Assembly: GCA_028875655.1 (NCBI GenBank)
Contig: JAPPCX010000035.1
Coordinates: 1-33,959 of the forward strand
Source: Chloroflexota bacterium
GTDB lineage: Bacteria > Chloroflexota > Dehalococcoidia > Lucifugimonadales > UBA3495
DNA length: 33,959 nt
Direction of reading: 5' to 3'
Both the position numbers and the translations under genes were made by a program. How positions within the stretch are numbered: position 1 is the stretch's first letter; the number at the start of each line of letters is the position of its first letter. Under the pieces are notes generated by a model that ran no database searches, had not been told where the DNA came from, and saw only the letters and a program-made list of their open reading frames with translations. This document shows, piece after piece, positions 1 to 33,959 of this stretch.

Positions 1-77
1 CAGGCTTGCTCACAGTCTACACCCCAACCGGCATCCCGACTTTTGAGACAGGCTCAAGAGTGAACTACCCGATTTCC

Positions 78-104
78 GTCATTCCCGCTTTCGCGGGAAT
101 CCAG
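78..104. repeat. Short palindromic dispersed repeat
   Basis: The core TTCCCGCTTTCGCGGGAA is a near-perfect palindrome embedded in CGTCATTCCCG... The same core occurs again at about 21859-21880, flanked by AATGACG. Further down, 151-174 carries a looser inverted version. Such units are typical of REP-like intergenic repeats. No gene is visible in 1-235. Confidence 0.7.
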
Positions 105-235
105 AATCGCTTGCTGTCACAGAACGATTTGGTTATGGAAACGCCTGGATTCCGGCGAAAATCGGAATGGCGGGGTAATTTGACGACTCGCCCCGGCGTC
201 CGTGCTAAAATACGGGCCTACGTTGGAGGGTATCC

Positions 236-511
236 GTGGAACCACAAACCTACGCGCTGATCGGCGCAGCCATTACGGTCACGCTTTTTCTGCTGGGCGG
301 TGCCTTTGCGCTGGGCAAGCTGTTCCAGCGCGTGGAATCGCAGGCGGCCGAACTGGGCCGAATCGCAACGGAGGTCAGCCAGTTATCGGCCGACGTTCGG
401 CAACTATCGGCTGACGTTCGACGTACCAACGAGATCGTAATCGCCCTGGCGAACCATCGGCATGATGTCGATGGCAATACCGTGTTCACCGTACCGGTTA
501 GCAACGATTAG
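236..511 (+). CDS. Small membrane-anchored coiled-coil protein
   Basis: A 91-residue protein of unknown function starts at GTG 236 behind GGAGGG (225-230). Residues 7-30 form one hydrophobic segment (ALIGAAITVTLFLLGGAFAL). Residues 33-70 are predicted coiled coil, with the tandem repeat LSADVRQLSADVRR. The tail is short and polar. The layout (short N-terminus, one membrane helix, cytoplasmic or periplasmic coiled coil) resembles many small DUF1640-like or phage-holin-associated proteins, but no family can be assigned. It stands alone, converging on the amidase gene. Confidence 0.6.
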   Translation: MEPQTYALIGAAITVTLFLLGGAFALGKLFQRVESQAAELGRIATEVSQLSADVRQLSADVRRTNEIVIALANHRHDVDGNTVFTVPVSND

Positions 512-592
512 GCTAACGGCATTCTGACTACCGATTGCTAGCGCATGTTTGCTAACGGCCATTAGCTTTCGTCTCGCCAATGGTCGTTAGCC
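511..592. terminator. Inverted-repeat region between convergent genes
   Basis: GCTAACGG occurs in two direct and one inverted copies here. GCTAACGGCCAT (551-562) pairs with ATGGTCGTTAGC (580-591) with one G-U pair, and GGCTAACG (511-518) pairs with CGTTAGCC (585-592). The position between converging 3' ends suggests a bidirectional terminator. There is no strong T-run, so this is an inference. Confidence 0.4.
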
Positions 593-606
593 ATACGATT
601 TCCAGC

Positions 607-2007
607 CTAGACCGGTGGCCGCAAATCGTGTTCCGTCGCTCGCTCGTAGGCGTGGCCGACCTGCACCAGGAGCGGCTCGGCGAGGTGCTTGCCGATGAAC
701 TGGATGCTCAGGGGCAGGCCCGCGCCGTTCAGGCCGGCCGGCAGAGATATGGTCGGCGCGCCGCTGAAGTCGTAGGGGATGGTGAACCGCCCCCACGTCC
801 ATTCGTCCTCGCCCATTGGCCCGTACAACTCCTCCGGGGTCACCCGATGCGCCACCCCGGTCATGGACGGACACACCAGCACGTCGATGTCCGCGAAGAT
901 GCCGGCCAGCACGCCATTGCACTCCAGCCGGACCAGGTTGGCGGCGGCGTAATCTACCGCGCTGTATCCACGCCCCTTTTCCAGCCACCCGCGGAACCAC
1001 GGGCCGTAGTCGTCGGCACGGGACGGGAAGGTGTCCCGGTGGGCCGTCGCTGCCTCCGCCGAGCACAGCACGCCCCACGCCCGCGAGTACGGCAGCGTGT
1101 CCGGCATCCGCACCGGAACCAGAACCGCGCCCAGGCTTTCCAGCAGGCGCGCCCCGGCCAGCACAGCCTCGGCAACTTCCGAATCCACCTCGCCGCCGCC
1201 GATGTATTCCTCGTCCACGCCGATGCGAACGCCGGCCACGTCCTTGCCCAAGCCGTCCAGCATGTCAGGCACCGGAGCCTGCAGCGACGTCGGATCGTTG
1301 GGGTCATGGCCGGCCAGCGCTTGCAGCATGATGCCCGCGTCCGCCGCGCTGCGCGTCATCGGCCCCACGTGGTCCAGCGATTCGCCCAGCGCCAGCACAC
1401 CGTAGCGACTCACCCGTCCCCACGTCGGCTTGATGCCCGCGGTGCCGCACGCCGCCGCCGGAAAGCGGATCGACCCGCCGGTGTCGCTGCCCAGCGACCC
1501 GTAGCACAGGCCCGCCGCCGTGGCCGCGCCGGAACCACTGGACGATGCGCCGGCCCACCGGTCGGCGCCCCACGGATTCACAGGGATGTCGAACTCGGGG
1601 TTGTATCCGGCCATCGCCCCTTCGGTAAGGTTCAGCTTGCCCAGTATGATGGCGCCGGCGTCGTTCAGCCTCCGCACCACCGTGCCGTCGAAGTCGGGCA
1701 CAAAATCGCGCAGGACCTTCGCGCCGCCCATGGTTGGGACGCCGGTGGTGAAGCACAGATCCTTGACTGCGATAGGCACCCCGTGCAACCCGCCCCGGTA
1801 GCGTCCGGCGGCAATATCGGCTTCGGCGGCCCGCGCCGACGCCATGGCCGGCTCAGCCATCACCGTCGCGTAGCTTTTCAGCTCCCCGTCCAGCGCGGCG
1901 ATGCGGTCCAGGATGGCTTGCGTGAGCTCAACCGGCGAAATCTCGCCGGACGCCAGCCGGCCCGCCACCTCGGTAATTGTCTGATAGTGCAGAGGCGTAT
2001 CCGCCAT
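607..2007 (-). CDS. Amidase signature family hydrolase (GatA-like)
   Basis: This 466-residue amidase hydrolyses an unidentified amide. The amidase-signature catalytic triad is visible: Lys82 in PIAVKD, cis-Ser155 in the GASSSGSG loop and nucleophile Ser179 in DTGGSIRFPA. The spacing matches the family (24 residues between the two serines). Length is normal for a stand-alone amidase, and no GatB or GatC lies nearby, so a role in Gln-tRNA formation is not supported. The start ATG 2007 has GGAGGTCAG upstream. It is the last gene of a minus-strand run behind the VOC protein (18-nt gap), so the two may act on the same catabolic substrate. The substrate is unknown. Confidence 0.9.
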   Translation of the reverse strand: MADTPLHYQTITEVAGRLASGEISPVELTQAILDRIAALDGELKSYATVMAEPAMASARAAEADIAAGRYRGGLHGVPIAVKDLCFTTGVPTMGGAKVLRDFVPDFDGTVVRRLNDAGAIILGKLNLTEGAMAGYNPEFDIPVNPWGADRWAGASSSGSGAATAAGLCYGSLGSDTGGSIRFPAAACGTAGIKPTWGRVSRYGVLALGESLDHVGPMTRSAADAGIMLQALAGHDPNDPTSLQAPVPDMLDGLGKDVAGVRIGVDEEYIGGGEVDSEVAEAVLAGARLLESLGAVLVPVRMPDTLPYSRAWGVLCSAEAATAHRDTFPSRADDYGPWFRGWLEKGRGYSAVDYAAANLVRLECNGVLAGIFADIDVLVCPSMTGVAHRVTPEELYGPMGEDEWTWGRFTIPYDFSGAPTISLPAGLNGAGLPLSIQFIGKHLAEPLLVQVGHAYERATEHDLRPPV

Positions 2008-2025
2008 GTCCTGACCTCCTATACG

Positions 2026-2427
2026 CTATGCGGCCGGCGCCGGCTGCACCAGCTCGATCAACACGTCGTCGGGCCCCTCGATGTACGACAGCCGGGATCC
2101 GGTGGGCGTGTCCGTAATCGGCAGCACCGTGCGGATGCCGGCCGCGGTGAGCCGCTCCATCTCAGTCTCGATGTCCTCCACGTCGAACCCGAAGTGCTCC
2201 AGGCCCAGCCGGTTCAGCTCGGCCACGGCGCGCTCGTCCGACGATCCCGGCGGCTTGGACGACACGTTGAGCCGGCACTGCCCGCCCATCTCCATACCGA
2301 TGGTGATGGTGTTGGGCATCACGGTGCGCTCCGACACGATGCGAGCGTTGAAGTGCTGCTCGTACCACGCCGCCGTTGCGTGCGGGTCGGCCGCGCGGAT
2401 GTGAACGTGGTTGATGCGATATTCCAT
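2026..2427 (-). CDS. VOC (glyoxalase/dioxygenase fold) family protein
   Basis: A 133-residue vicinal-oxygen-chelate protein. The N-terminal half has HVHIR (His7) and the second half has LEHFGFDV (His78) and a C-terminal IELVQP (Glu125). These fit the metal-ligand pattern of lactoylglutathione-lyase or methylmalonyl-CoA-epimerase relatives. Two beta-alpha-beta-beta-beta modules fit the length. The start ATG 2427 sits behind AAAGGAGG. It lies 13 nt after the HEPN-like gene and 18 nt before the amidase, and is probably co-transcribed with both. The reaction cannot be named from sequence. Confidence 0.85.
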   Translation of the reverse strand: MEYRINHVHIRAADPHATAAWYEQHFNARIVSERTVMPNTITIGMEMGGQCRLNVSSKPPGSSDERAVAELNRLGLEHFGFDVEDIETEMERLTAAGIRTVLPITDTPTGSRLSYIEGPDDVLIELVQPAPAA

Positions 2428-2440
2428 TGTCAGCCTCCTT

Positions 2441-2839
2441 TCAGGCGTTGCGTGCGTAGATGCTCAACATGGATTCTATAAACGATTGAGCGTCATCCCA
2501 GTACCCGTGAAACTCAGCATCGGTGAGGTGTCCACGATCAGCGTGGACATGAAGTTTGTCTGACGATTGCCAGCATCGAATCAACTCCCGTCCGTCGGTT
2601 TCTAAAGCAGCGAGCGCACGCAATACGTTCACCTTGCCTCCTGTTGTAGCGGGGTTTTGTCCACGTTGATTGGCCAGCGCGTTGATGCACTGCTTGGCTG
2701 ATTCGTACAGGAGTGCACCGGCGCAATCGGAGTCGTTATCTCTTTCCAGCAACAAATCGGCTTGACGACGGTAGTTTCGCGCCCTGGCCTCATGGCGGGT
2801 TGACCTGTCCCGGTATGCGTCGGAGGGATTAATGGCCAT
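2441..2839 (-). CDS. HEPN/PaREP1-like small helical protein
   Basis: A 132-residue protein, starting MAINPSDAYRDR. The frame stays open further upstream, but ATG 2839 overlaps the stop of the preceding gene by 11 nt, indicating translational coupling. The sequence is mainly helical: an N-terminal basic helix (RNYRRQADLLLE), a helix with GALLYESAKQCINALA, and a late SSDKLHVHADRGHL segment. The arrangement (Ala-rich helix pair followed by a His-containing loop) resembles HEPN/PaREP1 proteins. The R-X4-6-H RNase motif is not clear. It may be a partner of the preceding gene. Family assignment is tentative. Confidence 0.6.
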   Translation of the reverse strand: MAINPSDAYRDRSTRHEARARNYRRQADLLLERDNDSDCAGALLYESAKQCINALANQRGQNPATTGGKVNVLRALAALETDGRELIRCWQSSDKLHVHADRGHLTDAEFHGYWDDAQSFIESMLSIYARNA

Positions 2840-3191
2840 CAAGACACTCTCGAATAAACTGCTCCGCCGTTTCGTAAGCCAGTTCCAACTGGTAATCCTC
2901 CAACACTTCCATATTGGCATGGTCTTTCAGCAACGACCCAGGCGCTATCCCGCTCCGATAGTACCGTTTCCGGACCACACCACCTGCTTCTAAAGCGTCA
3001 GCAATCGCAAAAAGGTCCACATCATCCAAACCGCTGTACTTTACTCCATGCGCCGCAGCCAACGCGGCAAACGTCGCCTGAGTGGCCTGCCACATCAGCG
3101 CCGCCGCCTTGATATGGTTGCCGGCCGCCTGCTCCCGTTTGGAGGCGTCCACGTATTCCAAGGGTGTCATTTCCATTTTCGGCGCGCTCAT
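2829..3191 (-). CDS. HEPN/PaREP1-like protein, first gene of operon
   Basis: A 120-residue helical protein starting MSAPKMEMTPLEY behind GAGAGGG. The segment AAGNHIKAAALMWQATQATFAALAAAHG is typical of PaREP1/HEPN-like proteins, in which two long helices carry an ALWGA-type core. The C-terminal LELAYETAEQFIRECL helix resembles the closing helix of the fold. It heads the run HEPN-like, HEPN-like, VOC, amidase on the minus strand and diverges from the NIPSNAP gene. A role in nucleotidyltransferase or toxin-antitoxin pairing is known for the superfamily, but no nucleotidyltransferase lies next to it. Function unknown. Confidence 0.6.
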   Translation of the reverse strand: MSAPKMEMTPLEYVDASKREQAAGNHIKAAALMWQATQATFAALAAAHGVKYSGLDDVDLFAIADALEAGGVVRKRYYRSGIAPGSLLKDHANMEVLEDYQLELAYETAEQFIRECLDGH

Positions 3192-3267
3192 CTCATCCCT
3201 CTCTGATACCCATCGCCTCGCCGGCCCGTCTGCGCCGCATTATATCAGCGCCACAACAAAACCAAGC

Positions 3268-3296
3268 CGCTCGTCCTGAGCCTGTCGAAGGACGAC
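3268..3296. repeat. Dispersed repeat with TCCTGAGCCTGTCGAAGGA core
   Basis: The core TCCTGAGCCTGTCGAAGGA appears here and again at 6453-6472. The related inverse form GGTTCGACAGGCTCA appears at about 9745-9758. It lies in the gap between divergent promoters, and no coding potential is seen in 3192-3391. Confidence 0.6.
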
Positions 3297-3391
3297 GCCC
3301 GGTTGTTGCCCCCACTCTACGCCGTTGCTACACTGGCGTTGTCCTATCGGATAAGAAATCGGCAAACGCCACGCATCCCAAGGAGTGAAAC

Positions 3392-4009
3392 ATGATTTAC
3401 GAAGTCCGCACCTACGACCTCAAACCCGGCGCCGTCCCCCAGGCCGAAGAAGCCTTCGCCGAGGCGCTGCCCCACCGCGAAAAGTATTCACCCATCGCCG
3501 CCTTCTGGCATACCGAGATCGGCCCCCTGAACCAGATCATCCACGTCTGGGGCTACGAGGACATGGAGGAGCGCAACCGCATCCGCGCCGAGGCAGGCAA
3601 GGACCCCAACTGGCCGCCCAAGATCACCCCCGGCAACATCCTCAACATGAACTCGGAGATCTGGAACCCCGCGCCCTTCATGCGGCCCATGGGCGGCGAC
3701 CAGGCGTTGGGCAACATCTACGAAATGCGCGTCTATACCTACGAGAACGGCGCCATGTCCGAGCTGCTGCGCCGTTGGGAAGAGTCCCTGCCCTACCGCG
3801 AGGAGTTCTCCCCGCTGGCCGCCGGCATGTTCACCGAGTTCGGCGACCTGAACAAGTGGATGCACGTCTGGCCCTACCAGGACCTCAACCACCGCGCCGA
3901 AGTCCGCGCCGCCGCCAGCAAGATCCCCCAGTGGCCCTCCGGCGCCCCCGGCCGCGTGAAACAGGAAAACAAGATCATGATCCCGGCCACTTTCTCACCA
4001 ATGCACTGA
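3392..4009 (+). CDS. NIPSNAP family protein
   Basis: A 205-residue protein with two tandem NIPSNAP-type ferredoxin-like (dimeric alpha-beta barrel) modules. The first begins MIYEVRTYDLKPG and contains HVWGYEDMEERNRIR. The second begins NIYEMRVYTYENG (about residues 109-121) and contains HVWPYQDLNHRAEVR. Both carry the conserved FWHTEIGPLNQIIHVW / MFTEFGDLNKWMHVW strand. The start ATG 3392 has AAGGAG upstream. Bacterial NIPSNAP proteins are often found among catabolic genes. Their biochemical role is not established. Confidence 0.88.
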   Translation: MIYEVRTYDLKPGAVPQAEEAFAEALPHREKYSPIAAFWHTEIGPLNQIIHVWGYEDMEERNRIRAEAGKDPNWPPKITPGNILNMNSEIWNPAPFMRPMGGDQALGNIYEMRVYTYENGAMSELLRRWEESLPYREEFSPLAAGMFTEFGDLNKWMHVWPYQDLNHRAEVRAAASKIPQWPSGAPGRVKQENKIMIPATFSPMH

Positions 4010-4044
4010 GCAGGACGCGAATTTTAACGAAGAGGGCATAGGAA

Positions 4045-4905
4045 GTGTATATGCCTGTTCAGTCTGATTGCACAAACGTTGTACCCGCGAATGTGAGAAC
4101 CCATCAATGCAAAAGGGGGCGATGTGAATGGGTTGTTCAACCCATATCGCAGTGCGAATTCGTCGGCGCGGATGGTTGTCCTTGTGGCTGGTTCAGCGTA
4201 GGCTTCAAAAGCAACGGCGAGTATGAGTTGCGAGCGTTTTGCTCGTTTGAGGATTTGTTGGCCTGCTACCAAGCGGCCAATCTGATCCTAGTGGACATAC
4301 CGATAGGATTGCCAGAAGGCCCGGGAGGGCGCGATTGCGACCGCGAGGCTCGTAGGCGACTGTGTTACCCCCGTGCGGCCAGCGTATTCCCAACTCCTAC
4401 TCGCCAAACCGTACAGAAGGTGCCACCATTGCCCAAAGAGCATGATTTCCCGGCCGCGGTATGCGCTGAGATTGCATCTTCCGGAGAATGGCTGGATCTC
4501 CCAACATTCTGGATTGCACGCAAGATAGCCGAGGTCGACAACGCTTTAAGAGCCCGTGGGACCGGAAAACAGCCAAGGGTTCGGGAAGTCCACCCTGAGT
4601 TGTGCTTTTGGGCGTTGCACGAAAAGAATCCTATGGAACACAATAAGAATGCAAGGGAGCAAAAAGGAGTTGAAGAACGCATCAAGGTTCTAAAAAGCGT
4701 GGAGCCACGGGCTAGGAACATCTATGATGCGGGTTGTAGCAAATTTTTCAGAAAATGCGTTGATAGGGATGACATCGTTGACGCACTCGTGGCGGCAGTA
4801 ACCGCCCGGAAGGGGTGGCCTAACGATTTTCAAACGTTGCCCGTAAATCCCCCTGTGGACGAGAGAGAGCTGCCGATGGAAATGGTGTTCTGGGAGCCGC
4901 CGTAG
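4045..4905 (+). CDS. DUF429 family protein (RNase H-like predicted nuclease)
   Basis: A 286-residue DUF429 protein. Conserved family blocks are visible: VGADGCPCGWF (first RNase H-like strand, about residues 34-44), LVDIPIGLPEG, the CDREARRRLCYPRAASVFPTP block, VHPELCFWAL and the terminal DDIVDALVAAVTARK. Family members are predicted metal-dependent nucleases with an RNase H fold; no activity is established here. The start is uncertain: GTG 4045 behind AGAGGG is used, and ATG 4051 is possible. The gene is clearly less GC-rich than both neighbours, suggesting separate acquisition. It ends 4 nt before the HEPN-like gene, so the two probably form a pair. Confidence 0.85.
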   Translation: MYMPVQSDCTNVVPANVRTHQCKRGRCEWVVQPISQCEFVGADGCPCGWFSVGFKSNGEYELRAFCSFEDLLACYQAANLILVDIPIGLPEGPGGRDCDREARRRLCYPRAASVFPTPTRQTVQKVPPLPKEHDFPAAVCAEIASSGEWLDLPTFWIARKIAEVDNALRARGTGKQPRVREVHPELCFWALHEKNPMEHNKNAREQKGVEERIKVLKSVEPRARNIYDAGCSKFFRKCVDRDDIVDALVAAVTARKGWPNDFQTLPVNPPVDERELPMEMVFWEPP

Positions 4906-4909
4906 TCAC

Positions 4910-5296
4910 ATGGTATCTACCGACCGCGTACCTGCCATCTTCGCCGACGCCCGTGCCGTCCACGCCGACGCGTTGCGGATGCTGGAGGCCGGCGACATCC
5001 GCGACGCTGCGGAGAAGGCGTGGTGCGCCACCAAGCGCGCCACCGATGCGCTCATCCTGGCCCGCACGGGCATCGAACCGGAAATCTCTTCCGACACGTC
5101 CAGAGGATTGGCAGCGTTGGCTACACAGGACCAGGCATTCCGCGCCCTGCGCCGGCGCTACCACGCCAGGCAGAGCACGCTGCACGGCGACTGCTTTTAC
5201 CTGGGCATCTGTGAGCCCGTCGATGAGGTGGAGGGACGTATCCAACGTACCGCCGACTACATTACCGACGCCGAGCGGCTGGCCGGCTATAACTAG
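4910..5296 (+). CDS. HEPN/PaREP1-like protein downstream of DUF429
   Basis: A 128-residue helical protein. The helix GDIRDAAEKAWCATKRATDALILA followed by helices and a late STLHGDCFYLG segment closely matches the PaREP1/HEPN arrangement (Ala-rich core helix and an L-H-x-D/N-F-Y motif). It starts 4 nt after the DUF429 stop. GGGAG 13 nt upstream is a poor ribosome-binding site, so coupling to DUF429 is likely. It is GC-rich, unlike its partner. HEPN domains are commonly RNases or RNA-binding modules of defence or toxin systems; here that is only a possibility. Confidence 0.7.
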   Translation: MVSTDRVPAIFADARAVHADALRMLEAGDIRDAAEKAWCATKRATDALILARTGIEPEISSDTSRGLAALATQDQAFRALRRRYHARQSTLHGDCFYLGICEPVDEVEGRIQRTADYITDAERLAGYN

Positions 5297-5322
5297 ATTG
5301 CCACGCTACGCTCGCAATGACA
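5295..5322. repeat. Dispersed inverted repeat GATTGCCACGC...GCAATGA
   Basis: The sequence ATTGCCACGCTACGCTCGCAATGA is an imperfect palindrome. Relatives occur at 6365-6391 (CATTGCGAGCGCAGCGCGGCAAT), 15957-15983 (GTTGCGAGCGAAGCGTGGCAAC) and about 16018-16046. It immediately follows the HEPN-like stop. Confidence 0.6.
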
Positions 5323-5336
5323 AAGGAACTGCGAAC

Positions 5337-6353
5337 ATGAAACTGCTGACCTATGACAACGGAACCGGCCCCCGCTGCGGCGTTTTGCGGGATGACGCCG
5401 TGGTGGACGTTACCGCGCTGCTGGGCGGACGCCGCACCATCCGGGACGTTGGCGCGTTGCTGGACACCGGCGACTCCGCCATCGACCGCGTTGGCGACGC
5501 CCTCGCCGGCAGTCGGGCCGCCCCCGCTGTTGCGTTGGCCGACGTGCGCCTGCGCGCGCCCATCCTGCGGCCGCCCACCGTCCGCGACTACATCGTGTAC
5601 GAGGAACACGCCACGTCCCAGGGCACACGGGAAATCAACGACGTGTGGTACCGGATGCCCGTGTTCTATTTCTCCAACCCGCTGGTCATCTACGGGCCGG
5701 ACGAGGACGTGCCCTATCCCGCCGCGTCGGAGCAGCTGGACTACGAGCTGGAAATCGGCTGCATCATCGGCAAGGCGGGCAGCAACGTGCCGGCGTCCGA
5801 GGCGTTGCAGTACATCGCCGGCTTCTGCATCTTCAACGATTGGAGCGCGCGGGACCTGCAGTTCGACGAGATGGCCTTCGGGCTGGGGCCGGCCAAGGGC
5901 AAGGACTCGGCGTCGTCCATCGGCCCTTGGGTCGTCACCACCGATGAGCTGATGCCCCACATCAGGGACGGCCGGCTGGACCTCAAGGCCCACGCCCGCG
6001 TCAACGGCGACGACTGGCTGCGCGACGGCGAGACCGTCAACGCCTGGTACACCTGGGGCGAGATCATCGAGCGCGCCGCCAAGGACAGCCGCATCGCGCC
6101 GGGAGACGTCATCGGCAGCGGCACCGTGGGCGGCGGCTCCGTGCGCGAGTCCATCCGCAAGGGCTACGAGGCATCCCGCTGGCTGGAGCCGGGCGACACC
6201 GTAGAGCTGGAAGTCGAGCACATCGGCACGCTCCGCAACACCCTGGCTCCCAAGGTCGGCGTCGATCCCAACTACGCCTACCTGCCCAACAACCCCACCG
6301 CCACGCCGGAGCGCGGCACGGCGCGGGACTACCGCTACGAACGGACCCGTTGA
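5337..6353 (+). CDS. Fumarylacetoacetate hydrolase family protein
   Basis: A 338-residue enzyme starting MKLLTYDNG at ATG 5337 (AAAGGA upstream). The frame is open earlier, but that part overlaps the HEPN-like gene. FAH-family metal ligands are visible: Glu137 and Glu139 in LDYELEIG, and Asp168 in FNDWSARDLQ. A His91 (EEHATSQG) lies in the position of the catalytic base. The C-terminal half has GSGTVGGGS and the typical LEPGDTVELEVEHIGTLRN strand. The family cleaves C-C bonds in, or decarboxylates, 2-oxo acids such as 2-hydroxyhepta-2,4-dienedioate or acylpyruvates. The exact substrate is unknown. It probably belongs to aromatic or amino-acid catabolism. Confidence 0.9.
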   Translation: MKLLTYDNGTGPRCGVLRDDAVVDVTALLGGRRTIRDVGALLDTGDSAIDRVGDALAGSRAAPAVALADVRLRAPILRPPTVRDYIVYEEHATSQGTREINDVWYRMPVFYFSNPLVIYGPDEDVPYPAASEQLDYELEIGCIIGKAGSNVPASEALQYIAGFCIFNDWSARDLQFDEMAFGLGPAKGKDSASSIGPWVVTTDELMPHIRDGRLDLKAHARVNGDDWLRDGETVNAWYTWGEIIERAAKDSRIAPGDVIGSGTVGGGSVRESIRKGYEASRWLEPGDTVELEVEHIGTLRNTLAPKVGVDPNYAYLPNNPTATPERGTARDYRYERTR

Positions 6354-6361
6354 CGTGCTTG

Positions 6362-6477
6362 GCTGTCATTGCGAGCGCAGCGCGGCAATCCCGCTTTGAC
6401 CCAAGAACCGCCGGGACGGGTTTGAAACCTGCCCCGGCTATTTGTTCGCTCATCCTGAGCCTGTCGAAGGATGCTCC
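6362..6477. repeat. Intergenic cluster of three dispersed repeats
   Basis: The gap between converging genes is filled by repeats. At 6365-6391 is the GCAATC palindrome, at 6417-6440 a GGTTTGAAACCTGCCCC unit (an inverse relative lies at 21898-21920), and at 6449-6475 the TCCTGAGCCTGTCGAAGGA unit. Confidence 0.55.
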
Positions 6478-7104
6478 TTAGTCCCGCGGCGCGCCCCAGC
6501 GGTCGTAGGAGCAGACTTCGTTCAGCGGCAGGCGAGTGACCGGGCCGAAGTTGCCGCGCGGGTAGCCGAAGGGCATGCAGTACACGATCTGCGCGGTATC
6601 GGGGATGTTGAACAGGGCGTGTACCCGCTCCTCAACTACGGCGTGCAGCGTGGCGATGGTGCCGCCGATGCCGAAGGCCCGCGCCGCCAGCAACATGTTC
6701 TGCGCCGCCGGTATCACCGACCCGGCGGCCTGTGCCCCTTTGGACGTGGCGCAGATCAGCACCATCACCGGCGCGTCCCCGATCTCGTTGGCCAGCCGCA
6801 TGGCCGAGCGCATGGAGCTGGGACCGGGCGGAATGTCCTGCGGGCCCATGATGCCGGCGTCGGCCCGCTTGGCCCACCACGCCTCATGGTAAAGGTCGCC
6901 CAGCTTGCGGCGCATGTCCTCATTCTGCACCACGATGAAGTGCCAGCCCTGGTTGTTGCCGCCGTTGGGCGCGCGGATGGCGGACTGCATGATGTCCTCC
7001 ATCACGTCGGCGGGAATCGGGTCGGGCTTGAAGCGGCGAATTGCCCGCTGGGTGAACATGGCCTCCCCCAGCGGAATTACGTTCAGACGGTCGGCGGTGG
7101 TCAC
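6478..7104 (-). CDS. Nitroreductase family protein
   Basis: A 208-residue FMN-dependent nitroreductase. The start chosen is GTG 7104 (VTTADRLNVIPL), with GGAGG seven bases upstream at 7112-7116; the longer frame has no ribosome-binding site. The N-terminal TQRAIRRFKPDPIP is the FMN-phosphate segment, followed by RAPNGGNNQGWHFIVV, which also binds FMN. The late IVYCMPFGYPRG strand is typical. Family members reduce nitro compounds, quinones or enones with NAD(P)H as dimers. The substrate is unknown. It is divergent from the SelA-like gene at 7224. Confidence 0.9.
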   Translation of the reverse strand: MTTADRLNVIPLGEAMFTQRAIRRFKPDPIPADVMEDIMQSAIRAPNGGNNQGWHFIVVQNEDMRRKLGDLYHEAWWAKRADAGIMGPQDIPPGPSSMRSAMRLANEIGDAPVMVLICATSKGAQAAGSVIPAAQNMLLAARAFGIGGTIATLHAVVEERVHALFNIPDTAQIVYCMPFGYPRGNFGPVTRLPLNEVCSYDRWGAPRD

Positions 7105-7223
7105 GGTTCTACCTCCAGATTGTGCGTAAGGCAAGTTTGAACAGCGCGGAAATCTTACCATAGTGAAACTGCCGACCCTTGCTATAATGCTGCCCAACCG
7201 TCCTTAGCAGCCAGGAGGCTCTC

Positions 7224-8366
7224 TTGACCCAGCAGAACATCACCGACGCCGAACAGGCATACCGCAGCCTGGGCGTCACCCCCATCATCAACGCCTCCGG
7301 CTCGGTGACCCGACTCGGCGGCACTCGCACCCGCCCGGAGGTGCTGGAGCAGATGGCCGGCGCATCCCGCGTCATGGTCAACATCGACGAGCTGAACCGC
7401 AGGGCCGGCGAGGAGATTGCCCGACTGGTCGGCGCGGAGGCCGCCATGGTCTCCAGCGGCGCGGCCGGCGGACTGCTCCTCCAAGCCGCGGCCTGTATCG
7501 CCGGCAGCGACCCCGCGCAGATGCACCGCCTGCCCGACACCGACGGCATGAAGAACGAGATCATCATCCAGACCATGCACCGGTTCCCCTACGACCATGC
7601 CTACCGCGCCGCCGGCGCAAAAATCGTCGAGGTGGGCAACTACCTGTACAGCCACCCGTGGGAAATGGAGGCGGCCATCAACGAGCGCACCGCCGCCGTC
7701 GCCTACCTGTGCGCGCCTTACACCAGCCGCCGGATGCTGCCGCTGGATCAGGTCTGCGAGATCGCCCACGCCAACGACGTGCCGGTAATCGTTGACGCCG
7801 CGTCCATGTTGCCCCCGCGGGCCAACCTGCACCGCTATCTCAACGATGGCGCGGACATGGTGATATTCAGCGGCGGCAAGGGCGTGCGCGGGCCGCAGGG
7901 CACCGGCATCCTGTGTGGCCGCGCCGACCTCATCGACGCCGCCCTGGCCAACGCCAGCCCGGCCCAGTTCCTCGGACGCCCCATGAAGGTCGCCAAAGAG
8001 GAGGTCCTGGGCCTGGTCACCGCCCTGTCCATGTTCGTGGAGGAGGACGAAGAAGCGGAGATGGCGTTCTACCACTCCCTCGCCCAGCGTGTGGTGGACA
8101 GCCTGGTCGAGGTTCCGGGCCTGCGCGTCACTCTCGAGCATGACGGCCATGACCATCTGATCCCCACCGCCGTGCTCAACTTCGGCGGCGACGATTGGTC
8201 CGGTCCGTCGCCCCGTGAAATCAGCGCCGCCCTTCAGCAGGGCGACCCGCCCATATTCCTGCAACAGCTCGGCCCGCCCGACGAGCTGATGGTGGACCCG
8301 CTGAACCTCACGGAGGACGAGACCGAGATCGTAATCCGCCGGCTGCGCGAGATTCTTACCGCGTAG
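7224..8366 (+). CDS. SelA-like PLP-dependent enzyme (COG1921 type)
   Basis: A 380-residue fold-type I PLP enzyme related to L-seryl-tRNA selenium transferase and D-glucosaminate-6-phosphate ammonia-lyase. The start is TTG 7224 behind AGGAGG (7213-7218). The N-terminal PIINASGSVTRLGG is the family signature. VSSGAAGGLLL binds the PLP phosphate, Asp191 (VIVDAAS) contacts the pyridine nitrogen and Lys219 in FSGGKGVRGPQG is the Schiff-base lysine. True SelA is usually about 450-470 residues with an extra N-terminal domain, which is missing here, so a lyase or racemase of sugar or amino acids is more likely. It has no close operon partner. Confidence 0.85.
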   Translation: MTQQNITDAEQAYRSLGVTPIINASGSVTRLGGTRTRPEVLEQMAGASRVMVNIDELNRRAGEEIARLVGAEAAMVSSGAAGGLLLQAAACIAGSDPAQMHRLPDTDGMKNEIIIQTMHRFPYDHAYRAAGAKIVEVGNYLYSHPWEMEAAINERTAAVAYLCAPYTSRRMLPLDQVCEIAHANDVPVIVDAASMLPPRANLHRYLNDGADMVIFSGGKGVRGPQGTGILCGRADLIDAALANASPAQFLGRPMKVAKEEVLGLVTALSMFVEEDEEAEMAFYHSLAQRVVDSLVEVPGLRVTLEHDGHDHLIPTAVLNFGGDDWSGPSPREISAALQQGDPPIFLQQLGPPDELMVDPLNLTEDETEIVIRRLREILTA

Positions 8367-8400
8367 CCACCCACCCGCTCAGCCCGTTTTCCCAAACGAC

Positions 8401-8428
8401 GTAGGGGCGAATGATTATTCGCCCCTAC
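8401..8428. repeat. Palindromic repeat, first copy
   Basis: The 28-nt palindrome GTAGGGGCGAAT...ATTCGCCCCTAC lies between convergent genes. A second copy with one central base changed is at 24759-24786, between the two dienelactone hydrolases. It could double as a hairpin terminator. Confidence 0.8.
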
Positions 8429-8453
8429 AACCCGAGCTGGATGCCAGGGCACT

Positions 8454-9476
8454 CTAGGCTGAAGCCGCGCCGCCCACGGTTTCTATGATGAGGCGGGTGA
8501 CGGTGTAGGGGTCGCAGTTGGCGTTGGGGCGCCGGTCTTCGATGTAGCCCTTGCCGTCCCGGGCAACCTGCCACGGAATCCGAACCGAAGCGCCCCGGTC
8601 GGACACGCCGTAGCGGAACTCCCGGTAGGAGCAGGTCTCGTGCAGACCGGTCAGCCGTTCTTCAATCCGGTCGCCGTAGTTGGCGATGTGCAGGTCGTGG
8701 CGGGTCTGGAGGGCTTCCGCCGCCGCCACGCAGGCGTCGTAGTCTTCCCGCATGCGGTTGGTGGAGAAGTTGGTGTGGGCCCCGGCGCCGTTCCAGTCGC
8801 CCTTGACGGGTTTGGGGTCCAGCGTGGCGCTGATGCCGCGGCGCCCGTCAACGGTCTCAACGTCCTCGCCGATGCGGTACAGCAGCCAGCGGGCCAGCCA
8901 CAGGTGGTCGCCCACCGCCGGAGCGCCGGTGGGACCGATCTGGAACTCCCACTGGGCCGGCATAACCTCGCCGTTGATGCCGGAAATGTCCAGGCCGGCG
9001 TAAAGGCAGGCGTCCATGTGCTGTTCCACCACCGGCCGGCCGAATACCTCGTCGGAACCGACGCCGCAATAGTATCCGCCCTGGGGGGCGGGGAAGCCGT
9101 TGTCCGGCCAGCCCAGCGGCTTGATGCCGTCAAAGAAGGTGTATTCCTGCTCAATGCCGAACCAGAAGTCCAGGGCAGCGTGCTCCTCCGCGGCGGCGGC
9201 GCAGGCGGCCCGGGTGTTGGACGGGTGCGGCGTCATGTCGGTGAGCAGCACTTCGCACATCACCAGCTTGTTGTTGCCGCCGCGTATCGGGTCGGGAACC
9301 GTCAGGACCGGGCTGAGTACGCAGTCCGAGTTTTCGCCCGGGGCCTGGTTGGTGCTGGAGCCGTCGAAACCCCAGATGGGAGGAGCCTCGCCATCGGGCA
9401 CGATCTTCGCCTTCGACCGTAGCTTGGCCGTGGGCTGCTGTCCGTCAATCCAAATGTATTCTGCCTTGTAGCTCAT
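8454..9476 (-). CDS. glnII: Glutamine synthetase, type II (GSII)
   Basis: A 340-residue glutamine synthetase of the eukaryotic-like GSII class, which forms glutamine from glutamate, ammonia and ATP. Class motifs are visible: WGFDGSSTNQAPGENSD near residue 35, FGIEQEYTF with metal ligands, INGEVMPAQWEFQIGP, the GAGAHTNFST ATP-binding stretch and RGASVRIPWQ. Length is about 340, versus about 450-470 for GSI. No adenylylation Tyr loop is expected in this class. The start ATG 9476 has GAGG upstream. It appears to be a single-gene unit. GSII in bacteria is known in actinobacteria, rhizobia and Chloroflexota relatives. Confidence 0.93.
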   Translation of the reverse strand: MSYKAEYIWIDGQQPTAKLRSKAKIVPDGEAPPIWGFDGSSTNQAPGENSDCVLSPVLTVPDPIRGGNNKLVMCEVLLTDMTPHPSNTRAACAAAAEEHAALDFWFGIEQEYTFFDGIKPLGWPDNGFPAPQGGYYCGVGSDEVFGRPVVEQHMDACLYAGLDISGINGEVMPAQWEFQIGPTGAPAVGDHLWLARWLLYRIGEDVETVDGRRGISATLDPKPVKGDWNGAGAHTNFSTNRMREDYDACVAAAEALQTRHDLHIANYGDRIEERLTGLHETCSYREFRYGVSDRGASVRIPWQVARDGKGYIEDRRPNANCDPYTVTRLIIETVGGAASA

Positions 9477-9594
9477 GAATCAAACCTCAAGATCCAGATT
9501 GTCCTGTTATTGTACCCGAATTTCGCTGGCAAAAGGTTTCAGATTTATTTCAAACCGCAGCGTCCTTGCGGGCCGGGCGATGCGGCGATTTTTG

Positions 9595-9720
9595 GAGAAT
9601 CCCGCTCATTTCCGCTCACTCCCGTTCACTTGAGTAGGGCGTTGGAGTGAGACGCGGCGCTGAATGGGGGCGGATTGGGCCGTTTTGGGAGCAATAATGA
9701 CGGTTTTGGCGGGCATTTGA
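9595..9720. repeat. Dispersed repeat of about 115 bp, copy 1
   Basis: The segment starting AATCCCGCTCATTTCCGCTC and running through TTGAGTAGGGCG, GGGGCGGATTG and TGGCGGGCATTTG recurs in the same orientation at about 33736-33850. G-tracts are frequent. No plausible gene is seen in 9480-9767. Confidence 0.7.
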
Positions 9721-9759
9721 GAGGGTTTGGGGGCGGGGGCAAGTGGTTCGACAGGCTCA

Positions 9760-9767
9760 CTATGAGC
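9760..9767. repeat. Putative 8-bp target-site duplication, left
   Basis: CTATGAGC here is repeated directly at 15857-15864, immediately outside the right inverted repeat. The left copy completes the phrase GGTTCGACAGGCTCACTATG of a common dispersed repeat, while the right copy lacks that phrase. This is what insertion into such a repeat would leave. Confidence 0.7.
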
Positions 9768-9816
9768 GGGGTCTATCCGGGACACTAACGGGCACCCTAC
9801 ACTCACTCCATGTACA
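9768..9816 (+). repeat. Left terminal inverted repeat
   Basis: Reads GGGGTCTATCCGGG, then CACTAACG and GCACCCTACA into the element. It pairs with the right end at 15808-15856. Nearly all differences are transitions. A partial third copy with the same orientation (CCGGGACACTAACG) occurs at 10609-10622. Confidence 0.75.
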
Positions 9817-9939
9817 ATGGGCTGACACGCCGACAACTCCCTAAATCTCTAAACTTATGAAACAATGGCGGGGTTGAGGCGTGGGGCGGTTGTCCGTTTC
9901 CGCTTGACGCTCCCGATCCGCAATACCTAGTATGAGTGA

Positions 9940-10013
9940 GAGGGCGTGGCCGAGGTAGTCAAGGCGTCCGTCTCGCAGGTGGAAAGATACCGGTGCAATT
10001 CCGGTCGGGGTCT
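9940..10013 (+). tRNA. Degenerate tRNA-like sequence (anticodon CGC if folded)
   Basis: The length is exactly 74 nt. A D-arm (GCC...GGC with GGTAGTC loop), an anticodon arm (TCCGT/GTGGA with two wobble pairs, loop CTCGCAG) and a perfect T-arm (ACCGG-TGCAATT-CCGGT) can be drawn. The acceptor stem GAGGGCG/CGGGGTC has three mismatches and the T-loop departs from TTC. It is therefore probably a decayed tRNA or a tRNA mimic inside the left end of the mobile element, not a working alanine tRNA. Confidence 0.4.
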
Positions 10014-10054
10014 CACGCGGCACAGGGTACACCCACATGGGCAAATTGTGCCAG

Positions 10055-10594
10055 TCATCCTGCTATTTGTTTGCCGCGTATCCGATCCCAGGTAGCCGCG
10101 ATTACATACACGCTGCCCAGCATCACGACCAGATACAGGGTGAACGCGCCAACAACGGCAACGAATGCCACCGGTGCCAGTACCCAATCAGGCCAATTCC
10201 CCGGGGGCACCGCCGGGACGCCCAAAGTGGCGGGGACGTCGCCTATCCACCACGGGAAACCGTCGCCGTACCACCAACCAAAGGACACATCCACGGCCCC
10301 GAGGGGGACGGCGAAACTGGCCGCAAGCACCCACGTCTCAATAGTCTTGGCCGCCGTCTGCTTGAAGCCCACGAGGACAACGCCACCCACGATGCCAAGC
10401 GCCCCGGCCACGAGTAAGGGGGGCACTGGATTGCCTGAATACGCATCGGCGGCGGCACCGAGGATAATTTCAGGGTACCACGCCACCTTATCGGGGAGAT
10501 CGAGGCCGTCCCAGGTCGTCGCCACACAGGAGAGGGCGGACAGGACCAATGCAAAGCCAAGCACCTGCCGCGCCGATTGAATTGCCTGGCTCAC
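10055..10594 (-). CDS. Four-helix membrane protein, unknown
   Basis: A 179-residue integral membrane protein in the mobile element. Hydrophobic segments lie at about residues 9-27, 58-76, 85-104 and 137-165. The loop between helices 3 and 4 is rich in Trp, Pro and Gly (FGWWYGDGFPWWIG). The start is GTG 10594 with AAAGG about 10 nt upstream. The C-terminus ends in a basic stretch (WDRIRGKQIAG). No family recognised. It is downstream of the 151-residue gene on the same strand. Confidence 0.65.
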   Translation of the reverse strand: MSQAIQSARQVLGFALVLSALSCVATTWDGLDLPDKVAWYPEIILGAAADAYSGNPVPPLLVAGALGIVGGVVLVGFKQTAAKTIETWVLAASFAVPLGAVDVSFGWWYGDGFPWWIGDVPATLGVPAVPPGNWPDWVLAPVAFVAVVGAFTLYLVVMLGSVYVIAATWDRIRGKQIAG

Positions 10595-10649
10595 GGATCA
10601 CAACCTTTCCGGGACACTAACGAACACTCTGCGGCAGTAGGTACTACAT

Positions 10650-11105
10650 CTATTCCTTGTTGTGTTTCAATCGCTCAACGCTGGACGCAATCTCAGCCAA
10701 TGGCGAATCGGCGTAGGTATTACCATCCTCATGGTGAAAGGTCAGCATCCCGGTTGTTTGCTCGTATGCGGATGTTGGCACCGTGATACTCAGTGTTCTT
10801 CCCCGTTGCATTGCGGAGGTGTCCTGTTCAGTGTGGCCGCGCTCTTTGGTGTGTTTATCATAGGGCAGCCAGAAATCTACGGAGACGGTGACGCGATGTT
10901 CACCCTCCCATATAACAGCAAGTGCAGCGGTGCCCACTTGGTCAAAATGCACCAGCAGTGTATCCGGCCGGTATCCCTCCAAGTGAGTGTAAATGTCGGG
11001 ATGTGGCATTGCCGCCCGAACACTGGCCTCCAGTAAGGAACCCGCAGGCACTACCTCGGGGGTTGGCGTCGGTGGCAGGATTTTCTTTCGTTTGAATGGC
11101 CACAC
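10650..11105 (-). CDS. Hypothetical protein, mobile-element cargo
   Basis: A 151-residue protein starting at GTG 11105 (VWPFKRKK), with AAGGAGA seven bases upstream; the longer frame lacks such a site. The N-terminal basic patch KRKK is followed by a Pro/Thr linker (LPPTPTPE) and then a globular region with beta-strand character (TLLVHFDQVGTAALAVIWEGEHRVTVSVDFWLP). The tail is charged. No family recognised. It could be membrane-associated via the neighbouring membrane protein genes, but that is speculative. Confidence 0.55.
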   Translation of the reverse strand: MWPFKRKKILPPTPTPEVVPAGSLLEASVRAAMPHPDIYTHLEGYRPDTLLVHFDQVGTAALAVIWEGEHRVTVSVDFWLPYDKHTKERGHTEQDTSAMQRGRTLSITVPTSAYEQTTGMLTFHHEDGNTYADSPLAEIASSVERLKHNKE

Positions 11106-11241
11106 GGTGATTCTCCTTGTATTGAATTGAAATCTCACTAATGGGATAAATTCCCAATTTTGGCCTCTGTGTGTTTTCATGTGGACATGGATACTGCATC
11201 AATTGCCGCCGCGGTTATCGGTACCGCCCTGGGCGTGAGTG

Positions 11242-11436
11242 TCAGCACACTTGCGATAGGGACAGTATTGCGCGTGCAACTATGGCTAGGAGACCGAGGG
11301 ATACCCCAACCACTGGGATGGCCCAGAAATGGCGATGGGAGACCAGAACTATGGCCGCCCCTAATCCCATACCCAAAACGACCGCGACGATGACCACAAC
11401 CCACCAGGCGATTTCGCAGAGGAAGTCCAGCATCAT
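11242..11436 (-). CDS. Small two-helix membrane protein
   Basis: A 64-residue, strongly hydrophobic protein with two predicted membrane helices (about residues 10-33 and 38-60) separated by the short polar turn SHRHFW. The start ATGATG 11436 overlaps the stop of the upstream frame in an ATGA arrangement (11433-11436), so translation is probably coupled. The small size suggests a holin-like or accessory peptide. No family is assigned. Confidence 0.5.
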   Translation of the reverse strand: MMLDFLCEIAWWVVVIVAVVLGMGLGAAIVLVSHRHFWAIPVVGVSLGLLAIVARAILSLSQVC

Positions 11437-12256
11437 GTCGCCTCTTTTGCTTCAGCGTCAGTGTTTCCACTACGTTGTGGCCTCGTAAAATGCCCGCGTT
11501 CTCCCCACGGACTGGCAAGCATCCAGCATAGGCGCGCCGTGATGCGCTCCCGGTGGCATTCCTGGGGGATCACCAGAAACACGCGAGAAGTGCCGCGGTG
11601 AAACCACATCGGGATTGGTTCCGTACACAACGCCTTGTGGATTTCGGCGCAAATGTTCCTGATCTGCGCCTCAGCCTTCCCGCTCATGTTCAACTGGTGA
11701 TAGACCACGAGGCTTTTCCCGGCGTCCCAGACTGCCTTGAGGTCGTCCATGTAGGCATACTTCGGCCCGTCTCTGCGATACTTCAGAACGTCCTCGGCCG
11801 GCCGGATGTTGTGTTATCCGGGTCGAGGAACACCACATCCGCGTCTGCCATCCCATCGAGCGCACTCCGCCACCACCGGGCGCGCACTTCCCGATTGTTC
11901 ACCGCGTTGTTGTTCCAGCCGGCGTTGTGGAGCGATAGACCGAAATAGATGGTATCCGCCGGGAGAATGGCCGACTTCTCAATACATCCGACGCAACGGC
12001 GGTGCGGAACCAGCGTCTGCAAGTCGTGCCACAGCCCGGGGTCGCAGTCGTGATATTCCAGATACTTCTGTTTGGTGTGGGCCAGGTAGCCGGTGAACCT
12101 GCCCGCGGTGTCGTCCGGGTCGTCCGGCGTCATGTACCAGACCACGCCCAACCGCAGATCAGCCTCCAGCGTCTCGGGATCGGTGATGCCGCACAATCGG
12201 CGCAGTAGTCCGTACTTGCCAAAGTCGCCAACGTCGGCCACGAATTGATCTCGCAT
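11433..12256 (-). pseudogene. Frameshifted gene of an uncharacterised DPDN-motif family
   Basis: Two reading frames together make one protein of about 270 residues. The N-terminal frame (12256 to 11783, 157 residues) starts MRDQFVADVGDFGKYGLLRRL and reaches VVFLDPDNTTSGRP. The C-terminal frame resumes with AEDVLKYRRDGPKYAYMDDL and continues KSLVVYHQLN to 11433. The break falls in the CCGGCCGG run at 11795-11805, where one base too many or too few explains it. I recall the combined pattern (GDFGKYGLLR, GVVWY, FLDPDN, LVVYHH) from a family of hypothetical proteins common in islands. Function is unknown. Decay is likelier than programmed shifting, but the run is repetitive. Confidence 0.7.
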
Positions 12257-12296
12257 GGGTGGTTGCCCCCTTCATTCCATCTGGCTGGCAACCACC

Positions 12297-12354
12297 AAAA
12301 AGCGGTTGCCTTGCCTTCTCATCCACGCCGGGATTTGAACCACAAGGCAACCGC
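12297..12354 (-). terminator. Long hairpin plus T-run (minus-strand terminator candidate)
   Basis: GCGGTTGCCTTG (12302-12313) pairs perfectly with CAAGGCAACCGC (12343-12354) around a 29-nt loop that contains a T-arm-like GGTTCAAATCC (minus strand). On the minus strand the stem is followed by TTTTT. The next hairpin (CCGCCGA/TCGGCGG, 12351-12371) shares four bases with this stem, so the two cannot fully coexist. Confidence 0.5.
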
Positions 12355-12419
12355 CGATATAATTTCGGCGGCCCGTTCGGGCCTTTGGGCGTCCCGGCAT
12401 GGATGCCCAAAACAAGCGG

Positions 12420-12444
12420 CCCTCGGCATTAGCGGTGCCGAGGG
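12420..12444. ncRNA. Perfect hairpin, 9-bp stem, 7-nt loop
   Basis: CCCTCGGCA (12420-12428) and TGCCGAGGG (12436-12444) pair completely around TTAGCGG. It is part of the structured region upstream of the ribozyme. The 7-nt loop size recurs in the hairpins at 12351-12371 and 12709-12733. Confidence 0.55.
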
Positions 12445-12508
12445 TCGCACTTTCTTACTGAATTAAGCGCATCGGGAACCTCCCTCGCGGCCATGAGGAT
12501 GGCGTCTT

Positions 12509-12621
12509 GCTAGGGTCGCCGGGTCCCGTTGAGGGGATCGCAAGGGAGGCACGAATGCCATCCAAAGCTGAATATCCCAATCAACGGGCAGGGCTGCGTG
12601 CCCTTGTCCCTCGACCCTAGC
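12509..12621. ncRNA. Branched 113-nt RNA fold of unknown class
   Basis: The closing stem GCTAGGGTCG/CGACCCTAGC is 10 bp and perfect. Inside, CCCGTTGA (12525-12532) pairs with TCAACGGG (12581-12588), and GGGAT with ATCCC (12534-12538/12574-12578) stacks on it, capped by GGCA-CGAA-TGCC. A second arm, AGGGC-TGCGT-GCCCT (12590-12604), completes a three-way junction. An alternative pairing of CAAGGG (12541-12546) with CCCTTG (12601-12606) would make a pseudoknot. It does not match twister, pistol or HDV cores as far as I can tell. Confidence 0.55.
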
Positions 12622-12708
12622 GCGGCCATTGAACCACAAGGGGGCGGGCGCGTCAATTTTTTGGGCGTAGCCGTGCCGGGGTTATGATGGTCTAGGTAAT
12701 AAGTTGAT

Positions 12709-12733
12709 GGGCCGGAGTCCAAAGCTCCGGCCC
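12709..12733 (+). ncRNA. Perfect hairpin directly 5' of the hammerhead
   Basis: GGGCCGGAG (12709-12717) and CTCCGGCCC (12725-12733) form nine perfect pairs around TCCAAAG. It lies four bases before ribozyme stem I and may contribute the loop contact or insulate the ribozyme fold. Confidence 0.6.
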
Positions 12734-12737
12734 GTCT

Positions 12738-12786
12738 GCCGCACTGATGAGGGGATACCCCGAAATGCGACGATTGCATCTGCGGC
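12738..12786 (+). ncRNA. Hammerhead ribozyme, type I
   Basis: All core elements are in order and unmutated. Stem I 5' strand GCCGCA (12738-12743), CTGATGA (12744-12750), stem II GGGG-ATA-CCCC (12751-12761), GAAA (12762-12765), stem III TGC-GACGATT-GCA (12766-12778), cleavage dinucleotide TC (12779-12780) and stem I 3' strand TGCGGC (12781-12786), fully complementary to the 5' strand. Cleavage is expected after C12780. The known consensus CUGANGA...GAAA...UH is met exactly. Stem I is open at the far end, which defines type I. Bacterial hammerheads are often near prophage or mobile genes, as here. Confidence 0.88.
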
Positions 12787-13003
12787 TTCCGAGGATGAAA
12801 ATGCCAAGAGGACCGCCCTGCTGGACGGTCTAGACGGTCATTTGACTGTCGAAGGCCGAGTCCAGGCGAAGAACCCTTTGGGAGCCGCCCTCGACCTCGT
12901 CGGTATCAACGGCGGGGACGAGGGAGTAACCGACATTGCCGGTGGCAAGTCCGGCTACCGCATCTGCGCGGGCAGGGTACACCAGTAGAACGAAATTGCG
13001 CAA

Positions 13004-13513
13004 TTATTGCGTCGCCTTTTCCGCGACCTGCCACAACGCCGACTCTACAACGTCGTCGTCGTCCAGCGTTCCCACGATGACGGCCTGACTGTCCCGGACG
13101 TGTACGCCAGATTGGTACGTAAGTTGTTTGGCCTGGGCGAGAATTCGCTCGGTGAGTCCACCGGCAAAATCTGCTCCCAGCAACAGGAACGCGGCCGGTC
13201 GCCGCACACGGAGAAACCTCAACGCTAGCGTGAACGCCTCCACTTGTGCGCCTTCGGGCAGGCAGGCGCACAGCAAGTCAAACGGCGGCGCGTGGCCATA
13301 GACCGAAAGATCGTCGCCCTCCGCCGGCCAGTCATCGCCCGACTGGTGGACATAGACCACGTCCAGGCCGATAGAGCGGGCAGCGTCGCCCAAAGCTCCG
13401 TCGTCATCGTACAGGCAGGCCAGCCGGAGAATGCCGGTGGCCGCTGCTGGCGTCTGGGGCCGGGCGAGGCGGCGTATCGTGTCTCTGAGGGCGTCCCTGG
13501 AATCGTCTTGCAT
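13004..13513 (-). CDS. Rossmann-like protein resembling the N-terminus of C5 cytosine methyltransferases
   Basis: A 169-residue protein starting MQDDSRDALRDT at ATG 13513, with AGGAG about 10 nt upstream. The pattern LRLACLYDDDGALGDAARSIGLDVVYVHQSG... then FDLLCACLPEG recalls the SAM-binding N-terminus (motifs I-III) of Dcm-type enzymes. However, the motif I glycines and the catalytic Pro-Cys of motif IV (seen here as LPEG) are absent, and the target-recognition half is missing. It could be a degenerate or regulatory homologue. The function is not supported beyond fold resemblance. Confidence 0.5.
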   Translation of the reverse strand: MQDDSRDALRDTIRRLARPQTPAAATGILRLACLYDDDGALGDAARSIGLDVVYVHQSGDDWPAEGDDLSVYGHAPPFDLLCACLPEGAQVEAFTLALRFLRVRRPAAFLLLGADFAGGLTERILAQAKQLTYQSGVHVRDSQAVIVGTLDDDDVVESALWQVAEKATQ

Positions 13514-13680
13514 ATCTCTCGTCTCCTGCTGGGCTAGTCGTCGCACGGGCCCCGTGCGCCCATCCAAGGAAGAGGGCCGCCCATGTCGTTGTCAATATAT
13601 CAAATCGGCGGCGGATGATTTGGTGTGTCGGCCGAGAGAGTGTACCCTAGGGATGCAAGAAAATTCCACGGACAGCAGTT

Positions 13681-13706
13681 GCCCCGGGTGTTCCTGCACC
13701 CGGGGC
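13681..13706 (+). promoter_or_regulatory. Ten-bp perfect hairpin in a 5' leader
   Basis: GCCCCGGGTG (13681-13690) pairs perfectly with CACCCGGGGC (13697-13706) around TTCCTG. It lies 30 nt upstream of the ATG at 13737 and 20 nt before its AAAGGAGG site. It may stabilise the leader or act as an attenuator. Confidence 0.5.
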
Positions 13707-13736
13707 GGTTGCAACAGTCAAACAAAGGAGGAACCA

Positions 13737-14018
13737 ATGCCTAGCCTCACCTTGTCGTTGCCCGATCTAGGGTACACGCTCGTACCTGAGCCGGTGAAGT
13801 TGTCAATCTGTCAAGTGCTGGCGCTGGGTGAGTCGCCCGAGGCGTATTCAAAGTTTGAGGCCGGTATCGAGTTAGACCTCGGTATTATCCGGGCGGAGAT
13901 CAGGCACACCAATAGCGAGCCCGGACGCAAGGACACTGAATACAAAACGCGCCCGCCTTCGTCTGGCACTCCGAATCAACGAAGCACAGGACGCGACGGG
14001 CGCGGCCGCTTGATCTGA
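13737..14018 (+). CDS. Small hypothetical protein, mobile-element cargo
   Basis: A 93-residue protein starting MPSLTLSLPDLG. The frame is open further upstream, but ATG 13737 has an excellent AAAGGAGG site and the upstream part is shadow of the opposite gene. The N-terminal half is ordered-looking (LVPEPVKLSICQVLALGESPEAYSKFEAGIELDLGIIRAEIRH). The C-terminal 35 residues are basic and Gly/Pro/Ser/Arg-rich, probably disordered and perhaps nucleic-acid binding. It converges on the transposase (8-nt gap). No family recognised. Confidence 0.6.
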   Translation: MPSLTLSLPDLGYTLVPEPVKLSICQVLALGESPEAYSKFEAGIELDLGIIRAEIRHTNSEPGRKDTEYKTRPPSSGTPNQRSTGRDGRGRLI

Positions 14019-14026
14019 CGACGTCG

Positions 14027-15085
14027 TTAGTCCTGCTTCCGTCCCGTCAGTTGCTCGTAGGTGAGCCGCTTGCCCACCATTCCCCGGATCACGCGCTTGA
14101 TGCTCTCAAAGCCGTTGCCTTTGCCCGAGTTGAGCCGGTAGGTACTCTCGTCCAGGTAGCGGCGCAGGTGTTTCCGGCTGACGCCGTGATAGGTTCCCCG
14201 GTATGTGCCCTTGAATAGTGCCCAGAAGCTTTCAATCGCGTTGGTGGTCCCGCCGTTGTCGTTCACGTACTGGCCGATGCGGTGCTCCACCTTCTCGTGG
14301 CCGTACCCAAAGTCTTCGAGCCCCCGATACGCGGCGTGCCCGTCGGTACAGATGATGGAACCGATATGCACGTTGTCGAGCACGCCGTCCCGTATTTCCT
14401 CGATGTCGGCGAATTTCAATGGGAACGCCATCACCTTGCCGCCGGGCCCGCCCTCCTTGAGGCCGAACACGGTAATCCGACCTTTCTGCCAATCGCCGTG
14501 CAACTTTTTCTTGGCGTGTTTCCAGCGTTCGATGCCGCCAATGTAGGTCTCGTCCACCTGGACTGTGCCCCTCATCATCGGCGGGTCGTCCTCCCGCATG
14601 GCCTCGCGGATGCGCATTTCCAAGTGCCACGCCGTATCCTGCTTGACATCCAGCAATTTCGACAGGTTGACGCTGCTGACGCCATGGCGATCCGAGAGCA
14701 TGAAGTAGATCGCCAGCAGCCATTTCTTGAATGTCAGGTTGGTCTCCTCAAAAACCGTGCCGACGCGGACCGAGAAGAATTTCCAGCACGCCCGGCAACG
14801 CCACTTCATGGGCTTGCCGCCCTTGGACTCGTACACGTTATCGCTGCCGCATTTCGGGCAGAAGGGCGTCTCGCCCCAAACACATTCTTCGACGAAGGCG
14901 GTCGCCGCCTCCTCGCTGGAGAAGCGATCAAAGAACTTCTCGATGCCGATGATGTCCAGTTGCTCTTTCTTGGTTGGTTTCCGCTTGGGCGCGAGCGTGC
15001 CCGCCTTGTCTGGTGTCGTGATCTCCGAGCCGCCGCGGTTGACGATTTCGCCCTTCCTGACGCTGATCCTGTTGTTCGCGTCCAT
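14027..15085 (-). CDS. IS1595 family (ISXO2-like) transposase
   Basis: A 352-residue transposase. An N-terminal zinc ribbon (CPKCGSDNVYES...WRCRACWKFF, about residues 77-101) is followed by the FEETNLTFKKWLLAIYFM helix typical of ISXO2-like proteins. The DDE-type catalytic domain shows VQVDETYIGG (first Asp), IICTDGHAAYRG (second Asp) and TTNAIESFWALFKGTYRG (Asn-Glu). The frame is intact, so the enzyme may be active. The element's ends (9768 and 15856) are probably its substrates. The start ATG 15085 has AAGGAGAAAG upstream. Confidence 0.93.
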   Translation of the reverse strand: MDANNRISVRKGEIVNRGGSEITTPDKAGTLAPKRKPTKKEQLDIIGIEKFFDRFSSEEAATAFVEECVWGETPFCPKCGSDNVYESKGGKPMKWRCRACWKFFSVRVGTVFEETNLTFKKWLLAIYFMLSDRHGVSSVNLSKLLDVKQDTAWHLEMRIREAMREDDPPMMRGTVQVDETYIGGIERWKHAKKKLHGDWQKGRITVFGLKEGGPGGKVMAFPLKFADIEEIRDGVLDNVHIGSIICTDGHAAYRGLEDFGYGHEKVEHRIGQYVNDNGGTTNAIESFWALFKGTYRGTYHGVSRKHLRRYLDESTYRLNSGKGNGFESIKRVIRGMVGKRLTYEQLTGRKQD

Positions 15086-15110
15086 GATTGCTTTCTCCTT
15101 TCTCTTGCTC

Positions 15111-15159
15111 TGATTTCAACGAATCAGACGCAAATAATTTCTGTCAAGTATTGAAATCA
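15111..15159. promoter_or_regulatory. Inverted repeat upstream of the transposase
   Basis: TGATTTCAA (15111-15119) and TTGAAATCA (15151-15159) are perfect inverted copies 31 nt apart, directly 5' of the transposase start. An operator or leader hairpin is plausible. Confidence 0.4.
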
Positions 15160-15207
15160 ACAGAACGGATATTCGTCCCGTTCATTGTGCGCGCCACGGC
15201 TCTGAGT

Positions 15208-15267
15208 CTATAATGATGGTGTGGCAGCGCAGCCGGGGGTGACGGCCCCCAGCTCGAGGAGTTTCAT
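15208..15267 (-). CDS. Possible 19-residue leader peptide
   Basis: ATG 15267 follows GGAGG (15276-15280) at 8-nt spacing and encodes MKLLELGAVTPGCAATPSL before TAG. The stretch CCCCGGCTG(C/T)GCTGCCA occurs twice, once within and once upstream of this frame. It lies between the tRNA-like gene and the transposase on the same strand. Only the ribosome-binding site supports it. Confidence 0.3.
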   Translation of the reverse strand: MKLLELGAVTPGCAATPSL

Positions 15268-15318
15268 AATTCGGGCCTCCTTTTCTTGGCAGCACAGCCG
15301 GGGATGCGCCGCCATTAT

Positions 15319-15390
15319 TGGTGGAGACGCCGGGATTCGAACCCGGGCAGGGCGTGGCTATCAACCTGACCTGCTCACCAAGACGTCCCC
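15319..15390 (-). tRNA. tRNA-like structure with encoded CCA, no clear anticodon arm
   Basis: The acceptor stem GGGGACG/CGTCTCC pairs over seven positions (one G-U). The T-arm CCGGG-TTCGAAT-CCCGG is perfect, the discriminator is A and CCA is encoded. Total length is 72 nt with CCA, about four short. The middle does not form a normal anticodon arm: GCAGG pairs with CCTGC around an 18-nt insert that itself can fold (GGTT-GAT-AGCC). It may be a decayed tRNA or a mimic recognised by tRNA enzymes. Confidence 0.6.
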
Positions 15391-15403
15391 ACCGCTCTTA
15401 TGT

Positions 15404-15495
15404 TGGCGGAGGATGGCGGGATCGAACCGCAATGCCTTTGGAGACATTTCTCGGATTTACAGTCCGGTCCAGTTACCAAACTGGAAACATCCTCC
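15404..15495 (-). tRNA. tRNA-Tyr (GTA)
   Basis: A class II tRNA with long variable arm. The acceptor GGAGGAT/ATCCTCC is perfect, followed by discriminator G and encoded CCA. The D-arm is CCAGTTTGGTAACTGG, the anticodon loop CTGTAAA (anticodon GTA) sits on CGGA/TCCG, the variable arm includes GAGA...TCTC, and the T-arm GCGG-TTCGATC-CCGC has its outer pair mismatched. It differs from a typical chromosomal tRNA-Tyr in several stem pairs, as tRNAs carried by mobile elements often do. Confidence 0.8.
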
Positions 15496-15502
15496 GCCAC
15501 AT

Positions 15503-15559
15503 GAGGATGGTTCGTAGTGGACAACACCCCCATCAAAATGGAGGTTACGAACCATCCTC
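15503..15559. repeat. Perfect 14-bp hairpin next to tRNA-Tyr
   Basis: GAGGATGGTTCGTA (15503-15516) pairs with TACGAACCATCCTC (15546-15559) around 29 nt, inside which ACCCCCAT/ATGGAGGT adds seven pairs. The loop length equals that of the hairpin at 12302-12354. It could be a third, minimal tRNA-like element or a processing signal. Confidence 0.55.
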
Positions 15560-15624
15560 TCTACCACTCTAAACCCGTCTCCGATCTCATCACAAATTGG
15601 TTGTATTCCTAAAAATGCCCACAC

Positions 15625-15698
15625 AAGATCGGACGCCCCAACGCAATCAGTTGGGGCGTCCGATCTTCGATTCCCACAATTCGTTGGGGTGCCCGATC
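15625..15698. repeat. Perfect 17-bp hairpin plus a third copy of its arm
   Basis: AAGATCGGACGCCCCAA (15625-15641) pairs perfectly with TTGGGGCGTCCGATCTT (15651-15667) around nine bases. A third, slightly changed copy of the right arm (TTGGGGTGCCCGATCTTT) follows at 15684-15701. It lies between the tRNA cluster and the right end of the mobile element. A terminator or a nested miniature element are both possible. Confidence 0.6.
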
Positions 15699-15807
15699 TT
15701 TGATGGCGAAGGACGGCAGGCGCGGTTTACAGTGATTTTGCCGCTAAATTAGGCGAATCTGACCGATAGCCCGGAAATCACTGCTGATTAGGCCGGCACG
15801 ACCAGCC

Positions 15808-15856
15808 AGCACGTGGGGTGGATGTAGGGTGCTCGTTAGTGCCCCGGATAGACTCC
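15808..15856 (-). repeat. Right terminal inverted repeat
   Basis: Read on the minus strand from 15856 it gives GGAGTCTATCCGGG, then GCACTAACGA and GCACCCTACA, matching the left end. CTATGAGC follows directly outside at 15857-15864. Confidence 0.75.
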
Positions 15857-15864
15857 CTATGAGC

Positions 15865-16156
15865 GGGGCGGGGTAGTTGGATGGTTGAGTTAAATGGTAC
15901 GGATGGATGGAGGTTAGGGGCAAGGGGGAACGTGTCACTCATGGGTGTGGGAAACCGTCGTTGCGAGCGAAGCGTGGCAACCTCGTGCCGATGGCGACGC
16001 CCGTAGCCCCAACGAGATTGCGTCGCTTTGCTCCTCGCAACGACGATGACACCATTGGCGGAGTTTTGCACAGTGCAGGGCCGGCTCTCTCCCTTGCCGA
16101 TTTTCCGCACGGTGGGCTATACTGATTTACAGTTTTTTCAGGCGGGCGTGAGCGAA
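15865..16156. repeat. Intergenic repeats upstream of prfA-prmC
   Basis: The segment holds two arms of the GTTGCGAGCGAAGCGTGGCAAC repeat family (15957-15983 and about 16018-16046, inverted). The frame of the downstream gene stays open through this part, but it has no protein-like character. No separate gene is seen. Confidence 0.5.
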
Positions 16157-18121
16157 ATGGTCGACATTTTCGATAAGTTGCAGCCCATTGTGGAGCGGTA
16201 TCGCGCCATCGAAACCGAGATGGCCCAACCCGAGGTTGCCGCCGATTATGCTCGTTTGGGTGAACTGAATCGCGAACGCTCCGGCCTGGAGGACCTGGTC
16301 GGCATCGACGTGGAGCGCCGCAAGCTGGCCGAGGAACAGGCTGACCTGCGCGCCCTCATCACCGAGGGCGGCGACCCTGAGTTGGTCGAAATGGCCCAGT
16401 TGGAATTGGCCGATGTTGAAAACCGCCTTTCCGAACTGGCCCAGCAACTCCGCATCGCCCTGCTGCCCAAGGATCCCAACGACGAACGCGACGTGATTGT
16501 CGAGATCCACGCCGCCGCCGGCGGGCAGGAAGCGTCGCTGTTCGCGTCCGACCTCTACCGCATGTACCAGCGCTACGCCCAGGAACAGGGCTGGAGCGTG
16601 GACATCCTGGACTCCAACCCGTCCGACTTGGGCGGATTCAGCCGCATCGCGTTTTCCGTGGACGGGCGAAACGCCTTCAGTAAGCTCAAGTTCGAGGCCG
16701 GCGTACATCGCGTCCAGCGCGTTCCCGAAACCGAGGCGCAGGGCCGCATCCACACCTCCACGGCCACGGTGGCCGTGCTGCCCCAGGCCGACGAGGTTGA
16801 GGTCAACATCAAGGAAGACGACCTGCGCATCGACATATTCCACGCCGGCGGACACGGCGGGCAGAACGTCAACAAAGTCGCCACCGCCGTGCGCATCGTC
16901 CACGAACCTACGGGCATCACCGTCGTCTGCCAGGACGAACGCTCCCAGTACAAGAACAAGTCCAAGGCCATGACCATCCTGCGCAGCCGGCTCTACTCCG
17001 CCGAGCAGGAACGGCACCAGGCCGAGATTTCCAGCAACCGCAAGGCCCAGATCGGCAGCGGCGACCGCAGCGAGAAAATCCGCACCTACAACTACCCCCA
17101 GGATCGCATCACCGACCACCGGATCAGCCTGTCCACTCACGGGATACAGCGCCTGATGGACGGCGGCCTCAACGAGATCATCGACCGCCTCATCACCGCC
17201 GACCAGGAGCGCGGTCTGGCCGCCATCTCCGCGTATGCCCTGATGCCCAGCCTGCGCGACGTAATCCAGGCCACCCACCGCACGCTGGAATCGGCCGGCA
17301 TCCCCGATGCCCGGCTGGAGGCCGAGGTCATGGTGATGGACGTGATGCGGATGCCTCGCCAGGCCATCTTCGCCGAGCAGGAATCCCAGGTCGCGGCGCA
17401 GCAGGAGGCCCAGCTATCCGCCATCGTGGAGCGACGCCTCACCCGCGAACCGTTGGCCTACATCCTCAACTACCGCGAGTTCTACGGCGTCAACCTGCTG
17501 GTCAACCCGGACGTGCTCATCCCGCGGCCGGAGACGGAAACGCTGGTGGAACACGCCCTGTTTATGGCCCTCATGGGCATGGAGAGCCGGGAGTTGGTCA
17601 TCGCCGACGTGGGCACCGGAACCGGCGCCATCGCCGTCAACTTGGCCATCCACCTGCCTGCCGCCCGCATCTACGCCAGCGACGCCTTTGACCCGACGCT
17701 GGACGTGGCGGCCTACAACGTGCGGATGCACAACGTCGCCGACCGGGTCACGCTGCTGAAAGGCGACCTGCTGGAATCGCTCCCGGAGCCGGTGGACGTG
17801 ATCGCGGCCAACCTGCCCTACCTGCCCACCGAACGCATCCCCACGTTGCAACCGGAAGTCCAGTGGGAACCGGTGGTGGCCCTGGACGGCGGGCCCGACG
17901 GCCTGGACCACATCCGCCGCCTGATCGCACAGGCCGCCGAGCCGGACCGCCTCAAACCCCACGGCGTCATCCTGCTGGAAATGGACCCGGAGCAGATGGA
18001 TGAGGCGCGACGCCTGGCATCGGAAACGTTCCCGGACGCCGAAATCACCGTCGAGCGCGACCTGGCCGGCCGGGAGCGCGTGCTATCGGTCAGCCTCGCC
18101 GGCAGCCAGGACGGCTACTAG
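16157..18121 (+). CDS. Fusion of peptide chain release factor 1 and PrmC methyltransferase
   Basis: One 654-residue frame joins RF1 (about residues 1-358) to PrmC (about 365-654). RF1 decodes UAA/UAG stops: the tripeptide region is RVPETEAQGRIHTS (PET at 190-192) and the peptidyl-hydrolysis loop is GGHGGQNVNK (GGQ at 234-236). PrmC methylates that glutamine using SAM: SAM motif I DVGTGTGAIAV (484-494), IPRPETE (455-461) and NLPY (552-555) in place of the usual NPPY. The linker SAYALMPSLRD has Met363, where a separate PrmC would begin, but no ribosome-binding site precedes it. ATG 16157 is chosen; GTG 16148 is an alternative. The stop overlaps the convergent gene by four bases. Confidence 0.9.
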   Translation: MVDIFDKLQPIVERYRAIETEMAQPEVAADYARLGELNRERSGLEDLVGIDVERRKLAEEQADLRALITEGGDPELVEMAQLELADVENRLSELAQQLRIALLPKDPNDERDVIVEIHAAAGGQEASLFASDLYRMYQRYAQEQGWSVDILDSNPSDLGGFSRIAFSVDGRNAFSKLKFEAGVHRVQRVPETEAQGRIHTSTATVAVLPQADEVEVNIKEDDLRIDIFHAGGHGGQNVNKVATAVRIVHEPTGITVVCQDERSQYKNKSKAMTILRSRLYSAEQERHQAEISSNRKAQIGSGDRSEKIRTYNYPQDRITDHRISLSTHGIQRLMDGGLNEIIDRLITADQERGLAAISAYALMPSLRDVIQATHRTLESAGIPDARLEAEVMVMDVMRMPRQAIFAEQESQVAAQQEAQLSAIVERRLTREPLAYILNYREFYGVNLLVNPDVLIPRPETETLVEHALFMALMGMESRELVIADVGTGTGAIAVNLAIHLPAARIYASDAFDPTLDVAAYNVRMHNVADRVTLLKGDLLESLPEPVDVIAANLPYLPTERIPTLQPEVQWEPVVALDGGPDGLDHIRRLIAQAAEPDRLKPHGVILLEMDPEQMDEARRLASETFPDAEITVERDLAGRERVLSVSLAGSQDGY

Positions 18122-18564
18122 CCAATCGCCCGGCTGCTCTGCAGGAGCCAGGCCGCGTCCAACTCGACGCCCGGCTGGCAGATTTTGATGAACTCCCCCA
18201 CGTCGCCGATGTAGGGAGCCTCGCCGCGGCAGCGCCGCAGGTACTCCACCACCACCGCCAGGTTCACCACGCCCCTGGCATCGGTGAACGGGGATTCCCG
18301 CGCCTCCGCAATGTCGGTCAACTCCCAGCGGCCCGGGCCGGTGCCCTGGTTATTGAACCAGTCCCGTTTCAGCACTCCGTCAACGTCGGGTTTCCGGTCA
18401 CCCATCGCCAGTTCCACCGCCTGCCACAGTTGGGCCCGCCGGATCGGTTCTCCTCGCGTAACCAGCACGTCGCGGATGATCTTGCTCGCCATCAGCGTGA
18501 TGCTATCGTCAAGGCTGACGGCGTAGTCTAAATCGGCATTATAGTTGGCGTCGGGGGATGTCAT
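18118..18564 (-). CDS. Hypothetical protein with winged-helix-like N-terminus
   Basis: A 148-residue protein. Residues about 22-82 (SITLMASKIIRDVLVTRGEPIRRAQLWQAVELAM, then VLKRDWFNNQGTGPGRWELTD) have the helix-helix-wing pattern of winged-helix domains. The remainder is helical and ends near WLLQSSRAIG. No recognised family. Its stop overlaps that of the RF1-PrmC gene, tail to tail. ATG 18564 is the first good start, with AGGAGAATAC before it. Confidence 0.6.
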   Translation of the reverse strand: MTSPDANYNADLDYAVSLDDSITLMASKIIRDVLVTRGEPIRRAQLWQAVELAMGDRKPDVDGVLKRDWFNNQGTGPGRWELTDIAEARESPFTDARGVVNLAVVVEYLRRCRGEAPYIGDVGEFIKICQPGVELDAAWLLQSSRAIG

Positions 18565-18660
18565 GTATTCTCCTGGGTTGGTCTGATTTCATTCGGGTAT
18601 GGCGGTGGCCGTTGCCGCGTTGCGACCGGGAAATCATGTTGCCCGATGGCGCGGACGCCG

Positions 18661-20184
18661 TCAAGACAAGCCGCTGATCTCCAGCGTGCGCACCTCGTCA
18701 GCCTCAAAGTCGGCGACGCGGATGGCGTGATTGTTGGTGTCGGCGATGTAGAGCAACGGCTGACGGCCATTCTCAAAGACCGCGAAGCTGAGGCCGCTGG
18801 GCTCGCTGAAGGTCGCCAGCCTGCCCGCGCCGTCGTGCAGGCCCATGGCGCCGGAACCCAGGACGGTCTGCACTGAGCGGGTCAGCGGCAACACCTTCTT
18901 GATCTTGTGGTTGTAGGTGTCGGCGATGAACAGATCGCCTTCGCGCCACTCGATGCCGATGGGATGTTGCAGGCGCACGTGATGCTCCACGCCGTCCCGG
19001 TCGCCAAAGGCGAACAGGTCGATGCCCACCAGCGTCGCGACACGTCCCGTAACCGGATCGATGCCGGCGCTGCGCACGCTGCTGGTCTCGGAGTCGGCGA
19101 AGTAGAGGATGGGACTGCCGCCCCGGTCGCTGCCGACCACGATGCCGCTGGGCTGGGCCAGCGTCGCCTGCGCCAATGGGCCGTTGTCGATGTTCTCGCC
19201 GCCGGTGCCGGCGTGGGGGCACACCATGCCGTCGGCCAGCGACAACCGCCATAGCTGGTGGGTGCCGGCCATGGCGATGTACAGGATGCCCTCGTGGTGC
19301 GCCAGGTCCCAGGGGCTGCTCAACGCGATCTGCGTGCCCGGGCCGGAGGCGCGGCGGTCATGTCCCTGCTGTCCGGTGCCGGCGACGGTATCCACCGTGC
19401 CGGCGGCCAGGTCCACCCTGCGGATGGCGTGGTTCTCGGTGTCGGCGACGTACAGCGTATCCCCCACCAACTCCATGCCCTGGGGGTGGTTGAAAGCGGC
19501 GCTGGCGTAGTCGCCGTCCGTGAAGTGCTCGGCGCCGGAGCCAACGATGGCCTGCACCTGCCCGTCCAGGTCGGTGATCACGATGCGGTTGTGGTTGGTG
19601 TCCGCGATGAAGAGGCGGTTGCCCGGCCCGTCGGCCAGCACCTTGCCGGGGAAAGCCAGCGCCGTTTCTGCCACGGCCTCCGGCTTGAGGCCCAGGTCGC
19701 GCCGGTCGATCATCCCCTGCTCGTCGAATTCGGCGATCATGCGGCCCAGCAGGTCGTCGAACGCTTCGTAGGGCAACTCGCCCTCGTGCTTGCCGATCAC
19801 CTTGCCCTCGGGGTCAACGAACATCAGCGTGGGCCAGGCGCGGCAGGCGTACTGCTGCCAGACCTGGAACTCCGCGTCGTTGACGATGGGGTGCTTCAGC
19901 TCGTAGCGCTGGGCCGCCAGCAGCACGTTGTCGGCGTACTTCTCGTTGGGGAACTTGGCGGAATGGACACCGATGACCACCAGCTCGTTCGCGTACTTCT
20001 CTTCCATTTTCCGCAACTGCGGAAACACGTGGACGCAGTTGATTCAACAATAGGTCCAGAAGTCGAGGATCACTACCTTGCCGCGCAGGTCGGCCATGCT
20101 GAGCGGCCGGTCGGTGTTGATCCATTCGACGCTTGCAGGGAAGTCCGGCGCGTTGACGTTGCCGGCGAAAGAGCGGGTGGCCAT
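18661..20184 (-). CDS. NHLRC2-like thioredoxin/NHL-repeat selenoprotein (TGA at codon 47)
   Basis: A 507-residue protein if TGA 20044-20046 is read as selenocysteine. ATG 20184 has GGAGG seven bases upstream and encodes [16 protein letters not shown], then [28 protein letters not shown]. This matches the thioredoxin-like domain of NHLRC2 relatives, whose motif is C-C-I-N-C; Sec47 replaces the second Cys. [24 protein letters not shown] closes the thioredoxin fold (to about 150). NHL repeats ([42 protein letters not shown]) form a beta-propeller from about 165. A redox role is inferred. It lies in an operon behind the gene at 20264. Confidence 0.85.
20008..20025 (-). promoter_or_regulatory. Bacterial SECIS-like hairpin
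   Basis: On the minus strand TTTCCGC-AGTT-GCGGAAA forms seven perfect pairs with a G/U-containing tetraloop, 18 nt after the TGA codon (apical loop about 25 nt after it). Bacterial SECIS elements lie inside the coding region at roughly this distance with a G in the loop. Confidence 0.7.
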
Positions 20185-20263
20185 GGTTGAGCCTCCGTTA
20201 GGGTTGGTTTGGTCACCCCGACTCCTGCCGGAACGACGGTTTAGCGGTAGTGGCGCGGATGCG

Positions 20264-20788
20264 CTAGGCGGGCGGCTGGGACTCGAAGGCCAGGGTAGCG
20301 TAGCGCATGAAGATGGCGCCTACCGGCTCGCCCAGCGGGGCGTTGGCGACCAGTACCGCGATGACGTGCTCCTTGCCCGGCTCGCCCGGCTCTTCCACCA
20401 GGACGCGCTTGGGAGTGTTGTTTCCGGTCACGACGCCGATGTTGCGGTCAATCTTGCCGTCGATGAACACCTCGCCGTAGTTGTCCACGTTGGTCTCGAA
20501 CCAGACGCGGCAGGTGGTCACATCCTGTCCCTTGACGGTCTCAGGCATGGTGAACCGCAGACGATACCAGGCGAAGGTGAAACCAACGGAATAGCGCTTC
20601 TGGAAGTCGGCGCCGCTCTCCCAGCCGGAATCGTCGTAGTCGGGCAGACGCGCGTCGCTGCCGCGCTTCTCGGCGACCAGGCCCTGGTTGGGCTCGCCGG
20701 GCTCCAGACCCTGCGCCACACGCCAGCCGTCGGACTTGATCACGGCCAGGTCGTCTTTCTGTTCCAGGTCTAAGGCTACTCGGGGCAT
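20264..20788 (-). CDS. Galactose-binding-domain-like protein
   Basis: A 174-residue protein with the pattern of a jelly-roll sugar-binding module of glycoside hydrolase family 2 type: [39 protein letters not shown], then [24 protein letters not shown] and an [10 protein letters not shown] segment. No catalytic domain is attached and no signal peptide is obvious. The start ATG 20788 has GAGGAG nine bases upstream. The stop lies 79 nt before the NHLRC2-like start, so both are likely co-transcribed and may form one complex or pathway. Confidence 0.7.
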
Positions 20789-21009
20789 TGGGGATACTCC
20801 TCATTTTGATGATACGCGGCATTATACGCTATCGTTGCGGACTGCGAGGGAGATTGCAGCGGCGTATCCTGGGGCAGGCTGCGACCACTCCCAACGCACG
20901 TTTCGCACACGCGCTAACCCGCACTCGGTATTCTTCGGCTTTGATCGCAGTGATACACTGCATTGAGAAACAATCCCAGCCATTGTGCCGACAAACGACC
21001 GAGGACACC

Positions 21010-21552
21010 ATGACCATCAACAACCTACGGCAGGCGATAGTCGGCGTTCAACAATACGTAGCCGAGTTCGATCCCCAACCAGGCTCCAACCACTACAACT
21101 ACCAAGCCGCTGCCAACAACAGCGAAATGTCCACGCGATACATCATCATCGATCCAATACTGAACGCGCTGGGTTGGTGCTTGTCGAACCCGTCCGAGTG
21201 CATTGTCGAAAATTTTACCGAAGGTGGAAAGCCAGACTACACGCTGCTTGACGATGAAGGCGAAGCAGTCATAGTCATCGAGGCAAAACGGATCGACGGC
21301 GATACAAGGTACAAAGGCTACAGTGCGCAACTAGCCCGCTATGCAGACAGTTACCCAGCCATTGACGTCGCTGTAATCACCAACGGCCAGTATTGGGATA
21401 TCTATTATTATGACGATGTAGAGGGAGAGGTCATACCCGAATTTATCGATGAAAACGGCAGAGAACGCCCGCTAGGGCTCCACTGGCACCATACACAAAC
21501 GACCGCCTGGCGTCTGCATCATCGTCTGTGGAAAGGTCACTATTGGAGGTGA
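21010..21552 (+). CDS. Orphan HsdR N-terminal-like PD-(D/E)XK protein
   Basis: A 180-residue protein resembling the N-terminal nuclease domain of type I restriction HsdR subunits. The PD-(D/E)XK core is visible: Asp76 in KPDYTLL, then Glu91-X-Lys93 in VIVIEAKR, followed by the QLARYADSYPAIDVAVITNGQYWDIY strand typical of the group. The family's helicase motor is absent and no HsdM or HsdS is nearby. ATG 21010 is chosen after GAGGACACC; the frame is open earlier but runs through non-coding repeats. Lower GC than neighbours suggests acquisition. Confidence 0.75.
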   Translation: MTINNLRQAIVGVQQYVAEFDPQPGSNHYNYQAAANNSEMSTRYIIIDPILNALGWCLSNPSECIVENFTEGGKPDYTLLDDEGEAVIVIEAKRIDGDTRYKGYSAQLARYADSYPAIDVAVITNGQYWDIYYYDDVEGEVIPEFIDENGRERPLGLHWHHTQTTAWRLHHRLWKGHYWR

Positions 21553-21698
21553 AAGCCCGTAGCGACACAATCGGTCATTATCGAGACGACGGAGTAGCGA
21601 AATATCATCCATAACGGTGATTAGATTTACCGAGCTGTGGTACTATATTACCGTAGTGAGATTCCATCCTCACAGGATTAACACCAGAGAGGTATATT

Positions 21699-21818
21699 AT
21701 GCCTACAATGTTTGGTTTTGGCGTCCTTGGACTCATACTCGGCGTCGCTTTGGGTGCTCCTCCTTTGGCAGTGCCAGCCGGCCTCATTGGCTTGTGGCTG
21801 CATTGCAAGAACTCATAG
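21699..21818 (+). CDS. 39-residue hydrophobic peptide
   Basis: ATG 21699 follows AGAGAGG by six bases and encodes MPTMFGFGVLGLILGVALGA, then a PPLAVPAG turn and LIGLWLHCKNS. One or two short membrane segments are likely. The size and character fit type I-toxin-like or other small membrane peptides. No antisense RNA could be identified by eye. Confidence 0.45.
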   Translation: MPTMFGFGVLGLILGVALGAPPLAVPAGLIGLWLHCKNS

Positions 21819-22167
21819 ACACGGTGGTGTTAAATCCTCACCGCCGGCACGGTCGCTTAATTCCCGCTTTCGCGGGAATGACGATGCAATGAACGTCGGG
21901 GCAGGTTTTGAACCCGCCCCAGTATTCAGGTGCCAAGTAAGACAATCACATGGGTTGTCCTGCACCGTGTGTGGCTATCTCTTCAAATTTTGAGCGAAGG
22001 ACTCCGGCGTGCGTGGCCAGGAGTAGCCGGCGGCTTCCTTATGGTAGCGGCGGCGGAGTGGCGCCATCACCGTCTGCGCGGATGATGCAATCGTAAGAAT
22101 CAGTAGTGATAGCGGAGTGCTACAATTGACTGGTCTAAACCGTAGCGTGCGCGCAACGAAAGAGGCC
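21819..22167. pseudogene. Repeat plus 3' relic of a dienelactone hydrolase gene
   Basis: At 21859-21880 is the TTCCCGCTTTCGCGGGAA repeat and at 21898-21920 a GGCAGGTTTTGAACC repeat. From about 21978 to 22060 the minus strand encodes YHKEAAGYSWPRTPESFAQNLKR, clearly the C-terminus of the dienelactone hydrolases found intact at 23993 and 24791. No intact gene is present. Confidence 0.65.
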
Positions 22168-22170
22168 ATG

Positions 22171-22410
22171 ATGAAGACGACCGTAAGAGCAACCTACTCC
22201 AACGGAACGCTTACCCTCGAGCGCATCCTGGATTTTGCTGAAGGCGAGCGAGTGACCGTTACGGTAGAATCGCAGCCCGACCTTCCTTTCCCGTCGTCGG
22301 GGCAATCCGCCGTCGATATTCTGGCCGAAGCCCCAGGTCAACTCCTCTTCAAATCCGGCACCGACGTGGCAGCCTACCTTGACGAAGAGCGGGCGTCATG
22401 GGAGAGCTGA
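22171..22410 (+). CDS. DUF104 (AF2212-like) antitoxin
   Basis: A 79-residue protein starting MKTTVRATYSNGTLTLERIL at ATG 22171 (AGAGG five bases before; ATG 22168 is equally possible). The N-terminal strand-turn-strand with LDFAEGERVTVTVE is the DUF104 antitoxin signature. The C-terminal part (GQLLFKSGTDVAAYLDEERASWES) is the expected toxin-wrapping tail. It overlaps the PIN toxin gene by 13 nt, the usual toxin-antitoxin order with the antitoxin first. It probably autoregulates the operon with the toxin. Confidence 0.8.
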   Translation: MKTTVRATYSNGTLTLERILDFAEGERVTVTVESQPDLPFPSSGQSAVDILAEAPGQLLFKSGTDVAAYLDEERASWES

Positions 22411-22838
22411 CCCTTCCCGATAGCGGGGCGATATACCTGGATGCTAACGGGTTTATCTACAGCGTAGAGCGCGTTGAGCCTTACCGCGCATTACTCGCCC
22501 CTATGTGGCTACAGGCCCAGGCCGGCGCGTTCCACATCATAAGCAGCGAACTGGCGATGCTGGAAACCTTGGTCAAGCCGCTGCGTGAAGGAAACACGGT
22601 TCTTGAGACGCTATTCCGGAGGCTCCTCAACGCTAATGAAGTCAGCCTGATACCAGCCACACGCGCGTTATGGGAAGAGGCCGCGCAGTTGCGCGCCGCG
22701 ACCGGACTCAGGACGCCGGACGCGCTTCACGCGGCAACGGCACTGCACTCCAGGTGCGCACTCTTCGTTACCAACGACGGCGCCTTTCGCCGTGTGGCGG
22801 GTCTCCCCGTCGTCGTTCTGGACGACCTACTCACCTGA
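22398..22838 (+). CDS. PIN domain toxin (VapC-like)
   Basis: A 146-residue PIN-domain RNase. Acidic metal ligands are in place: Asp15 (YLDANGFIY), Glu51 (SSELAMLE), Asp108 (RTPDALHAATA) and Asp127 (VTNDGAFRRV). VapC-type toxins cut tRNA or rRNA and stop translation until bound by the antitoxin. The overlap with the DUF104 gene makes the pair a complete system. The start ATG 22398 lies inside the antitoxin's last codons. Confidence 0.88.
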   Translation: MGELTLPDSGAIYLDANGFIYSVERVEPYRALLAPMWLQAQAGAFHIISSELAMLETLVKPLREGNTVLETLFRRLLNANEVSLIPATRALWEEAAQLRAATGLRTPDALHAATALHSRCALFVTNDGAFRRVAGLPVVVLDDLLT

Positions 22839-22920
22839 CATAGAAGGTGAATCGTAAGCGCGGTGTCGCCAACCCCACCCAAGTCGACGCCGCCGCGCTG
22901 TCTAGATCAGGATTCTGACA

Positions 22921-23056
22921 ACTACCCCTTCAGGTGTTGCGCAAAGAACTCCAGCGTGCGCGGCCAGGACAGGTCAGCGGCTTCCCTCTAGTAGCCCGGG
23001 CCAGTGAAGTCCATGAAGGCGTGGTCGGCGTCGCAGTACACGTAGAAGCGGAAACC
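22921..23056 (-). pseudogene. 3' fragment of a dienelactone hydrolase gene
   Basis: The minus strand encodes YVYCDADHAFMDFTGPGY, then an in-frame TAG, then REAADLSWPRTLEFFAQHLKG. It is about 90% identical in DNA to the end of the intact gene at 23993. The N-terminal four fifths and the Cys and Asp of the triad are missing. It is a recent partial duplicate. Confidence 0.8.
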
Positions 23057-23354
23057 CCGTGCATTTCCGTTTTGGGCAAATCCTGATAGGCTCGACGCAA
23101 TCGACGGCCTTCGTCAGATTGGTTGTACGACATGGAGGCAACCGTTCACAGGCTGATAATACGGTACGCCTGAGTGACACCCGGCAGCGAGGTGTCATCA
23201 GGTTCGGGTCGTGCAACGGCCGGTCGGTTACTCCCCTGCCGCCGGCCGTTTGGCGGGCGGCGCTGGGAAATCAGTCTTGTATTAGCGTACTGACAACGGT
23301 ATAGTGTGCGCACATAATGATTTGATAAGCGTAACTGGCATGGGAGCGTTTACT
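23057..23354. promoter_or_regulatory. Leader with two hairpins upstream of nitroreductase
   Basis: No convincing gene is seen. TGACACC/GGTGTCA (23175-23181/23191-23197, 9-nt loop) and AACGGCCGG/CCGGCCGTT (23215-23223/23242-23250, 18-nt loop) are perfect stems in tandem. They lie 100-180 nt before the ATG at 23355, so an attenuator or metabolite-sensing leader is possible but unproven. Confidence 0.35.
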
Positions 23355-23960
23355 ATGACAACCAACAACCGATTGCGCAGCGGCAACGTTAGCGCGCCCC
23401 AAACCGGCGTATCCGTGTACGAGGCGATTCACAACCGCCGCATGAACAACGACTTCTCAGATGCGGTGCCCGACCGGGGCGCTATTCAGCGGATGCTGGA
23501 CGCCGCAGTGTGGGCGCCCAACCACCGGCTCACCAACCCGTGGCGGTTCTACGTCCTGGAAAAGGGAGGGGAAGCGCGCGCCCAGGTGGCCCAGTTGGCC
23601 TACGACAACCTGTTCGCCCGCAGCGGCAACCAGGAGCACGCCGACGGCAGCCGACAGCGCGTGCTGGACGCTCCGGCGCTGATCTACGTGTACAGCGTTC
23701 CCGGCGACAGCGAGGAACTAACCCAGGAGAACTACGCCGCGGCGTGCTGCGCCGTGCAGAACCTGCTGCTGGCCGCCGTGGCCGAAGGCTTGGCCGGCGA
23801 CTGGAGCACCGGCAACGTCGTCCGCCATCCACGGCTGGCGGAGACGCTGGGCGCCGAATCCGACTGGACCATGGTGGGCGCTCTGTTCATAGGGCAACCC
23901 TCACGACCTTCCGCGTCCGTGCGCGCGCCGGCCGATGAGGTGACCGCCTGGCTGTCCTAG
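23355..23960 (+). CDS. Nitroreductase family protein (second)
   Basis: A 201-residue FMN enzyme starting MTTNNRLRSG at ATG 23355 behind GGGAGCG. The frame is open earlier (23304), without a better site. SVYEAIHNRRMNNDFSD is the FMN-phosphate segment, and DAAVWAPNHRLTNPWRFYVL binds the flavin in place of the usual APSGGN type. The C-terminal half has NLLLAAVAEGLAGDWSTGNV. It is distinct from the first nitroreductase (6478) and closer to the YdjA-like group. The substrate is unknown. Confidence 0.85.
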   Translation: MTTNNRLRSGNVSAPQTGVSVYEAIHNRRMNNDFSDAVPDRGAIQRMLDAAVWAPNHRLTNPWRFYVLEKGGEARAQVAQLAYDNLFARSGNQEHADGSRQRVLDAPALIYVYSVPGDSEELTQENYAAACCAVQNLLLAAVAEGLAGDWSTGNVVRHPRLAETLGAESDWTMVGALFIGQPSRPSASVRAPADEVTAWLS

Positions 23961-23992
23961 CGCCACCCGCTTTGAAACCCCGTTTCTGACTA

Positions 23993-24718
23993 TTACCCCT
24001 TCAGGTGCTCCGCGAAGAACTCCAGCGTGCGCGGCCAGGAGCGGTCAGCGGCTTCTTTCTGGTAGCGCGGGCCGGTGAAGTCCATGAAGGCGTGGTCGGC
24101 GTCGCGGTACACGTAGAACTGGTGCTGTTTGCCCAGGCGGTTCAACTCCTCGTCGAACTTGCGCATATCGTCCTGCGACGGGTTTTCGTCAACCTCGCCG
24201 AAGTGGAACAGCATGGGGCAGTTGATGTTGGCGGCCAGCTCAAAGGGCGGCGTCTCGCCCGCGCCCCAGGTCACCAGCAGGTTGCCGCCGTAGTAGGGGG
24301 CAACGGCGCTAAAGTGGGGGTTCGACGCTGCGCCCAGCCAGGCTACGCGCCCGCCCATGCAGAAACCCGTGATGCCGATGCGGTCGGATACGGCGTCATG
24401 GTTCCTCAGCCACTCCACGGTGGCGTTGATGTCGGCGACGATGTCCGGGTCGCTGAGTACGTCCCAGGGACGCGGACGCGGGTCGGCGTTCATCACCTCG
24501 TCCGAGTTACGGTGGTACAGGTTGGGCGCGACGGCGGCGTAGCCCTCGCCAGCCAGCCGGTCGCAGATGGTGCGGATGAACTCATCTACTCCGCCGCCGT
24601 GCTGCGAGACGATTACGGCGGGATACGGCGCAGTGAAACCGGCGCTGCTCGACGGCACGCTGGCATACATGTCCATTTCGCTGCCGTCAACGGTGAGCTT
24701 TTCCCAGAAACTGGCCAT
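23993..24718 (-). CDS. Dienelactone hydrolase family protein A
   Basis: A 241-residue alpha/beta hydrolase of the dienelactone hydrolase family. The Cys-Asp-His triad is visible: Cys120 in GFCMGG, Asp177 in FGEVDENPS and His209 in DADHAFMD. Family members hydrolyse dienelactone in chlorocatechol breakdown or other lactones and esters. The start ATG 24718 has AGGAGGTATC upstream. It is a tandem paralogue of the next gene (same start MASFWEK, most of the sequence shared). The 28-nt palindromic repeat lies between them. Confidence 0.9.
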   Translation of the reverse strand: MASFWEKLTVDGSEMDMYASVPSSSAGFTAPYPAVIVSQHGGGVDEFIRTICDRLAGEGYAAVAPNLYHRNSDEVMNADPRPRPWDVLSDPDIVADINATVEWLRNHDAVSDRIGITGFCMGGRVAWLGAASNPHFSAVAPYYGGNLLVTWGAGETPPFELAANINCPMLFHFGEVDENPSQDDMRKFDEELNRLGKQHQFYVYRDADHAFMDFTGPRYQKEAADRSWPRTLEFFAEHLKG

Positions 24719-24758
24719 GACGATACCTCCTGTCCAGGTGGGCGTGTTGTTGATCCAA

Positions 24759-24786
24759 GTAGGGGCGAATAATTATTCGCCCCTAC
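24759..24786. repeat. Palindromic repeat, second copy
   Basis: GTAGGGGCGAAT...ATTCGCCCCTAC, differing from 8401-8428 by one central base. It is placed between the tandem dienelactone hydrolase genes. Confidence 0.8.
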
Positions 24787-24790
24787 ACCA

Positions 24791-25531
24791 CTATCCGTTG
24801 AGATGCTGCGCGAAGAACTCCAAGGTTCGGGGCCAGGACGCCACCGCAGCAGCTTCGTTGTAACGCCCGCCGGCGGGGTTCATAAAGGCATGGTCGGCGT
24901 CGGGATAGGTGTGGAACGTGTGGTCCTTCCCCAGGCGGGATAGCTCAGCGTCGAGCTTTTGCATGTCGTCCTGCGACGGGTTGGCGTCGATCTCGCCGAA
25001 GTGGAACAGCATGGGGCAGTTGATGTCGTCCGCCAGGTCGAAGGGCGGTGTTTGGCCGGCGCCCCAGGTGGTCATCAGGTTGCCGCCGTAGTAAGGCACG
25101 ACGGCCTTGAAGTTGGGATTGCTGGCGGCGGCCAGCCAGGCCACGCGGCCGCCCATGCAGAATCCGGTTACGCCGATGCGGTCGCTCTGCACGGCGTCGT
25201 GATTAAGCAACCAGTCCATGGCGGCATTAATATCGGCCACGATGTCAGGGTCGCTGAGCAGTGCGCCTGGGCTGGGGCGCGGCCCGCCGTTGGCGGACGC
25301 GGCGATGGCCTCTTCGCTGTGCCGGTGGTACAGGTTGGGCGCGACGGCGGCGTAGCCCTCGGCGGCCAGCCGGTCGCAGATGTCCTGTATGAACTCGTCA
25401 ACGCCAGTGGCGTGCTGCGCCACCAGCACCGCCGGATACGGCGCGCTGAACCCGGCGCTGCTGGACGGCACGCTGGCGTACATATCCATCTCCGCGCCGT
25501 TGACGCTGATCTTTTCCCAAAAGCTTGCCAT
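24791..25531 (-). CDS. Dienelactone hydrolase family protein B
   Basis: A 246-residue paralogue of protein A. The triad is conserved: Cys125 in GFCMGG, Asp182 in FGEIDANPS and His214 in DADHAFMN. It carries a five-residue insertion near residue 80 (AIAASANGGPRP) and differs in the cap loops, so substrate range may differ. It is probably transcribed before protein A from the same strand. Two further decayed 3' copies lie upstream at 21978 and 22921. Confidence 0.9.
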   Translation of the reverse strand: MASFWEKISVNGAEMDMYASVPSSSAGFSAPYPAVLVAQHATGVDEFIQDICDRLAAEGYAAVAPNLYHRHSEEAIAASANGGPRPSPGALLSDPDIVADINAAMDWLLNHDAVQSDRIGVTGFCMGGRVAWLAAASNPNFKAVVPYYGGNLMTTWGAGQTPPFDLADDINCPMLFHFGEIDANPSQDDMQKLDAELSRLGKDHTFHTYPDADHAFMNPAGGRYNEAAAVASWPRTLEFFAQHLNG

Positions 25532-25557
25532 TTTCGACCTCTCAATTGTCGATAAGT

Positions 25558-25794
25558 TTATCCTGCTAAGTCGTCTTCACGGTTATCGGTACTTGCTCGA
25601 GTCCGTTCGGACCAAGCGACTTTGAGCAGCCAGTTGAGAATTGACGCCAGAGCCAGAAGGAACAAGGCGACCCCCAGCGCCGACAACGCGGGGATGCCGC
25701 GTATCTCCAGCACAGATTGGAGCAGCAGGTCTGCGAGCCACAGCCACGCCCCGGCGAACAGCAGCCCAAGCCAGGCAAATCGCAAATTTCTCAT
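25558..25794 (-). CDS. Small two-helix membrane protein
   Basis: A 78-residue protein with hydrophobic segments at about residues 7-27 and 36-60, and a charged C-terminus (SERTRASTDNREDDLAG). ATG 25794 lies four bases after the stop of the 56-residue gene, so the two are a transcription unit. No family recognised. A positive-inside N-terminus (MRNLRF) is seen. Confidence 0.6.
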   Translation of the reverse strand: MRNLRFAWLGLLFAGAWLWLADLLLQSVLEIRGIPALSALGVALFLLALASILNWLLKVAWSERTRASTDNREDDLAG

Positions 25795-25798
25795 TGGA

Positions 25799-25969
25799 TC
25801 AGTCCGTAAAAACGCTTACTATCCAGAATGTCATCCCAAAACCCAGCAAGGCGCCAAAGCTGGACACCAACAGAGCTCGGTCAACTCCGTCTTCCCAGGC
25901 TGCGCCGAAAGTCGCGCCAAAAACGGCGAGGCCCACAAAAATGGCAGCGATCAACGTCAGGGGTTTCAT
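25799..25969 (-). CDS. 56-residue membrane protein
   Basis: MKPLTLIAAIFVGLAVFGAT begins at ATG 25969 with GGAGG six bases upstream. The longer frame has no such site and an Arg-rich, unlikely N-terminus. Two hydrophobic segments (about 4-22 and 34-53) flank the short charged AAWEDGVDRA turn. It is the first gene of a pair with the 78-residue protein. Unknown function. Confidence 0.55.
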   Translation of the reverse strand: MKPLTLIAAIFVGLAVFGATFGAAWEDGVDRALLVSSFGALLGFGMTFWIVSVFTD

Positions 25970-26006
25970 GACTGGCCTCCAGTGCCGGTTGCGGACGACC
26001 TCCCTC

Positions 26007-27341
26007 CTATACCAGCCCTTCCGCACGTACTTCCGCCAGCGTGGCCTCGAAGGCCGCCAGCGTGGCGTCGATGTCCGCCTCATTGTGGGTGGCGGATACC
26101 AGGAAGGCGTCCCGACCCATGATGTCCACGCCGTGGTTCTGCAAGGCGCGCTTGATGCCGGTGACCGCGGCAGAGCCGGCCGCGGCCTTGATGCGGCGGT
26201 TCACGTCGGGTCCGAACTCGCGATCAAAGTCGCCGTCGGCCAGCGTGAAGTGGATCATGGACGCGACGCCATAGGCATGGCCGTTGACCTCCATGCGGGT
26301 GAAGACCTCGTTCAGGCCGGCCTTGAGTCGCGCCGCCATGGCGTCGGCCCGCTCGTTGATAGGCTCGGCGGCGATCATCTCCAGGCAGGTCGCGCCGGCG
26401 ACGGCGGACAGCGGGTTGCCGTTGAAGGTGCCGGGGTGATAGACGCGCTCGGTGTTGTCCCACTCCGGATCGCCGCGCTGGGCGATCATGTCCACGATGT
26501 CGGCCTTGCCGCCCACCGCGCCGCCGGGCAGGGCGCCGGCCACGATCTTGGCCATAGTGGTCAGGTCGGGGGTGACGCCGTAGCGCACCTGCGCGCCGCC
26601 GGATGAGGCGCGGAATCCCGTCACCACTTCATCGAAGATGAGTACCACGCCGTGCTGGTCGCACAGCGCGCGCAGGCCGGCCAGGTAGATCGGCACGTCA
26701 AAGGGGAGCTGGCCGTAGTGCGCGCCGGTGGGTTCCAGGATAATGGCCGCGATGTCGGCATCGCGCGCCATGGCCTGCTCCACGGCGTTCAGGTCGCCGG
26801 CCGGCACGATGACCATGCTGCCCCAGGACTCGGCCGGTATGCCGGGAGCGGGGCGGTCGGAGCCGGCCATCGCGTAGTCGTGCCAGCCGTGAAAATGGTC
26901 CTGCAACTTGATGACCTTGTTGCGCCCGGTATAGGCGCGGGCCAGTCGCATGGCCATCAGCGTGGCCTCGGTGCCGCTGCTGTGGAAGCGGACACGTTCG
27001 ACGGCCGGCATCAGGTTCATAATGGCCCGGGCCCAGCGCAGCTCCTCGTCGGTGCACGCGCCCAGGTGCGTGCCCCGGCGGATCTGCTCGGCGACAGCGT
27101 CGGCGATGGCGGGGTGAGAGTGGCCAAGGATCAGCGCACCATGGCCCGAAACGTAGTCGATGTACTCGTGGCCGTCCACGTCCCACTTATGCGACCCCTG
27201 CCCGTGGGTGATGTACAGCGGGAACGGCTCGGCGTAGCGGTTGTCGTGGGTCACGCCGCCGGGGAAGATACCAACGGCCTCCCGATAACGCTCGGCGGAT
27301 CCGGGGTGAGTGGCGATGTACTGTTCCAGGATGGTGGACAT
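26007..27341 (-). CDS. Class III aminotransferase, glutamate-1-semialdehyde aminomutase-like
   Basis: A 444-residue PLP enzyme close to HemL. ATG 27341 (MSTILEQYIA) has GGAG seven bases upstream; the longer frame overlaps the next gene. Features: SSGTEATLMAMRLARAYTGR (121-140), FHGWHDY, Asp237 in IFDEVVTGFR and the Schiff-base Lys265 in TMAKIVAGALPGGAVGG. It could serve tetrapyrrole synthesis or act on another amino-acid semialdehyde. No other heme genes lie nearby, and catabolic neighbours favour a paralogue. Hence no gene symbol. Confidence 0.88.
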   Translation of the reverse strand: MSTILEQYIATHPGSAERYREAVGIFPGGVTHDNRYAEPFPLYITHGQGSHKWDVDGHEYIDYVSGHGALILGHSHPAIADAVAEQIRRGTHLGACTDEELRWARAIMNLMPAVERVRFHSSGTEATLMAMRLARAYTGRNKVIKLQDHFHGWHDYAMAGSDRPAPGIPAESWGSMVIVPAGDLNAVEQAMARDADIAAIILEPTGAHYGQLPFDVPIYLAGLRALCDQHGVVLIFDEVVTGFRASSGGAQVRYGVTPDLTTMAKIVAGALPGGAVGGKADIVDMIAQRGDPEWDNTERVYHPGTFNGNPLSAVAGATCLEMIAAEPINERADAMAARLKAGLNEVFTRMEVNGHAYGVASMIHFTLADGDFDREFGPDVNRRIKAAAGSAAVTGIKRALQNHGVDIMGRDAFLVSATHNEADIDATLAAFEATLAEVRAEGLV

Positions 27342-27439
27342 TTTCAAACTCCGCTGTGAGATTGGATCGCGTCTTGAAAAGGATGGAATCAATGGGCCGT
27401 CAGTAGGCGCATTGTAGCACGGGCGACCCGGATCCCCGG

Positions 27440-28771
27440 CTAATCGTCTGCGGTGGCAGGAGCCTCCGCCATCAGCTCCGGCGGCTTTTTGATGAACAGG
27501 AAGCATGCGCCGGCGGCGAAGGCGCAAATCGCGCCCGGTATGATGGCGTAGTCGTAGTCGCCGAACCGGTCGGCGACCCATCCGGCGTACACCGGCGATG
27601 CCACCAGGGCCCAGGCGTAGGCGAAGGTGATGTAGCCCCGCAGCGTGGCGAAACGATCGCGGCCAAAGTATTCCCCCAGCGCCGCCCACACGATCACGCC
27701 CGCGCCGTCCATCATCCCCTCGCACAGGATGAACCCCAGCACCAGCGTGATGCCGATGGCCGTTTGCCAGTCTCCCAACCACAGGAAAAGGTATCCGATG
27801 CCCTCCACCGTGAGACTGAAGAACATGATGCCTTTCTTGGAAACGCGGTCGCCCAGATACCCCAACGCCAGTCGGGACACGAAGTTGATGAAGGACATCA
27901 CGCCAATCAGGTTCGCCGCCATCTGCGTGCTCATTCCCTTGTCGTCAACCAGGATTGGGAACAGGCTGACCAGGATGCCCAGCGTGGCCGTCTGACGCAG
28001 TCCGGCGCCCAGCAGCAGCAGCCAGTAGGCTTGAGTCCGCAGCGCTTCCCGCGTAGTGTAGTCGCGGCTCTCTCGCGGTGCGGCAGCGCCCCGGCCGCTC
28101 CGTGTCGCCGGCGGTCGAGTTGCCCCGTCGGGCAGCAGGCCCATGTCCTCGGGCTTGTTGCGGAACCAGATGCACAGGGGCAACAGGATAATCGCGTAAA
28201 ACCCGCCCGACGCGATCAGGCCCCACCGCAAGCTGGACTTGTCGATGAGCAGGTTCATCGTGGGAATCAACGCCAGCCCACCCAGGGACGACACCGCCGC
28301 CAGGATTGAAATCGCCAGGGAACGCCGCCGCTGGAACCACTGGTTCAGTCCCGCGAAGCAGGCGTGCTGGAACGCCATGCTGTTCCCCAGCGATACCAGG
28401 CCCAGGTAGATGAGCGCGAAGCCCCAGAACCCGGGCAGCCAGAAAGCCATGATCGCGTACCCGACCACGGCGATGAGCAACGAGGGCACCAGCACGGCGC
28501 GGTTGCCCCACTTGTCAATCAGCCAGCCGGCAACCGGGCCCTCCAAACCTCCCTCGGCGCGGGCGATGGAAAAGATCAGGTTGGTCTGGGCCTGGGTTAT
28601 GCCCAACTGGTCCCGGATGGGAATGACCAACACGCCGAACCCGCGAAAGAAAATACCGCTGGCAAAGAAGGACATCACTGAAGTGATGGCCACCATCCAC
28701 CAGCCGTAGTAAATCCCACCGCCCGGCGACTGCTGCCGCGAAGCGGCGCCTGTGTTGTCTGATGCGGCCAC
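27440..28771 (-). CDS. Major facilitator superfamily transporter
   Basis: A 443-residue permease with about 12 membrane helices. The N-terminal GGIYYGWWMVAITSVMSFFASG and the loop WLIDKWGNRAVL (variant of the helix 2-3 MFS signature) resemble the oxalate/formate antiporter and monocarboxylate groups. A basic cytoplasmic loop (PPATRSGRGAAAPRESRDYTTREALRT) separates the halves, and the second half repeats the signature (LGDRVSKKG). The start is GTG 28771, with a weak AGGCTGATCA. It lies upstream of the aminotransferase on the same strand (98-nt gap). It probably imports an organic acid. Confidence 0.9.
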   Translation of the reverse strand: MAASDNTGAASRQQSPGGGIYYGWWMVAITSVMSFFASGIFFRGFGVLVIPIRDQLGITQAQTNLIFSIARAEGGLEGPVAGWLIDKWGNRAVLVPSLLIAVVGYAIMAFWLPGFWGFALIYLGLVSLGNSMAFQHACFAGLNQWFQRRRSLAISILAAVSSLGGLALIPTMNLLIDKSSLRWGLIASGGFYAIILLPLCIWFRNKPEDMGLLPDGATRPPATRSGRGAAAPRESRDYTTREALRTQAYWLLLLGAGLRQTATLGILVSLFPILVDDKGMSTQMAANLIGVMSFINFVSRLALGYLGDRVSKKGIMFFSLTVEGIGYLFLWLGDWQTAIGITLVLGFILCEGMMDGAGVIVWAALGEYFGRDRFATLRGYITFAYAWALVASPVYAGWVADRFGDYDYAIIPGAICAFAAGACFLFIKKPPELMAEAPATADD

Positions 28772-28913
28772 TGATCAGCCTGACGGTTGCCCAAAATTCA
28801 ACCCGCCACAGGCGGGCCAGCGCGCAACGGATGGCAGTGTACCCGTTGGCCGGAGTCGGGGCAAACGGCAGTGGCATTACTGGGGTAGCCATTATCGCCC
28901 TGCTCCACCGATG

Positions 28914-28954
28914 CTTTACTTACTGTAAATTATTTATAGTATGGTATAGTAAAG
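28914..28954. promoter_or_regulatory. Operator-like repeat upstream of the AlbA_2 regulator
   Basis: TACTGTAAA (28921-28929) is followed by two inverted TATAGTA copies (28935-28941, 28945-28951), and CTTTACT/AGTAAAG flank the set. It sits immediately before the start at 28957, is very AT-rich in a GC-rich genome, and recurs at 30388-30421. Confidence 0.55.
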
Positions 28955-28956
28955 AT

Positions 28957-30369
28957 ATGCTGCCACCAATAGAAAATCTGCGGGCTTTGCCGCCACCTGA
29001 GGTAACGGAGCGTTTGCTCAACGAACCGGAAGGGCAATGGTTTGACCGCAAGAGTTCCCGTATCGCCGCCCGCGACCTGGCCAAAACGCTGGTCGCCATG
29101 GCCAACACCGAGGGTGGCATGATTGCCGTTGGGCTATCCCGTGGCGTCTGCGAAGGGGTGGACGGCCAGCGCCAGGCTCAAAACGGCTGGAGGCAAGCCG
29201 GGCTGGATTTCACGACCCCACCCGTTCGCTACGATGTAATCCTGCTGGATTGTATCAACCGCCAAGGGCGCAACGACCACCTGCTGTTAATTACGGTGCC
29301 ACCCGGCAATCAAGTCCACAGTACCGTCGGCGACGACGTTTTCCTGCGCGTGGGCGATGAAGACCGCAGGCTGTCCTTTGATCAACGCATGGAACTGCGC
29401 TATGACCGAGGCGACACCACCTTTGAGGTTACACCGGCGCGCACTTACGGTCATGCGGAGCTGGACGAAAAAAGTGTCGCCGACTATGCGGGTAGTGTCG
29501 GTCATTCCAGCCCGCAACGTTTACTGGAGGCGCGCGACTTGATTGACGCCGACGGGGAGCCGTCAACCGCCGGGATATTGCTGTTCGGCGTTAATCCGCA
29601 AAGGGCGTACCCGCAAGCGTATGTCAGGGTCTTGAAGTATTCCGGCCGGGAGCGTCGTACCGGCACGGAGCAGAATCTGGTCAGCGATGTTCGTTGCGAG
29701 GGTACGTTGCCTACTCAGATTGACACTGCGCAAGTTGCACTGCGCGAGGCGATGCCAAAGCGCCGGGCGCTGGGGCCGGACGGAAGATTTGGCTGGCTTG
29801 ACATCGTGCCGGAAGAGGTTTGGTTGGAGGCTCTGGTGAACGCTGTAATCCATCGCGCTTACAGCAACTTCGGTGACCATATCCGGCTTGAGGTATTCGA
29901 TGACCGGCTTGAAGTATCCAATCCGGGCCGTTTCCCGGGTATTGCGTCGGTGGACGATCTGGACGACGTAAGACGATTCGCTCGCAATCCCCGAATAGCG
30001 CGCGCTATGGCCGACCTGTCGTATGGGCAGGAGCTGGGAGAGGGTCTGCGCCGTATGGTGGCCGTGATGGAATCCGGCGGCAGGCAAAGGCCAATAGTCC
30101 GGCAATCGTCGGGTGGGGTAACGGTCACACTGCTGGGCGAGATAATCGGGCCCGGCGAATTGACCGCTTTATCGCCCCTGGCCCGCGTCGTTTTACGTCA
30201 GCTTTCGCTAGCCGGGCGGCGCAGCACCGGCGAACTGATGCGCTTGGCTAGTTGCTCCCGTCCGGTAGCCCTGCGCGCTCTGCGGGAGCTGGAATCCCTG
30301 GGAATGGTGCGATGGGTCGGCAACAGCCCTTCCGACCCACGGGCGTACTGGACGACTGAACCCGGTTGA
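28957..30369 (+). CDS. AlbA_2/HATPase-c_4/winged-helix transcriptional regulator
   Basis: A 470-residue protein. ATG 28957 (MLPPIENLRALPPPEV) is chosen; the frame stays open upstream, but the motif-rich AT promoter lies there. No ribosome-binding site is visible, so it may be leaderless. N-terminal Schlafen/AlbA_2 domain: WFDRKSSRIAARDLAKTLVA, then MANTEGGMIAVG (28-60). HATPase-c_4 region: LEALVNAVIHRAYSN (290-304), FDDRLEVSNPGRFPG and QELGEGLRRMVAVMES. A C-terminal winged helix (about 405-468) probably binds DNA. The family often regulates itself or a neighbouring cluster. Flanking operator-like repeats support autoregulation. Confidence 0.88.
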   Translation: MLPPIENLRALPPPEVTERLLNEPEGQWFDRKSSRIAARDLAKTLVAMANTEGGMIAVGLSRGVCEGVDGQRQAQNGWRQAGLDFTTPPVRYDVILLDCINRQGRNDHLLLITVPPGNQVHSTVGDDVFLRVGDEDRRLSFDQRMELRYDRGDTTFEVTPARTYGHAELDEKSVADYAGSVGHSSPQRLLEARDLIDADGEPSTAGILLFGVNPQRAYPQAYVRVLKYSGRERRTGTEQNLVSDVRCEGTLPTQIDTAQVALREAMPKRRALGPDGRFGWLDIVPEEVWLEALVNAVIHRAYSNFGDHIRLEVFDDRLEVSNPGRFPGIASVDDLDDVRRFARNPRIARAMADLSYGQELGEGLRRMVAVMESGGRQRPIVRQSSGGVTVTLLGEIIGPGELTALSPLARVVLRQLSLAGRRSTGELMRLASCSRPVALRALRELESLGMVRWVGNSPSDPRAYWTTEPG

Positions 30370-30387
30370 CCGAACGCCAGCCCTAAC

Positions 30388-30421
30388 TACTGTAAAGTTT
30401 TGGTTTAGAGTAGTTATAGTA
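30388..30421. promoter_or_regulatory. Second operator-like repeat downstream of the regulator
   Basis: TACTGTAAAG is followed by inverted TAGAGTA and TATAGTA, the same half-site order and nearly the same spacing as 28921-28951. It lies 19 nt after the regulator's stop. Confidence 0.5.
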
Positions 30422-30886
30422 GCCGTCCCGGCTACCGCCGCGCCCGAAATCAATCACGCGATTCCGCAAGGCCAAACGGCTACTTGTCCACCTGCCTGAA
30501 ACAGGGGAGGCACAAAGGTTTCGCCATGCTGGTGGCATATTCTTCGCCGCAGCGATGGCAGCGCTTCTCCGTGTGATCGCGGTCGGCATAGTGCGCCCAA
30601 GTCTGATAGCAAGGGTCGTAACACAACGGGGCGGCTTGTCCACCGGTGATGTTTTCGTGGATTGATCAAGTATCTGAGGTGTAGCTACACGAGCCAAGCG
30701 TTGGCATTCAGTCAAAATCTCCTCAAGAAGCTCTGCCTCTTCGGCACGGGAACTGCCTCTCCGGCACAATTTGGAGGATGCTAACATCCGACTTGGACTG
30801 TTGCACAATGACGCCCGCCCCATGCGTCAGGCGCGCGTCCGGGGTACAATTGGGGCGGCGCGGCCAACCCCGTCCGCTGCGCTTGT
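30422..30886. other. Gap with a zinc-ribbon remnant
   Basis: Apart from the remnant at 30480-30665, no intact gene was found. A longer minus frame (30383-30823) shows a plausible start segment (AEEAELLEEILTECQRLARVATP) and then loses protein character where the zinc-ribbon frame takes over, suggesting a frameshifted gene. Confidence 0.45.
30480..30665 (-). pseudogene. Zinc-ribbon protein fragment
   Basis: A 61-codon frame lacking a start codon encodes CYDPCYQTWAHYADRD, then RCHRCGEEYATSMAK and LCLPCFRQVDK. The paired Cys residues (C-x3-C, C-x2-C, C-x2-C) strongly suggest zinc binding. Immediately 5' is TGA; the upstream portion, including helix EEAELLEEILTECQRLA, is in another frame ending near 30665. 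A single frameshift would restore one protein of about 100 residues. Confidence 0.5.
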
Positions 30887-31993
30887 GTGATCGCGATGGT
30901 TCGCCACATCATCCACGCCGACCTGGACGCTTTCTACGCCGCCGTGGAGCAGCTTGACAACCCTGAGCTGCGCGGCAAGGCGGTGCTGGTGGGCGGCCGG
31001 CCCGAGGGACGCGGCGTCGTCGCCACCGCATCCTACGAGGCCCGCAAGTTCGGCGTCCACTCGGCCATGCCCATGGCCACGGCGGTGCGCCAGTGTCCCG
31101 AGGGCATCATCGTGCGGCCCCGCTTCGACCGCTACCGGGAGATGTCCGCGCGAATCATGGACATCTTCCGCGACGTTACGCCCATCATCCAGCCGGTCTC
31201 GCTGGACGAAGCCTACCTGGACATCACCGAGGCGTCGGCGCAAACCTCGCCCATCGCAATCGCAATCGACATTAAGGACCGGGTCCGCAGCGAGGTCGGG
31301 CTGACGGTCTCGGTCGGACTGGGCGCCGGCAAGTGCGTCGCCAAGATCGCCTCGGACTTTCAGAAGCCGGACGGCTTGGTGGTGGTGCCGCAGGGCGGCG
31401 AGGCGGAGTTCCTCGCGCCGCTGCCGGTGGGCACGCTGATGGGGGTAGGCCCCAAGTCCGCCGCACGGCTGCGGGACGACGCCATCCACACCATCGGCGA
31501 GCTGGCCGCCATGCCCGACGAATGGTTCGCCCGGCGTTTCGGCAAGCGCGGTCCCAGCATCCGCGACCGGGCGCGGGGCATTGACGACGAGCCGGTGCAG
31601 ACGTCGCGGGAGGCCAAGTCCATCAGCAGCGAGACCACGTTCCCGCAGGACCTGAGCGCGGTGGAAGACATCCGGCCCGTGGTGGAGCGACTGTCCGGCA
31701 GCGTGGCCGGCTCGCTTTCGCGCAAGGGGCTCACGGGCCGCACCGTCACCGTGAAGATGCGCCTCTCCGACTTCACCACCTTCACCCGGCAGACCACGCT
31801 GTCCCAGCCCACCAACGACGACGCTGTCATCGTCGCCACGGCGTGGACCCTGCTGGAGCGGGAGATGACGCCGGGCCGGGCGTTCCGGCTGCTCGGCGTG
31901 GGCGTATCCGGCTTTGCGGAGACCGCAGAACCCGACGCTGAAGTCGCCCCGCCTGAGGCTCCGACGCCACAGCAGCAACTGTTGCGTTTGTAG
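30887..31993 (+). CDS. dinB: DNA polymerase IV (Y-family)
   Basis: A 368-residue translesion polymerase. The start is GTG 30887 (MIAMVRHIIHADLDAFYA); ATG 30896 is an alternative. Catalytic acids: Asp12 in HADLDAF, and Asp107 and Glu108 in SLDEAYLD. The fingers segment has ATASYEARKFGVHSAMP, and the thumb HhH is GVGPKSAARL. A little-finger domain follows, and the C-terminal QQLLRL fits a sliding-clamp-binding motif. It bypasses DNA lesions with low fidelity. It is a single gene; SOS control cannot be judged, as no clear LexA box was seen. Confidence 0.94.
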   Translation: MIAMVRHIIHADLDAFYAAVEQLDNPELRGKAVLVGGRPEGRGVVATASYEARKFGVHSAMPMATAVRQCPEGIIVRPRFDRYREMSARIMDIFRDVTPIIQPVSLDEAYLDITEASAQTSPIAIAIDIKDRVRSEVGLTVSVGLGAGKCVAKIASDFQKPDGLVVVPQGGEAEFLAPLPVGTLMGVGPKSAARLRDDAIHTIGELAAMPDEWFARRFGKRGPSIRDRARGIDDEPVQTSREAKSISSETTFPQDLSAVEDIRPVVERLSGSVAGSLSRKGLTGRTVTVKMRLSDFTTFTRQTTLSQPTNDDAVIVATAWTLLEREMTPGRAFRLLGVGVSGFAETAEPDAEVAPPEAPTPQQQLLRL

Positions 31994-32057
31994 CGTCAAT
32001 AGCATTCCACTACAATATTACTCCCACGACCACCGGCCCACCGACTGGGGAACCGCT

Positions 32058-32750
32058 ATGACTGCTCCAAAACCGAAAACGCGCACGGACGCCAAAGTAT
32101 GGGCACCCTATCCGGAACTGCCGCGAGTGCCTCAGGATATGCGACAAAACCTTCCCATCGACGATTTACAGGACCTGCTCCGCTCCATACTCACGCCTGG
32201 GGATCACTACCCTTACCATCCCACCATTCTCATCGGGCGTGAAATCCCGATTTACTACGGTGAACGCCGGCCGGGAAGCAGCGGCCCGCCGCCCCACGTC
32301 ATCCCCGACTGTCTGGTCGCCTTTGACGTGGACACTGCTGCCATCTGGGAACGAATCGGCTACGATCCGATACAGAACGGCAAACCGCCTGACTTCGTCA
32401 TGGAAGTAGCTCCTCCCAGCACCCGACGGAACGACTCCGACCGCAAGCGCGACGTGTACGAGATGCTGGGCGTGCCGGAGTACTGGCGCTTTGATCCCAC
32501 CGGCGGTCGTCTCTACGTCCAGTCCATCATCGGCGAGCATCTGGTCAACGGCCGGTATGAGCAGTTCCCGCTGATTCGTTACGCCGACGGCAGTGAGGGG
32601 TCAACCAGCCCCCTCCTTAACCTCAACTTCCGCTGGCGCGACCAACGATTCTATGTTCACAACCCGACAACCGGGCTGGAATACGAACATACGAGAGAAG
32701 AAATCGTCCGCCTCCGGGAGGAAAACCGCCGGTTGCGCGGCGAGGGATAG
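32058..32750 (+). CDS. Uma2 family (DUF820) nuclease-like protein
   Basis: A 230-residue Uma2-type PD-(D/E)XK-fold protein. Asp84 in HVIPDCLVAFD and the PPDFVMEVAPPSTRRND block (Asp112, Glu116) are the expected core, followed by RKRDVYEMLGVPEYWRFDP. A C-terminal coiled coil (EHTREEIVRLREENRRLR) is typical of the family. The exact K of the catalytic motif is not obvious. The start ATG 32058 has GGGGAA before it. Activity and role of Uma2 proteins are not settled. It lies 64 nt after dinB on the same strand. Confidence 0.85.
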   Translation: MTAPKPKTRTDAKVWAPYPELPRVPQDMRQNLPIDDLQDLLRSILTPGDHYPYHPTILIGREIPIYYGERRPGSSGPPPHVIPDCLVAFDVDTAAIWERIGYDPIQNGKPPDFVMEVAPPSTRRNDSDRKRDVYEMLGVPEYWRFDPTGGRLYVQSIIGEHLVNGRYEQFPLIRYADGSEGSTSPLLNLNFRWRDQRFYVHNPTTGLEYEHTREEIVRLREENRRLRGEG

Positions 32751-32757
32751 CCGCTGA

Positions 32758-33516
32758 TTACCGGAACAGGTCCTTGTCCGGGTCGCGCACGATGTCGTGG
32801 CTGTCGGCGTCTTCCATGCGCTCGTAGGGATAGCCCTTGATCAGGGCCACCGGGACGCCCAGCAGCTTGCCCGTGACCAGCTCCGCCGTCGCCGCCAGTT
32901 CATCGGCCACCGCGATGGTGGTGGTGTGCAGTTCGTTGCCGTGGGGGTCGAACTCGCCCACGTAGCTGACCACCGGGTTGAATCCGGCGACGCCGATGGA
33001 CACGTTGATCGCTCCGTTCCGCCAGGGTCGGCCGAATGTATCCGAAACCAGCACGGCGGCATCTACTCCCAGCCGCTCCCGGATAGCGTCGCGGATGCCC
33101 CGGGCCGAGGCGTCCGGGTCCACCGGCAGCAGGCAGATGGCGTTGTCGCCGGGGATGTTGGAGGCATCGATGCCGGCGTTGGCGCAGATGTAGCCGTGGT
33201 AGGTCTCGCTGATGATGACGCCGCGGTCCATGCGCACGATGCGCCGGCTCTCGCGCAGGATCATCTCGGTGTGGCGGGGGTCCCGGCGGTGCCCCTCGGT
33301 GATGGCCAGCGCCAGCGGGGACGCTTCCACGTCGTCGATGGTCATGACGCGGCCCTCGGCCTTGGAGACGATCTTCTGCGTCACCACCACCACGTCGCCG
33401 TCCTCGATGGGCGTACCCTGGGCGGCGGCGGCGTCAATGATCTGGCCGGCCAGGTCGTCTCCGGCCTGCACTTCGGGCAGCCCCTCAATTCCAACGGCGC
33501 GAATTTCCGGCGGCAT
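32758..33516 (-). CDS. cofE: Coenzyme F420-0:L-glutamate ligase
   Basis: A 252-residue ligase that adds gamma-linked glutamate to F420-0 using GTP, the final step of F420 synthesis. ATG 33516 (MPPEIRAVGIEGLPEV) follows GAGAGG. Signatures: EDGDVVVVTQKIVSKAEGR, HTEMILRESRRIVRM, then LVSDTFGRPWRNGAINVSIG and IKGYPYE. Length and order match single-domain CofE, without the fused FbiB nitroreductase domain of actinobacteria. F420-dependent oxidoreductases elsewhere in the genome are implied. It converges on the Uma2 gene (7-nt gap). Confidence 0.92.
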   Translation of the reverse strand: MPPEIRAVGIEGLPEVQAGDDLAGQIIDAAAAQGTPIEDGDVVVVTQKIVSKAEGRVMTIDDVEASPLALAITEGHRRDPRHTEMILRESRRIVRMDRGVIISETYHGYICANAGIDASNIPGDNAICLLPVDPDASARGIRDAIRERLGVDAAVLVSDTFGRPWRNGAINVSIGVAGFNPVVSYVGEFDPHGNELHTTTIAVADELAATAELVTGKLLGVPVALIKGYPYERMEDADSHDIVRDPDKDLFR

Positions 33517-33959
33517 GGCGCACCTCTCGATGATATGGCAACGGGGTTGTAACGATGGGGTGGCGGCGTGATCGACAGCCAGGTTATACCAGTTTATCAC
33601 CCGCGCTGCGCCGGGGCGGGGAGGACGTCCCAGCGGAAGAATGCGCGATAGCGGACTTGGGAGATGGTCATGGGCTTACCTCCGAGAGGGGGTTATTTGC
33701 ATGGATGAACAGGATGAACCGGATTTTTAGGATTTCCCGCTTATTTCCGCTCATCTCGGTTCATTTGAGTAGGGCGGGGTGCGGGTGATGGGGGTGGATT
33801 GAGCGGGTTCTGGGGGTGATATTGGCGGGTCTGGCGGGCATTTGGGACGACTCGTAATTGTCTGAATCAGGCCCCGTATCAAAGTACGGGGTGACGTTAT
33901 TTTGGGGAATTATACGGAAACCTTGACGGAATAGCCGCCGCCTGCTAATCTGTCGCCAT
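33517..33959. repeat. Intergenic region with copy 2 of the 115-bp repeat
   Basis: No gene is supported. From about 33736 to 33850, TTTCCCGCTTATTTCCGCTC, TTGAGTAGGGCG, GGGGGTGGATTG and TGGCGGGCATTTG follow the order and spacing of the copy at 9595-9720, with short deletions. The last 100 bases show nothing I can name. Confidence 0.65.

Follow-up and report, generated by a model that had tools for sequence, protein, structure and literature searches.

Minus-strand copy of a riboswitch-like leader RNA, best read as a new Chloroflexota family, with a pseudoknot that very probably hides the ribosome-binding site

The window, that is the whole stretch of 33,959 nucleotides from contig JAPPCX010000035.1 of a Chloroflexota bacterium, contains a 747-nt segment at 12257-13003 that folds with unusual stability on both strands (z -7.5 for plus and -6.1 for minus against dinucleotide shuffles). 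The elements found in and around this segment are listed below.

11783-12256, minus strand: next minus-strand gene, beginning MRDQFVADVGDFGKYG, frameshifted compared with its relatives and continuing in 11433-11750
12258-12410, strand not assigned: second hairpin module, adjoining the gene at 12256; its conservation at this locus extends to four genomes
12455-12472, minus strand: start codon and five-codon frame MRLIQ*, following the leader at this copy
12475-12622, minus strand: leader RNA of 148 nt with its 5' end near 12622, described by covariance models R1-R3 with 132 distinct members
12628-12633, minus strand: -10 element TTCAAT, extended (TGG before it), ending about 5 nt ahead of the RNA
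12651-12656, minus strand: -35 element TTGACG; the -35/-10 pattern is present here in nearly all of 100 members
12738-12786, plus strand: hammerhead-like motif of type I topology, lying apart from the leader

The first-pass annotation had read the segment as one non-coding RNA of about 700 nt made up of five strong hairpins, a branched fold and a ribozyme. Its core intuition, that a real structured RNA is present, is right: the hairpins are found at 12258-12296, 12302-12354, 12351-12371, 12384-12411 and 12416-12448, and the branched fold spans 12479-12621. The stretch was divided on the basis of blastn against 50 genomes of the same family. The genus has the block 12475-12630 at several places, the hairpin block 12316-12410 recurs at this locus only (four genomes of the genus), and in the closest relative similarity ends at 12660, with everything beyond, including the hammerhead stretch, being absent there. 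Since its parts differ in conservation in this way, and also in strand, the region consists of several units and not of one giant RNA. Comparative folding, which had been proposed as a check, did recover a conserved structured RNA, but only at 12475-12622 on the minus strand and not across the whole stretch; this conserved unit of about 148 nt is one copy of an uncatalogued pseudoknotted leader RNA.

Seven copies aligned on the minus strand have a structure in common (single-copy folding z -4.4 to -6.5). A first covariance model gave 36 matches in 19 of the 50 genomes of the family, the second searched 197 genomes of the order and had more than 120 matches, spread over 47 of them, and the third reached additional families of the class and phylum. 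The distinct copies gathered from Chloroflexota genomes are the 132 listed above. The window copy scored 111.9 bits against R3 (E 3e-24), and control sequence from ten member genomes, 200 kb in all, scored 10.4 bits at best. Eight genomes searched with laxer filters held 3-10 copies each. The copies are strongly diverged and are not recent duplicates. Two copies in genome G008 match contigs of the sponge-associated 'Chloroflexi bacterium isolate SB0662_bin_27' without a difference, and this identity places the leader group in Chloroflexota. An exact DNA pattern run against named genomes recovered this bin too; its other matches, in Rhizobiaceae, Alistipes and an unclassified uncultured bacterium, were rejected, as the covariance model gives them no support. 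Two divergent back-to-back pairs of leaders with their promoters facing each other were observed, L067/L071 (G006:C9:45840-46327) and L022/L066 (G014:C115:66616-67147).

No Rfam 15 family was matched by twenty leader loci at gathering score, or by eight divergent leader loci at E values up to 1, nor did the Rfam searches of the leader as a whole give a weak match at E up to 1-2, and a literature search, with subscription papers largely outside its coverage, returned no description of this leader RNA. The Chloroflexi-1 RNA motif (RF01698) is listed for a single species, Chloroflexus aggregans, and a '?' stands for its cis-regulatory status (PMC2864571). Like that motif the leader is a structured RNA from Chloroflexi, but no leader copy tested has an Rfam match to it. 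The best reading is that the leader represents a new and widespread regulatory RNA family, a riboswitch-like translational leader of Chloroflexota.

The position of the leader relative to transcription and translation signals was examined; the covariance models had taken in neither promoter nor start codon. A sigma70-like promoter lies upstream of the leaders, in most copies with 5-6 nt between the end of the -10 element and the RNA, and promoter mismatches average 3.1 in the leaders versus 5.7 in controls. We infer that the upstream edge of the element includes its own promoter and that transcription starts close to the first base. At the other end, a start codon follows 0-6 nt downstream of the leader in 87 of 101 model copies and in all 31 held-out copies. 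ATG alone occupies that place in 62 of the 101 copies versus 4-15 at control offsets, and in about 14% of the 101 the first 14 nt downstream lack a start codon (counted as ATG, or as GTG/TTG opening a frame of at least 40 aa). The leader thus stands directly before a start codon, as a translational riboswitch does.

In the proposed fold a 10-bp stem opens into a three-way junction, and the helices D'-D and A'-A make up a pseudoknot. Its strands in the window copy, from 5' to 3' in the RNA, are as follows.

12612-12621, minus strand: 5' strand of stem B, paired with 12509-12518 (10 bp)
12525-12588, minus strand: long C/E arm of the three-way junction, with 12581-12588 paired to 12525-12532 and the 12574-12580 region to 12534-12538
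12557-12563, minus strand: D' strand GGAUGGC, paired with D at 12497-12503; included in the swap test
12548-12559, minus strand: small local hairpin GGCA-UUCG-UGCC, which offers the end of D' another partner
12539-12549, minus strand: A' strand CCUCCCUUGCG (anti-Shine-Dalgarno), paired with A at 12479-12489
12509-12518, minus strand: 3' strand of stem B, partner of 12612-12621
12497-12503, minus strand: D strand GCCAUCC, partner of D'; included in the swap test
12479-12489, minus strand: A strand CGCGAGGGAGG, including the Shine-Dalgarno sequence, partner of A'

Over 31 aligned copies, 88.8% of the cells of the 39 proposed pairs are paired, a value that falls to 43-44% when the partner is slid by one base, and two-sided changes are found in 36 of the 39 pairs. 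Stem B is paired in 99.3% of cells, with two-sided changes in nine of its ten pairs, and the A'-A helix in 91.9%. In a mutual-information scan of 101 copies the top co-varying columns were nearly all proposed pairs.

The pseudoknot was further assessed by a swap test, in which strands were exchanged between copies and the pairing energies compared (2000 permutations). Swapping cost 3.2 kcal/mol for D'-D (z -15.9) and 4.4 kcal/mol for A'-A (z -17.2), and for neither helix was any of the 2000 permutations as good. The alternative helices D-A and D'-A showed no coevolution in this test, and a simple nested model with D pairing to A was dropped for that reason. The local hairpin between D' and A' coevolves more weakly (z -6.6). 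The 31 held-out copies again showed coevolution of the middle region with A (z -9.2) and, less strongly, with D (z -3.6). The A side of A'-A varies little, being constrained as a Shine-Dalgarno sequence (AAGGGGG or AAGGGAGG). A linker, AAGU, is conserved and unpaired. Both the helices of the leader and its position are supported by comparative sequence evidence. Conserved structure with covariation and a ribosome-binding site that is sequestered or alternatively paired are further hallmarks of translational riboswitches; the first is seen throughout the leader and the second in A'-A, with the local hairpin as a weaker competitor for D'.

The proteins encoded downstream share a destination and not a domain. 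Among the 79 downstream proteins of at least 100 aa, 64 have a hydrophobic N-terminus (15 of 173 control genes; P ~1e-30) and 29 are lipoprotein-like (3 of 173), where export was called, like the choice of start codon, by simple rules (a hydrophobicity window and a lipobox pattern) and not by a trained predictor. Their domains are unrelated and include RCC1, TPR, trypsin-like, collagen-like and DUF805, among others. Most of the genes that the leader is predicted to control would encode membrane proteins, secreted proteins or lipoproteins. The family numbers more than 130 copies and its regulatory position is clear; its regulon would be unusually coherent, set by protein location and not by pathway.

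The window copy looks intact. Long exported-protein genes follow the leader at most other copies, and in the relatives L016/L017 the frame after it has 22 codons. Here the leader runs only into the five-codon frame and then, past the hairpin module 12258-12410, into a frameshifted gene, and this copy may therefore have lost its original target. The gene in question (11433-12256, minus) belongs to no family in Pfam, NCBIfam or PADLOC; it is split by the frameshift near 11783, and an apparently longer open copy is present in L120 (2294-3154). Ahead of it, at 12258-12356 on the minus strand, alternating GGUUGCC/GGCAACC arms, a T-run and a Shine-Dalgarno hairpin form an arrangement that resembles an attenuator, and the relatives L006 and L016 have a longer form of it with three inner hairpins.

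The minus strand at 12475-12622 thus very probably encodes one member of a new cis-acting 5' leader family whose pseudoknot hides the ribosome-binding site. After transcription from the built-in promoter, the RNA would fold into the 10-bp stem and the three-way junction, with the tip of the arm presenting D' and A'. These strands would then pair with D and A just ahead of the start codon to form the pseudoknot, and since the A strand contains the Shine-Dalgarno sequence the fold would mask the ribosome-binding site. Translation would be blocked as long as the leader is folded, and a signal that loosens the fold would presumably set the site free.

In preQ1 and SAM-II, which are pseudoknot riboswitches acting on translation, the Shine-Dalgarno sequence likewise lies in a pseudoknot helix and the leader directly precedes the start codon. 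By analogy the present leader would work in the same manner, as a putative member of that kind with a putative ligand. In contrast to preQ1 and SAM-II, it is about 148 nt long, contains a three-way junction and precedes a varied set of exported-protein genes instead of those of one biosynthetic pathway. A distribution of that kind is known from the cyclic di-GMP riboswitches GEMM-I and GEMM-II, which occur in several copies per genome before varied surface and extracellular genes. The leader shares the multiple copies per genome and the varied exported-protein genes, but its architecture differs and Rfam gave no match to GEMM-I or GEMM-II.

Among possible triggers a small molecule is the most likely; it would make the leader a translational riboswitch, and we put this at about an even chance. 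The wider proposal, that the leaders constitute a small-molecule riboswitch class spread over several Chloroflexota classes, in which one intracellular signal unmasks the ribosome-binding sites of exported proteins and lipoproteins, is put forward tentatively, as close to an even bet. No ligand can be named from the targets, since the downstream genes are too varied. If gating by a ligand holds, the leader would constitute a new riboswitch class and hint at a signal governing the cell surface of Chloroflexota, sponge-associated lineages included; the alignments and models make ligand gating directly testable.

The main alternative is that the trigger is a protein or another trans-acting factor and the leader its operator, with a shared envelope regulator binding the pseudoknot and controlling translation. 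Many diverse targets having export or membrane location as their one common property would suit such a global regulator, and the conserved unpaired AAGU linker could serve as its binding site. Simple protein operators, however, usually need less structure than an elaborate and strongly conserved pseudoknot plus junction, and no candidate protein emerged; we consider this explanation unlikely, if the most serious of the competitors. That the leader has no specific trigger, and acts as an RNA thermometer or as a constitutive leader setting low translation or stability, is less probable still: a stably sequestered Shine-Dalgarno sequence would suffice for either role, but the usual known thermometer is a simple, imperfectly paired hairpin, and the leader keeps long GC-rich helices and a pseudoknot from genus to genus. 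A mobile DNA repeat (a miniature transposon, say, or a recombination site), with a structure that acts in DNA transactions and not in RNA control, could account for copies dispersed beside unrelated genes, some of them as divergent pairs, but would not be expected to carry a fixed promoter, a Shine-Dalgarno sequence, a start codon, pseudoknot coevolution and a bias toward exported proteins, nor to occur as copies so far diverged, and we regard it as highly improbable.

Equally hard to credit is the original proposal of a single plus-strand RNA of about 700 nt with the hammerhead as one end, for which the dense and stable plus-strand folding, the hammerhead core and a promoter-like site at 12335-12363 speak, but against which stand the location of the conserved family's promoter, Shine-Dalgarno sequence and start codon on the minus strand, the unequal evolutionary ranges of the parts, the terminator-like hairpin at 12416-12448 that would end a plus-strand transcript early, and the absence of an Rfam match. 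Nowhere in 12257-13003 does an Rfam 15 family reach its threshold, and the suggested covariance search against known large RNAs, GOLLD and ROOL included, gave no match. The likeness to GOLLD and ROOL drawn in the first-pass annotation therefore extends to the stable and ornate folding of the stretch; the conserved unit is 148 nt, not several hundred, and is a 5' leader on the other strand.

The leader apart, the plus strand has features of its own. The promoter-like site (TTGAAC-17-TATAAT) is conserved in two relatives and is followed by three hairpins within 12335-12455, the last of them terminator-like; this arrangement may represent a small RNA of its own, about 80 nt long.

Further along, the claimed ribozyme at 12738-12786 has the formally complete core of a type I hammerhead (CUGAUGA/GAA), with three stems of 6/4/6 bp and UC as the cleavage site, that is, the conserved core, three stems and UH site by which a hammerhead is defined, with cleavage predicted after C12780. 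A formally complete core occurred in none of 200 simulated windows. Unlike an established hammerhead, the motif fits the Rfam hammerhead models weakly and in part (Hammerhead_3, 17.5 bits versus a gathering score of 48.5), is a singleton and lies inside an open frame. Among 14 genomes of the genus there was no second copy with a paired stem II; the pattern is about as frequent in the genus as a reversed control, and other matches lacked a paired stem II on inspection. The motif is a separate singleton whose self-cleavage is only predicted, and, being on the plus strand and outside the conserved minus-strand unit, it cannot set the end of the conserved RNA, as had been suggested.

The enclosing frame, of 94 aa (12704-12988), overlaps the hammerhead motif and so qualifies the earlier remark, otherwise roughly right, that the region holds no good gene. 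It was rejected as a conserved gene, since neither the family nor viral contigs yielded a relative and no domain was recognised. Also rejected was a Twister-P5 candidate at 12879-12954 (plus), which scored 25.9 bits, below its gathering score of 37.6, and lies inside the same orphan frame.

Elsewhere in the window, protein P0003 (13004-13567, minus) has several diverged relatives at the matching locus of another genome (three tblastn matches in L120) and could be placed in no family. Two adjoining tRNA-like genes at 15319-15495 (minus) are called by ARAGORN in neither case; one scores as tRNA-Sec yet has a GUA (Tyr) anticodon loop, and the other scores as a truncated tmRNA. At 16028-18121 (plus), a single open frame combines peptide chain release factor 1 with PrmC, the methyltransferase that modifies release factor 1.

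Follow-up and report, generated by a model that had tools for sequence, protein, structure and literature searches.

A probable translational mRNA leader of Chloroflexota with a predicted double pseudoknot over the Shine-Dalgarno sequence

The SAM-II, preQ1-II/III and c-di-GMP-II riboswitches lie in 5' leaders, act in cis and form a pseudoknot in which the Shine-Dalgarno (SD) sequence or its flank pairs with an internal loop, and the element described here appears to resemble them in each of these respects. It also resembles the orphan riboswitch candidates, which are conserved structured leaders without an assigned ligand (Weinberg 2010, PMC2864571; PMC8632094; PMC11109978). Few of the motifs in these papers come from Chloroflexota (Chloroflexi-1, pan and rdhA), and none is tied to lipoprotein genes. 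Members of this phylum, among them sponge symbionts and SAR202 relatives, are abundant and for the most part uncultured, and their gene control is poorly known.

We examined an element in a 33,959-nt stretch of Dehalococcoidia DNA (contig JAPPCX010000035.1, referred to here as the window). In our judgment it is very probably a translational cis-regulatory mRNA leader with a buried SD. Sequence and covariation together show its strand, its promoter, the closing stem P1, the helix between the SD and an anti-SD, a second tail helix (b), the link to protein export and the spread within Chloroflexota.

Strand, extent and fold of the element

An earlier note on this DNA had described positions 12509-12621 as a three-way-junction RNA, closed by a perfect 10-bp stem and paired far beyond chance. 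Both observations hold. The stem is present (12509-12518 with 12612-12621), and the 113-nt core has a minimum free energy of -60.1 kcal/mol (z about -5.5), with none of 200 shuffles as stable. Since the minus-strand complement of the core folds equally well, the strand is not given by folding alone. The plus strand implied by the note is contradicted by three other lines of evidence, namely an excess of G.U pairs when the SD helix is read on the minus strand (77 cells, versus 5 for A.C, among 49 aligned copies), a TTGAC box at a fixed distance ahead of the element, and an SD and AUG downstream of it. Likewise, changes in the long helix that joins core and flank read as C.A on the plus strand and as G.U on the minus strand.

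The RNA as read from these signals is a minus-strand transcript, about 150-180 nt long, that reaches past 12509-12621. The functional unit runs on the minus strand from the promoter at 12656 to the start codon at 12472, and the block conserved among homologues (approximately 12474-12657) overshoots the 113 nt at both ends, so that what the note had taken for the whole element is only its core. At the 3' end of the block lies a strong SD followed by a start codon (AUG at 12470-12472 in the window), and an SD and start codon stand directly behind nearly all copies on the same strand. A predicted sigma70-type promoter lies upstream. A -35-like box is present in 65 of 103 copies, versus 5.7 expected from shuffles, and the -10 motif is similarly enriched (listed below), the window's own -10 box being a weak match. 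Transcription probably starts within a few bases of 12624, at the foot of P1. The features, in the order of the minus strand, are as follows.

12651-12656, minus strand: -35 box TTGACG; TTGAC lies 32-33 nt ahead of the element in 44 of 59 occurrences
12628-12633, minus strand: -10 box TTCAAT with an extended TG just upstream; TANNNT in 74 of 103 copies, versus 14.1 expected
12612-12621, minus strand: 5' strand of P1, pairing with 12509-12518; 10 of 10 pairs doubly changed
12608-12610, minus strand: inner extension of P1 (GGG), flanked by bulges, partner 12521-12523; from fold and alignment
12590-12604, minus strand: P2 hairpin AGGGC-ACGCA-GCCCT (12600-12604 with 12590-12594); from the fold
12581-12588, minus strand: 5' strand of P3; from the fold, with the helix kept in copies of differing sequence
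12557-12563, minus strand: b' (GGATGGC) in the P3 loop, partner 12497-12503; swap test, z 13.3
12539-12550, minus strand: a', the anti-SD GCCTCCCTTGCG in the P3 loop, partner 12478-12489; covariation and swap test
12525-12532, minus strand: 3' strand of P3; from the fold
12509-12518, minus strand: 3' strand of P1; covariation with 12612-12621
12497-12503, minus strand: b (GCCATCC), partner of b'; swap test
12478-12489, minus strand: a, the SD-bearing segment CGCGAGGGAGGT, partner of a'; covariation and swap test
12479-12485, minus strand: SD AGGGAGG; an equivalent purine-rich site precedes the start codon in nearly all copies
12455-12472, minus strand: start codon and five-codon reading frame (MRLIQ-stop); an identical five-codon frame in the closest homologue, G006
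12416-12448, minus strand: GC-rich hairpin followed by TTGTTTT, a possible terminator of the leader transcript; inverted repeat and fold

Of the two arms previously proposed inside the closing stem, the 5-bp arm is P2 (12600-12604 with 12590-12594), which varies or is absent in distant copies. The longer arm is also present, but instead of the supposed 13 pairs it is more accurately drawn as an 8-bp P3, with an apical loop that pairs with the 3' tail. The pseudoknot suggested alongside them exists as well, although its partner bases (12478-12503) fall outside the 113 nt. The linkers AAGU and UGCC are conserved.

The same evidence bears on the note's idea of a new self-cleaving ribozyme beside a hammerhead. 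The plus strand carries a perfect hammerhead core (CTGATGAG-9 nt-CGAAA, 12744-12765), the sole perfect match in the genome. It lies about 120 bases from the element, whose fold is compact and pseudoknotted as might suit a ribozyme. Like hammerhead and twister, moreover, the leader is a small structured RNA, with candidates for both within 400 bases of it in the window. However, it is on the opposite strand from them, shares no common structure with them and is not conserved with them. None of the other 49 family genomes contains a match to the region with hammerhead-like and twister-like sequence (12650-13010), yet one of them carries the leader at 98% identity, which indicates that the two do not travel together. 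By Rfam, the element contains no catalytic core of a known class, and similarity to hammerhead and twister is confined to the other strand outside it. The promoter, SD, start codon and gene association form the anatomy of an mRNA leader and account for the conserved parts, and cleavage would sever the message upstream of its own SD. The analysis gave no sign of self-cleavage. We thus consider a self-cleaving ribozyme highly improbable, and reject it on the plus strand because of the strand evidence.

Even less probable is a transposon guide RNA (omega RNA of the TnpB/IscB type) or a small mobile element. Several copies per genome, crossing helices and an apparent TCAA end in the plus-strand reading gave some reason to consider it, and a CRISPR-like guide with it. 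These were dropped because the TCAA comes from the -35 box read on the other strand, and the SD and start codon form the 3' end. In addition, no linked tnpB or iscB was found among the downstream proteins scanned, and the copies diverge as regulatory elements do, each ahead of a different gene. Interpretation of the 'TTGAACC' repeats as part of a tRNA or tmRNA found no support.

Several other features of the window deserve mention in their own right. The sequence at 12736-12790 on the plus strand forms a well-formed hammerhead (CUGAUGAG core, stem II GGGG-AUA-CCCC, GAAA, stem III AUGC/GCAU and stem I GCCGCA/UGCGGC), but scores only 17.5 bits with the Rfam type III model. About 90 bases downstream on the same strand is a sub-threshold Twister-P5 match (12879-12954; 25.9 bits versus a cut-off of 37.6, E 0.0057 in 1.2 kb), and the pair would cut out a short RNA if both were active. 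At 15408-15495 on the minus strand, Rfam calls a tRNA-Sec that ARAGORN misses; since its anticodon loop CUGUAAA gives GUA, the gene more likely encodes a tRNA-Tyr that has a long variable arm. A 697-aa reading frame (16028-18121, plus strand) fuses peptide chain release factor 1 (PCRF and RF-1 domains) to the methyltransferase PrmC, and an IS1595-type transposase is encoded at 14027-15085 on the minus strand.

Covariation and pairing of the 3' tail

The earlier note had proposed a search for homologues and for covariation of the stems, and strong covariation was found. In the alignment of 49 copies, every one of the 10 P1 pairs is doubly changed and 98.2% of cells are paired; for the 8 core pairs of the SD/anti-SD helix, all again doubly changed, the paired share is 96.6%. 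Taken over the entire structure, 91.4% of cells are paired, compared to 77.2% when shuffled and 36-51% when slid. In 36 elements from other families, which were excluded from model building, double changes occur at 10 of 10 pairs of P1 and 98.3% of cells are paired, in alignments that were fitted with the model and so lean towards the modelled P1; the SD helix of the same elements is 83.9% paired, with double changes at 6 of 10 pairs.

Because fitted alignments favor their own structure, we ran swap tests, which are independent of alignments and compare the pairing of an element's strand with its own partner and with that of another element. The own partner fits better for P1 (z 22), for the SD helix (z 11.3) and for helix b (z 6.8). 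With 101 elements, helix b reaches z 13.3, a value matched in none of 3000 permutations. Helix b has a median length of 8 bp, and the gap between it and the SD helix is about 7 nt in the loop and 2 nt in the tail. The P3 loop therefore appears to pair twice with the 3' tail, with b just after P1 and with a at the SD, whether simultaneously or alternately. Clear covariation was not seen for a local hairpin next to the anti-SD, a candidate for the ON state.

The SD helix is 12 bp long (duplexfold -22.9 kcal/mol) and could be a stable fold rather than a switch. Its stability is one of two points in favor of a passive element, such as an RNA thermometer, a limiter of translation rate or a coupler of translation start to membrane targeting, none of which would need a ligand; the other is the association with export irrespective of protein function, described below. 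Known RNA thermometers, on the other hand, are mostly short hairpins with imperfect pairing of the SD, and a junction with two pseudoknot helices conserved across the phylum is more than a passive element would lead one to expect. We regard a passive role as unlikely.

Distribution and downstream genes

When 60 related genomes were searched at the DNA level, five of them, which belong to the same genus, proved to contain clear homologues: G006 (98%), G010, G001, G005 and G008, the last with two copies. A first covariance model, built from seven minus-strand sequences, gave approximately 40 further good matches in the family, and a second was built from the 49 aligned copies. In the family, the second model found 99 matches, distributed over 25 of 50 genomes with up to eight in each; in the order it found about 145, distributed over 49 of 250 genomes. 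Matches were present in 17 of 393 genomes sampled from the class and in 7 of 400 sampled from the phylum, five of the latter lying outside the class. A DNA-pattern scan of 85,000 genomes, of low recall by design (the pattern fits 6 of the 49 known copies), returned six matches, all in Chloroflexota and in metagenome-assembled genomes named Chloroflexi or Dehalococcoidia. Several of these have isolate names that we take to mean a marine sponge source. No Rfam 15 family matches at the window element or at the element in loci with about 50 homologues, the most distant included, and so the note's description of a structured three-way-junction RNA of unknown class is borne out. No similarity to the element was found in a phage collection. 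In two loci, leaders occur as divergent back-to-back pairs less than 200 bases apart (L069:1606-2159 and L081:2829-3340).

Reading frames linked to the leader begin a few nucleotides past the SD and, in copies other than that of the window, encode 60-950 aa. An N-terminus of the exported type (signal peptide, lipobox or N-terminal membrane segment, as scored by a crude classifier) was found in 39 of the 42 leader-linked frames of at least 150 aa, with starts chosen by rule, compared to 28 of 109 other long frames in the same loci (Fisher p about 1e-14). The regulated genes thus seem mostly to encode lipoproteins, secreted proteins and small membrane proteins, and copies outside the order also stand mostly ahead of proteins with an N-terminal hydrophobic segment. 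Export is common among the products, but a shared pathway is not apparent. Their domains are unrelated (CAP, trypsin-like, SNase, RCC1, TPR, Excalibur and DUF4352, as well as one GmrSD-type protein), and many have no domain.

Two explanations in which the leader responds to a signal bear directly on this gene set. The first is a ligand-gated riboswitch, in which a small molecule bound to the P1-P2-P3 junction and to the AAGU/UGCC linkers would stabilize or break the pseudoknot. The size and conservation of the junction, together with the pseudoknot, make it our first guess, and the aptamer-like size of the fold, the several copies per genome, the single-gene units each with its own promoter, and the burial of the SD as in several known translational riboswitches are all consistent with it. 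Given the lack of a metabolic theme among the genes, however, we consider its chances about even. Cyclic di-GMP, a natural guess for surface proteins, is an unlikely ligand because GGDEF proteins are absent from the leader-bearing family genomes (matches at E <= 1e-10 in 0 of 25, versus 8 of 14 control genomes). The second explanation is a binding site for a protein, perhaps connected with export or the state of the envelope, that represses or activates genes for exported proteins. A trans-acting regulator could well serve genes whose sole shared property is export. Yet there is no candidate protein and no gene common to all loci, and the long-range pseudoknots with little invariant loop sequence also speak against it, which makes this explanation improbable.

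The copy in the window may represent either a decayed gene or a leader with a short peptide. About 14 copies, including this one, have only very short reading frames behind them. Since just the five-codon frame follows, the window copy may no longer control a gene, although its leader, which matches that of G006 at 98% identity, is intact. The G010 and G001 copies have 22 codons at this position. Further downstream on the minus strand, 12290-12460 is strongly structured (z -5.9), and 12316-12410 is conserved downstream of the leader in two other loci (L018 and L019). A 157-aa frame at 11783-12256, also on the minus strand (MRDQFVADVGDFGKYGLL...), is conserved (95% in G006 and 44% in G001), where it likewise lies downstream of the leader; it has no match in Pfam.

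Proposed mechanism and comparison with known systems

In the mechanism we favor, that of a translational leader, transcription would start at the foot of P1 on the minus strand, and P1, P2 and P3 would form a three-way junction. The P3 loop would then offer two single strands, a' complementary to the SD and b' complementary to the segment just before it. Pairing of the 3' tail onto this loop would bury the SD in a double pseudoknot and turn the gene off, and opening of the pairing would allow the downstream gene to be translated. SD pairing would thereby lower translation, and a signal presumably drives its opening and closing, with a small molecule the most likely and a protein possible. Because the regulated genes are mostly exported, the leader would set the amount of the exported-protein set that is made. 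A bolder version, which we hold only tentatively and think rather doubtful, is that the leaders form an undescribed riboswitch-like class of Chloroflexota that senses a cell-surface or export signal, of a kind that RNA is not known to read, and sets the translation of exported proteins regardless of their function.

If this is correct, a multi-copy RNA class ahead of genes for exported proteins throughout the phylum would constitute a new regulon. It would also add to the orphan riboswitch candidates one whose architecture is specific and testable, and offer a route to the signal by which these cells dress their surface. The leader further supplies a strand, a start site and a start codon for genes that are hard to annotate.

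The leader differs from SAM-II, preQ1-II/III and c-di-GMP-II in its P1-P2-P3 junction and in the two helices that its tail is predicted to form with the P3 loop, and its genes are united by export rather than by a metabolic pathway. Neither Rfam nor the open-access papers searched yielded a description of the class. Translational leaders in which a pseudoknot covers the SD are a known kind of element, whereas the class, its architecture and its set of export genes appear, with respect to the open-access literature, to be new.

Follow-up and report, generated by a model that had tools for sequence, protein, structure and literature searches.

Is a hammerhead-like motif in the cargo of a Chloroflexota transposon a genuine ribozyme, and if so, which RNA would it cut? 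The DNA analyzed here (the window) is 33,959 nt long and is an entire contig of a 3.45-Mb draft genome (GenBank assembly GCA_028875655.1, contig JAPPCX010000035.1). In the favored reading, given a probability of about 0.7, a type I hammerhead ribozyme in IS1595-type cargo is followed 92 nt downstream by a type-P5 twister, and their two predicted cuts would release a 147-nt RNA. Features of the window are listed in Table 1.

Table 1. Coordinates of features in the window, counted from its first nucleotide
Feature	Positions	Strand	Remarks
Repeat at left flank of transposon	9702–9771		Contains TTCGACAGGCTCACTATGAGCGG
Direct repeat CTATGAGC	9760–9767 and 15857–15864		8 bp
IS1595-type transposon holding both ribozymes	9768–15856		6,089 bp; inverted repeats and target duplication
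Transposon inverted repeats	9768–9813 and 15811–15856		46 nt, 39/46 identical
Divergent tRNA-like gene	9940–10013	+
Conserved structured RNA	12470–12640	−	About 160 nt
Weak promoter-like site 5′ of hammerhead	12661–12688	+	TTGGGC-16-TATGAT, by eye
Open reading frame spanning both ribozymes	12704–12988	+	94 codons; codon-like only from ~12785
Very stable hairpin immediately 5′ of hammerhead	12707–12735	+	Core GGGCCGGAG/CTCCGGCCC
Type I hammerhead ribozyme	12738–12786	+	Predicted cut C12780/T12781; descriptor, minimum-free-energy fold, covariance model
Hammerhead stem I	12738–12743 / 12781–12786	+	GCCGCA/TGCGGC, 6 pairs
Hammerhead core	12744–12750, 12762–12764	+	CTGATGA, GAA
Hammerhead stem II	12751–12761	+	GGGG-ATA-CCCC
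Hammerhead stem III	12765–12768 / 12776–12779	+	ATGC/GCAT
RNA between predicted cuts	12781–12927	+	147 nt; z = −5.17
Type-P5 twister candidate	~12877–12954	+	Predicted cut T12927/A12928
IS1595-family (ISXO2-like) transposase of the element	14027–15085	−	PF12762, 1.5e-32
Divergent tRNA-like gene	15319–15390	−
Divergent tRNA-like gene, long-arm form	15408–15495	−	tRNA-Sec per Rfam
Perfect 18-bp inverted repeat	15625–15667		7-nt loop

The transposon and its cargo

The initial annotation had placed the motif in transposon cargo, and the window bears this out. An ISXO2-like DDE transposase, inverted repeats and an 8-bp target duplication that bounds the element exactly are all present, which indicates membership in the IS1595 family. 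This family generates 8-bp target duplications. In a congener (G008), the sequences flanking the two transposon ends lie 78 nt apart (L281), and this locus is likely the empty site of the transposon. Part of the left cargo recurs in genome G006 at 93% identity, and this copy stops at position 12660, so the ribozyme segment lies outside the shared block. BLAST searches with the ribozyme segment returned only short chance matches and no homologue, whether in 60 relatives, in 247 genomes from the order, or in phages and plasmids; the window's own RNA therefore offers no covariation. A match to the segment in G244 (L325) was rejected as unlike a twister. The element's proteins were also searched in viral contigs and phages, where nothing was found.

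Other features were observed within and beside the element. The repeat at its left flank has many copies here and in congeners. The perfect inverted repeat lies near the right end, and similar sequence is present in L280. Divergent tRNA-like genes lie near both ends, and ARAGORN calls none of the three; the long-arm gene has an anticodon that appears to be GUA (Tyr). Genes resembling them also occur in L279, L283 and L284. A link between the hammerhead and these tRNA-like genes, as in phage theta ribozymes, was considered and rejected, since they lie kilobases apart.

The conserved structured RNA on the minus strand of the cargo also occurs in L278, L279, L281, L283, L284 and L287, all within the genus. 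In seven sequences, 10 of its 39 predicted pairs are kept through two-sided changes. Its final helix contains a AAGGGAGG-like ribosome-binding stretch, and in L281 the ATG of a minus-strand frame directly follows the RNA. It has no Rfam match and is possibly a new cis-regulatory RNA.

The hammerhead ribozyme

The hammerhead core and stems were found as the initial annotation had located them (Table 1), and in the minimum-free-energy fold of 12736–12788 the core is surrounded by three helices, of which stem I is open. Stem III is based on the A12765–U12779 pair and reaches at most 6 pairs when G-U and A-U pairs are counted. The NUH cleavage triplet is A12778 U12779 C12780 (AUC), with C17 corresponding to C12780. 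A strict hammerhead descriptor gave this single match in the window and no other on either strand. Motifs of 6/4/4-pair quality are expected by chance at ~8e-6 per window and ~8e-4 per 3.45-Mb genome, a rough estimate derived from one simulated success. By sequence and structure the motif is a genuine hammerhead, predicted to be catalytic, and is a newly found member of a known ribozyme class.

Hammerheads for comparison were taken from IMG/VR contigs, in which 138 core matches yielded 92 of type I and 38 of type III. A covariance model (R1) was built from 33 aligned phage type I hammerheads, with the window sequence left out. Its sole match in the window, at 12737–12787 (+), scored 33.3 bits (E = 1.9e-8) and independently supports the type I identity claimed earlier. 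Phage type I hammerheads scored 15 to 69 bits with R1, and 12 of 42 fell below the window's score, many of the 42 being R1 seeds or chosen like seeds. Because the seeds were chosen by a GAAAC pattern, R1 is biased against the window's GAAAU and its score is conservative there.

The initial annotation had named the Rfam type I model as a check and the lack of a hit as grounds for rejection. That model has no match in the window at threshold and none genome-wide at E ≤ 10, nominally a refutation. However, RF00163 at its gathering threshold also gave no matches in 20 phage control loci (L032 among them), in 15 of which R1 detects a total of 26 type I hammerheads. Since RF00163 is blind to all 26 control hammerheads, its miss in the window is an uninformative property of the model, and the nominal refutation was discounted. 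The Rfam type I cut-off overlooks phage type I hammerheads, so surveys relying on it undercount them.

Two other matches were rejected. A type III hammerhead of 17.5 bits in a permissive Rfam scan is a shifted, mis-threaded alignment of the type I core, and the core of a hammerhead-like match of 15.5 bits in L278 is altered, with this match falling within a gene homologue. An R1 scan of 250 genomes, in which 23 of 1,082 candidates were scored and the window itself was missed, is too insensitive to establish absence.

Loop II consists of 3 nt (AUA) and makes no contact with stem I that is obvious by eye, so the ribozyme is possibly slow at low Mg2+. The hairpin immediately upstream may insulate hammerhead folding. 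The promoter-like site is not among the matches of a consensus promoter scan.

The twister candidate and the intervening RNA

The twister candidate lies on the same strand as the hammerhead and is absent from the initial annotation. A permissive Rfam scan matched the P5 twister family (RF02684) at 12879–12954 (+) with 25.9 bits, below the gathering threshold of 37.6 (E = 0.0039 for the family across the genome). L1 GAG, the UAA strand, L4 CAAG, P4 CCGG/CCGG and the U-A cleavage step are intact. P2 has 3 pairs and one deletion, compared with 4 pairs in the class.

Twister pseudoknots T1 and T2 contain 3 and 2 pairs, respectively (PMC5408937). The Rfam P5 model does not score them as pairs, and they were therefore compared with those of natural twisters. 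Among 131 phage P5 twisters, covariation of the two variable T1 positions is nearly universal, with 14 combinations seen, CC/GG included. An alignment of 28 sequences, window included, has T1 and T2 about 98% paired, although for most of the sequences the search pattern itself preset the T2 positions. The candidate has T1 pairs G-C, C-G and C-G and T2 pairs A-U and C-G, kept by paired changes. About one match of this score per 250 genomes is predicted by chance, and an equal-scoring match lies within an apparent protein gene in G067; chance would not be expected to place such a match within a few hundred bases of a hammerhead and on its strand. The identification of this candidate as a twister is well supported.

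Two P5 twisters were also observed in L017 of a same-family genome (G025), at 1501–1564 and 1834–1901, with 62.9 and 35.4 bits. On the chromosome they lie to either side of a small gene, amid longer open frames, and the same region is present in L293.

The RNA between the predicted cuts is unusually stable, with a folding energy of −75.2 kcal/mol and a plus-strand z score (Table 1) that compares with −2.30 for the minus strand. None of 300 synonymous-codon permutations folds as well as this segment (z = −4.74). The fold consists of a long hairpin, which begins at the hammerhead cut, and then the twister P1 hairpin, a layout that would bring the two ends of the RNA near each other. Both the 3′ strand of hammerhead stem I and the twister L1 strand are taken up by the long hairpin, so the ribozyme folds and the released-RNA fold are mutually exclusive. 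Hammerhead helices are favored if the transcript ends at 12788 (pair probabilities of ~0.7 to 1). At a transcript end of 12800 the probability of stem I is ~0.3, and stem I is absent in the full 12695–12960 ensemble. This modeled loss of stem I as the transcript lengthens suggests that the hammerhead would cleave co-transcriptionally. In the same model, the first cut possibly interferes with the second.

According to the favored reading, a plus-strand transcript would start upstream of 12738, and the hammerhead would fold during synthesis and cut after C12780. The twister would cut after U12927, and the two cuts would free a compact, structured 147-nt RNA with a 5′-OH and a 2′,3′-cyclic phosphate. 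The chemistry of RtcB ligation suits such RNA ends. The host genome encodes RtcB, so circularization is possible and the freed RNA might afterwards be ligated by the host enzyme. Tornado constructs are synthetic, twister-flanked circular RNAs. The window likewise has a short RNA flanked by ribozymes, which differ from those constructs in belonging to two different classes and lying in a bacterial transposon. It is doubtful that the pair excises the 147-nt RNA and RtcB closes it into a circle, as a natural bacterial counterpart of twister-flanked constructs. In that reading, the released 5′ end (12782–12794) could pair with twister strand 12876–12889, coupling both cuts.

Alternative readings and related systems

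The surrounding stretch had been described as gene-poor and hairpin-rich, which is correct with one caveat: codon-like periodicity begins just 3′ of the hammerhead. This part of the open frame (12785–12988) scores +0.07 nats per codon, compared with −0.53 and −0.65 for the two remaining plus frames; in the same register, the minus frame comes near it at −0.03. The hammerhead part of the frame is without codon-like composition. No family or homologue was found for the frame, and its interpretation as a known gene was rejected, its sole weak match (L327) being antisense to a larger gene that is Rieske-type oxygenase-like by eye. The stretch from the hammerhead to the codon-like part has no start codon accompanied by a ribosome-binding site. 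The periodicity reflects either a decayed or orphan gene behind the hammerhead with RNA structure built on it, or chance. It is the main factor holding down confidence in the hammerhead-twister pair.

Further points counting against the pair are the sub-gathering twister score, a P2 one pair short, the equal chance match in G067, the lack of a segment homologue and the competition of the 147-nt fold with both ribozymes. The twister score, the G067 match and the codon-like part, which starts right after the hammerhead, would also fit a reading in which the hammerhead alone is real, acting to shorten the message leader of a small gene, orphan or decayed, that reaches 12988, with the twister match being due to chance or dead. 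Leader trimming would be analogous to ribozymes between phage genes, and hammerheads and twisters of phage loci do sit between genes. However, the codon-like part is not preceded by a start codon and ribosome-binding site, the frame has no homologue, both twister pseudoknots are kept, and the folding exceeds what an encoded protein explains, which makes this reading unlikely.

It is also improbable that the transposon took up a phage- or Mu-like module of which both ribozymes are functionless leftovers. For both ribozymes the best relatives come from phages, and the segment is without homologue in the genus and missing from the related G006 element, whose shared block ends before it; however, decay should have broken some part of a hammerhead with perfect core and stems, or of an unusually stable intervening RNA. 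Chance arrangement of hairpins into a hammerhead motif would accord with the missing Rfam type I match and the lack of a segment homologue, but is very improbable given the tiny number of such motifs expected per window, the E value from the independent model and the equal failure of RF00163 on phage type I hammerheads in control loci. A hammerhead-twister pair, fitting a known association, is probable.

Hammerheads and twisters of bacteria cluster (PMC10085705), and clusters in bacteria and Mu-like phages come from earlier surveys as related in that source. Why bacteria and phages keep hammerheads near twisters is an open question (PMC10085705). In 100 phage P5 twister loci, 8 hammerheads were found, all on the twister strand and within about 1 kb. 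The window resembles the known clusters in having two self-cleaving classes close together on one strand in a mobile element. In contrast, open reading frames lie between hammerhead and twister in 7/7 phage pairs examined, whereas the 92 nt in the window contain no recognized gene. It is unusual for the two to lie so close to each other with a structured RNA, and no recognized gene, between them. The locus provides a compact test case for hammerhead-twister proximity, with one presumed transcript and a defined transposon, and the stable RNA between two different ribozymes adds to its value.

Known type I hammerheads from bacteria and from tailed phages (PMC3088659; IMG/VR L029–L148) share with the window a complete core and NUH triplet, a 6-pair stem I, a 4-pair stem II, capped stems II and III, and a location in or near mobile elements. 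The window differs in having GAAAU/AUC, where theirs commonly have GAAAC/GUC, and a short loop II with no recognizable stem I contact or pseudoknot. The twister candidate shares the P1/P2/P4 layout, GAG/UAA/CAAG positions and both pseudoknots with P5 twisters (RF02684; phage L149 onward; L017). It differs in its score, a shorter P2 with other bases, a longer P1 hairpin, and T1 CC/GG and T2 A-U in place of the common pairs. Retrozymes (PMC4918200) also have two self-cleaving ribozymes around a short structured RNA with ends suited to ligation; the putative pair in the window combines two different ribozyme classes in a bacterial DNA transposon.

One phage type I hammerhead, CTGTCT-CTGATGAG...GTC-AGACAG, recurs in L099 (578–628), L079, L085 and L129. 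Its copies are located within or close to phage tRNA genes, the one in L099 about 6 nt past tRNA-Asp, and recall theta ribozymes and tRNA processing (PMC10879173).
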